Positions 1-64,000 of a stretch of DNA of 64,000 nt are shown here, piece after piece. Under the pieces are notes generated by a model, which saw only the letters and a list, made by a program, of their open reading frames with translations, made no database searches and had not been told where the DNA came from. How positions within the stretch are numbered: position 1 is the first letter of the stretch; the number at the start of each line of letters is the position of its first letter. A program made the translations under genes and the position numbers. The DNA comes from Tilletia caries (lineage: Eukaryota; Basidiomycota; Exobasidiomycetes; Tilletiales; Tilletiaceae), in contig JALUTQ010000046.1 in NCBI GenBank assembly GCA_032718865.1, positions 1,488,001 through 1,552,000 on the forward strand, in the 5' to 3' direction.

Positions 1-206
1 AGCAGCTCTTTGCTGCTGTGTTCGATTCTGCGGTATGGCATCTTCAGTCTTCACTGCGGTCGCGTGGTGAACGGGTGAACGTGTGGTGGTGTGAACGGAT
101 GAACGCCTGAACGCTGAACGGTTGGTGGTGAAACCCTTTTTTTTTTTTTCTTCTTCTTTTTTTTTACCGAAAGGCTCCCGTCTCAAGCAATTCGCAATCT
201 GCTGTA
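1..206 (-). mobile_element. Left end of a second Tc1/mariner-type copy, head-to-head with the next
   Basis: Bases 1-206 are an apparently perfect reverse complement of 393-599. They contain the terminal repeat (180-206, ending at a TA) and the first 14 codons of a transposase read leftward from base 42, beginning MPYRRIEHSSKELL. The rest of this copy lies off the window. About 186 bp of unrelated sequence separates the two element ends, so two copies point away from each other. A recent duplication or an assembly fold-back could also give this picture. Confidence 0.85.
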
Positions 207-557
207 GTTTCGCGTTATGTTTACAAACTGGACGTTGCTTGCCGTTGCGAGCGTGCGCGAGAAGGATTCGCACGTAGCCACCATTGCTGTTGAAGGTATT
301 AATTCTGCCAAGCCAGACGCTTTGCGAGCCAAAGGCTTCCAGTGATGGTCACTGGAGAAATTTGAAGCATGCGGGCAGGCAGCTGGCTTGATTACAGCAG
401 ATTGCGAATTGCTTGAGACGGGAGCCTTTCGGTAAAAAAAAAGAAGAAGAAAAAAAAAAAAAGGGTTTCACCACCAACCGTTCAGCGTTCAGGCGTTCAT
501 CCGTTCACACCACCACACGTTCACCCGTTCACCACGCGACCGCAGTGAAGACTGAAG

Positions 558-1583
558 ATGCCATACCGCAGAATCGAACACAGCAGCAAAGAGCTGCTCA
601 TCAAGCTCTACGTCGAGGGTTTCCTTACCAGAGATGAAGTCCTTGCCGTTGGTGTCTTCTCAAACGCTACTCTCCATCGATCGCTCAAGAAGTGGAACGG
701 AACTGGGCTTCCACAGCGCCTTCACTCTACAGGTCGCCCACGCAAGCTGGGTACGGAGGACATTGCATACGTCCTGGAACGCCTCGACCAATGTGCGGAT
801 CTGATGCTGGACGAGCTGGCCAGCAATATCAGATCAGTCGGTGGACCTCAAGTCAGCAAGTCCCTACTGTCAAGAACCTTACAGCGCCTGGACATCACAC
901 GCAAACGCGTAAAGCGCCGGGCATTGGAGGCAGACCTCGATCAAGAAGCAGCGTGCAGGCTGAGGATGGCTCGGTATCTTCCTGAGCAGCTGATCTTCGT
1001 GGACGAGTCAGGATTTGACTCACGGACGGCGCATCGTCGTTACGGCTGGGCTCCTGCCGGACATCGGGCGGTGCAAACGGGGACCGGCAAGCGGGCCAAA
1101 CAGAGCCACACTGATCCCGGGCCTGACGATTGGTGGAATCATCGCACCCAAGATTTACCACTCAACCGTAAACGCGGATGTCTTCTACGACTATCTGATT
1201 CGGCATCTGCTGCCGCTCACGATGCCGTTCCCCGGACCTGGATCCGTCATCGTCATGGACAACGTTCCTTTTCACCGATCCCCCAAGATCAAGCAGCTCG
1301 TCAGGCGTTTTTGGTAAGCTCACTTATGCGCAGCATGATTCAATCACTCGAGTTCATCAATCTGACCTACCTTTACTCCGGATTCTGATGCTTTACAGGA
1401 TGCAGAATTGAGTGCGTTGCTCCGTGGTCGCCATGGTTGAATCCCATCGAAGAGGCGTTCAGCAAAGTCAAGGCATCTCTGCGGCGAGGAGCATCAGCGC
1501 TGGATTACGACGTGTTCGAGGCGTGCGACGCGATCACAAGCACCGACGCTCAAGGATGGATCAGGAACGCAGGATACCTTTAG
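558..1583 (+). pseudogene. Tc1/mariner-type DDE transposase, frameshifted
   Basis: A cut-and-paste transposase acting in the nucleus on its own terminal repeats. The N-terminal third looks like a helix-turn-helix region with a GRPRKL hinge. The catalytic core then follows: first Asp in FVDESGFD, followed by the characteristic RYGWAPAGHRA; second Asp in VIVMDNVPFH; Glu in WLNPIEEAF about 35 residues later, so a DDE triad is present. The reading frame shifts by one near base 1105. A probable intron runs from 1314 to 1398 (GTAAGC to TTTACAG), and joining its flanks in frame needs one base fewer in the T5 run just before it. The stop is the TAG at 1581-1583. The start was chosen at ATG 558, which is shared with the inverted copy at 42. 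Probably inactive as written, unless the homopolymer shifts are sequencing errors. Confidence 0.8.
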
Positions 1584-2266
1584 ACGATGCGCACAGGGAA
1601 GCAGGAGATGAATCACTTCTAGCTTTCAAGGATATGCAAACCAGAGACGACGCGCAGGGACATTTGAAACGGCGACTCAAGAACTGCGCGCGAGCAAACA
1701 GAGTCGAACACTTCCAGTTCCTGCACGACGAGCCGATTATTCATTGCGTGCGAAGGTAGTGCCTAACCATTGAGATGTGAGAATGAAAGGAAGAGCCTAA
1801 GCCTTGAGACTACGTTTGAGAGAGCGAGAGCGAGAAAAAGGTATTGGCCATCAGATCAAAAAGGGTTCAGGGAGCAAAGTTACGATGCGAAGATTAGAAT
1901 CGGCGTGGGTGTGGCAAGGACAGAGAGAGCTGCAAGGTATTGGCCATCGATGACAAGGAGAAGAAGAGAGATTCGGCGGCATCAAGCAAATTCGAAGTGA
2001 AGGTGTTGAGGACCATGGTGACCTGTGCTGATTGATGATGGCTGTATGATGATTGATGACTGTGTAAACGACGATGGTTGCGAATTGCGGAAGCGGAAAG
2101 CAGAGAATAGAAGCTTCGTGGCCGGAAGAGAGAAGTTTGGCGGCTGACGACTGGATGTATTAACGAAGGGTGTCGGGTGACTGTGGATGTATGCTGTATG
2201 CTGATGAAATGGGTTGTTGTCTGTTGAAGGTAGCTGATTGATGATGTTGAACGTTTTTCCGGTTGT

Positions 2267-3971
2267 CTACGCAAGGAGCGCATCTACGAGTTCGTCCGCT
2301 TTAAGGTCTTTAGCATCGAGACGGCGCCATCGGTCCTGCGCATCGAGAGCCTCTTCGACTTCTCCTTCGAGGCATCCAACTTGCTTGAGTTTGTCTTCTG
2401 TCAGTCTGGCAAACGCACTGGCCTTCTTGACGCCGACCTTCAGCAGCTTGGCAACAATGGTTTCGTAAAGCTTGACGCGTTTGGCGAGGGCCTCGAAAGT
2501 CATGTCTGGACCGGCCCGAGCTTGAGTGGGCTGAGCGGCAGAAGTTGAAGCTTGAGGAGGGAAAGGAGAAGCGCGTCGCAATCGAGATGGTCCAGAGGCA
2601 GCAGATGGGTTCAAGCTCCGTCTGAAGCGCGGCATTTGTGAGGCCGGAAGAGGAAGGGGAAGCTCTTCGTCAAAGTCGGAGTCCAGCATGTAGTCAGCCG
2701 GAGAAGCTGAGTTTTCAGGACGGCTGGGAGAGGCTCGCAATTCATGCTTGGTGTACGCCTCTTTAACCTTCTTGTCGATGTACTTGTCGCTTGGCAGATG
2801 TGCTGCCGTGTTCGCTCCAGAATCGCGCTCAATTGCCGCTATCCACCGGTCAAGCATCTCATTGTCGACAGGAAGATGGACTCCACCTCGCAGAATGAAG
2901 CAGGCCTTCGATCCATGCTTTGTGCATGTATGCCGGCGAAGGATATCCGCCGCTGACTTTTTGCGCGCCTCTTCGGCCTCGTCCTTCACGACAACCTTTG
3001 GACGTTTGCCGCTGACGTTTGGAGCTTCGTTGCTCTTGCGCTTCTTCTTCAGGTCCAATGCAGCAGCGGCAAGGAGTGATTTGGCGACCTCATCGTCATC
3101 AGTAGAGTCGTCTTCGACCTTGACAGGAGCAATGTCTGGACCGCTGTCGGATGAGACTTCGATGACCGCAGTCGGGGATTGGCTGACGTAGACGTACGCC
3201 TCCCACGATTTTTTCTTGAGGATCTTCTCCCAAAATGAACGAAAGGCTTCGTCATCGTGAAGACGCTTCTTGTCCTTCCAGACGCCGCCAGCAGCAATCT
3301 TGCCTTCTATGTCGAGGTTGTCGTATGTCGAAGCGGACAAGCCTGCATTGAGAGCACTAGCGACGACTTTGCTCTTGAAGACAGTGTACTCCGTATCTTT
3401 GGCGCAGCGGAGCATAGAGTCCTTGGAGATTGGTTTGGCCGATTTCCCTTTGGCTCCATTTGTGGAAGACGGGAGGGTGATAGCAACGCTGAGTTCAACT
3501 TGCTTGGCTACGGTAGATGCTGTAATGCGGACGAACAAACGACAATGTCAGTGAGACTGTATGCGGATGTCTGAGACTCTGAGCTCATGCCTCATGGATC
3601 AAGCTCACAGCTTTCTTCTGAGGTCGCCTGCTTGCCCTTGGTCTTCTTTTGCTTCTGAGCGGCCACGTTCGATCCTGCCCCAACTGGCTTCGATATCAAC
3701 GTGGAAGGCGGTGGAGCTGCTGGTACAGACGCACATACAGACATGGTGAGTATTGACCATAAGAATGAGACCTGGCAGCTGTCATCATCTACTCACACTG
3801 TTCGAGTTGGTCGTCTTGACTAAAAACATCGGCTTCTTCACCAGGAACCTGGGCTCGGGCTTTGTCGATCTCTGCAATACGCTGCGAGACGTTGGTTACT
3901 GAGCCCAGTGGAGAGCGAAGCAGCGACCGAGCGAGAGATGCGGAAGGGGTCGGAGGTGGTGAGGGGCTCAT
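2267..3971 (-). CDS. Passenger protein of the Tc1/mariner-type element, unknown function
   Basis: I do not recognise this family. Three exons fit cleanly: 3971-3797, 3719-3609 and 3519-2267. Both introns use GTGAG donors and AG acceptors in matching phase, giving about 512 codons without a stop. The N-terminus is Ser/Pro-rich. A Lys-rich segment (QKQKKTKGKQ) follows, then a compact region with WKDKKRLHDDEAFRSFWEKI. Next come an acidic stretch (DDSTDDDEVAKS), a basic patch resembling a nuclear localisation signal (KKKRKSNEAP, GKRPKVVVKD), and a short Cys/His cluster (RRHTCTKHGSKACFILRGG). The C-terminus is predicted helical. It is intact while the neighbouring transposase is broken. It lies inside the element's terminal repeats and reads toward the transposase, so an accessory or DNA-binding role in the element is a guess. 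Confidence 0.65.
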
Positions 3972-4614
3972 CCTGAACGGCGGTCAATCGTTGAACTCTG
4001 TGCGTTTGACTGTTGCTTCGTTGCTTTGTGATTTGTGGGTGGTGGAAAAACCGGCGAGGTTTGTGAAGTGAGAAAAGATGAAGGTGAGAGAGAGAGAGTC
4101 GAGACGCGTCGGATTGCTGCAGGCGCCTGTGTTCGCGTGGTCGCGTGAGGCTCAGAATTTCGATTTTTTTTTCGGGAAAATTCACTTTTGTCTCAAGCAA
4201 TTCGCAAACAGGTGTATCTCTCGAACGAGAGTCCAAGTAAAAAAAAAAAAAATTTACTTGGGAAAAATTCACGCTGGGTTACAAATGTTTGAGCTTCGCT
4301 GCGCGGGCGCGTTATCAAACTTCTGACAGGACTGTAATTCAGCCTCAGAAACTCAGGCTACTTGCGGTGTTTCACGTGTGTGAGTTCTGTGTGCTTGTCG
4401 AGCCGACTTGAAATGGAAGTGACAAGCGGCTGAAGCCGTGACGCAGGCAGCCTGAGCGCAAAGACAAGGACTCACCTTGACCGACAGGCAGATCGGTAAC
4501 TTAGCGGAATCCACGAAATACACCACTCAACATAGTCAGCAGCTAGTATCAGGCAACCAGCATCAGGCAGGCAGCATCAGGCAGTATCCTCAGTCATCAC
4601 TCATCACTCATCAC

Positions 4615-6665
4615 TCATGAGCGCACTTTTTTCTTGGCAGCTCGCACTCTCTTCTCAGTTGAAAACGCAGGGCCATCGCTGGACATTCCTCCCAGCGCAA
4701 GAGTTGCCGACGGAGGAGAAAAGCGACGCCAGACGGGAGGAGGAGGAAGAAGTGGCCGAAGACGAGCGCATTGCCAGTGCTTGGGTAACCTAGAACAGAA
4801 AGAGAAGCAAGATAATGTCAGACAATGTTGTGGGGAAAGTACTTGGCTGTTTGGCACGATCTTCTCACCTGTGCTGATGCGGCCAACATTGTTCGCATGC
4901 TCTTCATCAGCGCATCCTACGGCCTGCGCGTCACAAAGCGCTTGCGCCTGCTTCCGCTTGCCCTCATTTCCAGTGGGAATAGCTGCTTCCGACTGAAAAA
5001 TTGCCTGCGGCTGATTGGTCTGAGAAACGAGCGCCGCGATCATCTCGTCTTGCCCCGCCTTGGTCTCGTCCTGGACTGTCTTCATCGAAGCAAGCTGGCT
5101 ACGGACATCGGCAAGGGCATACCCGATCTTTGGGACAATGGTGTTCAGGGTAGCGTCGAGGGGGCACGGGGAGACGGAGTTGTGATCATAGCCTGTCGAA
5201 GGCCGTGTGCGAAGGTTGAAAAGGCGGAGGTGCTGGATACCTCATGTTTGGATAGTGAAGGAGGGGTAGAGGAGCTACAGGACCGCGACGTCTTGAAGAA
5301 GAACAACGCGCAGATGCTTGAGGAGGCGAAAGAACTCAAGAGCAGCGGCATCGCGGTCGGATCCGGTGCCTGCTTCGATCGTGATCTCTTGCGCTTCGAT
5401 CCAGGGGAAGATCTGTCGTGTGGGGTGTTGCGGAGGCTTGAGAAGGGAGCGGGAGATCCAGTAGTCGCCACCCTGAAGGGAAAATCCGGCAAGAGCACGA
5501 ATCGGAGAGATGGCCACGGAAGCTAAGTGCTACTTCATCAACCGATCGCCGCACCAGCGACCATGCTTCCGGATAGATTCATCCGTACATCCAGCTGCGC
5601 TTTCAAAGCACGCACCACATCCTCGCACTGCATGAGTGAGCTTTGAGGTTCAAGAAGCTCACGCCAAGCTCGGAAAAGCACTTGCTGAGGAGTTCGATTT
5701 GCGTGTCCCAGGTCACTCCTGTCATTAGATCTAGGCGGAGACGAGGAGGCGACGGTCGTAGTGTCATACAAGTCGCGACGGGTGTCAAAGTCGAGCGCCT
5801 CTCCGTCGCACGTCTGGAACCGAAAGAAGAGGTACATTGCGAGTGCCACAAGGGAGCAGACCCCGACATCCTTGTGTCGTATGGCCACTCCACGCTCCTT
5901 GTGTTCACCTGTTTTGGCCTTGCTGGTGAGGAAGGTGATAACCAGAGCCTGGCTGGGATGTGGAGCGGAGTTTGGCAGCTGAGGAGAGGGTACAACAATC
6001 AACGAACGTGTGTCAGTATCAGAACCAATACGTCAATGAGCATTGTGTCTCCTATCTCCACATCCTGAAGCTCCCATCATCATCAACAACAACAACATTC
6101 TCCCTTGCTCCTCTGCTCGGCGCTGATGCTGCAGACTTCCGGCCTCAAGGCTCCAACAACCCAGCTCTGCTCTGCATGCTCTCTGATCTGTCTCGACGTG
6201 GAAGTGAAAGGGAGATATGGAGAGGAGAGGAATGGAGATATGATACGCACCTTGTGGGAATACAAGTCGGAGAGCTTGGCGTGCCGAGTGTTTTCTGAGC
6301 GTGCCATGATGGCGGATGACAGGAAGAAGTTCAGGCGAGCGCGCAAGGAGTCGTGTTGGTCTGAAGTCTTTGCTTTGTCCGTAGCAGCGCGCCGGAGGTA
6401 CCGTGTCGAGATGGCAGCATGTTCGATCTCGTCGTAGCCGTCAGCAAGCGAATGCGTTGCCTTTCCCTCGTAGCTGGCTGCACTCTGCTTGGCTTTGCTC
6501 TTGATCACGGCTTGACGATACGCCTTAACGAGAAAACCTGATCTCGGAGACGGGTGAGAATTGAGACCGGCGAGCTGCTGCTGCTTCCACAGATCCGTAA
6601 CAGCTTTGATGTGGCTGTCGATGGTCTCGACCTTCAACCACGGCTTCCTCCGGAAACCATAGCAG
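4615..6665 (-). pseudogene. Crypton-type tyrosine recombinase (Ndc10-like core), degenerate
   Basis: Leftward exons resemble fungal Crypton recombinases related to Ndc10 domain 2. Exon 6665-6251 carries TIDSHIKAVTDLWKQQ, NSHPSPRSGFLVKAYRQAV and RARLNFFLSSAIMARSEN, and ends at a GTGCGT donor. After a roughly 270-nt intron, the exon from 5978 carries ALVITFLTSKAKTGEHKERG and AIRHKDVGVCSLVALAMYLF. Further down are RALAGFSLQGGDYWISR, PTRQIFPWIEA and LKHLRVVLLQDVAVL (about 5517-5275), then a helical tail with NTIVPKIGYALADVRSQLAS. Stops and frame changes between about 5600 and 5480 mean the C-terminal half does not read through. Upstream N-terminal exons should lie beyond the hAT insertion, somewhere in 7323-7780 (a frame with SAPKAYGKWKGPQDKF is a candidate), but I cannot fix them. 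Cryptons integrate by tyrosine recombination. The catalytic R-H-R-Y residues were not all identified. Confidence 0.6.
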
Positions 6666-6701
6666 CTGCATTTCAACACATGGCTGTCAGTAACGTACAC
6701 A

Positions 6702-7314
6702 CAAGGCTCGGCAAGCTACTAGAGTTACCACTTTTCTGCGAAATAGTATAGTCAAGTTATAGTGAGTGGTCACCACAGCGGAAAATAGTATAGTCAAGTG
6801 AGATATAGCTACTATAAAAACTAATAGTTACTATTTCAGCCATGCAAAATTTTCGGTGTCTTTTCGCTGAAATAGCAACTATAGTCACTTCCAGTAGCTA
6901 CTTGTGACTGGTTCAGCACAAAGTGAGATCGACATAATCACTATATGTGGCTATAAGTGACTGGAACTACTATATAGTAACTATTCAACAGCTGTCTCAG
7001 CCAGCCCCTGTCCAACACAAAAAGTTACATTTGGGTGAATAGTCACTATATGTGGCTATGAGTAACTGAGATAGCGACTATATGTGACTAGGAGTAGCTG
7101 GAGCTACTACATAGTGACTATCTAGTGGCTATATCAGCCAAATGGGATTTTTCATAACCATTTCAACTATTAGTTACTCCGCGCCGATCTGAAAAAGTTA
7201 TAGCTACTATTTTTTCTAGCCGGCTTCGCCGCCCAAAGTATAGTCAAGTTATCACTATTAGTTATAACTATATAGTTATCATAGTTACATAGTGAAGATA
7301 GTTGCCGAGCCTTG
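6702..7314. mobile_element. 613-bp non-autonomous hAT element (deletion derivative of the 31690 element)
   Basis: The termini are CAAGGCTCGGCAA and its reverse complement. The insertion is flanked by a perfect 8-bp target duplication, CGTACACA (6694-6701 and 7315-7322), the size made by hAT transposases. The left end reads like the right end of the 9.7-kb element at 31690-41376, and the right end like that element's left end, each over more than 90 bp. There is no coding capacity. The interior is tiled with variants of TAGTNACTA and the palindrome AGTAGCTACT in both orientations. It lies just upstream of the first recognisable Crypton exon, probably within that gene. Confidence 0.93.
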
Positions 7315-7322
7315 CGTACACA

Positions 7323-8211
7323 TCAAGCAGCAAACAGGCACAACAGACATCGCGCGCTCATGTGAAAGGGAGTAAGTGTGTTCAATTTAGAAAGGCGACG
7401 AGCCTCTGCTCCGTCACTAGTATCTCGGTTCCTGCATGACATCAGACATGCTATGCGAACATGCTCGTCAGTTACGTCATACGTGAGCCTGCAAGTCGCG
7501 AGAACGTTGCACGTCCTCCCCATTCTTCTCCCCCCGCCCGCAGGCGACGAAGACCGTCGTCCGCGGAAGAAGGACTGTGGCACGACGAGACGTAGGACAG
7601 CACGAGAAGGAGAGGACAAAAAGTAAGTATAAGTAGGAGTGAGGAGAAGGGGCGCAGATGATGTGGGACCGAGACAGATACCATAAACTTGTCTTGAGGA
7701 CCCTTCCACTTTCCATACGCTTTGGGTGCTGACTCGCTGAGAAGACTTGTGCAGTTTGACCGCGTTTTTGAGGCTCTCACGCTTACACGGCTATATACAC
7801 CAGGTGATGGTGCCCCAGAAGGCCAAAACGCTACTGAGTACTGAATTACTGAATACTGATCACTTCCGTTCTTTTCTCTATTTCAATTTCATTCTTTTAT
7901 TCTATCTGCTGTTGATTGGTATTCCGGGGTTCTGGAGTCTGGACAGCTTCATCGCTTCTAGCCTGATCCTCTACCGCAGTCCGCAGTTGGCCTTACATCA
8001 TTTCTCCATGTCATATCACATATACATTAATGCATCTGGCATCATGGCAAGCAGCATCGCTTGCTTTCTGAGTTTTGCAGAAAGGTCTTGAAAGAGCGAA
8101 TGCTGAGTACAATTCCATCAAGCAAATGGGATTTTTGTCTGCTCATCAGCTAAATACTCATGTAACTTATGTGTGACAACCCACGGCACGGCGCATTGCG
8201 CAAAGCTTAAA
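7323..8211. other. Interval with no supportable gene
   Basis: The first part may hold N-terminal exons of the Crypton recombinase on the minus strand. A plus-strand open frame around 7747-8091 has a hydrophobic run but no recognisable domain, and I do not call it. Confidence 0.4.
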
Positions 8212-8352
8212 GGGTAGCGAAGCTGCCACCCTGAGGCCTGAGACTTGAGAGCGAGGCGCGGTGAGCGTCATTCCATATGGATTTAGTGACTGTGGTCTGT
8301 GGATCATCGGTCAGGTACGCAATAAAAATGTCACAGTACAACTTCGGAGAAT
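8212..8352. repeat. Dispersed repeat, also present in tandem near 61575-61895
   Basis: Contains GGATCATCGGTCAGGTACGC and, on both sides, segments (AGGGTAGCGAAGCT, GAGAGCGAGGCG, GCGTCATTC) that recur in the same order in the 61.6-61.9 kb tandem array. Non-coding. Its class is unknown. Confidence 0.75.
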
Positions 8353-8374
8353 CCTCTCTGCTCCAAGGCTCGGG

Positions 8375-8566
8375 CCTCGGCAAGCTACTAGAGTTACCAC
8401 TTTTCTCCGAAATAGTATAGTCAAGTTGTAGAGAGCGGTCACCTCGGCGGGAAATAGTGTAGTCAAGTGAGATATAGCTACTATAAAAACTAATAGTTAC
8501 TATTGTCTATTTCAGCCATGCGAAATGTTCGTTGGCATTTCGCTGAAATAGCCACTACAGTTGACT
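8375..8566. mobile_element. Truncated end of the CAAGGCTCGGCAA hAT family
   Basis: From CTCGGCAAGCTACTAGAG onward it matches the left end of the 613-bp element (6702-6890) with scattered differences. It keeps the tiled words around TATAGTCAAGT and ACTAATAGTTACTAT, then stops abruptly. No second terminus or target duplication is visible. Confidence 0.8.
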
Positions 8567-8802
8567 CTCTCTAATCAAGTGACCGAAAGTGAGGGGCGCG
8601 TCAGCGCGTTCAAGGCGGTAACAGGGACCGGTAACAGGTGTCCCAATCGAGTCAAAGAACATGCGCTGGACAGGTGTGAACGATGGGATTGCATGAGCGA
8701 ATTTTTTGAAGTGTTAAGGTGTGAAAGGAGGAGTGGGAGTGGTTGGAAGGATCGCGGTGGGAATTCTCGAAGTTGCACTATAAGAATTAGGTATACTGAG
8801 AT

Positions 8803-8851
8803 TTGAGACCATCTGAGCGGAGGCCTGAGGCCTCCGCTCAGATGGCCTCAA
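8803..8851. repeat. Near-perfect hairpin palindrome
   Basis: A 17-bp perfect stem, CCATCTGAGCGGAGGCC (8809-8825), pairs with 8829-8845 around a TGA loop. The stem continues five more pairs (TTGAG with CTCAA) after a single mismatch. It does not overlap any gene. Its origin is unknown; it could be a foldback element or a minimal inverted duplication. Confidence 0.85.
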
Positions 8852-9015
8852 CGATCAACTCTTCATTCCCAACCGGATAAATTTTTCCCAGTCCCCAGGG
8901 GGCCTGGCCTTGGTTCTGATAAGAAAGAGGAAGCTATAAATACCTGACCTTACTCATCGCTGAAGCCGGCGCACTGATGCCTTTGTCCGTGAATAGCGCT
9001 CCTTCCATCCCTCAG

Positions 9016-9110
9016 GGGTAATTCTAATGCACTCCTCCGGGCGAACAATCAAAACGTTCGCCCGGGGGGGGGGGGGGCGAACACATGAAATTTTCTAATG
9101 TTCGCCTCCC
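9016..9110. mobile_element. Short GC-rich foldback element with GGGCGAAC words
   Basis: The edge reads GGGTAATTCTAATGCACTCC and is followed by CCGGGCGAAC, a spacer, then GTTCGCCC and a G14 run. The reverse complement of the edge at 24570-24606 is very similar (GATTCTAATCTACTCCCCC then GGGCGAAG), so these are two members of one small family. No target duplication could be assigned. Confidence 0.5.
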
Positions 9111-10384
9111 ACTCTTTTTGATTTTACTCACGCCTTCCACCATATGTTTCAGATCGTGCCAGTTCCACTTTCCCTGGGACTAGTGTGTAATGTGCAGTAG
9201 TGCCGTCTGTATAGTGGTTGTGCAGTGCCATCTGTATAATATAGTGGTTGGCCGACTCGCGAGGAGCGACAGCCGACACAGGTGTGTTGCGACTCTCTGG
9301 CGCACTGGCGAGCCAAATCCCTCATCAGCGTCACAAATTCACGATGCACGCCGAAGATAGAGCAGGAGCACAACGAGCTGGCTCATGCTGGCTGTCATCG
9401 CCGCCCACGTCTCCCGCACTGCCATCCTGATTGCCTGATTCCCGACTCCCGAGGCATCGCTTCAGCGCACTTTCCTTCGGCAGTATCATGTACGTCTGTG
9501 AAGATGTGAGGTTAGACAATCTTATCTAATCAGGTGAGGCACATACAAGCTATCTTTCCTTCTACATAACATCCTACAAGCCGGATAAATGAGAAAATAC
9601 ATACTGCTTGCTTGTAGATGCTGGCTATAGTACATAGATGATAGAGTCGATCAACATCGCACGCATCATCGTCAGCAGTCAGCTTTTGAAGCTGATCGGA
9701 TATATATCAGATCAGAGTTCAGACGACCGACTTGATCACGATGCGTGCGTCATCTGCACGCGCAGAAATTAACGCTGCGGAACCGTGATCTCGCCGTTCT
9801 CTCGCCGAAAGCCGGGATGCAATGAGAACACAAGTTTGGGACCATGATTGGAATTAGAGCTGCTCTTATGCATATCCTCCTACTCTCACTTCCCTATGGG
9901 ACTATCACTTATGGAATCGAGTGATCATCGGTCTTCCAAGTTCTGTTGAAATCGCCGCCAAAACCCCTGGTTTTATCGTGCAGGACATCAGTGAGAAACA
10001 AGTACACATTTCGGCCAAGAGACACGATGATTGTTCTGTCGTGTCGGGTCGACCGAGCCTCGCCTCCGCCAAGGGTGCGTAGGACGCGTCGGGTCGCGCG
10101 CGTGTCCCATGTTGTCCGAAACTGCGAACAGATCATCTCTTGCACCCGCGCTTGACCTGGTCTGTTTCTTGTCGTGCCGGACCGAAAATCGATACCGAGA
10201 GTGATAGTAGCCCAAAGAAGAGAACAAGAGAGATGAATTGTGGGTCGAGACCCCAAGAAGCTAACGCATAGCACACTCAGCGTCTGGACGAAGGTAGCTG
10301 TCTCGAGTGAGCCACCCACGGAAGAAAAAGGCGGAAGGTGTGGACGTGTGGTGACCGCCGCGCGCCCGAGATGAAAGATGCGCT

Positions 10385-10565
10385 GCCGGCCCCGAAATGA
10401 AAAAGGCGGAAAAACCGTCGCCGCCGCCGTCAGGCACCCCGGTGGCCGTGGGCGCGCACCAGCGGGGCGAGATGAGAACTGCCGAACGCGCGACCGGCCG
10501 CGAAATGAGAAGGCGGACAAACAGTCGCCGCCGCCGTCAGGCACCCAGGTGGGCGTGCACCAGTG
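10385..10565. repeat. Two tandem copies of an approximately 115-bp GC-rich unit
   Basis: The block with CGAAATGA, GGCGGA and CCGTCGCCGCCGCCGTCAGGCACCC at about 10392-10440 recurs at about 10501-10548 with small changes. The second copy overlaps the end of the recombinase gene. It may be part of the terminal structure of the DIRS-like element. Confidence 0.65.
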
Positions 10566-11700
10566 GGGCCACCGACAAACGATCCGAGAACACGCCGGCG
10601 TGGTCGCGGACGTAAACGGTCCAGGCGTTCGAACGCCAACGGCCGTGCGCCTTGACGTCCTCAATGGCTGCCCCCCGCAAAAGAAGTTTTGCACACCCCC
10701 CAATTCGGAAAGAGTGCCCGTGTAGGGCGGGCAACGCTGCTGCCTCGGCTGCTCTGCGAAGTCGAGAAAGAAAGACGGAGCGAGACAGCGGAACCCGCTT
10801 GTTGCCCTGGAAGTACGCGAAAAGCGCCAAAGAGTCCGGAAGCGCCGAAGTTGTGAGAGGGGCGGACAGAGCTAACACCGGGCAAAGATCGACGTCTTGG
10901 GCCGAGAGAACAACCACCGCGCCCGCAGATCGTGTCGTCTTGGTCCATGGAAGGCGCAGGGTGCCAGCTGCCGTGGAACCGGGAGAGGGAGGGCGCAGCG
11001 CCCATCCCGCGCGACTGATGTGAACGGCGGGGTCGTAAGTCTTCTGGGTCGGCACTGTGACCTCGCGAATTCGCTCCAATCCCCAGAACGCGCACCACAC
11101 CGTCAGATCCTTTGCGTCTCGAAGATCGAAGTGTGGTTTGATGGCCCGTAGGTACGCCGGCGTGTAAGGGTCCCGCGGCGGACGTTCGGAAGATGCGGGC
11201 GTCATGACAGTGGCGCCGCGCAGGGCAAGAGAGAGACTGGAGCCGGGAACAAAAGCACCAGGGGACATCGAACATCTTGTGCCATGAGCCGACTGCTGAT
11301 ATCATCTTGGCGATGTAGTCGCCTGAGTAGAAGCCGGCCTGAGCGGCTACGAAACGAGTCAGGAGCTCCTCAGGAGCCGGGCAGCGCAGCTCCTCGTCAA
11401 CTCCGCGATCTTCGCACCACGACAAGAAGTGGCTTAGGCCGGTGCCGTAGGCGTAGCCGATGCGGGTAGATGGCGCGAATGCCATCTCCATCACCCGGGC
11501 CAGGCGCTCGTCTCGAGACCCGCGAACTGCTGCGCCGCTGCCTACGGCCGGTAAGCCACCAGTCGAGAGCTGGCGGGAAGCGGCAAGCGCAGCCAAAGAC
11601 GATGGGACGGGTGCTGGGCGCGGTCGGAACTGACGGCGATTGAGCGCCGCAGTCGACGAGGAGGCTCTGCGCGTGGAAGGAGGGGTGGGGGAGGAGAGGA
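10537..11700 (-). pseudogene. Tyrosine recombinase of the DIRS-like element
   Basis: It integrates the DIRS-type DNA circle by tyrosine recombination in place of an integrase. The N-terminal SAM-like core-binding part contains RLARVMEMAFAPSTRIGYAY and LSHFLSWCEDRGVDEELRCP (about 11510-11390). The catalytic domain, in a second frame beginning about 11268, contains LHGHSFRIGGCAKLLLRGA (the H-x-x-R box) and AHGRWRSNAWTVYVRD, where the final Tyr is the likely nucleophile. It ends at VHAHLGA and a stop at 10537. One frame change near 11260 separates the two parts, so it is broken as written. Confidence 0.75.
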
Positions 11701-11879
11701 CCGATCTTCTGCTGCTGCTGCTGCTGCGGTACTCCGCGGTCAGGAGGGCGGCCGCGATGGCCGTCGTCCTATCACCACTTGCGGGTGAGGACTGTGGCGA
11801 GCTCAAGGGGGAGAGGTAGAACGGGAAGCCGAGCGAGGGCAGAAGAAACGCCTCGGAAGGGACCGTCGGCGGGGTTATC

Positions 11880-13145
11880 GGCAGAAGCGATGCGAGTAGA
11901 AAAGAGGTGATGTTGCGGTCAGAGGCGAACCAGAAAAGCCGTTCGAGGCAGTGGTTGGCTGCCTCGTTCCTGACGCGACCATGGCGAATACCGGACTTCA
12001 CAGCGGTGTTGTCATTGTATAGACGAACACGTCGGTCCCGAACCCCATTTGCAATGAGATGTCGTACACCAAGATCCGCTCCCACTGCCTCCGGCCACAT
12101 GATGTCTCGACCACCGTCCCGTCAGGCCGGGTCGAAGGCATCGGCGGCCACGCGGTCGCCGATCACCACTCCAGCGCCGCTCCCGCTTGCGTCGGTGTAG
12201 AGACCGGGGTCGAGCAGGTCGAGGTCGTTGGCGAAGGAGCGGGAAACGACTGGCTGGGCCAGGATGCTGTCCCACCATAGGAGATCTTGGCGCACGCGGC
12301 GGGGGGGATGGAGGCCCGCGGACTACGAATGCCGCGCGTTGTCCGCCGGCTCGTCGTCGAGCCGCTGCTGCTGCGTGCATCCCGAGGAACTGGACCAAGC
12401 CCGAGAGGTAAGGTCGGCCGTTTGGCACGACGTGTGTGCCAAACTGGAGGAGGCCGAGGAGGGCTTCTGCGCTGGCGAGAGTGTGAGTGCGGGAGGACTC
12501 GCCGAGCCACGCTTGGATGTCAGCCCGCATCTTGGCGCGCTTCCGCTCCGGGAGCGCGATGGTTCGGGCGGGAAGGTCGAAGACGCAGCCGTAGTACGTA
12601 ACTTCGAAGCCGAACCCTTGTTCCTTCTCATCCGACCACGGGACGCCCAGTGGGGCACAGAAAGCATCGACGTGGGCAAAGGAGAAGGTCCACTGCGCGG
12701 CCGGGCCGTCGAGAGCGCGAAGTGGACGGGTGAAATCCTCGGAAAGCTCGTGCTCACCGTCGCGCCAGAACAGGCAGGCAGCGACGCGCGCAGCCAGTCC
12801 GGCCCGATGGGCGTTGACGGCAGGTAGGACGGAAGGGGGGGAGAGAGAAGGAGAATCGGAAGAAGAGGTAGTCGTCCACCCACTTGAGTATTGGTCCGAT
12901 GCCTTCCGCGCGCATGATGTCAGCCAGTGCGTCGCCGACCACGCCCCACGCGCCCGCCGACGACGACATCCCGAACGCCAGCGCCTTGTCGACATAGAAC
13001 TGTAGAAGTCATTCTCCCACTGTACGACCGCCGCGGGCCACTGGGCACTGGCACCACCGAAGAGCAATCGCTTTGTATGCCGAACGCACGTCGCGTGCCG
13101 CCGCTTGCGCGAACGGGGGAAGAGACAGAAATCTGCGACGGACAA
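11880..13145 (-). pseudogene. DIRS-like reverse transcriptase / RNase H fragment
   Basis: RT turns RNA into DNA during retrotransposition. The active-site motif WVDDYLFFR lies near 12845 and is preceded by ALAFGMSSSAGAWGVVGDAL. After a short gap or shift come the connection region (TYYGCVFDLPARTIALPERK) and PNGRPYLSGLVQFL. RNase H follows with GLYTDASGSGAGVVIGDR near 12200 and RLYNDNTAVKSGIRHGRVRN near 12010; its first Asp and DN residues are visible. The open segments change frame between these blocks, so the copy looks inactive. Fingers and early palm motifs are missing. Confidence 0.7.
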
Positions 13146-13602
13146 TGGTCAGGAGTATGCGATGTCAGTGAGATGCTTCAGAGAGATTGAGCACAGAGGA
13201 TAGGCGAGTGACGCTCGGAGAGATTTGAGAGAATGGAGGCTCGATTGAGAAGGGAGAATTCTTTAGGCGCTGAGCTGCCGAGTTTGCGTTGGATACAACG
13301 CGACTAGATGCACCTGGTCGAACTGCACTGGAGAGCCTGTCCACCGCTTGTGTAGCGCCAGCTGTACTCTGCAGACCTGACTACGCTCTTGAGCTCCGCT
13401 AAGCTCATGGTGCAGCCCAGCTCCGAGGACGGGTACCACTGCCTGCGGCGTCAGCGAAAACGACGCCGTCTCCGCTGAGCTCGGGTGGCCGTGGAAACCT
13501 CGGAAAGACGCGTCCTGGTCTGGCGTTTTCGACTGCACCTGTCTACGCTTCAACATCGCGACTCGGGAAGTTGCCCTTCCCGAGAGGCGCCATCACCTGC
13601 GC

Positions 13603-14378
13603 TAAAGAGAGCACGGAGTAAACCCCGGAATGGGTTTGCAGGAATTCCGGGGGGCTCCGGGCAGAGTTCCGGCGGTACCCGGAACCCGGAATGCTAATTT
13701 TCATTTTTTGTCAATTTAGTCCTTTTGAGCAGGAAGCCGGAATTTCCTGGTACCGCTCAACCGGAAATCCGGAATGCGGAATGGATTTAGCTTTGGCCGT
13801 GACTTTCCTTGCGGAATGCGGAATCTGTAGCCAGACAAGCTCATTCTCCCGAAATTCCGCCGGATTCCGGGAGATTCCGGGGGTCACGTGATGTGGGTTC
13901 TCATTCGGGGTTTCATCTATAAATGAGACTCTACGGCGAGTTTCACATATGAGGAGACCCAGTTTTGTGGTCTCAACAGGACACTTGAGGCTTGAAGAGG
14001 AGCAAATTGACGCCAGTGAGGCATCAAATGGCCAATGCAGAGCTTCAATGTAGACTATGGACGAGTACAAAGCGAGTTAGAAAGGGGTTGACTCGTTTTC
14101 ATAGGATCTTGCGACTGCGGAGGAGAGTCCCGGAATCCGGCGAAATTCCGCATTCCTGGAGCTGCGGAATGAGGAATCGAAAATGGATCCAAGTCTAAAC
14201 ATTGACGGAAGCCGGAATTCCAGATGTATGAATTTGAATCTTTCCCCGGAATACGGAGCTCTGCGCCCGAAAGAAGAGTATTTTAACCGGAATACGGAAT
14301 GCCCTGAGAGGCCCCGGAATTTCTGCGGAGGTCCTCCCCGGAGTACGGAAATTCCGGGGCACTCCGTGCTCTTCCTTA
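13603..14378. mobile_element. 776-bp palindrome-tiled hAT-like element (CCGGAATTCCGG family), copy 1
   Basis: The ends are TAAAGAGAGCACGG and CCGTGCTCTTCCTTA. A perfect 8-bp target duplication, ACCTGCGC, flanks it (13595-13602 and 14379-14386), which points to hAT transposition. The body repeats CCGGAAT/ATTCCGG words. It has no coding capacity. A close copy in the opposite orientation is at 57419-58187. Confidence 0.9.
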
Positions 14379-14386
14379 ACCTGCGC

Positions 14387-16172
14387 TGCATCAAAACCTA
14401 GAGCGCCACTAGCTGGCCGAGGCTCAGTCCTTGCTCGGCAGGCTTTAGCACGCCCGATCATTGAGCAGTCCATGACGATTGATACGGCAGTAAGTTGCAC
14501 GCCAGGCTCCCGTCAACTTCGTCACCTCTTCCGCTGGACTGATGGAACTGTGGGAGCAGCGGCTCCGCCTCAACAACTACTGGTATGGCTTCAATTCAGC
14601 CCCTCCCTGCCTCCCATGACCCATCAACATCTCCTGCTTTTGTGACGGCTCGACATCTTATGTCGCGCACCTGCTCATGGCTGTCGTGGAGCGCAGCTAC
14701 CCTTTGCTCTGAACACGTGGGCCGCGTCGACATCAAATATGTCGAGGCGCTCGCTCTAGAGCTGGCCGTCTGGACAGCAAGCTTGCTCGGGCACGATCAC
14801 CCCGGAAGCCGCCAGCACCAAGGAGAAGTACTCCACGGCGCTGTGTAGTACCTAGCAAATGATTCATAGCCAGATCACGGGCTCTGACTATTCTCTGACT
14901 GATGCCTCACCTTCCCGGCCAGTACTTTCATCAAGGGCAAAAGCTGTTTGATGTCGACGCAGCACGACAAAAATGTCTTGGTGCGGTCGACGTCGACAAC
15001 CCTCGTCGAGGCCGACCTTAAACAATTCGTCGGGACCGTAGAAGATGTGAGTATGTGACTGCGACTGCGTTCTGATGGCCGCCGTGGTCCTCGCGCTTCT
15101 AACTTCCGGTGTCTCTGTACAGGCAAAGTCAGGGGTTCAAGACGGATAATACACAGATACACTAGCCTAGGCTCACAACTCATTGACCAGTACGCCCCTA
15201 CAGAGTACGGGGACCGGGCTCCGCCATATGTATTCAATGTCTGGACTCGAGCGGATTTTAATACATGGCCTTTCCGGCCGTGACTATAAAGTTCATTGAT
15301 ACAGGAATTTCAGTTTTGGGCATCTGTACCCAATACCCATGCACCAAGGTGAAAGGTCTAAGGGGGTTTCGACCCTCAGTCTCTCACACGGCACACTCAA
15401 ATACAGATTGTACTATTGTAGAGTGCTTCAGGCGAATAAGAATCTTTCAATCTTGAAACAAAGTACGAGCGTTAGTTGGCATTTCCCTCACCAGAGCAAA
15501 GGAGTGCTCAAACCATGTCAGCGACAATTGATACTGAGCTCCCAGTATCAATTGAGTGCATGTCATCAGCCGACAGCCATGTCGCAGCATCTTGGTTCGT
15601 TGCGTGCTGAAACTTATTCCAGGTTATCCATGCAGTTTGTTTGTTCTAGAGAATGAAAGCAATAACGTTTCACATCGAGGAACGAGCTTCAGACGTAAGA
15701 GCTGACTTCAAGGGAAATCACGTCTCACATCGTTGAACTAGTTTCAGGCATTCCAATAGCGGTGCCAAGTATGAGATGGTGACACAAAGCAACGTGGGGT
15801 TTGCCGTGCGACACGATGATACAAAGTAACGAGGGGATTGCCGCTTGACATGGTGACACAAAGCAGCGCATATGTCTGACACTCTGATGTCTGTGCGGTG
15901 CACTTCTTATCATAGCTTCTGTGTAGGAGCGCATCGCCCGACGCCCAGTGACCCTCAACCTGGGACCTGTCAGTTGTCACCTCACACCTAGGGCAACGCC
16001 CAAGAACTTCTCAACTCCTCAATGTTCAATGCTCAATTCCTCATATCCAGTGTTTCTGCCTTCCCGCTCCAAGCTCTTTTGCTTCTCTCTTCTTCAATGA
16101 CCTTCGCCCTCCCAGATTCCCTTCCTGGTTCTTCAGTCGATCTCTCAGTCACTTTTGAGTCCTCTCTACAGG
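14387..16172. other. No supportable gene
   Basis: Short open frames on both strands have no recognisable domain or matching splice sites. It may contain the 5' flank of the Mutator-like element, but I found no matching terminal repeat. Confidence 0.4.
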
Positions 16173-18949
16173 ATGGCTGTCATTCAGGTAGGAGATCCTG
16201 CCCTCCTCACTCCTCCACCGTCCGCATCGTTTGGCTACATGGGCTCTGACTGGTTATGGCGCCTCACAGTAGCGAACTTGCGTGTCGCTGAGGAGGTAAG
16301 GGTCAGCTACTCCGATGCGGTCAGGGTATTCTGGTCACACAAGGACGTCGCATTTACATCAGTGGAGCCGACAGACTGTCTTCCGCCTCAGTCTCACATA
16401 ATTGATCTCTGCCGAAAAGCTTCGACAAAGGCTGCAGAGGGATTGAGATCCCTTGCCTGGTCTATCGACAAACACCGTTACCAGGTTTCGTTCGGAAAAG
16501 TGAGTGATAGTGTAGTCCCGTAGTCCGTGCCCCCATGTCTCTTTGAACCTTGATCGACACTCGACAGGATCGACTACAACTTACAAGCCAGTGGCTGCCA
16601 AGTGTCACTGTGGCAGCCGCCGGCGATTAATGTGCTCTTGTGTCAGCGGACAGGGGTGCAGACTGCAGACCAGAGAGCTCATATCGCTGGTCGAACGATC
16701 TGTCGATCACTTCACCTTGCCGTACCGCAGCATGCATATCAACATCCTCACATCCTCACACTTGCTGCCTTGCCGAACCCTTATAACCAGTGCTGACAGT
16801 CGCAAGACGCCATTCGTATGATTCTGCACTCTAGCTGTGTTTTCTGAGATCTGTGCACGAATCCTTGATCAACATTGGACGATGCAAACAGGCTATAAAG
16901 CTCCTCGATTTGTGCAAGACAACACACAAGCTGTCGACCGCCCAATTCAAGCAAGCACAGGAACTCCCTGCATTCAATGCGTTAACCTCAATGGGTATGA
17001 CGATATCCGATCTTGGAACGTTGCACGGCGAAACCTGGGTGATTGACCAAATCATTGATCACGTACTGATCCGCTCTCAGCCGCAATTTCCATATTGGTG
17101 GCACGCGGAGACAATTTTTTTCCAGTGTCTCAAGTTTGACAACAACGACCTCACACGAGAACGAGTCAAGAAGCTGCAAGATGCCCGTCTCAAACCGCTG
17201 ATGGAGAAAGGGCTCCATGCTATGTTCGGTGGAGTCGTCAACACCAACGATTCCCATTGGGCAATCGTCCTTGCCAGTCTTCGATCTGGCACATTCTTCT
17301 ACGGCTGCTCAATGGGCCGGCCAATCCCTCCCTGGCTTGTTGACAAGCTCCGGGTCTACTTTTCGGGCAGCCAAGTTCCTCCGTTGACTGTTTCGTTCGG
17401 TCAACACCCCTCTCCAAACTTCAGCTCACGGTAGCTGTGGGATTGTCGCGGGCAACACGCTGCTTCGATGGCTCGCGGCTTGGTACAAGCAAGACCCCCA
17501 TGAGCCAATGTGGACGAATAGCACTTCGGAACGACACCGCCTAGACTGGTTCGCCTTCATCATTCAACAAGTTCTGTCCTCCCCCTACTCACACAACAAT
17601 GACATGGTGAGTAGTGAGACCCCGAACGTGCTACTTTCGGCCTTGCAGACGGTCAGAAGTCAGAAAATTCGGACAGGTAGAGCACCTAATTCCAGTGTTA
17701 GACTGATGGTCGGTGCCCGGTAGGCCAGATCTGGGGTTCCAGGTTTGGGGTGTTGTGGCTGTGAATGCATGCAATTCACTGTCCATTGAGCTGGCGCATA
17801 GTCGCATTCCATTTGATACTAGGACCAGTGGTGCAACATACTATCGATAGTATCCTACGATAGTATACTATATAGTATATACTATTTACGCAATATACTA
17901 TAGTATGCCGCGAATTGCCGGCATTTTTTCGATGGTCATACTATATACTATTTGGTTTTGGCGGCGGTAATATAGGACTATAGTATGTTTTGCCTCACTT
18001 GCGGAAAATCATACTAAAACTATCCTACTGTAGCATGCAAGTGCACTATAGTACTCAAAAAGTATACTGGATGTATCCTCTTTTTATACTATAATACACT
18101 TTCAGAGTAGTATGAAAATAGTATATTAGAAACATCCACAATATGATGTTTCTAGGATGATTGCAAAGAGCTTGTTGTATACTAAAGTATACTATTTGTG
18201 GGCTATAGTATACTTCTAGTGCATTATATATGTCATAAAAACATACTAGCTCTATCCTATAATACACTTTTAGTGTCATATTAAGGCATAATTCGGCCAG
18301 AAATTGTCATTGTATACTATAGTATGAATATAGTAGACTTCAAGTGGCATACAATTTACGCCGCATACTATAGTATACTATCAGGAGATAGTATATACTA
18401 TTTGCATACTATGGATAGTATGTGGCTCAAATTCAAAAAAAACATACTATATACTATAGTACATTCTGCTTCAAAAGTGACATACTGTAGTATAATATGC
18501 ATCACTGACTAGGACTCTACCGATCCGGCTGATCTCATGCAGCGGCTTGATGGCATCATAGCACGAGACGACGTGTACGGTGATCCCGTGCCTGACCAGA
18601 CGACAGAGAAGAATGCCTACATAAGTCAAGGACCCACAGTCTCTTGGTGTCCCCTTCCGTCTCTCGAGCGGTCACACCGAACCAAGTACTACTTCGAGCA
18701 TGAGGTGGACACATCCTCCGACGAATCGTTGCCCTCGGTTCGAAGAGTGAGACTGCAGCCACAGGTGAATTGTCCTCCCTCCTCCCTTCTCCTCCCTTCT
18801 TTACATACCTATGTCGTCGGCACACTGGTAGCCCAGTTGCGAGACGTGTACTGACGGGTTAAACAATTCTTCACTTCCCTTTCGTGTTCCCACTGCTGTG
18901 ACAGGAACAGCAACAGGAGCAGCGGAATCTAACACTGGTTGTCGGTTGA
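16173..18949 (+). pseudogene. ULP1-like (C48) cysteine protease of a Mutator-like element
   Basis: ULP1-type proteases cleave SUMO-like conjugates. Exon 1 runs from ATG 16173 to a GTGAGT donor at 16500. The protease core lies at about 16900-17600: GETWVIDQIIDHVLI (the usual 'WLND' position), NDSHWAIVLAS with the catalytic His, a GRPIPPWL loop, and GSCGIVAGNTLLRWL with the catalytic Cys. One base shifts the frame just before GSCGI (near 17433), and another shift occurs near 16620. A donor at 17607 opens an intron that now holds the 17826-18507 insertion. A later exon (about 18541-18762) and a final short exon ending at 18949 follow. It sits directly upstream of the MULE transposase, a pairing known in some Mutator-like elements. 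A fusion to that transposase by alternative splicing near 18961 is possible. Confidence 0.6.
17826..18507. mobile_element. 682-bp palindrome-tiled element (ATACTATAGTAT family)
   Basis: The ends are CAGTGGTGCA and TGCATCACTG, near-perfect inverted repeats. They are flanked by a perfect 8-bp target duplication, ACTAGGAC (17818-17825 and 18508-18515), so hAT-type. The body is dominated by ATACTATAGTAT and its fragments in both orientations, with little else. It sits in an intron of the ULP1-like gene and has no coding capacity. Confidence 0.93.
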
Positions 18950-18960
18950 GCTAGATCAAC

Positions 18961-21900
18961 AGGTCTCGGAGGACGACTTTACCGTCACCGAGGATGAAGA
19001 AGACGAGGCGTTCGAGCGAAAGCTGGGTTCGTCCACGGCACAGTCAGCGTCCAGCGTGCACCTCACAGAGCCAGAGGAGACGTCGTCATCGCCCTCCTCA
19101 ACCTGTGGCTCGCAGGCATCCCACTCTCCAAGCGGAGGTTGGGAATCACCGTCGTCAGAAGGAGAGAGCGAGGACTCTAGAAGCGATGAGCCCACCGACT
19201 CGGCCATCGAACACTCTGATTCAAAGGAGATGGAAGCGGGGATGGAGTTTGATACATTGGATCAAGCGGTCGAGTATGTGTTCAGCCACAGCATGCAACG
19301 CGGCTTTCGTTCCATGAAGGCCGAGTGATCGATGGAGACGGTCCGATGGAAGCGGGACGTCATCGTACGACAGCGTCTGCGTTGTTGTAATTGGCAAAAC
19401 AGCCGAGACACCAAAGCCAATCGGAACTACAAAGGTCGAGATCCAGCCAATGGTCGCAGAGGTCGAAAACAGGAGGTGCCACGATGCGATGCGAGGGTCA
19501 ACATTCGGTATATAAAGCTCAAACGGAAATACCAACTGTCCCTCGTCAACGAGAAACACAACCACGACCTGAACGATACGGTTGATACACCATCAGCGAA
19601 GCAGTCGGCCAAACAGTGCGAAATACTTGCCGACCTCTCCAAAATTCCTGGCGTGCATCGGCGTCTGGCTACAGACATCATGGTACGCTCAGAGCCAACG
19701 CCAGCCTTGACTCTGAGACAGGTGTCGAACGTGATGTGCGCTGCCCGGTCGAAGACGAATGAATATTTCGACGCGAAGGGTGGAGATTCAGCTTCGCTGC
19801 TCGCGTGGCTAGCCGAAGAAAAAAATCAACACTTTGGCACCATCTACCACTGCCAAGTCGATGAGGAAGACCATCATCTGCAACGCTTTGCTGCCGCTTC
19901 CCCCTCCATGGCACAGGCGCTCCGAGATCATGGGGATGTCATAATCGCAGATTGCACCTACTCCCGAAACCGATTCCGTCTGCCTTTGAGCGTCTACGCC
20001 GTCGTGGACGGATCTGGCCTAACCCGAAACGTCTTCTACGCGGTACACGAGAACGAAGATACCGCTTCCCACCGATGGGTTCTCCGCCACTTGCGGTCGC
20101 AGATGAAACACACGCCCGAGGTCATCATCTCCGACTACGACTCCGCATTCGAGGCTGCGGTCCGGCACGAGTTTCCCGACAGTATGCACATCTTGTGCCT
20201 ACACCATATCCATGCTAACCTTTCTAAGAATTTGGGCTCTCAACTTGCCAAGCGCTGGAATAAGTTTTAGAACGACTTCTGGCGCCTATACAAGTCGTCG
20301 TCTCCCTCATTGTTCGAAGCCAGATTCGAAGATCTTGTCCGTGCCTATCGCCCAGCGAGGACATACCTGCAGGAGACGTTATATCGCATTCGACAAAAAT
20401 GGGCATCGTGTTGGACAATGACGACGTTTACGGCGGGGAGTCGGACTACGGGTCGGATCGAGAGTGAAAACGCGGTCAGCAAAACCTTTGCCAACACCAC
20501 CACCAGCCTTCTCGATCTCTTCAAGCGCCTGTTCGCTCGAGCCGAAGAACAAGTCCGCAACTCAAGGGAACGGTCACAGGTGAGCCTCAGTACATGGTAG
20601 CTGATGTTGCTCCAAACATGCTTATAATCAGGACCATTGTTCTCCCTGCAGAGCCATAAGAAAGTCCTCCGAACGCAAGCGCGCGTTCACGAACGAATCT
20701 TTGTCGGACTCCTCGATCACTTGCGTCAGTTCTGCTTCAGTCACGCGGTGACTCGCAGCTACCAGGAGATGGAAGCTTCATTGGGATGGCGGGCGGATCT
20801 GATGGGTCTGGCGGAGGAGGATCACGGAAGCTGGCAGGAGTTTGTGAGTGTTTTATGTTGCATCGTGGTTGCATCATGGATCACGAAGCATGAATGTGGA
20901 GTTACGATGTGGGCTGTGGGGTGGAAACGATCTGCAGAAACTGAACCAATCCTTTCTTCTGTAACCACCACACCGGTCACTCCAGGCCAACAGAGTCGCG
21001 CCAGAGGAGCAAAACAACGATGAATCGATCCCTTCTCCCAGCCTACCCTCACCCTCTCCGGTACCGGCAGATGGAGGTAGCCATGGGTAAGGTTGTCCCC
21101 GGAGTTGACGCGGAGCTGGGGTTTTGCGGACTCCGCACTCCTCCGACGGAGGGCTCCGCCGGAGGCGGAGCGCGGAGCTCACTTTTGACAAATTTTTGAC
21201 CTTAAAAAAGCACGGAGTCCGCCTGGAGGACTCCGCCGGAATTTGTGCGGAGGCGGAGCCCAATCCTGGGCCTACTAGCCAAAAGTGCGGAGCGCGGAGT
21301 CGTCAAAATTGTGTGAAAATTCCGGCGGAATTTCCGCGGAGTTCCGACGGAGCTGTGAGGTCACGTGATAGTCGAAAATAAGGGTCACGTGACCACATTT
21401 CGAGTGCGCTCCGCCGGAATTCCGCAAAAGTTCCGCAGAAATGTGCGGAATTCCGAGAAATTAGGCATCTTCGAGATACGCGCAGGGGATAAAACAGGCG
21501 TCATCATCCGTTGAGAGCTTCAGGATGGCACTGGAGTCAATACCGCAACAATGTCGGATGGTGAATGCATAGCTCTGAGTGTATTAAAGTCATTCTGAGA
21601 GCAACTTATACCACCACTGCGCTCCGACGGAATTCCGCGGAATTCCGAGCTCCGCATACACGGAGCACGGAGGAGCATTATGAAAACGCACAGAAAAAAC
21701 GCGGAGCGCGGAGCTGGGATTTCAACTTTTTGTATAATTCCGTCGGAACGCGGAGCTGGTTTTTTTCCGCTCTGTCTTAGTCTGCGGAGGCGGAGCTCGC
21801 CTCAGAAAGTCAAAATTCCGGCGGAATTTGGAAGTGCGGAGGCGGAGACCTCCGCGTTACTCCGGGGACAACCTTAGCCATGGGCACGGCAGCACCGCCG

Positions 21901-22933
21901 AGGACGAAGCAGCACCGGAGACAGACGAGGTTCCTGCGTTCTCCGAGTTCCTCTTCCTGAGTCTGGGCCACTTGATCAGGAGCGTAGAGATTCAGAGTAA
22001 TCAAATCGGGAGTGTCTGGAACCTGGATACTGGTGTGGTCTGTGGTGTCGATTCCTCATGCTGACGTCTGACTCTCATCAGGTGCGACTCATTTTCTCAG
22101 TCGCAAACAAGATGGAGACGCCGGTCAGGATGCACTTTGTCGTGCTCATCGAGAATGGAGGTTGTCTATATACCTGCAGTTATCCTCTGGCAATGGGCTT
22201 CCCCTGCGCGCACATGCTGGCGGCAGTGGCCGAAGGCATGCCATACTCATTGGGAAACATCAAGAAACGGTGAGTAGGGGCAGTAGAGCAGTGCTTCAAA
22301 ATTCCTCACGCACAACGCATCAGGAATCAGGTACTTGTTGTTGGTCTCACCCTGATTTCAATTACCTTACTTTGCAGCTGGTACACTGATCTGACAGCTT
22401 GTGACGGAGCTCAGGGCCGGAAATGCATCACAGTACCACAGCCACGCTTAATTCTTGCCGCCCCGAAGGCCCCCCTCACGGAGCCCCCAGCGATCGTTGC
22501 TCGGCACCAGAATGAGCCGGTTTCGACCAACTATTCCAAACAATACGTGTTTTCAGAAGCTTCAGCACATTTAAAGATGACGGCGGAGTTCGTAAACAAT
22601 CCTGGCGATCTCGCGGAGCTCCTGCAAGTGATGGCGCGATATCGGGAGGAGAAGGCCAAACGGACGATGCCAGCAATTAGAGACCCACTGCCAGTCGTCA
22701 AGATCGGTCGGCCACAGAGCCGTCGACTACGGGGTGCAGCCGAGCGGAAGAAGGGCGGTAAAGTGGCGAAGGTACCAGCAAAAGCCAAGGAGAAAGAGGC
22801 AGGCAGCGGTCCGAAGCTATTGGATGGAGAGGGAACGAGTCCAAAGAGGAAGCAACAACAAGAGGGCAAAAGAGCCCGGCCCTTACCGCCCTCTGGACGA
22901 CCGTCAAAGGCCAGAAGAACGGAAAAGAAATGA
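18961..22933 (+). pseudogene. Mutator-like (MULE) transposase with FAR1 and SWIM domains
   Basis: The N-terminus is acidic (VTEDEEDEAFERKL). A FAR1-like zinc-binding domain follows, with LRCCNWQNSRDTKANRNYK and VNEKHNHDLND (about 19230-19580). The MULE DDE core carries ADCTYSRNRFRLPLSVYAVV, IISDYDSAFEAAVRHEF, CLHHIHANLSKNL and GRIESENAVSKTFAN. A SWIM zinc finger (CSYPLAMGFPCAHMLAAV) lies at about 22175-22240, and a basic tail ends at 22933. In-frame stops occur at 19326 (TGA) and 20268 (TAG); each is one C-to-T change from a sense codon. Exon 3 (about 20995-22030) is interrupted by a 789-bp insertion. Introns begin at about 20580 and 20841. The transposase would mobilise the MULE together with the ULP1 gene upstream. 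Inactive as written. Confidence 0.85.
21088..21876. mobile_element. 789-bp palindrome-tiled hAT-like element (GCGGAGCTCCGC family), copy 1
   Basis: Termini TAAGGTTGTCCCC and GGGGACAACCTTA. Perfect 8-bp target duplication GCCATGGG (21080-21087 and 21877-21884). The body repeats GCGGAG/CTCCGC words. It is inserted in a coding exon of the MULE transposase: the frame reads PSPVPADGGSHG before it and HGSTAEDEAAPETDE after it. Confidence 0.93.
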
Positions 22934-22939
22934 ACATCA

Positions 22940-24526
22940 TTTCATTGCGCAGCACTTATGAATCTTTACAGACGAGCCTGCTCTCCTTTTCAACAGACAG
23001 AGGGGGCATTGTTGTGAGAACTACTCCGGAGAATTCATTGTGTTGATGGTGGAAACAGGAACGAGCAAGGAGCTGGCGCCAGAGACATATCTCACTGTTG
23101 AGAACGCGGCGAAGGGGAACGCGACTCGCGAGCGCGATTCGGAGCTTGCCTGACGGCGACGACGCGGTGGTGGCGAGTGAGAGACGAATAGTCGAAAGTC
23201 GAAACCGTCGCGTCGCCGATCAGACCGTTACAGATCCCCAAACTTGCAATGCTAGTCGCATTAAACGTCATCTGTGTGCCAGAGGGAAAGTGAGGAAAAA
23301 GGATTTAAAAGAAAGGCAAAGACAGTAAGCAGTATGGTGGGGAAAGAAGAAGGTCTGAGGAGAGGGAAAGAAGGAGGTAAGCTGGAAAGAAAAGGCGAGC
23401 GAACAGCGGTAAAAAAAGAAGTGTAAGTCATAAGGGAAGGGCAGTTCGATCATTCGATGTGCATGAACAGTTCAATTCTTGAAAGATTTGCAATGGTTTG
23501 ATTTCATTCTGGAAAAAAGGAGTAGTAAGTTAGTGCGGAGGACGATGAAGGAGCAACAGGAAGAGGAGCAACAGGAAGGGTTACTCACAATCATATATTA
23601 CGCCAGATCTTCAGTCTACACCTGTTTCAAAAATGACGTGGTTTCCCCCCATATTTTCACACGAAATGCTCGGGAGAGGGTCTGCTGCATCACTGACATG
23701 ACCTCTCCCAGGATAGCCCACCCACACTTCCCAATTCCTCCACCCTCGGGTCGGAGTGATCGGGCACGCGCATGTAGAGCTGACGCGGCCCCACTCCTGA
23801 CCCCGAGACGCCTCCCAAACCCCCCTCCCCCCCCAAAAGTGCGCAACGTCTGATAGTGGTTGAAAAGAAGAGAAATTGTGTAGAGAGAAGATTGTCAATC
23901 AGCTTTGAATGCCTGGAAACATGTAGCAGCAGTTTCCAGGCTTACCTGGTTCTGGCTTTGATGCCTTGATGGTAAATGATAATCTGCGTGGCGTGGAGAA
24001 GGAGCGACGTAGCAGAGCTAAAGTCAGAACTCAGAACAGAGAACTGAGAAGTGTCTGACAATTGCGAACGGTGATACTCACCATTGTGCTCAGCCCGCAG
24101 CCGCGAGGTCCAAGGCAGCAGACGCGCGCCGACTGCGGGCGGCAGAGATCGGCCTCGGATGCGCGTGGGCGTGGGGGCGCGCCAGCGCGCGGCAGAAAGG
24201 AAACTGTCAAGGAGAAAGAGGCCTGCTATCTGTTGGAACTTGGAAGAGGAGAAGACAGAAGAGTCGGCATGGTGAGTTCAGAGATGTGAGATGAGTGAAG
24301 AGATGGATCAGCAAGGTGAGTGCAGACTGCAGAGCGAGTATGGGTGGTGCTGGGTGTACATACCCACACAGGCCATGACCGTTCCTCGAAACCTGGTCTC
24401 GAGCTGTGACCAAAGCGTCTCTGACTCTAATTAAAGGAGTTCGGGGAATGTGTGCTGAGACGAGTTCTTTGGATTTGGCTGGTATAATACAACAACGCTC
24501 GAGGCGAACAGTGGTCATGGTCCTTG
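22940..24526. other. No supportable gene
   Basis: 3' flank of the MULE transposase. Contains A-rich and C-rich stretches but no recognisable domain or RNA gene. No terminal repeat of the MULE was found. Confidence 0.4.
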
Positions 24527-24606
24527 CTGTGTTCGCCCCGGGCGAAGGTGAAAATGCTTCGCCCCGGGGGGGCGAACCTTCGCCCGGGGGAGTAGATTAG
24601 AATCAC
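24527..24606. mobile_element. Short GC-rich foldback element, second member
   Basis: Repeated GTTCGCCCCGGGCGAA and GCTTCGCCCCGGGG words, ending GGGGGAGTAGATTAGAATCACC. This edge is the reverse complement of the left edge of the 9016 element, with few differences. No target duplication was assigned. Confidence 0.5.
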
Positions 24607-24646
24607 CCATCTCTCAGCCCTCTCTCACTTACAATCTCTATCTACA

Positions 24647-25810
24647 ATGGCGTACAGACCTGATACAGACCTTTGTCGCGCCGCTCGGGCTCAACTTGCC
24701 ACTTCATCACTTACGGCCAATAGAGCGATCTGCTCCTCCTAGTATCCTCAATCAGCAAATCCACTCGCATGGGGAAGGCAGCGGCGCTACTTCAGTCGGG
24801 TATGTAGGGAGAAGGCAGAACTCGAGGCCCAACTTCGGACCAAGGAAGTCGAGCTCGAAGTACTCAAGGCCAACCAAAAATCTATCAAGGGCGAGGTCAA
24901 GGCGAGCACAACGTAAGTCTGACACTTTTCTCTTACCCTTTCTGTTTTTGGATGCTGACAGCTGAAATCCCTGTTTACATTCTCTCTTTAAATTACAGTT
25001 CTAGTCGCACCGCGGAGACCAAGGAACGTAATAAGCTCAAGGAAACAAAGCGTGCGCTCGAAAATGACATCGACCACATTAAGCTGTGATCAGCACCATC
25101 TTTTCTTTCAGTCCCTTCTGACCGTCTTCTAACTTTTTTTTCATAGTGACAATAGCGCCGAGCGGATGACCTGGGAGACCGAACTTCAGCAACTTCAGGC
25201 CGACCTGAATCTGTTTTGGAGCGTCTTCCAGGGTACCACTCTTCCTCGTGTCCGCCGCGCTCCTAGCTCCAGTGAAACTGTGAGACTGTGAGCACTTCTC
25301 GCAAGTTTAGGATCATCCGACCCAACGCCGATGATCCTTGGGCTTGATTTTCTATTGTCCTCCATAGCATGTGGTTGTATCAAGCTCTGTCGGCATAGTA
25401 ATCACAGTATGTCACTCTATCCACCCTTTGTTCAATTTCGGGAGGCATTCTATGATCAGATGTTAGTCGATAGTTGTATTGATGAATGATCGATCGACTT
25501 TGCTCCTGACTTTCCTCGCTCATCTCAAACCATCCACAGTACACAGATCACGCAGCTGCGAATTGCACAGGCTCTAACTATCTCGAAGAGCTATCAGTGC
25601 GTAGTGTTGCAGATCCAATTTCTCTCTTCAAGTTCCCTTTTCTTTCTTTGATTATGACCACCATGAACTACAGGAAGAGCGTTATGGTCTATACAGAGTA
25701 TGGAGAGAGCGCTGCCAATTATGGGACAGAGAGACGGAGAAAAGGAAGTGCATTCGAGATAGGACTGAGAGGAAGCTGTGATGGCAGTGGTGCAGGGGGC
25801 TGTCGAGGGT
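24647..25810 (+). CDS. Possible multi-exon coiled-coil protein, unrecognised
   Basis: I do not recognise this gene. ATG 24647 opens MAYRPDTDLCRAARAQLATS. Later segments look like a heptad coiled coil broken by short introns: EKAELEAQLRTKEVELEVLK (about 24810-24915, GTAAGT donor), SSRTAETKERNKLKETKRAL (from about 25000), ERMTWETELQQLQADLNLFW (from about 25150), and perhaps QITQLRIAQALTISKSYQ joined to RYGLYRVWRERCQLWDRETE near 25680-25750. The exon joins are only approximate, and exon 1 runs into a stop unless spliced. It could be a relic. No transposon domain is visible in it. Confidence 0.35.
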
Positions 25811-25939
25811 GAGGAGGGAGGAAGCTCAAAGCTACGCCTTGCTGCGGGTGAGATCGAGGGTGAAGTGGACATCACCGAGTCGCCGAGATTGCTGCAATAC
25901 ATGACTGGTCGACTGGGGGCATCCAATTAGGTGTGGTCA

Positions 25940-26320
25940 ATGATCTGTGGGCAGGCCCGTGATAAGACGAATCAGTGTGCTTTTTCTGCTGTATGCTAAT
26001 CACAGTGGAAAGGAGGGGTTCCGATTACCGCTTATGTTCCAAACTCACCTCGCGACTGGTAAAATGTCAGTGATCCCAGTCTCCGGAGCTTCGAAGAGCG
26101 CACTCGCCGACGTAGTGGATGATTGTTTGCAGATCCTTCGGATGAGGCGCTGCCGCCGAACAGGGAACAAAGGGAGGTGGCTTTTCGGAGATCGAAGACG
26201 TGCAAGAGGTCGTCGGAGACGAAGACACGCTCCAGGAAGATAGACGTGCTGAGGAAGAGAAAAAAGAAGCGTGATGAGAATACACGCGTGTAGAACGGCT
26301 CACAGAAGGGTAGGAAAGAA
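25940..26320. other. No supportable gene
   Basis: Open frames here are short, without splice support or a recognisable domain. Confidence 0.4.
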
Positions 26321-26577
26321 CAGGGCTCGGCACGACTATGGGACTTACGACTATCACGACTATAGCCTCATATGACTATGCTCCAAAAAATGTAAGACAA
26401 TAGTCGCCATAGTCGTTAAAAATCTGGTCTAAAATTGTTTTTGCGACTATAGTCGGACAATAGCTGAACGTCAAGGCTACAGTCGCAGCAAAGAATTCGG
26501 CTATAGTCCGACTATAGTGTGTCATCAGTCGTGGTATGAATATAGCTAGGAGTTGCGACTATAGCCGCAGGCCCGAC
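26321..26577. mobile_element. Palindrome-tiled element (GACTATAGTC family)
   Basis: Starts CAGGGCTCGGCACGACTAT and ends near GACTATAGCCGCAGGCCC. It is filled with GACTATAGTC and fragments in both orientations. The outer edge resembles the CAAGGCTCGGCAA hAT termini. No clean 8-bp target duplication was found, so the right end may be eroded. Confidence 0.65.
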
Positions 26578-26837
26578 CGCCACCGATATTACCCAGACTC
26601 TTTAGAGTTGGGTTTCTGGAGGCGGTCAGCCTTACGGCCGTACCACTAAAACATACATCACTAGAAAAAACTTTTTATTTTCGTCCTCAAACCGCCTGAA
26701 TTTTTCACACGAGGATGATATCCAAATCCTCTGTTACGCCGCCCAGGAATGGCCCTTATCCGATTATGGCGATGGGTACCTCGTTCGAGTCGAGGTGGTG
26801 AGGATGCGGAGATTGTTGTGGGCGCTCTCCTGGAGAT

Positions 26838-26915
26838 ACCATGGTGCGCACCTCGGAGCATTTCCGTGGAACATCATGGAACGCATGGAACAAATTTTTA
26901 GCTGCGCACTCTCGA
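26838..26915 (-). repeat. 77-bp dispersed repeat, inverted relative to 45257-45333
   Basis: The reverse complement contains CCATGCGTTCCATGATGTTC and CCGAGGTGCGCACCATG, matching 45257-45333 with few differences. The other copy lies just upstream of the pogo transposase gene, so it may be a terminal region of that family. Confidence 0.75.
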
Positions 26916-27357
26916 CGCGCTCGACGCCCGACAAGGCTCCATCGCTTCACCCACCAGTCACCACCGTCCTCGACATCTATGGATCACCAATTTCAATCCC
27001 TTGGGTTCTGACTGCTCACCGCCCACTGCGTTACTGATTGCTCACTCCTGTTCTGTTTTTCCTCGCTCACCTTGATCACAATCTCCGCTGTGCTTCCAGC
27101 CTCACTCCGTCTCAGGCCTCAGCATCTCCTTTATCGTCACCCAAGGTGCTTCAACAAGGTGCGTTCGCGAGTCACTGCTTCCAGCACGCTCGCAGTTTTG
27201 CTCACTTCACTTCTCTTTCTTTATCATCTCGACACGACAGGGATAGCTGCTGGCCTTCGTAACGGTCCGATGCTCTCCTCGCCAGCCTCGGCTCCAACAT
27301 TATGGGTGAGAGCAGTCTAGTCGTTGAGCTTCCAACCCGTCCTCTCCCACCCCTCCC

Positions 27358-27486
27358 TCTCTGCAGAGTGTCGAGATGACCAACGCAACAGCAAACTTCG
27401 CTGACCTATACATCTTCCGCGTCACCATTGAAGGCATTTTCCCACTCATAACCACGCCGATCCCGCAGACGCGAGCTCCTGCTCCC

Positions 27487-27537
<51 letters not shown>

Positions 27538-27715
27538 GCCCATGCCCGACATTCTACGTCGGCAGCGCAGCACCTTCCAGGTACCACCGAGAGTTCAGCT
27601 CATGCATGGCCGTCCCCGTCCCCGTAGGCGTAAACTCATTCGAATTGTAAGCCGAAGCACCCGCCCCCTCCTATATCCCAGAAACTGACCTGCTAGGGGT
27701 CACCGTCATAGCTTG
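27358..27715 (+). pseudogene. ASF1-like histone chaperone fragment, copy 1
   Basis: ASF1 binds H3-H4 dimers. The fragment NATANFADLYIFRVTIEGIF resembles the first strands of ASF1 (the N..A.F.DP..F.ITFE region). Then comes a Pro-Ala repeat encoded by a GCTCCT microsatellite, then IPETDLLGVTVI, resembling the later SVTVILL strand. The middle of the domain is missing. The DNA on both sides of the repeat matches 28790-28890, so this is a rearranged duplicate of copy 2. Non-functional as seen. Confidence 0.5.
27474..27542. repeat. GCTCCT hexanucleotide microsatellite
   Basis: About 11 near-perfect tandem units of GCTCCT, coding Pro-Ala in the local frame. It has expanded inside the ASF1-like fragment. 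Confidence 0.95.
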
Positions 27716-28792
27716 TCATCGATCGTGACCTCCATCACTTTCTCTCTTTTCTCTCTCTCTACCAGCACATACTACAGCCACACACACACACTCACCACTC
27801 TCCCCGCCATCATGCTCGCAACTGTCGCAGCACGCAGTACAAACACAGCCATGCGCTTCCCAGCAGCATCCTCTACCTCATCAGCATTCGCACACGCCGT
27901 CACCCGCCCGTCCACATGTTCGTGTCATTTGCAGCAGAGTCGAGTGGCTCTTTAAGCCCTGAATCATTCGATTCCGGCGCGCTATCTACGACGGCATCGT
28001 CAGAGGTGCTAGAAGCAGCCTTCTACATTCCAACTCGCGGTCTCAGGAGGGCACGACAGGCGTGGCGGGCGAAAGTGGAGACGCGCACCGACGGTTTCTT
28101 CTTTTCGTATCACGCGGTGTTGGCCAATCGTTGGGGTACAGTTGCTCGTCCTGTCTTCGCTGACTTACGTTGCTATCTTCCCTCCTTTCAATCATTCTGC
28201 TCCCTCCCCCCATCCCTTCTGCCCCCTTTTCAAGCCTCATCCCTTTCTCTTCAGCTTTTCACACGGTACTCTCAGCGAAGCACAGGAGCTTCGCCCTCCG
28301 GCGGCTGGCCAGGATGCTACTGCGACCTATGATGTCAACGAAGAAGCTAGTCCCATTCCTTGCGCTCGCTGCCCTCGCTCCAGCCGACAGGGCTCTCCCG
28401 ACCCAAGGGCTATCATCGACAGACACAATGTGGGCAGTCCATACTCCTGACCCACTCAGGCCACGTTCCGACAGAGACTGACATCATTGCTTTGGGATTA
28501 CGAACGCCCTCCCTCCATGACCCTTTGCAGAAGCACAGCCTCCTCAACTCGACAAAGCCAATACCGACGACGACGGTCCCTATTGAAGTCCCCTTCTCGG
28601 CAGGAGGAGAGTCATACGCCTACAACCTCTGCAACTCGCTCAACGAGGAGGCCTTTGCCTCCAAGTTCGAGCTGACGACAAGACTGTCCATCGTCTATCT
28701 CCAGGTAAGCGCAGAACTCAGCAAGCAAGCCCATCTTCCACCCTCCCGTCTTCAGTCACTCACATCCGCCCTCTCCCTTCCCTCTCTGCAGA

Positions 28793-29170
28793 ATGTCGAG
28801 ATGAACAACGCAACTGCAGACTTCGGTCGAAGCGCCCGCCCCCTCTAAGATCCCAGAAACCGACCTGCTAGGGGTCACCGTCATCCTCCTTACCGCCTCC
28901 TACAAGGACGCCGAGTTCATCGGGGTCGGCTATCACGTGAATAACTTTCTCGAGAAGGCGTATCTGGAGTCAAGGCCGGATTTACAGGAGTAAGTCGATG
29001 ATCCGAACAAGGCTTTGGATCTTCACAAGGTCGATCTGGACGTCACCAAGCTGAGGAGAGAGGTGCTTGTCTTCGAGTCGTGGTGAGTTTACTATCTCTC
29101 ACACACTTCTCGCAGTGTCAGACCTTTGAACATCAGTCTCACTACGCAGGGATTTTGAGGATGCCGCGGC
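28793..29170 (+). pseudogene. ASF1-like histone chaperone fragment, copy 2
   Basis: Segments in order: NVEMNNATADF right after a CTGCAG acceptor, IPETDLLGVTVILLTASYKD, then EFIGVGYHVNNFLEKAYLE and DLDVTKLRREVLVFESWDFE. The middle block matches the ASF1 pattern VTVILL..SY...EF.RVGYYVNN closely, and the last resembles the ASF1 C-terminal strand. Most of the N-terminal half of the domain is missing. A preceding open exon at about 28560-28705 (FSAGGESYAYNLCNSLNEEA) is unrecognised. Probably a decayed or captured host gene. ASF1 is a histone H3-H4 chaperone, and this relic lies about 7 kb from the transposon-borne H3 gene. Confidence 0.55.
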
Positions 29171-29734
29171 GGTAAAGTCGCAGGCGCGTCAACTAATCAG
29201 CTCAGCGATGAAGGGTTTTATGACCTAGCTGTTTCTCGCGCATGCTCTCTCTTCCTGCCCGTCTCTCATTCGGTTCGTCCAGACAATGTACGAGTTTATC
29301 CAGCTCGCGCTCTCCATCTCGCCAGATGAGGGAAATGAGTTTTTTGGGAACCTGACCACCACTCACTCATCCAACGCACTTGCAGCTCACCAGGTCACTC
29401 CAGTATTCGAAGCGTTGGCTTTGGACAGGCCACACGATATATGAGAAGACAAGCTGACCATATTCCCTCGCAGGCGCTTCTTCTCATCAAGCGCAAGGTT
29501 GTGGCTATATAAAGGTTGACGCTTCTCCCTTCTATTTTCCCTTTTTCTGCCTCCACTCTATGCTACTTCGCAGACTGCTCCATCCAGCACCTTTCACCGC
29601 GGTACACTCAAATTCACATCGACCGCCTCGACAAACCCGTGCGAGGAAGTGATCGCTGCCTTCCCCAACTTCGCATCCGCTGAGCAGGAACAGAGCCTGC
29701 CCGGTCTCGAGAAAGACCTCAAGCCAGGCGCAGC

Positions 29735-31003
29735 TTGAATCTGTGTGGTTATCATGCAGGAAAAGTTCTTGTCCCCACCTCTGAGCACATCAACCGTCTC
29801 GTAACTTGCCGTCTCGCCTGGGACGTTCTCGGCGCCTCCAACCTCGTCATTGCCCGCATGGACTCCGAGTCAGCCAAGCTCATCTCGAGCACCATCGACG
29901 CTTGTGACCACGAGTTTGTGCTTCGGCTGGGACGATGCGAACGGGTCCAAGCTCAGTCTTGCGGACACGTTGGCCAAGGCGGACGCTGCGGGTAAAGTGG
30001 GCGCCGAGTTGGGTCAGGTTGAGAAGGAGTGGATGGACGGCATCACACTGAAGACGTGGGATGAAGGTACGACATGACTTCCTCTATTCATGACTTTGGG
30101 CCACCTGAGCTGATTTCCATCATTATCGCCTCCCTCATTCGCAGCTGTGATCGATCACAATGAAAACAATGCATCTGGCATCGAAGCATATCGATCCAAA
30201 CTGGCCGCCGCAGCGAAGGCGTCCTCCAGCCTGGTACCCATCTCCCAAGCGCGGGCCATCGCCGCCAAGGTATTCGGCGGTTCCGACAAGCTCCCACACC
30301 GGAGCTGGGACGCACCCCGGACAAAGGAAGGCTCTTACCACTTCCGAGGTGGCGTCGCTCCCGCACTCAAGCGTGTCAAGGCCTTTGCGCCGTACTCGGA
30401 TCTGCTGTGGCTGGAGACCAAGACGCCGGACTTGGATCAGGCTCGCGGGTTCGCGGGGGAGATTCATGAGGAGTTCCCTGGCAAGTGGCTGGTGTACAAT
30501 CTGAGTCCGAGCTTCAACTGGAGTTGGCATGGCTTCAACGGTGCGTCTCGTTGCTCTTCATTGTGCTTTCGAGTCCTCTCGCTCCACACTGATGAATCTA
30601 TTGCTGTCCCTCTTCGTCAAGTCCTTCATCTGGGATCTGGCCGAGTCAGGCTTCGTCTTGCAACTCATCTCGCTCGCAGGTCTGCACTCCACCGGCATGG
30701 TGAATGGTCACCGACGAGATCAGCACACGGTTCAAGACGGAGGGTATGTTGGCGTATGTCAACTTGATCCAGCGACGGGAGAAGGAGCTCGGCTGCGACG
30801 TGCTCACTCATCAGAAGTGGAGCGGAGCTGCGTATACCGACCGGATGGTCCAGGCTGTCAGCAGGTGAGCTATTGTCGGAGAATGAGTATACCCTACGGC
30901 TTAGTGCATCAGATTACTGATTGTCCGACATTGTCTCCGATCATTTACAGCGGAAGCAGCGGGACGAGTGCGATGGGCGCGGACAACACCGAACACTCAT
31001 TCT
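29735..31003 (+). pseudogene. Isocitrate lyase, 5'-truncated and frameshifted
   Basis: Isocitrate lyase splits isocitrate to glyoxylate and succinate in the glyoxylate cycle. The C-terminal two thirds are recognisable: PTSEHINRLVTCRLAWDVLG, SNLVIARMDSESAKLISST, GAELGQVEKEWMDGI, FAPYSDLLWLETKTPDLDQA, FPGKWLVYNLSPSFNW, FIWDLAESGFVLQLISLAGL, TRFKTEGMLAYVNLIQRREK and SSGTSAMGADNTEHSF followed by a stop. Introns with GT donors remain near 30540 and 30866. Frame changes near 29930 and 30705 and the missing N-terminal half, including the catalytic KKCGH region, make this a pseudogene. An upstream open stretch (about 29600-29735) may belong to it or to another relic. Confidence 0.8.
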
Positions 31004-31299
31004 GATGGATGCGAAAGGCTTCTACGTCCGGGCGAATGGAATTTTTGAGATTGATTTCAGGATCATGCCGAGTCATTTTGAGAGAGTCATCGAGCCTATG
31101 CTACAGGTGGTGGAGAAGAAAAATGCGAAGGAGAGTGCTTTCAGGCCCGCTACATGCTGGTTCTTGATGAGGAAGAGCGAAACCGAAAAGAAGGAAAGGA
31201 CGTTCAGAAGTTCTGGAGATGGCCAAGTTGACAGCGGCCCGCGAATGCATCCCGAGAATTCAAATGGTTTGCAAGCCTGAGAGTCATCTTTTTGTACTA

Positions 31300-31400
31300 G
31301 TAACCATGTCTGAGAAATGCAATCTTCCTTACTTAGTAGCCTCGGACAGCTCTGATCACTTCCTGCGCCCGACCACGACCATGATGTCCGACACAGGGGG
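31300..31400 (+). repeat. Paralogous empty site of the 9.7-kb hAT element
   Basis: The sequence from TGAGAAATGCAATCTTCC through CTTAGTAGCCTCGGACAG to GACCACGACCATG and ACAGGGGG matches the two flanks of the big element joined together (31654-31689 plus 41385-41439), with a handful of differences and only one copy of the 8-bp target (AGCCTCGG here). It is therefore an uninterrupted relative of the insertion site. Confidence 0.92.
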
Positions 31401-32202
31401 AACCTCTGCCATTTTTTTATTTAGATTGACAGAAATGATAGATACAGTCTTCCTGATCATTGATGTCAAGGTTTGAGAGAGAAAGAGCCAGAATTGAGCA
31501 AGATTTATAAGGGCAAACTCTGCGGCCACTTAGTACCCCTGCGCGCGAGCCACATATCGAGCCAGAACTCGCCAGTGCCGCTTCTCGCAAGCATCAAGCA
31601 TCACACGATAGTCAATGACACTCTCACGCACCTTCCTGTATTAGCAATCATTTGTGAGAAATGCAATCTACCTTACTTAGTAGACTCGGCAAGGCTCGGC
31701 AACTATCTTCACTATGTAACTATGATAACTATATAGTTATAACTAATAGTGATAACTTGACTATACTTTGGGCGGCGGAGCCGCCTAGAAAAAATAGTGG
31801 CTATAACTATCTCAGATCGGCGCGGAGTGACTAATAGTTATGATAGTTATGCCTTTATGCGGCGGACGCGCAGTTCACTTGGGCAGGCCGAGATAGCTAC
31901 TAGATAGTGGCTACCCAGTAGCTGCCTAGTAGCTGGGAGTCACTCCTTGCCACTAGTAGTAGCTATCTTACCTAGCCACTAGCCTCATCAACTGACGAGC
32001 GACTGCTAGTCGATCCGAGTAGCTCTAGTTCGCTGGCTGTGGCTAGGAGTCGCTTTCTCAGTACTGCCGCCGCCCTGCCTCAATCAATCCCTCATCTCAT
32101 GCGCAGGCGCTCCCACCTTGCATCCACCACCTCCCTTCCATGGATGGCTCATTCTGATGTCTTCCAGCACCGCTCCACCACATCGTCGCACCGAAGAACG
32201 TG

Positions 32203-34594
32203 ATGGTGTCCTACCGCGAGCTGTCCAAGGAGCCATACTGTGCGCTCTCGGCTCAGAACATCAAAGTTATTCGCGCGTACGGACAGAAACAATGCTGGCC
32301 TGATCAATCCTACGATTTCGACGACATCCAAGCCCGACTGTTCTCAATACCAGATTCCCCCGCCCCGCGGTGTATTGCCTCGCTATGGGCCGCCTACCGC
32401 GATGTCGACCTTCTCCAGCTCCCGGTGGACGTCAGAGGGGCTGGTCCGTACGGACCGATGGGAGAAGAATGTCTGGCGCAGGCCGCATGTCAAGAATTCC
32501 TCACCCTCGACAGTACGGATCCCGAACGCGCTCGGCGTCTTGCTCTTCTCGCCGTTACGGAGCTAGCTGAGCTTCTCCTATCGTCGGACACCGGATTTCC
32601 TTTGGCCACCGTCCGACGGTCGATTTTCGATGGTATCCTGTACGGACGAGTCATGTTTCCCATACTTCCCTTAGCCGTGCTCTCCCGCCGCGACTCGCCA
32701 AGACCCAACTCCTTTTACGACCTCATGGATCACGACGCAGATCCATCCGATCCGGTTTCCCCTTCGCAACCGGATTGCGGTTACGATTTCGACAACTCTT
32801 CCGCGCCAGACGTGTTCCTAACCCCGCCTGCCCCCCCGACCGTCTCCCCCTCCGTCCGTCGTTCCTGCCTCCCCGAAGCCGCTGGTCCGACTCATTCCGA
32901 CCAACCTCCCAAGGCAACGTTCGAGGCTGGCCCGTCGAATGCGGCTGCGACGGCAACCCCGGAGATTGCGGACGACTTAACTATAGCCCCAACCCTGGCC
33001 ACCGCGGCGGGCTGCGATGCATCCTCGGAACGGGCGAACATAGACACGTCCACCGACCTCGTTGCGCTTCGGAAGCGGGAGGCCTGGATGAAGGTCGCGT
33101 TAGCCGCCGCTTTTCGTAAAGGGTATGTTCTAGCTGAAGAGCTTTGGGATCCTTCCGAAGGAGGGGTGGGTCGGGTTATCTCCCCTCCGTCATCGACGGA
33201 GCTCGCTGCTATCCACGAATTGAGTGGTCAGATGGACGTGATGGATGCAGACACGACCGAGGCGGCGATTGGCGAGCCTGGGGTTACCGAGTCCACAGGT
33301 TCCGACGGGGCGACTCTCCGCGTGATGGTCGAAGTTGGCGTTTCTCCTCCCTCGCGGATGATAGGGTCCCCACCTCACTGGGTCGCGCAGCCGTCTTGGC
33401 TTCCCATCAGCATCTGCTCCCCCCCGCTGTGGCCAATAACTACGGCCCACTTTATCAACCCTTCGACCCACCGCCCTACTACCAAAGCTTCGGTCGATAC
33501 GAGCAGGGCGATCGCATCGGCGCCGGCGTACATGGGCAAGTGTACAGATGCCGGGATCGCCTCACTCAACAGGTCGTCGCTGTCAAGTGGTCGAAATGCG
33601 AGGAAGCCAGACGGCCTCCGAATTCGACGCTACGGGAGATCAGCGCGCTGAAACGACTGCAACACAAGAGCATCATGTACTTGCATGCGGTAGTGTACGA
33701 CGGCATCGGAATCGGTCTCGTCTTCGGATTGGCTCAGCAAGATCTACGGGCGGTCATCAATCTGCGTGGCCGCGGATCTCTCAACGTCCCTCTCATCAAG
33801 CTGTATATGCGCCAGCTCCTGGAGGGGTTACGGTCCGTGACTCGAACGACTAATTTTTCTTATTAGTTGGCATACCTCCACGAACAAGTGAGTATCACTA
33901 CGTCTTGTAACCTGGTTTCCGATCCTCTTCATACTGATCGCACACAACTTCGTGAAGACGTGAACGTCTTCGCCACTAGAAGTACGTGCATCTGGACATC
34001 AAACCAGAGAACATCCTTTTGAATGCCGATCATCGCCTGAGGATCACGGACTTTGGTCTGGCGCGCCGGGCGGGTCCAGCAGGTGGTCAGAGGTCCGTTG
34101 TCACGATGTCGTATCGTCCTCCTGAGGTGTTCTTTCGTACACCCACCTTCACCTCGGCCGTTGACGTATTCTCGGCAGGCGTTGTACTGGCAGAAATGTT
34201 GGGTTCAGTACCATGGAGCCAGTCGGCGTGGCAACCTCTGCCTTGCTTCCAACACATGCTGGGATACCTAGGGTGTGGACCTGGAGAGGTATGGCCCGGC
34301 GCGGATAACAACCCCGGTGTCTGGCATGGCGACGATGTCGTGGGAGACGAGCCGATGCTCCTCGCCAAGAAAGGCCGGATACGGTTCCAACCACGTCCTC
34401 GGCGTATCCCGCAAGACCTGCGGTGTGTCTTCGACCATGCTGGAGACCTTCTCAAGCTCGTTGATAAGTGCCTAGAAGTTGATCCAGAGCTTAGGCCGCG
34501 AGCGAAGCATCTGCTTCGGGCCCATCCTGCATTCCAGCGGGACCCTAAACCGGCCGTTTTCGGTGTGCGTCCAGCTGTTGGCAGTATTGTATAA
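32203..34594 (+). CDS. CDK-like protein serine/threonine kinase with a novel N-terminal region (hAT cargo)
   Basis: The N-terminal ~400 residues are unrecognised (PYCALSAQNIKVIRAYGQ, ARRLALLAVTELAELLLSS), with a low-complexity Pro/Ser/Ala middle. The kinase domain runs from about 33500: glycine loop GAGVHGQVYRC, VAVKW lysine, STLREISALKRLQH, catalytic loop HLDIKPENILL, DFGLA, MSYRPPEVFF, DVFSAGVVLAEM, and a closing R in PELRPRAKHLL. All phosphotransfer residues are present. The usual HRD arginine is Leu. The activation segment resembles CDK/CMGC kinases. A frame change sits at a C7 run near 33420. Introns: about 33837-33866 (only about 30 nt, so uncertain) and 33888-33979. The ATG at 32203 is the first in frame; no upstream ATG fits. 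Its substrate is unknown. Linkage to H3 in one element suggests, without proof, a chromatin target. Confidence 0.8.
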
Positions 34595-34619
34595 CAGAGG
34601 CATACCTTCGAAGCATAGA

Positions 34620-34868
34620 ACTTGAGCTGGTCTGTTCGATACAGCCATTGACTGCGACTTGTAGTGGCTAAACGGTGTGAATTAGTGGCATACAGCTACT
34701 GAGTGTGACTAGTAGTAGCTTGCAAGCTTCACGGAACCCGCGAAACTTCTCGTCACTACTAGCATTAGGTTGGTGATATAGTTGCTTCTAGTCACAGGTA
34801 GTCACAACTAGTCGCTATCATAGCCACTAGTAGCTACAGACAGTGCCTAGTAGTCGCTAGTTCACACC
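34620..34868. repeat. Internal tract of the hAT family word, between kinase and BED-like gene
   Basis: Dense variants of AGTGACTAG, TAGTAGCTAC and CTAGTCACA in both orientations, like the element's subterminal regions but without the CAAGGCTCGGCAA terminus. It begins about 30 bp after the kinase stop. Confidence 0.8.
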
Positions 34869-35064
34869 CTGAGAAGTGCAAAGATTATGTAATTGATTAC
34901 AGCAAAACACCACAACAGATGGGACTCTTCCCGTCGTTCCCAACGTCCATACGTCCATCAACGTCTACACTCATCGAAGCAAAGTCATCCATACACACGC
35001 AGTCGTCGATAAACACGCTTCTCTGTTTAAACAACACGCCTTCAACAGTCCGCGCACCGCATCG

Positions 35065-35817
35065 ATGGCTAGGCGCGTTCCACGAGATCAACGAGTCCTC
35101 TGCGTTGTTCGCAACGAAGGGGGCTGGACGGACACCCTCACGCAAGGGGGCCGGGTTTATTCGCGAGTGGAAGGAGGAGAACTCGGTGTGGTCCTATCAC
35201 AAGGTCGACTTCGTCTGGAGGTACCTTCCGACGACGAGGATGCTGCGGGTACTCATACCGTTAGCGCAACCGGTCCGCCGAGCTTGTTGAGCTTGTCTTT
35301 TCCCCCCGTCGTCAACCCTGGCGCGACAGCGATCACAGGACCCGAAGAAATGCGTTCTAACACAGGCAACCTTACCACGCCATACAGCGGTGAAGGAGGA
35401 GCAGTTGGAGGCGTACCGAACGACTCCTCGGACGAAGAGGACGTCGCCGCACCTCCTCCTGGGCAGTCAGCCACTACGACCACCGTTCCCAGCCTGGACC
35501 TACCTCTGCACGCCGCCCACCTCACCCTTCAAAATGCGCGGAGCCCAGCGGCGCGACGGGCGCTCAAGGGTACAGCCACTGGTCGAATGACGCAGTGACA
35601 CCTTGAAGACGTGGTCGTCTACGACCCCGATACACCTCCAGCGGGGATCAAGAGGACGAAAGGCAGCAAACGGGCAAAGTTGGACAAGGACGGAAAACAG
35701 ATCAAGGAGATTTGGCGGTGCCGACGAACAGGATGCGATGCCGTTCGCACGGTGGATCCCGGAGTGACGAACGTCATGACTCGCCATACTGCCACCAACT
35801 GCCCTTCTCCGAGTTGA
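35065..35817 (+). pseudogene. BED-like zinc-finger reading frame with one in-frame TGA (hAT cargo)
   Basis: From ATG 35065 one frame runs to TAG-free codons until a TGA at about 35596, then continues in the same frame to 35817. The first part is acidic and Ser/Pro-rich (RLRLEVPSDDEDAAG, NDSSDEEDVAAPPPG). The second part has a basic lead (KRTKGSKRAKLDKDGKQIKE) and a compact Cys/His unit, IWRCRRTGCDAVRT then VMTRHTATNC, which fits a BED-type C-x4-C..H-x5-C finger. BED fingers are DNA-binding modules common in hAT transposases. Either the TGA is a mutation, or translation or splicing starts downstream. Possible role: binding the tiled words. That is inference. Confidence 0.5.
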
Positions 35818-36046
35818 TGCATCGCCCACAGCGCTCATATCAATGCCTCGGCCATCGGTTCCACCCCTTCCATCCTTCGTCAGACGTCAATCACGTCAGA
35901 CAAGGGGCGCATTCAAGTTCAACACAATCAACAGAGCATGGCATTGTCAAACGGTGAGAAGCGGTAGCAGAGTGGTGGGGTTACATCGAGCATAGACGAT
36001 AACCGATGGCGCTGTCTGAGTCTTGGGGTAACGCGGTTGGTGCCGG

Positions 36047-36617
<571 letters not shown>

Positions 36618-37049
36618 GGTAATGTCGGAAGAGCGGCTTTGGGGTGAAGGATGGAGAGAAGTAGGTGGTAGATGCGAGGACTGCAGGATGCGAAGGAGAT
36701 AGAAGGGATCGAAGGATGAGGAGATGGGGAGGGGAGGAAGAAGTCAGGGAGTCCGGCCTGCTTTTATAACCCTTCCTCCCAACTGGAATGGCAGGCGGCG
36801 CTCGGCCTTGTAGCACGCTGCCAGAACCCCCACATAACCTCTGCGCAAGTACCCTATTCCCAGACTAACCTCGCCGCAATCTGCGCCAGAACCCCTGCGG
36901 AACCCTCTCAGAACCCTTTTCTGTCGAAACCGCATCGGCGACGTACATGGCGCCACGTTCAGTGCCACGTCATGCCTCATGACATCCTCTTGATGTAGTC
37001 GCCTGCATCAGCGTCGATACAGGCGATATTTGACCCATAAATCTGTAAA
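36618..37049. other. Upstream region of the H3 variant gene
   Basis: About 430 bp of non-coding sequence between the H3 start and the next word tract. It is likely to hold the H3 promoter. No core element was identified with confidence. Confidence 0.4.
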
Positions 37050-37280
37050 GTATGCCCCATTAGCGACTGGTAGCTACTCCTTGTCACTACTTGTAGCTTC
37101 GTAGTCACTCCCAGTCACTACCTGTAGCTATCTAGCCACTATTTCGGACCTTACATTGATAACTCCGCTTGGAATCAGTCACTATTTGCGGCTCGACAGC
37201 TACTATTTCGGAACTGGGAGTTACTGGTTGCGGCTACAAGTAACTACTAGCTACTGATAGTCACTTTTTTGGTCTCTTCT
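37050..37280. repeat. Internal tract of the hAT family word, between H3 and transposase genes
   Basis: Tiled with TAGTCACT, GTAGCTACT and CAGTCACTACCTGTAGCT-type words. It lies between the 3' end of the transposase gene (37312) and the upstream region of H3. No terminus motif is present. Confidence 0.8.
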
Positions 37281-37311
37281 AGAATCGATGCAGTGTAAAA
37301 CCCCACTGAGA

Positions 37312-40300
37312 TTACTTGCGAGGCTGCTTGGCTCCTCGGGGTGCCTTGCCGACGCGCTCAGGTTGGCTGGGAGTCGCAGCGGGAGTAGCAGCGGTCAAGG
37401 AGGCGGTGAAGCCTCTGGCAAGAAGATGACTGGTGACGACGAGCTGTTCCAAAGCTGTCGGACCCAGCGGACGGCGTCCTGACACGTAACGTCCAGCACG
37501 CGAGAAGACGCGCTCAACCTCGGAAGTCGATCCGGGTGCAGAGAAGACCCTACGAGCAAGCTTGGCGAGAGTTGGGTAAAGAGCCTCGTGTGATTTCCAC
37601 CAACCCAGCACCGTATCACCAGGGACCTTTGACCCCTTCTCGGCTAGTCGATAAAGGTTCCGATTCGCAAGGTAGGCGTCTTCCTCCGTCTGCTCGGCCC
37701 GGATGGTCGCCGCTGAGCTGGCATTCGGCAGCTCGCGCCTCCACTTTTTCGGAAGAACAGACTTATGCTTGGAGGAACCTGGAACGGCGGGCTCGGACGG
37801 ACCAGATGGGCTGTCAGAGAGTTCTCGCACCTCTTCATTGAGCAATGTCTTGACGCGTTCCACTTTGTCCGGGTAGTCGGCTTCGAAAGGGTCGAGGCGG
37901 TATCGTGGGTGGAGGACGCCAGCGAGAAGCAGCGTCTTGTTCTGAGCGGCCGCCTCCTGGTAACGTTTGATCTTGGTCCGCATCTGCATCAACCCAGTCT
38001 TCAGTTCCGCAGCAACGTCGCCGTTCTTGCTACCAGCCTCCTCGATCTCGACCGAGAGGATGTGAACGAGTTCGCCGAACCGATGTAAGACCAAGCAGGC
38101 GTTGCTCGCATTCCGCTCGAACAGCAATGTTTGCCGGTGCACATACGACGATACCAGCCGGATTTGTTGAGCAATATCGAAGTCGCGCTCCGTCAGGCCG
38201 ATCGCGGTGACCTTGGGGCGAGTGGAGTTCTTGCTGTAGAGCAACAGGCCTTCTCGGATCTTGAGTGCGGCCTGCACCTGTTTGTAACGGCTGTTCCATC
38301 TCGTTTTTCAGCTTGGGAGGAACCTTGTCGACCAGCCTGGGGTTGTCATGATCGCGGTAGGCCATGGACATCCACTTCTTAAACTCTCGCAGCGAATCGG
38401 ACGAGCTGTAGATCTGGGTGACGACGCGGGCGATCTTGTTCAGAGGATTGGCCAAATCTTCGTCGTCCTCGCCCTCGACGTCGGCCGCTCTCGATTTGGT
38501 GCCCTCGCCTTTATCCCCCTGTTCGGCATCATCATTACCTTCGTTACCGCCCTCTCCAGGCCCTCCGTCTTCTTCGTCTTCCTCAACCACCGTCGCCACT
38601 TGCAGCGAACGTCCGCAAACATCACAAGGGCCTCCTCCGCTTCCGGATCGTCTGGCTCCAGTTCGCCTTCACGAACCCCTCCCGCCTGAACAACCGCAGC
38701 ATCATCTCCAGCCCCTCCCTTCTCTCCTTCGGCACCTCCGATTCCGTTGCCCGCAGAGGTGATTTCGGTCTCAGCGGCACCTTCGTCGTCCGACAGCGGC
38801 TCGTTATCCGAGTCATCAACGGGATCGTCGGCAACGGACTCCTTGGACTCCTCTGGGTTATCCGCGGACGCACGAAGAACACCATCATTGGCATCGGCTT
38901 TGAGGCCCATTCCGCGATAGAAGTCGACCATGCCTCGATTGAGGACATGGTTAAAGCAAAAGATGTTGTGGTCCCCGCGTCGATGATCAACCCGCCTTCT
39001 GAAGGTCGTCTCTATCCTTGGCGAATTCGTATTCGAGAGCGTCGCACATCCGCCTGTTCGCCGAGGCGGCGTCGCCGACGAGAATGCCGGACCACAGATC
39101 GAGCAGGTTGTGCTCTGAAAGAGCGCGGATAAGGTGCCCAGCGAGAGCAGCTCCGGTGTGTGGACCGCGTAAGACGGTGAAGCTGAGGATAAACTGCTGG
39201 AAACTCCAGTCGGTGTCAACGTAGTTGATGACGAAGGCGAGGAACGTGTATCGCCGAGACGGCGACGTCCAGCCGTCGTGGGAGACACTGAAGGTGAGCT
39301 TATTCCGCTTTAAATGATCAACCGCTTCGCGGAGGATCTCTCCGTGGGCGGCTTCGAGGTCGCGACGAACCGTCCGGGCCGAGGTGAGCGCCGGAGAGAG
39401 GGAAGGGTTGATTGTCCCTGAAGTGGGGGTTCTGAGGCTCGGTGAACGGCTGGTTCGACGCGATAACCCACTTGAGTACCAGTCGGCGTACTTCGGTGAT
39501 CTTGGCCTCCGTCGCCTGAGCTTTCTGTGAGCTCATCCAACCGTCGAGTCCTTGCTGACCCCGTCCCGGCCGAACCAATGGAGTCGAGAAAGATGACATG
39601 GCGGGCGATGCGAGTTTGTCCTTGCCGGCGTCTTGATTCGTGCGCTGGAAAGTCCCGGCGAAAGACTTGTCAATGGGGTCGAACAGCCGGCTGCAGAACG
39701 AGCTGTTGACCTTCTGATTGAGATGTAAGGCCAAGTTCGAGCGGTTCTCCGGATGGGCGGTGTAGTGGCCACCGCAGAGACGGCACTGCCAAGTCTCGTC
39801 CGTACCGACGTACTTCTCGCCGGTCCGGCGAGTCTTGGGCTTCTTGGTCGCCCGGACGAACTTGAAGAACCGCGTGGATGTCCGATTCTCCATCTCGGGG
39901 AGATCGTCATCCTCGTCATCACCCTCCGAACCCTTGTCCTGTTGATCGACCTCGCCGGACTGGGTTGATGCGGTCTCGCCGGCCGTGCGTGTGCGAGCCG
40001 ACGGGCCGCGCAGCTCCTCCTCTTCTTCGGAGGTCATGCCCCCGTGGGAACCTGAGTCGGACCCTGGCTTCCCCGACCTGGCCTTTGTCATGACCCGTTT
40101 CTCCGACGCCGTAAGGGCGCGGCGCTTGTCGGACAGCAAAGGGTTGGTGGTCTTGCTGGTCGAGGACTGAGTTTTCTTCGGGGGGGAGCCTTGGGCGGGA
40201 CCGCCTTGCCCTTCCCCTTCGAGCGCCCAGGAGGAATGGGGCGCTCGGTCTCGTTGCCGTCTGAGCCGGTGGTGGGGGCGCCCTTCGGCGCAGCCACATA

Positions 40301-40953
40301 GCGAGGCTGCTTCGCTTGCCGGATGGCCGTGGCGCTCCCAGATGCTGCCGTTCCCTGCCGGCCTGATGATCGCCCCTCGCCGTCGCCGTCGGTCGCATAG
40401 TCGGAAAGGCCGCTGGGCGCCCGACGCCGACGCTTGCCGAGTGCCGACTCGCCCGCCTGGTAACCCTTGAGCAGCTGCCGACTGTTGCCGACAGTGGGAT
40501 CCGCCTGGAAGGCGGCCCACAGCTTGTCCCCTTCTTGCGTGGCAGACGCGGGCTGAGGGACAATCAGGGGGACAATCAGGCGTGAGTCGACAGTGCAATG
40601 AGTAATGACCACGGCAAGGGTTAGAAAGAACTCACCATAATGGCCCAGCAATCTGACGTGGTCGTCAAGCCGTCGGTGGACTTGGCCTCGTCGAGTCCGC
40701 CTAAGAATGCGCCAAAGTTCTTGCGGCGCAGAGGTCCGAGAGAGAGGGCGTCGAGTTGTTCGCCGGCCTGCATTAACGTGAGATCGCCGAATAAGTAAGA
40801 GCAGGCGATGTCGAAGCACCGCCGGTCTTGCTCGGCTGGCGCGATCGCGGCGGAGGCGGCGGCATTGTCTGGCTGGTCTTGTTCGGCGGCGGCCTCGCGT
40901 TGCGCGACGGCCTGGGTTACGAACTTGGGCAAGGCCCACTCGTTGCTCGTCAT
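37312..40953 (-). pseudogene. hAT transposase, several homopolymer frameshifts
   Basis: It catalyses cut-and-paste transposition with 8-bp target duplications. Exon 1 is 40953-40637, and a clean intron (GTGAGT to CTCAG) joins it to an exon from about 40555. A Ser/Lys-rich linker leads to a BED-like finger, TWQCRLCGGHYTAHPENRSN. RNase H core: TFSVSHDGWTSPSRRYTFL (first Asp), ILVGDAASANRRMCDALEY (second Asp) and DHNIFCFNHVLNRGM. A long acidic insert and TRWNSRYKQVQAALKIREG follow. The C-terminal dimerisation domain is VPGDTVLGWWKSHEALYP and STSEVERVFSRAGRYVSG. Joining these blocks requires one-base shifts in a C7 run (about 40175), a GGG (about 39428), a GGG (about 38997) and an A5 run (about 38308), and one in the acidic insert. 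It is either decayed or mis-assembled; the shifts are all at homopolymers. Confidence 0.85.
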
Positions 40954-41439
40954 GTCGGATGCCAGTCTTGGGCTGGGCGATAGAGTGGAGAGTTGCGGTG
41001 AGGGGGGATATGGAATAGTGGCAGGCTGTGGCAGCTTGTGGACTCTGGGAGTCCGAGGATTGGCGTGAAAAGTTTCAAGTAAGAAGCCACAGACTGTGAC
41101 GTGACTCGATGGTCACTGGGAGTCACTGTAGCTGCTAGTTCACGTGACCGTAATTTGCACTGAAATAGTTACTAGTAGCTACTACGAGCCAATATAGCGA
41201 CTATTTCACCAAAAAGCCTGCCAAAATTTTTGCACATCTGAAATAGTAACTATTAGTTTTTATAGTGGCTAGGTCTCACTTGACTATACTATCTCGCGCC
41301 GGGGCGACCACTCACTATAACTTGACTATACTATTTCAAAAAAAAAATGGTAACTCTAGTAGCTTGCCGAGCCTTGAGACTCGGACAGGTCCGATCACTT
41401 CCTCCGCCCGACCACGACCATGCTGTCCGGTACAGGGGG

Positions 41440-42207
41440 TAAGGATGAGCCCGGAGCGCCCCGGAGTGCTCCGTACTCCGGGGCCCATACTCCGGGGCGC
41501 TCCGCTGATTTTCTGTGGTGCTCCGTGCTCCGTCTCTTTTCAGAGTTACACCAGCATCTTACTCCGTACTCCGTCACGATAAGGAGCACCAGAGAAAACT
41601 TACTCCGTGCTCCGTCAGAATATGAAGTTTCAGAAAGTCTACTCCGTACTCCGTAGCTACGGAGCCCGGATAATCCGGGGGAGCTCCGTACTCCGGGAGA
41701 TGATCTCACAAATCTCGAAATATGGTACGATTTCAGAAATGTGTATGCTCATGATCAAGCTTGTAGCAGCTGTGGTTAAGAGAACAGGCTGAGAGCGCTT
41801 GAAGAGTTCTTTCGGTAAGATATAGACTGCGAGATGAGATTTGTGAAAATAAATTTTGAAAATTGACCCCCAAATACCCCCAAAATATCCATGTTTATGG
41901 AAAATCACTTTCCTTATGAGAAAGATGTGGAGGTCCCGGAGCGCCCCGGACTCCGGGGGTAACTCCGTACTCCGTCACTTTCACAGGTGTTTACTCCGTA
42001 CTCCGGGGAATTTTTCGAAGCGCCCAAAGGTCAGCTCCGTGCTCCGGGAAATTCCTTGCGATGCTCAAACGTCTGCTCCGTACTCCGGCAACGGTGAGGT
42101 AACCTCTCGATTCTCACTCCGTACTCCCGGCTCCCCCGGAGTGCGGCCCCGGATAACCGGGGCGCTCCGGCAAAGCGGCTCCGGGGCTTACTCCGTGCTC
42201 ATCCTTA
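41440..42207. mobile_element. 768-bp palindrome-tiled element (CCGGAGTACTCC family), copy 1
   Basis: The ends are TAAGGATGAGCCCGG and GTGCTCATCCTTA. The body is dense in ACTCCGTACTCCG words and reverse complements. No matching 8-bp duplication: the left flank is ACAGGGGG and the right GTTACATT. The left flank belongs to the broken empty-site repeat. A close copy is at 55041-55756. Confidence 0.85.
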
Positions 42208-42809
42208 GTTACATTTAACTTGATTTTGCGCCTGTCACTATACGTTACTTACAGTTATTCATGGTAACTTAATCGCGTCTCAGTCACCCAATTCACGCGG
42301 TATCTACCTCAAGATGTCTAACACTATTCCAGTTTGCCTTTAGGCACGTACTTTGCCGCCTCCGAGCTCGCTCGTACATGTTTCCTTTCTTGACTACCTC
42401 CAAAGACTCATGCTTTTTAGTTATTGATAGTTACTTGTTGCAGTTATTGATAGTTGTTGTGGGCACAGTTGTTAATAGTTACTTGTTACAACTATTGTTA
42501 GTTACTTTACACAGTTATTAATAGTTGACTATTATAGTTGTGATTAGTTACTGTGCGCACTGTGAGTAACTGTAAGTAGCTATAAGTTCGTACTGTAAGT
42601 AGCTGTGAGTAACTGTAAGTTGGGTCAAATCTTTGGCTTGCGAACGGCAACTTCTAGTGACTATAAGTTACCGTGTCCGGGCCCATATAGTTTAAGTTGA
42701 CTTAATTTTTCTGGAGGCTCCGCCGCCCGCAGTTTAGTCACAGTTTAACTAGATTAAGTTAACTTACCCGCAGTTGCAGTTAGGTAAGTTGGTAAGTTGC
42801 CGAGCCTTG
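42208..42809. mobile_element. Word-tiled hAT-like element with AGTTACT/AAGTTAACTT words
   Basis: The right end is GGTAAGTTGCCGAGCCTTG, matching the CAAGGCTCGGCAA terminus. The body is repeated AGTTACTT and TAGTTACTG words, a sister set to the TAGTNACTA family. It includes a GGAGGCTCCGCCGCC block like the main family. The left end is absent, apparently lost at the junction with the element ending at 42207. Confidence 0.75.
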
Positions 42810-43320
42810 TGATCAGCTGCAGACAAGAAAGACAGTCTAGCCAGCTGTTGCTGCGCAGAGATTCAAATGAACTACCAGGGTTCGAGGCCTGGCAAAGCCA
42901 CACTCCTTTGGCTAGCCGCCAAGTAGTAGAGCCATTATCTTGAATTTCGATGCGCAATACAGCCGGCTTAGTAAGTTGAGGTCCCGGAGGGGGGTTGCCC
43001 GTGTTTCTCCGATGATGGGGCCTCGGTATTCTGAACGGTGGAACCTGCGCCTGCGGCGGGTCCCCAAGAGGGGCTTTTGCCACTCTTGCGTTAGGTGACA
43101 AATGGCAATGTATTTTTTTCTTTGGCTAGAGTTGAGAACAACAATCAGCCGAGGTTGCCCGAGCTCATCCGAGAATTACCGCAGTTTCAAAAAGACCAAC
43201 ACTTAGAACAGCGAGACCAACACTCAGAAGTCAGACAACATCGAGGGAGACATGGCAATTGGCATTGGATCTACTGGGAACTAGACATAAAAGAAAAACA
43301 AGAGGTGATAATCGGTTGGG
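42810..43320. other. No supportable gene
   Basis: 3' flank of the pogo-type gene. A GGTTCGAGGCC segment at about 42890 looks like a tRNA B box, but I could not fold a complete tRNA around it. Confidence 0.4.
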
Positions 43321-44970
43321 CTATGGTAATTTGTCTCTCCAGAGTAATTTTGTGCTTTGCCAGTCGCAGCATGCGGGCGAAATCTTTCCAGAAGGATCCA
43401 ATTGGCTGCCTGAGAAGTCAATGAGAGAGTAAGCCATACCGTAGGCCTTGAGAGCGGAGGGAGCCACAACAACAACGTCTTCGTCTTCCTCCTCTAGTTC
43501 TGGTTCTGGCTCGGCTGACTGTTCCACATCAAGACCTTCCACCTCGGAGGGAGCAGCAACAGAGAAAACTACTTGCTCTTGCACGGGATTGAGCAGCTCG
43601 GCGATGCTCATCCTCGCGCTGCTGCTGACCTCATCGGTTTGGTTGAACCGGTCAAAGAGGGCAGCTGTTTCTCGCTCCGCCGCGGCAACCTCAGCCGGGC
43701 CGCCGTCGGTTGTGGTCGCAGTCGCGGGCGATGTTGAGGTGAACGGCTCGGAGGAAGTTGGAAGGGTAGGGAGAATGCCGACGTGTCGCCAGCAGTTGGC
43801 AATCGTGCGGGACGTGACGGAATGCCAGGCTTCTTCGACAAGGGTCATAGCTTTGAGCTGGTCTATCTTTTAGATGTCGATCTCGCCTTGCTCGTGACGC
43901 TCGAGCGCCCGAGCGATCGTCAAAGCCCGGAACTTGGCCTTGAAGCACCGAATGATCCCGCCATCAAGGGGCTGTGCGTGTGCTGTGAGATTTGCTTGGA
44001 AGAACCCGAGCCGAATGCTGGTGAGGTTGGAGGTGTCGATCTTGTGACCGCTGAAGTTGTCGAGAAGAAGAAGGATCTTGCGCTTGTCCTTCAGCAGAGC
44101 CTTGTCCCACCGCGACAGCCATTCCATGAAGATGACGCCTGTCATCCACGCAGTCTTGTTGGTCCAGTAGCTCGTGAAGCCCAGCTGTGAGGCACTGTGT
44201 TTGTTGAAGCATCTAGGACGAGCAGCCTTCGCGATGAAGATCGGCTCCATGCGCTGCGAGCCATCAGCGTTGGCGCAGAAGCCTGGGGTGATTCGGGTCT
44301 TATCGAGCTTGACGCCGCTCTTGCTGGACTGGACCTTCATCAGCGCGCGGTCGGGAACCATTCTGAAGTAGGACAGACATGTGTGTCAGCCAGAGTGGAT
44401 TGTGCACGAAGGGAAGAAGACTGTGGCTCACTAACCGATAGAAGGATGCGGTCTCGTCCATATTGAAGATGTCCTTGAGAAGCCAGCCGGCAAGGAGAGT
44501 CTGAACCCGAAGCTGCTCCGTCTCGACGTCGAGCAGCGACGTTGACGCTGCCTCACCATGGAGCTTGAAGCATTTGAGACCGTGCCTGCTCTTGAAGCTC
44601 GAGAGCCACCCGCTGGCCGCTAGACAAGGTAGGCTTCTTTACCAGCGGGGTGACGGCGTGACGCGCTCGATCCTATCCAGAATCTGGTTGGCCTTGCTGA
44701 TGATGAGAGCCCCGCCCAAGCGCACCGTCCCAGTCTCGAGAGTTTTGATAATCCATATGCCCAGCTCATCCTCCATCGCAGGACACCGGACGGGCGGGGA
44801 GACTTGACGTTCACTGCATCTCCGGCCAGCTTGCGGAGCGCCTCAATTTGTTTGACGATGCTGCTAACAAGCGGCTGCTTGGTGGCGCTCCAGTGGGTGG
44901 CGGCTTCTAGTTGACTCTTTCCAGTCTTCGCAATCCAGTCGAGGATGAGCACCTTGTCTTCTGTGCTCAA
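43321..44970 (-). pseudogene. pogo/Fot1-type transposase (CENPB helix-turn-helix, DDE_1), one frameshift
   Basis: The N-terminal HTH begins at ATG 44970 (STEDKVLILDWIAKTGKSQ). After a one-base shift near 44800 comes the Tc5/CENPB-type second HTH (CPAMEDELGIWIIKTLETG, ISKANQILDRIERV). Catalytic domain: NMDETASFYR (first Asp), an intron at about 44435-44363, MVPDRALMKV, KTRITPGFCANADGSQRMEP, FIAKAARPRCFNK, KILLLLDNFSGH (second Asp) and AHAQPLDGGIIRCFKAKFRA (third Asp). The frame then changes, giving SVTSRTIANCWRHVGILP and a long acidic tail to 43321. Pogo elements insert at TA. A 77-bp repeat at 45257-45333 may be part of its upstream end. Confidence 0.85.
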
Positions 44971-45256
44971 TCGACACTGCTTGGTGCTGCTGGACGCTGT
45001 GCTGCTGCTGCTCTTTAAAGTGGTGAAACTGGAAATGAAGCGGCGGCTGGGTCAAGCCGTCAAGGTGAGAGAGGAAATTTGGAAACGCAGTGACCAGTGA
45101 ACATCGGCCATGCAGGGAGCGTGAAGCAGTGAGAAAGTGATTGAGGCCCAAGGTGGGAATGGAAACGGTGGTAGTCGGTAAAGAATAGAGGTCGAGGTGG
45201 TGAGTAAAGGGTTGATCCGCGCGATCCTTGTCGGGTGTCGAATGAGTCAAGCTTCG

Positions 45257-45333
45257 AGTGGGTGCGCGGCTACAATTTGTACCATGCGTTCCATGATGTT
45301 CCACAAGAATGTTCCGAGGTGCGCACCATGCTC
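45257..45333 (+). repeat. 77-bp dispersed repeat, plus-strand copy
   Basis: Contains CCATGCGTTCCATGATGTTC and CCGAGGTGCGCACCATG. It is matched in inverse orientation at 26838-26915 and lies about 290 bp upstream of the pogo-type start codon. Confidence 0.75.
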
Positions 45334-45339
45334 CTTGCT

Positions 45340-46225
45340 CTCCATGAACACCAAAATTGTCTGAGTGAATGCCCGAAACATTGCTTGGATTTCTATTGTT
45401 GCTACGATCTGCTGAGGCTAAGCTCTTGCTTCCACAGATTTGTTTGACCTTTTGGGGTCAAACTTCTCTCTCTCTTTTGTGGTGGGGTGGCTAGCGGGTG
45501 CGCCAGCGTGCATGCTTGGGTGGAAGCTAGCAGAGCTTGAAAGGAGGGAATCAGTATCTTGATGAGGAGCAAAGAAAGAGCTATCAGAGTGTCAGCTATG
45601 CCTGTGCGGTGAAAAGTCAAGTAGGCTCTTCCGCCCCGGTGAAATGATCAGTAATGAGTGCGGCTGCAGCACAGCAGAGCGCAACGCAAGCCAGATAGAC
45701 TTGCCACTTGGAAGGAGGCGGCTTGTGGAAGCAGTCTGGTCTCTGGGAAGCAGACAATCCTGATGCTGATCGAGGTTAGAGGATGGGAGCAGGCTGGAGG
45801 CGTTGGTATTTTTACGGTGAGACCACATGTGGGGTGGGCCACATGGCTGTGGTCTAGGCCACATCACTACCCTCCACCACATAGAAGCTCTCCTTCTCTG
45901 CTTTCTCCGCTTCCATCTTCCCTGCTTCCCCTTCTGCTTCTCCCTCTCCCTCGCGCTCTCCTGATTCCCGTCTCTTCGACTGCGACCATCATCCATGATC
46001 CAACCCGGTCCCAGTCTCATCACCACACTGCCATCCCCGCTTCAGTCCCTTTGGCACTCCGCTTCCGCCCTATCACCAGTCTCACCCTCTTCGCCCAGTC
46101 TTGCCATCTCTTCTACTCGTCTCCTGCCTCTCCTCTTCCCGCTTCGCCCCTGCTCCCCTCCTACGCGTACTCCTGACTTCCCACCTTCTCCGTTCACAGC
46201 CCTTCGTACACCCATAGCTCAAACG
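45340..46225. other. No gene; may contain the 5' LTR of the copia element
   Basis: A CACATG-rich stretch near 45820-45890 and T/C-rich sequence precede the retrotransposon. The 5' LTR should lie here, ending near 46497, but its start could not be fixed because no 3' LTR is in view. Confidence 0.35.
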
Positions 46226-46240
46226 TGTATATAAGGAGGT
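46226..46240 (+). promoter_or_regulatory. TATA box candidate of the copia element
   Basis: GTGTATATAAGGAGG lies about 310 bp upstream of the gag start, a plausible position inside the 5' LTR. Confidence 0.4.
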
Positions 46241-46497
46241 CCATTTCCCTCTGTGTTCTATTACTTCAGTTGAAAGGGCGTGCTCGGGATGAGACGCTAC
46301 GTGGAGGTACGCTCGGAGGGAAAAGGGTGACAGCAAGGGGAAGGTATCGAAGAGCTTCATGAATGTATCCTCCTAGCACTCTCCTTCACGCAATCAGACA
46401 GACACACACCTTGAGCCAAGAATACTGGTCAGAGGTACGTCTGAGATTGCCCTACTCCCCTGAACCTCTGCGCGCTAGTACGGAGGACCGTTACTCA

Positions 46498-46512
46498 ACT
46501 TGGTAGCTCCGC
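46498..46512 (+). promoter_or_regulatory. Possible primer-binding site of the copia element
   Basis: TGGTAGCTCC directly follows a CA that would end the LTR. TGGTAGC matches the 3' end complement of several tRNAs. The gag ATG (46542) is 40 bp downstream. Confidence 0.45.
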
Positions 46513-46541
46513 CTCGTCCCCTACAGAGACTCTATCCAAAA

Positions 46542-48323
46542 ATGTCCACTCACGGTTCGACGAACCTTCTCAATCCCGCCTCCGCTGGCGATGACACCTC
46601 TGCGCAGCGAGAACCCACGCTGGCAGACATCTACAAGGCGGTCATGGACATCGGCCACCGGGTCACCGTCGTTGAACAAGACCTTGCGGCCCAGAAGAAC
46701 CTGAGCTCGATCCGCCCTGGAGAGGGCAGCGTCTTCGGGACTCCTCCCACCCAGACCGCCGCCGGTACCGCTTCTCAGGAGGTACGTTTCGGCTCGGACC
46801 TTCAGACGGCCTTGGGCCTAACCCCCACCGGCCCGACAAATTTTCTCCAAGCAGGCCGGTCCGGGGGTCCATACGGCCTGACCCCGACGGTCACGGAGAA
46901 CGAGAAGCGCCACGCCCGCGCTCGACCCAGTATGGGTGTCTCCGGGTTCCCACTTCCACCACAGGCGAGCCCAACGGCATATCGCGGTCAGCTCAGCCTT
47001 CAGTCGTACGCAAGGCCGGCCCCGACTCCCTACCGATCTGCGCCTCGTGATTCCGACCCTACGATGAAGGGAATCAAAGAAGACCTCTTTGTCATCCACC
47101 AGGACTACGTGCGGTCGACGAAGCCGGAATGGACGGAGGAGCAGGTCCATCGTGAGGCTACGCAGAAGACTGCCGAAGATTACCTCGCTATGAGGAAGCG
47201 GGCGATCGAGGAGACACTTGCCGGCACTGTTGCTCCGGCCAAGACAGCCTCGCATCACCAAGACTCTGGTCGCACCTACCGCCGCGTCAACTGGGACATG
47301 GTCAAGATCATCACCAAGCTCGGTATGGACAACTGGTCCGACTGGCGTTCGAGCTTGTACAGTCTCCTCGGCACTGTACCCGGCGCTATCGGCATACTCG
47401 AGGGAACCATCTTCGGACCGCTATATCTCGGCCCGAATGACTTCACCTCGCACCCTGACTACGACGAGGCTCTCGATTTGGAACTCGGCCAGGTCATACA
47501 ATCTTGCACCGAGCCGTCAGCCAAGTCCCTCCTTCTCAAGACGACCTCCGAGCAGGAGCTTCGTGGTAGCTTCTTTTACAGAGACCTCCGAAACTGGCTT
47601 GTCCCAAACCAGGGCTACGCAGCACTCAAGCTCATTGCAAAGATGGGCCGGCATCGGCAACGAGAAGAAGAATCAGTGCGCGAGTTCGGCGAACGTCTCC
47701 GGCGCTTCTACCTCGAGCTTCAATCTGCTGGAGAGAACCTCGACCAGACCAAGCAAGTCGGCTTCCTCCTCGCTGGGCTGCGCTTTCGGTTCCAGACCGT
47801 CAGGGACAGCGTCGTCTCCCGACAGGCAACAGGTGAGGTCTTCACCTTCGAGAAGGCCCTCCAGATTCTTGCGGAAACCGAAGAGTCGTTCGACGCATTC
47901 GATGATCGGCGTCGCAACGCTCCTGCCACCCGATCTGTTCCCCCGCTGTCCCGGCCGTCCGCCCACTTTGCCGAGCCTGACACCGAGGAGGATGGGTTCG
48001 ACACCGACCTCGACGATGAGGAGGTACAGGCTTTCGCAGCACACTTCGCAAGACAGTTCGTTGCGAGGCGAAAAGCAGGGTACGGTAAGCCGTTCACGGG
48101 AGCCTGCTTTGTGTGCAAGAAGACGGGACACCGTGCCGCGGAATGCCCGGAGAACCAAGAGGCGAAAGGTCAAGGACCACCTCATTCCGGTCCATCTCAT
48201 TCCGGATCAACAGCCCGGGCCCACCTCTACCAGGCGAAGCATGGCCGGTGCGCTGGATCCTTGATTCCGGCGCCACGCACCACTTCATCAACGACGTCAA
48301 CCTGCTGGAGGACGGTACCGTGA
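46542..48323 (+). CDS. Ty1-copia gag
   Basis: Forms the retrotransposon particle and packages RNA. From ATG 46542 (MSTHGSTNLLNPAS), one frame of about 590 codons has an N-terminal helical and Pro-rich region. A UBN2/Retrotran_gag-like domain follows (LGMDNWSDWRSSLYSLLG, LLLKTTSEQELRGSFFYRD, ESVREFGERLRRFYLELQS). A zinc knuckle, CFVCKKTGHRAAEC, lies at about 48105-48150. The protease continues in another frame from about 48235, so either a translational shift or a mutation joins gag to pol. The preceding TTG/GTG codons were not taken as starts. Confidence 0.85.
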   Translation: MSTHGSTNLLNPASAGDDTSAQREPTLADIYKAVMDIGHRVTVVEQDLAAQKNLSSIRPGEGSVFGTPPTQTAAGTASQEVRFGSDLQTALGLTPTGPTNFLQAGRSGGPYGLTPTVTENEKRHARARPSMGVSGFPLPPQASPTAYRGQLSLQSYARPAPTPYRSAPRDSDPTMKGIKEDLFVIHQDYVRSTKPEWTEEQVHREATQKTAEDYLAMRKRAIEETLAGTVAPAKTASHHQDSGRTYRRVNWDMVKIITKLGMDNWSDWRSSLYSLLGTVPGAIGILEGTIFGPLYLGPNDFTSHPDYDEALDLELGQVIQSCTEPSAKSLLLKTTSEQELRGSFFYRDLRNWLVPNQGYAALKLIAKMGRHRQREEESVREFGERLRRFYLELQSAGENLDQTKQVGFLLAGLRFRFQTVRDSVVSRQATGEVFTFEKALQILAETEESFDAFDDRRRNAPATRSVPPLSRPSAHFAEPDTEEDGFDTDLDDEEVQAFAAHFARQFVARRKAGYGKPFTGACFVCKKTGHRAAECPENQEAKGQGPPHSGPSHSGSTARAHLYQAKHGRCAGSLIPAPRTTSSTTSTCWRTVP

Positions 48324-49540
48324 CGAGGGACAGCAAGATGATCCGAATCGCCGATGGCAAAAATTGCGGCCACCCACCGGGGCTCCTTGACCATGCGAGT
48401 CCGGACCACCCCTGCCCTCGTTATCACTCTCCATAACGTCTACGTCGTCCCGACGTTCCCGCACAATCTGCTGTCCGTACAGAGATTGAATCAAGCTGGT
48501 GTGGATGTCAATTTCCCACACACAGCCTCCACCACCCTGTTGATCAGCAACGGGTGTGAACACAGACTAGAACGCGACGCACACAGTGGTGCCACTGTTG
48601 TGTTGTCTCGCCCATACGGGCCACATCGCGCTACCGGAGCGGTTATAGCGGTTCATGAGTGTGGTCTAAGGTGCTCTGCATCACCTCCGCATGGGCCGAT
48701 CCTTATGCCGGGGCGCTCTGCATCACGTCCCGCCCCGTCCCCCTGTTACACCTCGGTGTATTCGCTCCACAGGGAAGGGGCACATCCCTCAGGTACGTCC
48801 TCACAGACCGTACCAGCTGCTAGATTGAGAACCCAAGATGACTCCTCTACCCCATGTTCCACAGAACACCTGACTGCCACGGTGGCAGCTCAGGAGGGCA
48901 AAGAAGGAGCGTCTGTGGGAGCAGCAGCGAAGGGGATAGGGGACATTGAGGTCGCAGAGAAGGGAGGGGATGAGGGTGGGACCGATGGAGGAAAGGGCGA
49001 TCAGGCTGGTGAGGGGGACCAGGCACATCGTGCTCTTACGCAAGAGCGAATGGTCATTCGGTGGCATCAACGGTTCGCACACATGAGCTTCGGCTCCATT
49101 GCGCGACTCATTGGGCTCGGTGTTGAAGGACTGCGGCACCTCAACAAGAGTGCAGCTCTCCGCCTCGTGGACCGGGAGGATCGCTGCGATGCGTGCGCGA
49201 TCTCCAACCTGAAGGAGGCTTCCTTCAAGTCATCGACCTCTCGGGCCGACGACATCGGCGACCTCGCTCACTGCGATCTTTCGGGGCCGTATACAGGAAA
49301 CAACGAGTACACGCACTGTCTTAGCACCCTGGACGACCATTCCCGAAAAGGATGGACGTTCCCGATCGCCGACAAGTCCAGCACAACAGTGACCAAGGTT
49401 CTTACTTCAGGCTTCAACGAGTATCATCGCCGATTCTACCACGATGAGGCAAGTACGACATGCATCTGCGGAAATGCATTCATCCGGCTTCATTCCATTC
49501 ACTGCGAGGCTTTCGCGTATTCCTCCAGGACGAGGTAGGT
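48235..49540 (+). pseudogene. Ty1-copia pol: protease and start of integrase, 3'-truncated
   Basis: Aspartic protease motif WILDSGATHHFINDVNLLED, then a one-base shift at an A5 run near 48362, then VYVVPTFPHNLLSVQRLNQ. The gag-pre-integrase domain carries MVIRWHQRFAHMSFGSIARL and RCDACAISNLKEASF. The integrase core begins with LAHCDLSGPYTGNNEYTHC and LDDHSRKGWTFPIADKSST, holding the first two Asp positions. Reading stops at about 49536. The rest of integrase, RT, RNase H and the 3' LTR are absent, so the element is a truncated relic. Confidence 0.85.
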
Positions 49541-49617
49541 GTCCCTCTTTTTCCAAGCTGCTCGGCACCGAGGCTGGCGCGCACCAGCTGATTCACCACG
49601 CGCGTGCGGGACCAGAC

Positions 49618-49735
49618 TCTACTGTAACCATCACAGAAGAAACTCTACTGTATCCATCACCAAAGAGACTCTACTGTATCCATCACCAAAGAGACTCTAC
49701 TGTAACCATCACAAAAGAGACTCTACTGATCAGTG
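49618..49735. repeat. Minisatellite, about 28-31-bp unit, four copies
   Basis: Units of GACTCTACTGTAACCATCAC plus AAAAGA-type spacer recur at about 49618, 49649, 49680 and 49710. It starts about 80 bp after the copia break. Confidence 0.85.
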
Positions 49736-50353
49736 TGTTACGCGTTCCCTGTATTTACTCTGCGCGCCTTCCTACTTCGTTCTTCTTCTCCCCTTCATCC
49801 TTCTGACTTCGCTCGCTCTCTTTATCTCGCTCGCCCAGTCAGACTCGTTCCAGATTTCCAGACAGCTACGCAGGCTTTTCTTCTCTGCAAGGTGAGAGTC
49901 CTGCTTCATTCTTTGCACGCCGCGGCTTTCGTTCCTTTGCCTTCCCGCTTCGCATCCGCTGATATTGATACTGTCTCTCTCTCGGCGACGCTTCTTTCTC
50001 TTTTGCTAGCCGCTTGTCTCCCTTGATACAGCCCACAGCCTACCGCTACGCACTTCTACCGCTCCGTCCTCATCGCGACCCTTGCACACACGGTACAGGT
50101 GGGCTTTCCTTCTTGCTGTTTGCCTCGTCTACGTTGGCGACCGCTCGCGCTTTCCCTCTCCTTTCCCTTTCGCTTACCGGTTCTCGCTTCTGTTGGCACA
50201 ACTGTAACCATTACAGAAGGATCGGACGGTGTATCAAAGCTTTCAACCAAAACTGTCGTCCATCTCCCTGTTCGGCAACAATGTCTGCAGAGTGCAGGGG
50301 AAGTTGAGCTCGTGGATTGGAGCGCCAATGGAGCAAGTTTCCGGCTTTTTGAG

Positions 50354-51510
50354 CCGCTGCCGCAGCTAGTCAATACCGCACGGAGATCGTAAATGTCCTT
50401 CAAAAGGCATCTCGGCTTGCAAGGTTAGAACCGACCCAGGAGCTTGCGAAACCTGCAATTCTCGTCACCGCAACGGGCTGGCTGCGGCGTCAAGACCGGA
50501 TGCCTGCGAGATGCATCCCACTGGTGGACGCAGCGTACAACCTGGTCATTTCCGCAAACAGCTGCGTGGAAGCTAGCACGGATACTCCGACATACGACAG
50601 CGACTGTATCCTTACCCTCCTCCACCATGGTCACCAGGACACGGAGTCCCTCGCCGTCTACCTTTTCAGCAACATCCGTTCTCAATCAGGTCGAGCCCGG
50701 CGGCGTGGCGCTCATCTCTCGCGACGTCGACCGGTCACCTTCACTCGTCGCGGTAGCCCTGGTTGTGGGCCGAGATCTCGCAAACGTCGACCCCAAGATC
50801 TTAGAGCCGACTATCAAGTACTACGGCGGATACGATCCCTGGCTCGCCATCATGGGAGCCCTGTGCTATCGGCCGATAGCCTTGCATTCCTTATCTTATC
50901 TTCCTTTCTCATCCTCCACTTCAGACTCCATTCCCTTTGTTACGCACTCCTCCACTTCCCTTTGTCCTTGCCACTTTCTCCCAGGCTCGTGATCATGATC
51001 ATCGCTCCCAGCAGCTCTCCCTATAACTTCCTCTCTCTTGTACATAATTCCCTTCTCTTTCCTCTCAATCAATCCTCACACTTCTCACTTCGCCTACTTC
51101 TTGGTTGCGGTACTTAGTGATAAGTTACTGTGAGCACAAGCCCTCGACGCTGCCAATGATGAGGAGGATGGCGCCGTTCCGACAGTTATACGAACCTTTG
51201 AGGTGCGGTCGGCGGCGATTGGGATTTGGACATCGCTGGCACAGGCGAATTTGTTGACGAACGCCATCCGCCTGGGCCAGCTCTTCAGCAACATCAGTGG
51301 AAGACGCGGCATCATTACCATCGTCGGCGAATGGGTTCAAAGCGCAACGGCGTTCATGGCTCCCCTACCTTAAGGAGAAACACCCATGCTACAAGACTTC
51401 GTGGACGAGGCGAACGCATTCGTCCAAACTGCACACAAATTCGCTAAACGATTCAATCCCGGTCCTGCGACAACTACAGCCTTCTCACACAAGGTCGAGC
51501 AGTTCTCGTT
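50354..51510 (+). pseudogene. Unrecognised multi-exon protein region, interrupted by insertion
   Basis: I do not recognise it. Protein-like segments in order: EIVNVLQKASRLARLEPTQE and RCIPLVDAAYNLVISANSC (50370-50690), VEPGGVALISRDVDRSPSLV and NVDPKILEPTIKYYGGYDPW (about 50685-50860), EVRSAAIGIWTSLAQANLLT and GRRGIITIVGEWVQSATAFM (about 51190-51370), and MLQDFVDEANAFVQTAHKFA (51386-51510). The last is cut by the element at 51510. Residue composition looks real, and the segments are separated by T/C-rich intron-like sequence. The exon joins were not worked out. Confidence 0.35.
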
Positions 51511-51915
51511 AAGGTTGTCCCCAGAGTTGACGCGGAGCTGGGGTTTTGCGGACTCCGCATTCCTCCGAAGGAGGGCTCCGCCGGAGGCGGAGCGCGGAAC
51601 TCACTTTTGAGAAATTTTTGATCTTAAAAAAGCACGGAGTCCGCCTGGAGGACCTCCGCCGGAATTGACGCGGAGCGTGGAGCCCAATCCTGGGCCCACT
51701 GGCCAAAAGTGCGGAGCGCGGAGCCGTCAAAATGATGTGACAATTCCGGCGCAATTTCCGCGGAACAACTTTTGTAAATCCGTCGGAACGCGGAGCTGGG
51801 TTTTTTCAGCTCTGTCTTAGTCTGCGGAGGCGGAGCTCGCCTCAAAAAGTCAAAAGTCCGGCGGAGTTTGGAAGTGCGGAGGCGGAACCCTCCGCATTAC
51901 TTAGGGACAACCTTA
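51510..51915. mobile_element. 406-bp palindrome-tiled element (GCGGAGCTCCGC family), shortened copy 2
   Basis: The ends TAAGGTTGTCCCC and GGGACAACCTTA match the element at 21088-21876, but the middle is deleted. No 8-bp duplication is visible (GTTCTCGT left, AGCTCAGC right). Confidence 0.85.
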
Positions 51916-51924
51916 AGCTCAGCC

Positions 51925-51989
51925 TTTCTTAAAGCGAAAAGGGAAAAGGGAAAAGGGAAAAGGGAAAAGGGAAAAGGGAAAAGGGAAGG
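51925..51989. repeat. GGGAAAA heptamer microsatellite
   Basis: About eight perfect GGGAAAA units. It is internal and not a recognised telomere repeat. Confidence 0.95.
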
Positions 51990-52069
51990 TGGTGAAAACG
52001 GCATTCCATAGTGTCATGGAAACGAAAGGATATTTTTCCAGCTGCCATGATGCCGATGTACACTGCCTC

Positions 52070-52779
52070 CATCAGTACCAACCCTACTTCTGCGTCACGG
52101 AACTGGCGCGCGGGTCAACGTCGTTCCGACAGATCAGATTCTGATAGATCTGTAGCGGTGTAGAATCCCGGCGGGCCTCGATGAGCTCGATGACGGCGGG
52201 ATGCATGCTGCAGTCGGAATAGGGGGGATGCGTTTGGGCTGTAGTCGAATGCTGACGATGCGCAGGATTGGCTTGATGACGAGAATGAGATGGCTCTCAC
52301 AGTTGTGTGCGGCGATGCCTTCGGCGGGGGTTCTCATATTTTGAGAGGGTGTGGCTTTGCTGTTCCATCGCGAGTCCTGGCAGCAATGAATAATGATATT
52401 AAAAGGAAGGGCCGTTTTTGCCGTTATGTTTGTTGAGGAATGCAAAGCGGAATCCGGAGAGCTCCCAGATGACGCGGGCGAGCAGCTGTGCGGAATCGGC
52501 AAGCTGTTCCTCGGTCGCTCTTGCCGACGTGGTCATCTTGACGGGACAATCCTCAAAATCGACGCAGAGGTCCAAATTCGTCGGAGCATCGCGCTGGGAC
52601 AGAGAACGGAGCGGGCTGGCGGCATCGTCCCACGTATCACTCGATCTGGCGCGTCGCTGATGCTCGGTGCAGGTTTTGGCTCGGGTCCCGTTCGTGAGTA
52701 GCGCGAACGACGCAAGCGGTCTCCTTTGGTGGCAGCTGGAGCAAAGACGCAAGTCTTCTTGATCGTCGCCCTCAGTCAT
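52070..52779 (-). pseudogene. Fungal Cys/His small-domain protein, unknown role, frameshifted
   Basis: From ATG 52779: LCSSCHQRRPLASFALLTN, KTCTEHQRRAR (a C-x2-C..C..H zinc-binding pattern), then VIWELSGFRFAFLNKHNGK. Continuing in another frame: IIIHCCQDSRWNSKATPSQ and IAAHNCESHLILVIKPILR, then PAVIELIEARRDSTPLQIYQ. I believe I have seen this order in poorly characterised fungal proteins often tied to mobile elements. I cannot name the family. At least two frame changes (near 52400 and 52180) make it a relic or need introns. Confidence 0.5.
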
Positions 52780-52799
52780 TGAGTCTGTACCTGTATGGA

Positions 52800-55040
52800 G
52801 ATTGAGCGGGGCTTGGAAACTGATGGAAAGATGCCGGTCAATACAGACGCAAAAGAAAAAAGATCAGCAGCGGGAGATGAGGCGCGCGTGATTTGGACGC
52901 GACTCGCGACACGTCTCAGTCTGTGGCTCAAAATGATCAGGCTCTGTGCGATCGATGATCACTCCTGGGTTTTTTTGAGGGGTAGCTGGGGACGTGCTTG
53001 AGGGGACTCGAAGCAACGATTTTTTTTTGGCAAACCAACGTCCGACCACTGTACGACGAAGCGTCTTGTGCATTTGAATTCCCAGATAATAAAACATAAT
53101 CCATCAAATCACTTTTCCTTCCCCTTTTCTGTAAACGGCTTCGCGTCGTCACTCTTTGGCAGGGCTCAAATGCAGCATTGAGCCTGGTTTGGCATCCGCA
53201 ATAGAAGGCCCAACGCGTCCCAGAATTTTTCCCCAGGCGTGTCTTCTGTTCAACAACGTGCCCGGGGAGTGCTGCAGCGCAAGAAAAAGTGCGGAGAAGG
53301 GAAGTGGAAGACATGAGGCGGTTCTAAGAGCGTCTGAGGCGGTCCTGGGCGTGCCTGAGAAGGCGCGGGAGTGATCGGAAGTGAGATGAGCGGCTTTGGG
53401 TGGCACGCGTGAATCGCCCTAGAGTTTTCGTGTTACGGACACAGCGGCTACTTGTGTCCGGCCACAACTGGCCACAACGTTTGAGGAAACTTTTCCCTTC
53501 AACCACCAGCAGAACTGACCATGACCTTTGTTTTCAGGGAACTCTTTCCCTTCATAGGACTCCACTACGGCTTACCACGTGTCTCTCACTGAGGCAACTC
53601 CCTCACACCCCAATGCTTCTTCACACCGACTTGGACAGGACGACTGGCCTTTCTCCCCTTCGCTCTTTGACTGGTAAGACAAATCTTCTGTCTCTTTCGG
53701 TCTCACAGGCTATGGCACTGCTGCTAACACCTCCTTTTCCGCTCCACCCTTATCATCTTCTGCTCTCATTCATTCTGCTACCCTCTGATTTCCCTTCTCT
53801 TCTCCCTGATCGCTCTGCCCTTCATCTTTCTCCGTCCATATTCCCCCGCCTCTACCATTTCACTTGTCCTGCGCATATCACCGAGGCGCGCATCACCCCA
53901 GGAACGCGGTGACAATCATCGTGGCGTTGTGAGTATTTGTGGCCATCATCGCACATTTACTCTGTAACCTCACCGAATACTGATTCCTTTTTCCCTTCTT
54001 CTTAGCACACTGTACCACCGCCGCAGCCCGCAGGAGGACTTCCCTTTTCTTCCGGCTCTCTGGCTTTTTTCAGGGAGTACACCAGGTGCGCAGTGTGCTT
54101 CCTGTAATGAAAGCCGAAAGTGGGGGGAATTTATGTCATTTTCGGATGAGGATTTGGGACGGATTACTGAGGACGACGGGAGGGTGCAGCTTAACACAAA
54201 TTTCCACGTATGACGACAGAAAGGTTACGATGACTTACACCTGCGTTGCGAGATGCTGCTGTAGCCATGAAACACCTACTGACTATTACTTTAATGATCT
54301 TTCACACATTACTCATCAGTCATCACCGACAGGTCGCAGAAACTCCCTCACTTCTTTTTTCTCTAGCTTTCCAGTCCTCCTTTCTACTCTCTCATAGCAA
54401 CCCTCCTCCGCGATGTCTGACCGCGCCGTACGCTCTCGCTGGTAGCTGACCCTCCTTGTCTCATCTCTTGCATTCGTCTTTGCTTTATACAGGTTTACAC
54501 TGTACTCTACTCTCACTACTTCTCTTCCGATCCTTTCCAGCTCCCTTCCTTTCTTTTCCCCCCACCCAGCCTTGCCTATTCGGCATACCGCAGCCCCTGT
54601 CCGCCGACATACGCCGTATTCTCACGTTTCGCTTCCCTCGCGCTCCTTTTCTTGACGCGTGCTGAGTGGCTCACCATCTTTGCGCGGACAATGCATAAAA
54701 ATCCTTTCGTTATACAGCACAGAAACATCTCTTCTCTTCTGACCGAATCAAGCAGCTTTTTCCCTTCGAACAGATCTTCTTTCAGGCACAGCTATTTGGC
54801 AGCATCCTCACTGACGCCTCCCATTCAGCCTCTGGACTTTTGCTTGCCCGTTCATAGCCTACGCCCTACCACGGACCTGAATCTCAATGCGCTATCATAT
54901 ACAGCTTGATTTCAAAAGCTGACTTTCCGCTCTGCAGTCCACGCTCACACATCTAAGTCCTAACCGTTTTCATCCCTTCCGCAGCGCAGGACGACACTCG
55001 GGCAGACGCATCTCTACTCGGCGAGCTACGCGGTCTCTCA
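52800..55040. other. No supportable gene
   Basis: T/C-rich stretches with short open frames but no recognisable domain. Confidence 0.4.
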
Positions 55041-55756
55041 TAAGGATGAGCCCGGAGCGCCCCGGAGTGCTCCGTACTCCCGGGCTCATACTCCGGGGCG
55101 CTCCGCTGACTTTCTGTGGTGCTCCGCGCTCCGTCTTTTTTCAGAGTTACACCAGCATCTTACTCCGTACTCCGTCACGATAAGGAGCACCAGAGAAAAC
55201 TTACTCCGTGCTCCGTCAAATAATGAAGTGTTTCAGAAAGTCTACTCCGTACTCCGGGAGATGATCTCACAAATCTCGGGATATGGTACGAAATTCAGAA
55301 AAGTGTATGCTCATAATCAAGCTTGTAGCAGCTGTGGTTAAGAGAACAGGCTGAGAGCGCTTGAAGAGTTGTTTTGGTCAGATTTAGACTGCGAGATGAG
55401 ATTTGTGAAAATGAATTTCGAGAATTGACCCCCAAAATACCCTCAAAATATCATGTTTATGGGGAGATACCTTCCTTATGAGAAAAATGTGGAGGTCCCG
55501 GAGCGCCCCGGACTCCGGGAGTAACGCCGTACTCCGGCACATTTCGCAGGTATATACTCCGTACTCCGGGAAATTTCTGCAACGCCAAGAGGTCAGCTCC
55601 GTACTCCGGGGAATTTCCTGCAATGCTCAAAAGCCAGCTCCGTACTCCGGCAACGGTGAGGTAACCTCTCCATTCTCACTCCGTACTCCCGGCTCCCCCG
55701 GATAACCGGGGCGCTCCGGCAAAGCCGCTCCGGGGCTTACTCCGTGCTCATCCTTA
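55041..55756. mobile_element. 716-bp palindrome-tiled element (CCGGAGTACTCC family), copy 2
   Basis: Same ends (TAAGGATGAGCCCGG, GTGCTCATCCTTA) and same order of internal sequence as 41440-42207, including the AT-rich middle. No matching target duplication. It truncates the RNase H end of the DIRS-like relic at 55757. Confidence 0.85.
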
Positions 55757-56359
55757 CCCACAGGAAACCGCGAGAGTCGGCCTCTCAACCTTGTTGGAGG
55801 CGCCAAGCAGCCCAGCGATCACCCACCAGTGACCAGAATGCCAACTCCCCATTCTGTCGACACGTCCACATAGATCGGCACCTCAAACGGAGGGCCGGGG
55901 GAAGCAAAGGATCACCGGAAGTTGGAGAAGAGCGCCGACACCCACTCCTTGGCGTTGCTCCTGACCTCGTCACCGACAAACAGCTAGGCAAACGGATTCT
56001 TGTCCTCGAAAGCGTAGAGCGAGGCGACCATCTCGGAAAGGTAGGGTGAGAGGTCCCGGGCCATGACCGCGAGGCGCAACGTGCTGAAGAGAACCGATCA
56101 CCTCCTGAGTTTGCTTGAGGTATATCGGACCTCGAGTCGTGAACACCTTGACGCGCTCAAGGAACTTCTCCGCCTTATCATCGGGTAGCCACACGGTGTA
56201 GTGGTGCAAGTCAAAGTGAAAGCCAATGAACCGTATCGTCGGAGCAAAGGCGGAGCGTTTCGTAGCATGCCATGGGAAGCCGAGCGGCGCAGTTGCCCCC
56301 ATGATGTCGTCGAGGGACACACGGCAGTTCGGAGGTCGGACGAACACAAAGTCGTCGAC
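55757..56359 (-). pseudogene. C-terminal half of the DIRS-like RT and start of RNase H
   Basis: Opens at the insertion edge with VDDFVFVRPPNC (catalytic Asp pair), then TIRFIGFHFDLHHYTVWLPD and YLKQTQEVIGSLQHV. In another frame: KEWVSALFSNFR and PIYVDVSTEWGVGILV, the first strand of RNase H with its Asp. It ends where the 55041-55756 element begins. No recombinase remains. Confidence 0.75.
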
Positions 56360-58509
56360 TATGGAACGCGGAACCCGCCACCTTTTCCAACGTCGATCAC
56401 CCAACTTCAATCACCCAACGCCCACCACATTCGACATAGGACAACACCACAACACACCACCACCTGGCGCACTATCCTAACTTGATCATCTTCTCTTTAG
56501 TTCTGCAGGCTGCATTCTTGTGAGCAAGAGTCAATTGCTTCTCGACTTTGCCTTCCTCTTTGTGAGTATTGATGCTTCTTGCGCATTTTCGTTGCTTTGA
56601 TGTCTGGATCTTTATTCTCTGAATTCTCTCTTTCTTTCGCTTCACAGTCGGACTCATCCACCGGCATTGCTGAGTCCCTGTGCGTGCTGCGGCGAACTGC
56701 TTGCTCGATCTTCCGGCCTTCCGACGGCCACCTTAGGGACTGTGGCCTGCGCAGCTCTTGAGACGTATCATCTAAGTCTCGCTTTTTCTCTTCCGTTCCC
56801 GTAAGTCTGTTCTCGTGACTGACTACTGACTCCTCTACTCCTGCTGAACACTGTCCCCCTCTTTTTTCATTCTCTTTCTCAAGCACAACTCCTACTTCCT
56901 GGTTCTTTTCCAGCCTCTGAAGTCTAGCTGCTGTGTGAGTTCTGGGGGCTGTTCAGAGTCGAGGAACGGTATGCTTCACACCAGTGGGAACATGCTCTCA
57001 TTCTCTGTTTCTGTCTTTCTGGCCTTCGCGTTACAGATTATCAGCCCCTCAATGAACAAATTGCAGCAAGAGACCCGTGTGTTGCTCCCCGCCGAGGTTC
57101 TACAGGTGTTGGAGCAAGCGGAAGAGGGATTACTGCCGTTCCGCGCTTTCGTCGAAGAGAGTTAGCACCGTGCCCATGGGTCTGAGTCTGAGAGGCGGAA
57201 GCATGCTGCGGCATCGGCGAGACGGCCAGTCTTTCATTAAATCGCAGAAACATTTTATCCTCTCGGAGACCTCGATGCTCCTCGCGCATGATGTCAAAAT
57301 CACGGCGAGACAGTTGCTGGTAGGGTTGAGATGGAGAGTAATGCTAGTCAGTGCCCAGCTTCTGGTGAATGACCAACGATGTATATCTCACAATGGCCGG
57401 CGACCCGGACGCAAGGGCTAAGGAAGAGCACGGAGTGTCCCGGAATTTCCGTACTCCGGGGAGGACCTCCGCATCAATTCCGGGGCCTCTCAGGGCATTC
57501 CGCATTCCGGTAAAATTACTCTTCTTTCGGGCGCAGAGCTCCGTATTCCGAGGAAAGATTTAGATTCATACATCTGGAATTCCGGCTTCCGTCAAATTTA
57601 GGTTTTGATCAATTTTCGATTCCTCATTCCGCAGATCCCGGAATGCGGAATTTCGCCGGATTCCGGGACTCTCCTCCGCAGTCACAAAATCATATGAAAA
57701 CGAGTCGACCCCTTTCTAAATCGGCTTTGTACTCGTCCATAGTCTACATTGAAGCTCTGCATTGGCCATTTGATGGCTCACTCGCGTCAATTTGCTCTTC
57801 TTCAAGCCTCATATGTTCTGTTGAGACCACAAGACTGGGTCTCCTCATATGTGAAACTCGCCATAGAGTCTCATTTATAGATGAAACCCCAAATGAGACC
57901 CCACATCACGTGACCCCCGGAATCTCCCGGAATTCGGCGGAATTTCGGGAGAATGAGCTTGTCTGGCCACAGATTCCGCATTCCGCAAGAAAAGTCACGG
58001 CCAAAGCTAAATCCATTCCTCATTCCGGTTGAGCGGTACCAGGAAATTCCGGCTTCCTGCTTAAAAGGACTGAATTGACAAAAATGGAAGATTAGCATTC
58101 CGGGTTCCGGGTACCGCCGGAACTCTGCCCGGAGCCCCCCGGAATTCCTGCAAACCCATTCCGGGGTCTACTCCGTGCTCTTCCTTAGCAAGGGCAGCAT
58201 TCGTTGCGCATGCTGTCATGAAAAAAGAAGTGACAACTGTCAATAGTCATCACTGTATGAGAGATAATGCGTATGTGGGCTCACGGGGAGTATCGGGATC
58301 ATACATTGCAGATGTTTGCCGCGCCGCTGCTAGAATTAGAAAGATCCATGTCAAGCTTCCGCGTCGACGACAGAGAGCCAGGCTGACCTGGTAGGAAGTG
58401 CTTTGGTGAGGTTGTGTTGTGGTGTTGTCCTATGTCGGATATGGTGGGCGTTGGGTGATCGACGTTGGGTGATCGACGTTGGAAAAGGTGGCGGGTTCCG
58501 CGTTCCATA
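56360..58509. mobile_element. Long-TIR DNA element inserted at the RT catalytic motif
   Basis: About 105-bp terminal inverted repeats: 56360 onward (TATGGAACGCGGAACCCGCC, then TTTTCCAACGTCGATCACCC) matches the reverse complement of 58509 downward almost exactly. Both sides carry GTCGAC (56354-56359 and 58510-58515), probably the target duplication. Inside each end is a GTCGATCACCCAAC sub-repeat. Without the nested 57419-58187 insertion it is about 1.4 kb and has no recognisable gene, so it is non-autonomous. The superfamily is undetermined. Confidence 0.85.
57419..58187. mobile_element. 769-bp palindrome-tiled hAT-like element (CCGGAATTCCGG family), copy 2
   Basis: Termini TAAGGAAGAGCACGG and CCGTGCTCTTCCTTA. 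Perfect 8-bp target duplication GCAAGGGC (57411-57418 and 58188-58195). Reverse orientation relative to the 13603 copy, with high similarity along its length. It is nested in the long-TIR element. Confidence 0.93.
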
Positions 58510-59330
58510 GTCGACCACTTCACCACCCGGATACCCTCCTTCTCGAACAAGCGTTCGACGATCGCCCTCGTGGCGTCAGCGACGAGGCCCCACGCCCATG
58601 GCCGAGGCCAAGCCGAAGGGGAGCCGAAGATCGACGATGTATTTGTTATCCGGCGTCTTGTAGACAAGACCGGGAAGCTGATCTGGACGAGCAGGGATAG
58701 CCCGGAAGGCCTCCTTAGCATCGGCCATCACGGCATCCGAACCGCTGGGGAACGAGCAAATCTGCAGAGACGAGGACGAGAGCGAGCGTGTATCATCACC
58801 GAGAACGGTGTAGAGCGAGAGACGGCCCAAACGGGAAAATTGTGGAGACGTGAGACGACCCACGAAGGAGTGGGAGCGAAAGAGCGACCCTTGGTGGGCA
58901 GAGACGGCGGAGACTAGTCACGAGAGCGAGGAGACGGAACGGATCGAGCGGGAATACTCACCAAGTCAACGAGAGCGAGGAAACCATCCCAAGCGCAGAC
59001 GAACTCGTCCGACTCGATGTAGGAGTTGACCGATGCGTACGCCTCCTTCTTGGGGTATGAGAAATCTTGAACCATTCGCCACTTCCCGTTTGGCTTGGGA
59101 ACGAGGCCAAGAGGCGAGGTCTGGAAAGGGCTCAGCATGTCCTCGACCTGATTCTGAGAGAAAGGGCCAAGGGAACAGCCGAGAGACACCTCCTTGTCGA
59201 TGGAGGCTTTGAGCGTGTCGAAGTTGTTAGTTGCGGAGCCGTGATTGGGAGGAGAGCGGAACGAGGAAACAGGAGAGATTCCGAAGTCAAAGCCCGTACG
59301 AAGACCCTCGACCGTCACCGTAGGCGTGGA
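58510..59330 (-). pseudogene. N-terminal half of a DIRS-like reverse transcriptase
   Basis: RT fingers/palm: TSPLGLVPKPNGKWRMVQDF, EAYASVNSYIESDEFVCAW, then after a frame change AKEAFRAIPARPDQLPGLVY and YIVDLRLPFGLASAMGVG, LVADATRAIVERLFEKEG and IRVVKW. The coding sequence stops exactly where the catalytic VDD should follow, at the edge of an insertion (58509). It continues on the other side at 56359. Confidence 0.75.
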
Positions 59331-59349
59331 AGAGGTCGAGATCCTTGAG

Positions 59350-60423
59350 AATCTTCTCGTACCCGTCCGCACTAAGCGGACTTGACTCGCCCCCCGCAAG
59401 CTTGTGCGTTGTGGGCACTCGAGCCGCAGAGGGAGCAGATATGATCACCTCGGTAGCAGGAGGCGGTGGCGGAGAGGTTGCATCCGATTGAGAGGTTGAA
59501 GAATCTGCAGATCGGAGCACGGCCGGAGGAACGGATGAGGTGATTGTGCTCGTCGCGGGCGGCGAAGGTGGGTTTGCCGTCCGCACGCTTCGAACAGCTT
59601 TCAAAGACGTGATTGTACTCTTTGGCCCCGCAGACGATACAGGCGCCGGGTCGAGGTAAACGCGACTCGCCGCCCTGCCGAAAGGGCTTCGGGTTGGCCG
59701 GGGAAGCAGCAGCTGGCTTCGAACCGGATGTCTTGCCCTTGGAGGCAGAGGACGACGAGGCCGCAGCGGAGGAGCTTGACTAAGCTGCAGAGGACTTGAG
59801 AGACGACAGTATCTCTTGGACCGCGAGTCGAGTGGTGAACCGAGACGCAACCTGTTCGAGAACAGCATAGTGGATGAAGGTCATGTCCAACCTGGGTCCT
59901 GGATCCAACCGGCAGCGAGTAATACTTACGCCGCATCGTCTGACAGTACTCCACAAGTACAGGCCAGTTGATCTCGCTCTCCCGTCGAAGAAAGTGCTTG
60001 AAGATGAGATCGAATTGAGTCGACCAAATGTCGGCCTCAATGTTGAGCAGCCGACGAGAGGTTGGGTCCGTGGCATCGTTAGCTATCGAGCGCATGGCAT
60101 CGAGCAGAACGCAGGTGGCGGAGACGAACTCCGAGAGCGTGAGCCGTGAGGAGGGCGTCATGTTTCTTGGCATGGCCCGGCTCAGCTGATTTGCTCAGCG
60201 ACTCGAGGAGGCCAGTAAATGAGTAGCCGTACTCCTTCATCGAAAGGAGGCGTTGATAGCCGGCACTCATCCCCTCGTCGGTGAAGTGCCACAAAGGCAA
60301 AAGCTGGGAGTTCGACAGTCGTTGCATCACGTTCGGAGCCGGGGTCATCTTTGTTGAAGCCGAGACGAGACCAGGGACGAAAGGAAGGGTATCGTCATTG
60401 CCCTCACCCCTGTTAGCCGGCAC
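59350..60423 (-). pseudogene. gag-like region of the second DIRS-like element
   Basis: Starts MPANRGEGNDDTLPF, then LPLWHFTDEGMSAGYQRLL. After a frame change near 60160: RLTLSEFVSATCVLLDAMRS and EINWPVLVEYCQTMRRKYYS. A Cys-rich nucleic-acid-binding end in a third frame carries GACIVCGAKEYNHVFESCS and PICRFFNLSIGCN, then GDHICSLCGSSAHNAQAC (about 59640-59400). The arrangement resembles gag proteins of fungal DIRS-like elements. The frames are broken. Confidence 0.6.
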
Positions 60424-60496
60424 CTCCGATATGTCAGGAGGGGGTCGTGCCGGCTGGGCTCAGTGACGAGCGACTCGACCGGAACAAACCATCGCA

Positions 60497-61560
60497 TGAT
60501 GGATCCACTCGAGACCGACGTACACAAGGATGATCTGCAGAAGCGACGTCAAGACCAGGCCGATATCACCAAGAAGGAGAAAGACCTGGCGCGGCTCTCG
60601 TGCTCGTCATTCCCTCGCGCCAGCATGCGGCACGCTGGTCACTGGACAGCTCAACAGAACAAGGTGCTATGCATGAATCACCACATCAACATTGCGTTGC
60701 GAGTCGGCTTGCTCAGTTTGGCGTTCCCATCAAAACCAAGGCCCAGCAGAAGGTGATCAACCTTCGGTCCAAGCCCGTCATCACCGTGCAGCACGAGAAC
60801 GGCTACCCTGTTTAGGTCGACAGCGACTCATCAGAGGAGGAGGGTGAAGAACCGGAGAACGAAGAGCCGGAGAATGAAGAAGCGACGACGAGCTCCTTTC
60901 GGACGACGGTGGCGGTCCGGATGCAAACCATGTCTTGCTGTTGGACAAGCCGAATCTCCTCGCGCCCAAGAACGCCATAGCGAAGTTCGAAGCGTTCGTC
61001 ACTGCTGTGCACCGAGGTAGTCAGCGTCGGGCAGACTTCCGCAAGAGGATGGAGAAGGAGTTCTATCAGAACAGCCAGCTCGCTCAGGCTCCCTTCCCTT
61101 CTAAGCCCAACACGACGCGGTGGAACTTGCACTTCTCTATGATCCGAATGGCGTTAGCCATCCGGGAAGCCATCGACGCTCACTATCGGGCGTTCATAGG
61201 CAGCGTAGGCAGCAGAAGGCTCAAGTTCGGCGAAAATCTGCTCACACCGGTGCAATTGAGGCAGCTCGAGGTACTCCAGCCGATCCTGAAGCTGGCTGCT
61301 GCGGCTACCAAGGACATGGAGCAGGCCTCTGGAACGCTTTGCATGGTTCTCGACTACCATGCAATTCTCCGCGACGAAATCGAACGGCTCATCGGTGAAT
61401 CACAGAACTCGGAGGACCTGGACTCGGAGTCCAAGGAGGAAATCAAGAAGTTTCTTGAAGCGGTGGAGGCGAAGCTCGGTAAATATCGCGAAGTGGCATT
61501 GACGAGCCGCCTCACTCTGGTCGCGGCCATCCTTCCCCCCCTCCACCGGCTCGACATGTC
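60497..61560 (+). pseudogene. Second hAT transposase fragment
   Basis: Segments: LETDVHKDDLQKRRQDQADI, a CMNHHINIALR motif typical of the middle of hAT transposases, VPIKTKAQQKVINLRSKPVI, an acidic stretch, then NAIAKFEAFVTAVHRGSQRR, KPNTTRWNLHFSMIRMALAI and SRLTLVAAILPPLHRLDM. The TRWN motif matches the hAT core of the 37312 gene but the sequence is clearly different, so it is another family. The N-terminal catalytic Asp regions and the C-terminal dimerisation domain are absent. It breaks at about 61560, where a tandem repeat starts. Confidence 0.75.
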
Positions 61561-61574
61561 GCCTTCGCAGAATT

Positions 61575-61895
61575 TATTGACTGTGGCCTGTGGATCATCG
61601 GTCAGGTACGCAATAAAATGCCACGTTATAACTTCGGAGAGTTCTCTCTGAGTCTGCTCATCATATATGTTGTGTGGAACATCATGGTGGAGAGCTCGAA
61701 GGGTATCGAAGCTACCCTGAGAGCGAGGCGGGGTAGGCGTCATTCTATATTGATTTACTGACTACGTCCTGAGGGTCATCGGTCATCGATCAAGTACGCA
61801 ATGCACATGTCACATTAAACCGTTGGAGAGTTCTATATGCTAATCATATATCATCTGTGTTGTGTGGAAACTCATGGTGGAGAGTTCGAAGGGTA
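61575..61895. repeat. Two tandem copies of an approximately 175-bp dispersed repeat
   Basis: Unit 1 (about 61577-61750) and unit 2 (about 61752-61895) share GTCATCGGTCA..GTACGCAAT, GTTGTGTGGAA, CATGGTGGAGAG and TTCGAAGGGTA-type segments. The same unit occurs once at 8212-8352. Confidence 0.8.
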
Positions 61896-62257
61896 ACGAA
61901 GCTCTCGTCCGCCAATTCCTCATTGCTTCCCCAGCTTTAGTCTCGGCTCCTGCTTCCGCTCAGAACGCCATCGTCCATGCCGGCACCGATGACATGCTTC
62001 CAACGGCGTCGACCACCATCACTGACTCACCCATAGGTGGCCCGGCTCGGAAGATGTTCTTGGGCTCCTTCGCCGGTGAACCCAACCGACCGGAGGCCTT
62101 CCTGAGTCGGGTTCGGGATGTCATCAGATCTGACCCCTCCCCTCAGTGGACGGCCGCCGTCCTTTGGGCTTTGCCCATTGCCTTGACTAGCGACGCTGCA
62201 GTCTGGCATGAGGGCCTTTCCGACGCTGAGGCTGCCGGTCTCACCTTTTCATACTGA
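61877..62257 (+). pseudogene. Retrotransposon gag-like fragment
   Basis: An open frame with ARKMFLGSFAGEPNRPEAFL, RVRDVIRSDPSPQWTAAVLW and ALPIALTSDAAVWHEGLSDA. This matches the pattern of Ty3/gypsy-type gag cores (F.G.p..ve.Fl, ..A..W...l). It ends at the edge of a tiled element, so only the start of the domain is left. Confidence 0.5.
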
Positions 62258-62259
62258 AA

Positions 62260-62622
62260 ATGCCAGACACTTAGTGCCTGAGTCTGACCGGAATTTAGAG
62301 CTCAGGTCATATAAAATGTCAGATTATGACGGCCATATGACAGAATTATGCGTTTTTTTCAGCCCGGCTGTGAATTTTTGGTCAGAATACTGTCATACAT
62401 AAGGCATATGTTCTGCATTGTCATATGACAGAATATGACAGAATTTAGGGCGGTAAATTATGTCATATGTCTGTCATAAAGCTGTCATATGACAGCCACG
62501 GGAGGCATTATGGCCATAAATATGACAATGAGACTTTGTCATAAACCTGTCATATGACTATGACAATTTTTTGTCATAATTCTGTCATATGCATAATATG
62601 ACTTCATATGTATGACAAAAGG
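62260..62622. mobile_element. Palindrome-tiled element (TGTCATATGACA family)
   Basis: Over about 330 bp nearly all sequence is made of TGTCATATGACA and partial words in both orientations. Termini and target duplication were not resolved, so the edges are approximate. Confidence 0.7.
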
Positions 62623-63276
62623 TGCTGATCACTGCGCCAGAACGTCGTCTCTGGGCTGCTGGGCAAGCGTTGCGATACTTGCGAGTAAGATCGCGCGCCT
62701 AGGTACATCTAACCAAAACTTCTTTCCAGTTTTGATTCTTTCTTTCCTCTCTCGGCTTCTTCAGACGGGCACTGACTGCGCTAAAGGGAAGCTCGGGCTC
62801 GAAGCTGGTTGACTTCAGCATTTCAATAATATCCTCCCCTGACCTCTTTAGCGGGAGCACCAGTCTCATCCTTCCCTGGAGCGTTGAGAAAAAACTCAAT
62901 GCTCATCGGATTGTGAATTCTCAGCCGAGAAATCGAGTCCCTGAGCTCCCTTTCCGCCTCTTGATTTATAACCTCGCCGGCGGTGCGACTGGAAATTTCT
63001 CCTCCTCTCCCTCCTCCTCCTCCTCGTTATCACCAGAAATAACATTTCCAGATGACTCGTTTATCTCGAAGTCGTCGCCTTCATCGTTTGGGAGAACTCG
63101 GGTAGGTAGCACCGGAGACTCTGGCTCCTGACGAACTCGAAGAACTCGAGCAGGTAGGACCGGAGACCTTGGCTCCTGACGAACTCTGAGAACATCGGTG
63201 TGCAACCAGCAGTTCTGAATTGTAATCTCTGAAACGCGCTCCCATGCGTCCCTAAGCGATGAGATTGCCCTGCGGA

Positions 63277-63420
63277 TGCCAATTTTTCTTGATTGGAAAC
63301 ACCATCCACCGAATCTTGAAGCAAAAGGTCATTATAAAATGCTCCGCAATATGCTTTGAGAGCGCGGATGATGCCTGCATCCATAGGCTGTAGCTTAGAG
63401 GTCGTGTTTGGCGGTAGAAA
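63277..63420 (-). pseudogene. pogo/Tigger-type transposase remnant
   Basis: Reads LPPNTTSKLQPMDAGIIRAL then KAYCGAFYNDLLLQDSVDG. The QPMDAGII motif holds the third catalytic Asp of pogo-type DDE_1 transposases, with the usual PPNTTS lead. The rest of the gene is not recognisable. It differs from the gene at 43321-44970, so it is a separate lineage. Confidence 0.7.
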
Positions 63421-63456
63421 ATAAAATTCTGTTGCCTTATGATCCTCCTCCAGCTC

Positions 63457-64000
63457 TAAGGAAAGGCGTCACCTCCGCGCTCTCGGCGGAGTTCCGCGTC
63501 CTCCGCGCCTCCGTACCGCAAAACTCCGCCGATTTTCTTCCGCCGGAGGACGTCCTCCGTACCGCGGTGGCTGACAGCGGAGGGGCGGACGGAGAAGTAC
63601 CGCCAACGACTTGAACGCGGACGGAGGGCGGAGGAGTTGGAGGTTCCTGGACTTGAGCGCGGACGGAGGTGTCGACGGCCCCAACTTCGGCGGAGTTCCG
63701 GCGGAACTCCGCGCCTCCGCGCTTACTCCGCTCTGAGACTGAAAACCCAGGGGTTACACAGGGTCTCTCCTATTGAAAGAGTCTCAGAAGACGGAGTCTC
63801 GGGTCTCATGTCACGTGATTGCTGGTCACGCCGGAGTCTCAAGACTTGAGACCCCTCTTCAAATGATTTTTTTCGCCGAGTTGAGCATGTAACTCCAAAG
63901 TCTGAGACCAAGACTTGGGTCGGCAAGTTAGGATCGAGGAGGCGCGGAACTCCGCCGGAACTCCGCCGGAGGAAGGCGGACGGAGGTTCCCTCCTTGGAA
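63457..64000. mobile_element. Palindrome-tiled element (GCGGAGTTCCGC-type words), runs off the window
   Basis: Begins TAAGGAAAGGCGTCACC, again a TAAGG terminus. Filled with GCGGAGTTCCGC, CCTCCGC and GGCGGA words. The right end is outside the window. Confidence 0.7.

What the first reader, a model, noticed from the sequence alone, without database searches (positions are those of the whole stretch)
31690..41376. A hAT-type transposon that carries a histone H3 gene and a protein kinase
Seen directly: 13-bp terminal inverted repeats, a perfect 8-bp duplication (AGACTCGG), a paralogous empty site at 31300-31400 lacking the whole 9,687 bp, and inside it a CDK-like kinase, a BED-like finger, an intron-containing histone H3 and a hAT transposase. 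Known hAT elements usually carry only a transposase, and I know of no described transposon with its own core histone. Inference: the element may alter chromatin at its copies, or time transposition through H3 and the kinase.
Basis: partly seen in the sequence, partly recalled or inferred. Interest (0 to 1): 0.95.

Follow-up and report, generated by a model that had tools for sequence, protein, structure and literature searches.

The report
Jumping genes carrying tail-altered histone H3
In a wheat-bunt type fungus (Tilletia), several kinds of jumping gene carry their own copy of a chromosome-packing protein, histone H3, nearly always altered at the spot that cells use to mark and silence jumping genes, which suggests that the histone helps them to escape silencing.

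Summary
The 9,687-bp hAT element has 13-bp TIRs, an 8-bp TSD and a paralogous empty site. Five long copies (98.3-99.4% identical over aligned bases) sit at five loci, 5 of 5 with their own perfect TSD; 4 of 5 keep H3, 5 of 5 the kinase region. It is real cargo.

What looks new lies mostly outside the window. Besides two canonical H3 genes the genome search gave 21 further H3 loci; 16 of 21 lie within 7 kb of a hAT, KDZ or tnp2 transposase domain. A 12.2-kb KDZ element carries an H3 in four copies, 4 of 4 with a perfect TSD. A finger-like partner gene recurs. At 19 of 21 loci the ARKS motif around H3 K9 is broken (K9F, K9R, K9Q or R8K); K4 stays. In one family the altered tail itself is under purifying selection. 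SUV39- and HP1-type domains exist in the genome. In Neurospora an extra H3 gene with K9R or K9L overrides silencing.

Best reading: mobile, silencing-resistant histones as transposon counter-defence. Structure is shown; expression and function are inferred. In the window copy only H3 reads intact.

The parts
31690..41376 (.). hAT element, 9,687 bp
   Evidence: TIRs, TSD, empty site and five long copies
31682..31689 (+). target site duplication, left copy, AGACTCGG
41377..41384 (+). target site duplication, right copy, AGACTCGG
31690..31702 (+). terminal inverted repeat, left, 13 bp
41364..41376 (-). terminal inverted repeat, right, 13 bp
31285..31400 (+). paralogous empty site outside the element
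   Evidence: joined flanks align over 116 bp, 86%, no gaps
32203..34594 (+). kinase gene: N-terminal domain without a Pfam family, then a CDK-like kinase domain; intron 33888-33979; frame interrupted in this copy, 39-bp insertion at 33827-33865
   Evidence: PF00069, CDK2 as best solved relative, comparison of copies, T. controversa P0121, splice signals
35065..35817 (+). finger-like protein gene, one in-frame TGA in this copy; relatives at 15 other places of the genome
   Evidence: no Pfam family
36047..36617 (-). histone H3 variant, 135 aa, exons 36617-36515, 36441-36225, 36134-36047; tail with K9F and K18L
   Evidence: T. controversa P0026 differs in one residue
37312..41112 (-). hAT transposase gene, broken in this copy (six pieces in three frames)
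   Evidence: PF05699 at E 1e-12

Best explanation
A 9.7-kb hAT transposon of a Tilletia fungus carries three cargo genes besides its transposase: a tail-altered histone H3, a finger-like protein and a CDK-like kinase. It is one of several DNA-transposon families, of three superfamilies, in this genome that carry or lie beside H3 genes whose tail can no longer serve as a normal H3K9-methylation substrate. Proposed mechanism: the element expresses its H3; the variant keeps the histone fold and K4 and is built into chromatin, globally or at the element. A nucleosome with F, R or Q at position 9, or K at position 8, is not methylated by the SUV39-type enzyme and does not recruit HP1. Such nucleosomes interrupt silencing, so the transposase can be expressed and the ends stay accessible. 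The finger-like protein may target the histone; the kinase may add cell-cycle control or phosphorylate H3. Shown: element structure, copies, TSDs, co-mobility in hAT and KDZ elements, tail changes, selection on the histone core and on one family's altered tail, presence of SUV39- and HP1-type domains. Inferred: expression, incorporation, anti-silencing effect, roles of finger-like protein and kinase.
For: Co-mobility: hAT family, 5 of 5 copies with TSD; KDZ family, 4 of 4. 16 of 21 non-canonical H3 loci and 0 of 2 canonical ones within 7 kb of a hAT, KDZ or tnp2 domain. ARKS at 7-10 broken at 19 of 21 loci, kept in 2 of 2 canonical genes; K4 kept in the 20 of 21 tails that can be read there. 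Altered tail of family D conserved: 5 of 79 nonsynonymous against 19 of 29 synonymous sites changed, p 7e-10. Two Pre-SET and one chromo-shadow domain in the genome. [quoted passage not shown] S. pombe: K9M in one of three H3 genes acts dominantly (listing abstract).
Against: No expression data. Two loci keep ARKS (one family C copy and relic H). Young hAT copies show no purifying selection on H3 (4 of 301 nonsynonymous and 1 of 104 synonymous sites between window and C32), and one hAT copy has a stop, another a deletion in H3. K9F, K9Q and R8K are not among the mutants in the passages that I saw. Loss of K9 could follow from loss of constraint. The finger-like gene also occurs at three places without H3 nearby.
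Confidence: 0.55

Rival explanations
1. Ordinary transduplication: transposons captured host H3 genes by chance and amplify them as neutral passengers; tail changes are drift.
For: H3 capture by hAT without known use is published. Among young hAT copies there is no sign of purifying selection; C25 has a stop, C3 a deletion in H3.
Against: Core dN/dS 0.04-0.18 between families with dS mostly 0.7 or more; altered tail of family D conserved; changes within residues 1-17 concentrate on positions 8-9; H3 in two superfamilies shown by TSDs and near a third.
Confidence: 0.22
2. Host-beneficial or domesticated H3 variants: the variants do a job for the fungus and transposons only spread them.
For: Purifying selection fits host use as well; T. 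indica and T. horrida proteins also have altered tails.
Against: Many tail types in one genome, several near-identical copies per family at unrelated loci with TSDs, broken copies present.
Confidence: 0.1
3. One reading: H3 and kinase time transposition to a cell-cycle stage.
For: The kinase is CDK-like and its first 590 codons are open in two copies; the hAT H3 tail has a Ser-Pro pair that the canonical tails lack; Neurospora DIM-5 is inhibited by H3S10 phosphorylation.
Against: Kinase DNA was found only in this family and in one related hAT locus, where no H3 was seen in the 3.3 kb held; no kinase match in the KDZ and tnp2 loci searched.
Confidence: 0.07

Closest known systems
H3-like (H3L) transduplication by a hAT element in Pyrenophora tritici-repentis (Manning et al. 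2013, PMC3538342; passages and part 1 of its transduplication section read)
   Same: hAT element with TIRs, transposase, an H3-like gene and a further ORF of unknown function; many near-identical copies; ESTs for the H3-like gene; altered tail.
   Different: Ascomycete, 5.6 and 2.3 kb, no kinase mentioned in what I read, one superfamily; the text read does not speak of K9. I did not have its sequence.
H3 capture by a hAT element in Pseudocercospora fijiensis and relatives (Dhillon et al. 2019, PMC6710886; abstract, results and first part of discussion read)
   Same: hAT with 8-bp TSD, about 9.5 kb, H3 cargo, many copies.
   Different: There an intron-less copy, one or two per element, all inactivated by RIP; here introns kept, open frames, several superfamilies.
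TET/JBP genes carried by 11 DNA-transposon lineages in fungi (Kojima 2025, PMC12730594; abstract, passages and first part of discussion read)
   Same: One epigenetic gene type carried by several superfamilies, including hAT and KDZ; IS3EU families also with an alpha-kinase; proposed escape from silencing.
   Different: Cargo there is a DNA demethylating enzyme, here a substrate histone; the word Tilletia does not occur in its main text.
Ectopic H3 K9R, K9L and other tail mutants of Neurospora (Adhvaryu et al. 2011, PMC3248561; abstract and passages) and H3K9M of S. pombe (Shan 2016, PMC5030085; abstract start in listing; authors' name recalled)
   Same: An extra H3 gene with K9 replaced overrides silencing although wild-type H3 is present.
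   Different: Laboratory mutants; here natural genes on transposons, with F, Q and R8K besides R.

Membership tests
hAT superfamily transposon (window family) | 8-bp target site duplication | tested here: met
   5 of 5 long copies
hAT superfamily transposon (window family) | short terminal inverted repeats | tested here: met
   13 bp, perfect
hAT superfamily transposon (window family) | transposase with hAT dimerisation domain | tested here: met
   PF05699, E 1e-12
hAT superfamily transposon (window family) | RNase-H-like catalytic residues | not tested
   PF14372 matched only weakly, below its cut-off
KDZ transposon (family B) | KDZ transposase domain | tested here: met
   PF18758 in C30, C19, C5 and C23, 4 of 4
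KDZ transposon (family B) | flanking target duplication (8 bp recalled for KDZ) | tested here: met
   4 of 4 copies
tnp2 (Plavaka/EnSpm-like) transposon (family E) | TIRs and target duplication around H3 and transposase | tested here: inconclusive
   two copies compared at their edges, none seen; domain PF02992 at 5.6-6.2 kb from H3 in 3 of 3 copies
Histone H3 | complete histone fold and C-terminal helix | tested here: met
   135 aa, aligned over its whole length to canonical H3
Histone H3 | canonical tail with both ARKS motifs | tested here: not met
   ARFS at 7-10 and no second ARKS in the window family
H3 transduplication as in P. fijiensis | intron-less, RIP-inactivated H3 copies | tested here: not met
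   two introns and open frame in the window copy; RIP signature itself was not measured
H3K9-methylation-refractory histone | K9, or R8 needed by the methyltransferase, replaced | tested here: met
   19 of 21 non-canonical loci
H3K9-methylation-refractory histone | dominant loss of H3K9 methylation when expressed | not testable with these tools
   needs a laboratory fungus with its own H3 changed

The most novel reading that the evidence does not exclude
Fungal DNA transposons of three unrelated superfamilies share a mobile counter-defence module: an H3 that cannot be methylated at K9, plus a finger-like protein that brings it to the element. The module is exchanged between superfamilies, its tail exon recombining separately from the core, and works as a dominant block on heterochromatin, so that transposons replace the host's nucleosomes instead of fighting its enzymes.
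Probability: 0.35. Interest if true: 0.93.

Novelty: new variant of a known kind. Interest (0 to 1): 0.82.

Why it matters
Transposons are known to carry enzymes that act on silencing marks. A substrate histone that refuses the mark would be a different principle. The loss of K9 or its neighbour R8 in most carrier families makes the old question whether captured genes serve the transposon directly testable, and mutants in two model fungi already predict a dominant effect. The genome also offers a natural set of H3 tails on an intact fold for chromatin biology.

Tried and rejected
N-terminal domain of the kinase protein: one hit of 7,996 scored candidates, T. controversa P0121; that gene model joins kinase and finger-like protein, a real fusion or an annotation error. 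An intron first assumed between N-terminal domain and kinase was dropped when one search showed one open frame in two other copies.

Family E: sharp shared edges in C4 and C7, but no TIR or TSD; left open. H3 tree (25 rows): canonical genes cluster (92/91), KDZ and tnp2 do not form single groups, but deep forks are weak, so exchange between superfamilies and separate captures cannot be told apart. L012, L018, L019, L024 and L059 (broken or doubtful models) were left out of tree and dN/dS. The Fisher test (7 of 14 cells at positions 8-9 against 3 of 105 cells elsewhere in 1-17, p 6e-6) was typed from the alignment by eye, for 7 of 8 families: relic H, with ARKS intact, was left out and family C was scored by its commonest state. 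The binomial values (2e-16 for loci, 1.5e-8 for families) assume random, independent placement; transposons cluster and copies are related, so they overstate.

Rfam: no match in the window. No structure was predicted. I found no paper on transposon-borne H3 in Tilletia, or on H3 in KDZ elements; searches: open-access library only, listings capped.
Full report
Host. The window is G000:C40:1488001-1552000 of a 38.1-Mb genome in 40 contigs. The protein closest to the window H3 at full length (P0026, 99%) and the only relative of the kinase protein's N-terminal domain (P0121, 98%) are from Tilletia controversa. I take the host as a Tilletia of the wheat-bunt group; the species is not settled.

The element. 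Searches with its first kilobase, its H3 and its kinase gave five long copies: C40 (window), C32, C25, C30 and C3. Identity to the window copy over aligned bases is 98.3-99.4%. Each has its own perfect 8-bp duplication: AGACTCGG, GTTGTGCG, GAACTGGG, TGGTCGAG and GCCACGAC. H3 is present in four; C3 has a 1.3-kb deletion there, and the H3 of C25 has a stop in its first exon. Three internally deleted derivatives lie at C35, C5 and C25:650770, and 32 of the 41 matches cover only about the first 160 bp, as non-autonomous derivatives would. One search scored 40 of 101 candidates, so such counts are lower bounds.

Genes. Plus strand: a protein with an N-terminal domain without a Pfam family and a protein kinase domain, whose closest solved relative is CDK2. 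In the C32 and C3 copies both parts lie in one open frame of 590 codons; a related hAT locus, C32:808037 (L034), has the same arrangement and no H3 in the 3.3 kb held. Next comes the finger-like protein. Minus strand: H3, then the transposase with PF05699. In the window copy kinase, finger-like protein and transposase are interrupted; H3 alone reads intact. Other copies have longer open transposase frames, up to 978 codons.

The histone. Predicted protein: 135 aa, whole fold, tail MARTKQTARFSTGGKAPRLQLANKAEKSPSGVAG, so K9F, K18L and no second ARKS. T. controversa P0026 differs in one residue, so the gene is not an assembly error.

Beyond the window. The H3 search gave 26 matches at 23 loci. 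Two are canonical: C32:138353 with an H4 gene nearby, and C39:102821. The other 21 are altered or relic; I group them as A (hAT, 4), B (4), C (5), D (2), E (3), F, G and H (1 each). With all matches of the hAT dimerisation domain (74), KDZ (38) and tnp2 (54), 16 of 21 lie within 7 kb of one of them, a zone that covers 5.7% of the genome; the five misses are four of family C and relic H; of the canonical genes 0 of 2. Copies are related and transposons cluster, so shared structure is the stronger evidence.

KDZ element. Family B runs from C30:491463 to 503680, about 12.2 kb, begins CAGGCCCGGCAGGG and ends CCACAGGAG. Copies on C30, C5, C19 and C23 have the perfect duplications GTGAGCTG, AAACCCCA, TGGTCCAT and TGACGAGG, 4 of 4. 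Each holds a KDZ domain, an H3 with K9R (the C19 copy has a frameshift in its tail) and a finger-like gene. So H3 is cargo in a second, unrelated superfamily. Family E (C4, C7, C34) has H3 and a tnp2 domain 5.6-6.2 kb apart in 3 of 3; the end pieces of C4 and C7, 99% alike, put a shared unit of about 9.9 kb, but its edges show no TIR or TSD. For D, F, G and one C locus only nearness to a transposase is shown.

Partner protein. The finger-like protein has 16 places in the genome (18 matches): five in the hAT family and eleven others. Of these eleven, six lie within 7 kb of an altered H3, four of them being the copies of family B, the others F and D; one lies 6.4 kb from canonical gene 2 in a family B fragment; C22:1170695 lies 0.4 kb from an H3 exon match seen and 5.9 kb from a hAT domain. 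Three (C4, C15, C23:1062981) have no H3 nearby; two of these lie about 4 kb from a tnp2 domain.

Tail pattern. Residues 7-10 read ARKS in both canonical genes. Elsewhere: A ARFS (4 of 4), B ARRS (4 of 4), C ARQS (3 of 5), AKRS (1), ARKS (1), D AKKS (2 of 2), E ARRS (3 of 3), F ARRS, G AKKS, H ARKS (relic). So 19 of 21 lack K9 in its normal setting. K4 is kept in the 20 tails that can be read there. Within residues 1-17 the seven families used otherwise differ only at T3 (G), T6 (F) and K14 (D). The second ARKS (25-28) is absent from all of them.

Selection. Between families dS is 0.7 or more, near saturation, while core dN/dS is about 0.04-0.18 (55 comparisons, three core ones with dS beyond the method). 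Such pairs may include time spent in host genes. Family D is cleaner: its copies share 1.4 kb at 89% and both lie about 4 kb from a KDZ domain. Core: 12 of 230 nonsynonymous against 25 of 73 synonymous sites; altered tail: 5 of 79 against 19 of 29 (p 2e-9 and 7e-10). Against this, the few differences between young hAT copies show no such selection. In family C, C5 and C27 have nearly identical tail exons (dS 0.08) but saturated cores (dS 0.99), a hint that tail exons are exchanged on their own.

Machinery. The genome has two Pre-SET domains and one chromo-shadow domain, so SUV39-type enzymes and an HP1-type reader probably exist. Whether Tilletia marks transposons by H3K9 methylation was not tested.

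Mechanism. In Neurospora an extra H3 gene with K9R or K9L causes loss of DNA methylation despite wild-type H3; R8A abolishes DIM-5 activity in vitro; [quoted passage not shown] In S. pombe K9M in one of three H3 genes is dominant. The transposon changes fall on these residues, K14 in family D included, though K9F, K9Q and R8K were not among the mutants in the passages that I saw. I therefore think that the histones serve the transposons as silencing-resistant substrates or inhibitors. Expression, incorporation and effect are not shown. That the finger-like protein targets and the kinase regulates is inference.

Known or new. H3 capture by hAT is known, and so is carriage of one epigenetic gene by many superfamilies. 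I found no report of H3 in KDZ elements or in several superfamilies, nor of repeated K9/R8 loss; the searches are named in Tried and rejected. I rate it a new variant of a known kind.

Noticed in passing
L050:607-690 and L054 about 1900-2061: Further H3 tail relics: ARIS (K9 replaced by I) in L050 and an H3-tail-like stretch in an ORF of L054.
   Followed up: no
L016 against L023 (family C): Tail exons nearly identical (dS 0.08) while the H3 cores are saturated (dS 0.99), as if tail exons were exchanged separately.
   Followed up: partly
window 41440-42200: GC-rich stretch full of CTCCG-type short repeats beside the element, seen by eye; no repeat search was run on it.
   Followed up: no
G000:C32:806537-809847 (L034): Related hAT locus with the same N-terminal domain plus kinase and a hAT transposase end, without H3 in the stretch held.
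   Followed up: partly
P0118 (T. indica), P0069 and P0070 (T. horrida): H3 proteins with K9R and other tail changes in other Tilletia species; whether they lie on transposons is unknown.
   Followed up: no
window 36515-36617: The hAT H3 tail has a Ser-Pro pair (EKSPSG), the minimal CDK target (recalled), absent from both canonical tails; the element carries a CDK-like kinase.
   Followed up: no
L053 and L049: The two canonical H3 genes differ in intron positions: C32:138353 has its first intron near residue 15, C39:102821 has one right after the ATG and two near residues 35 and 108, the last two shared with most transposon H3s.
   Followed up: partly
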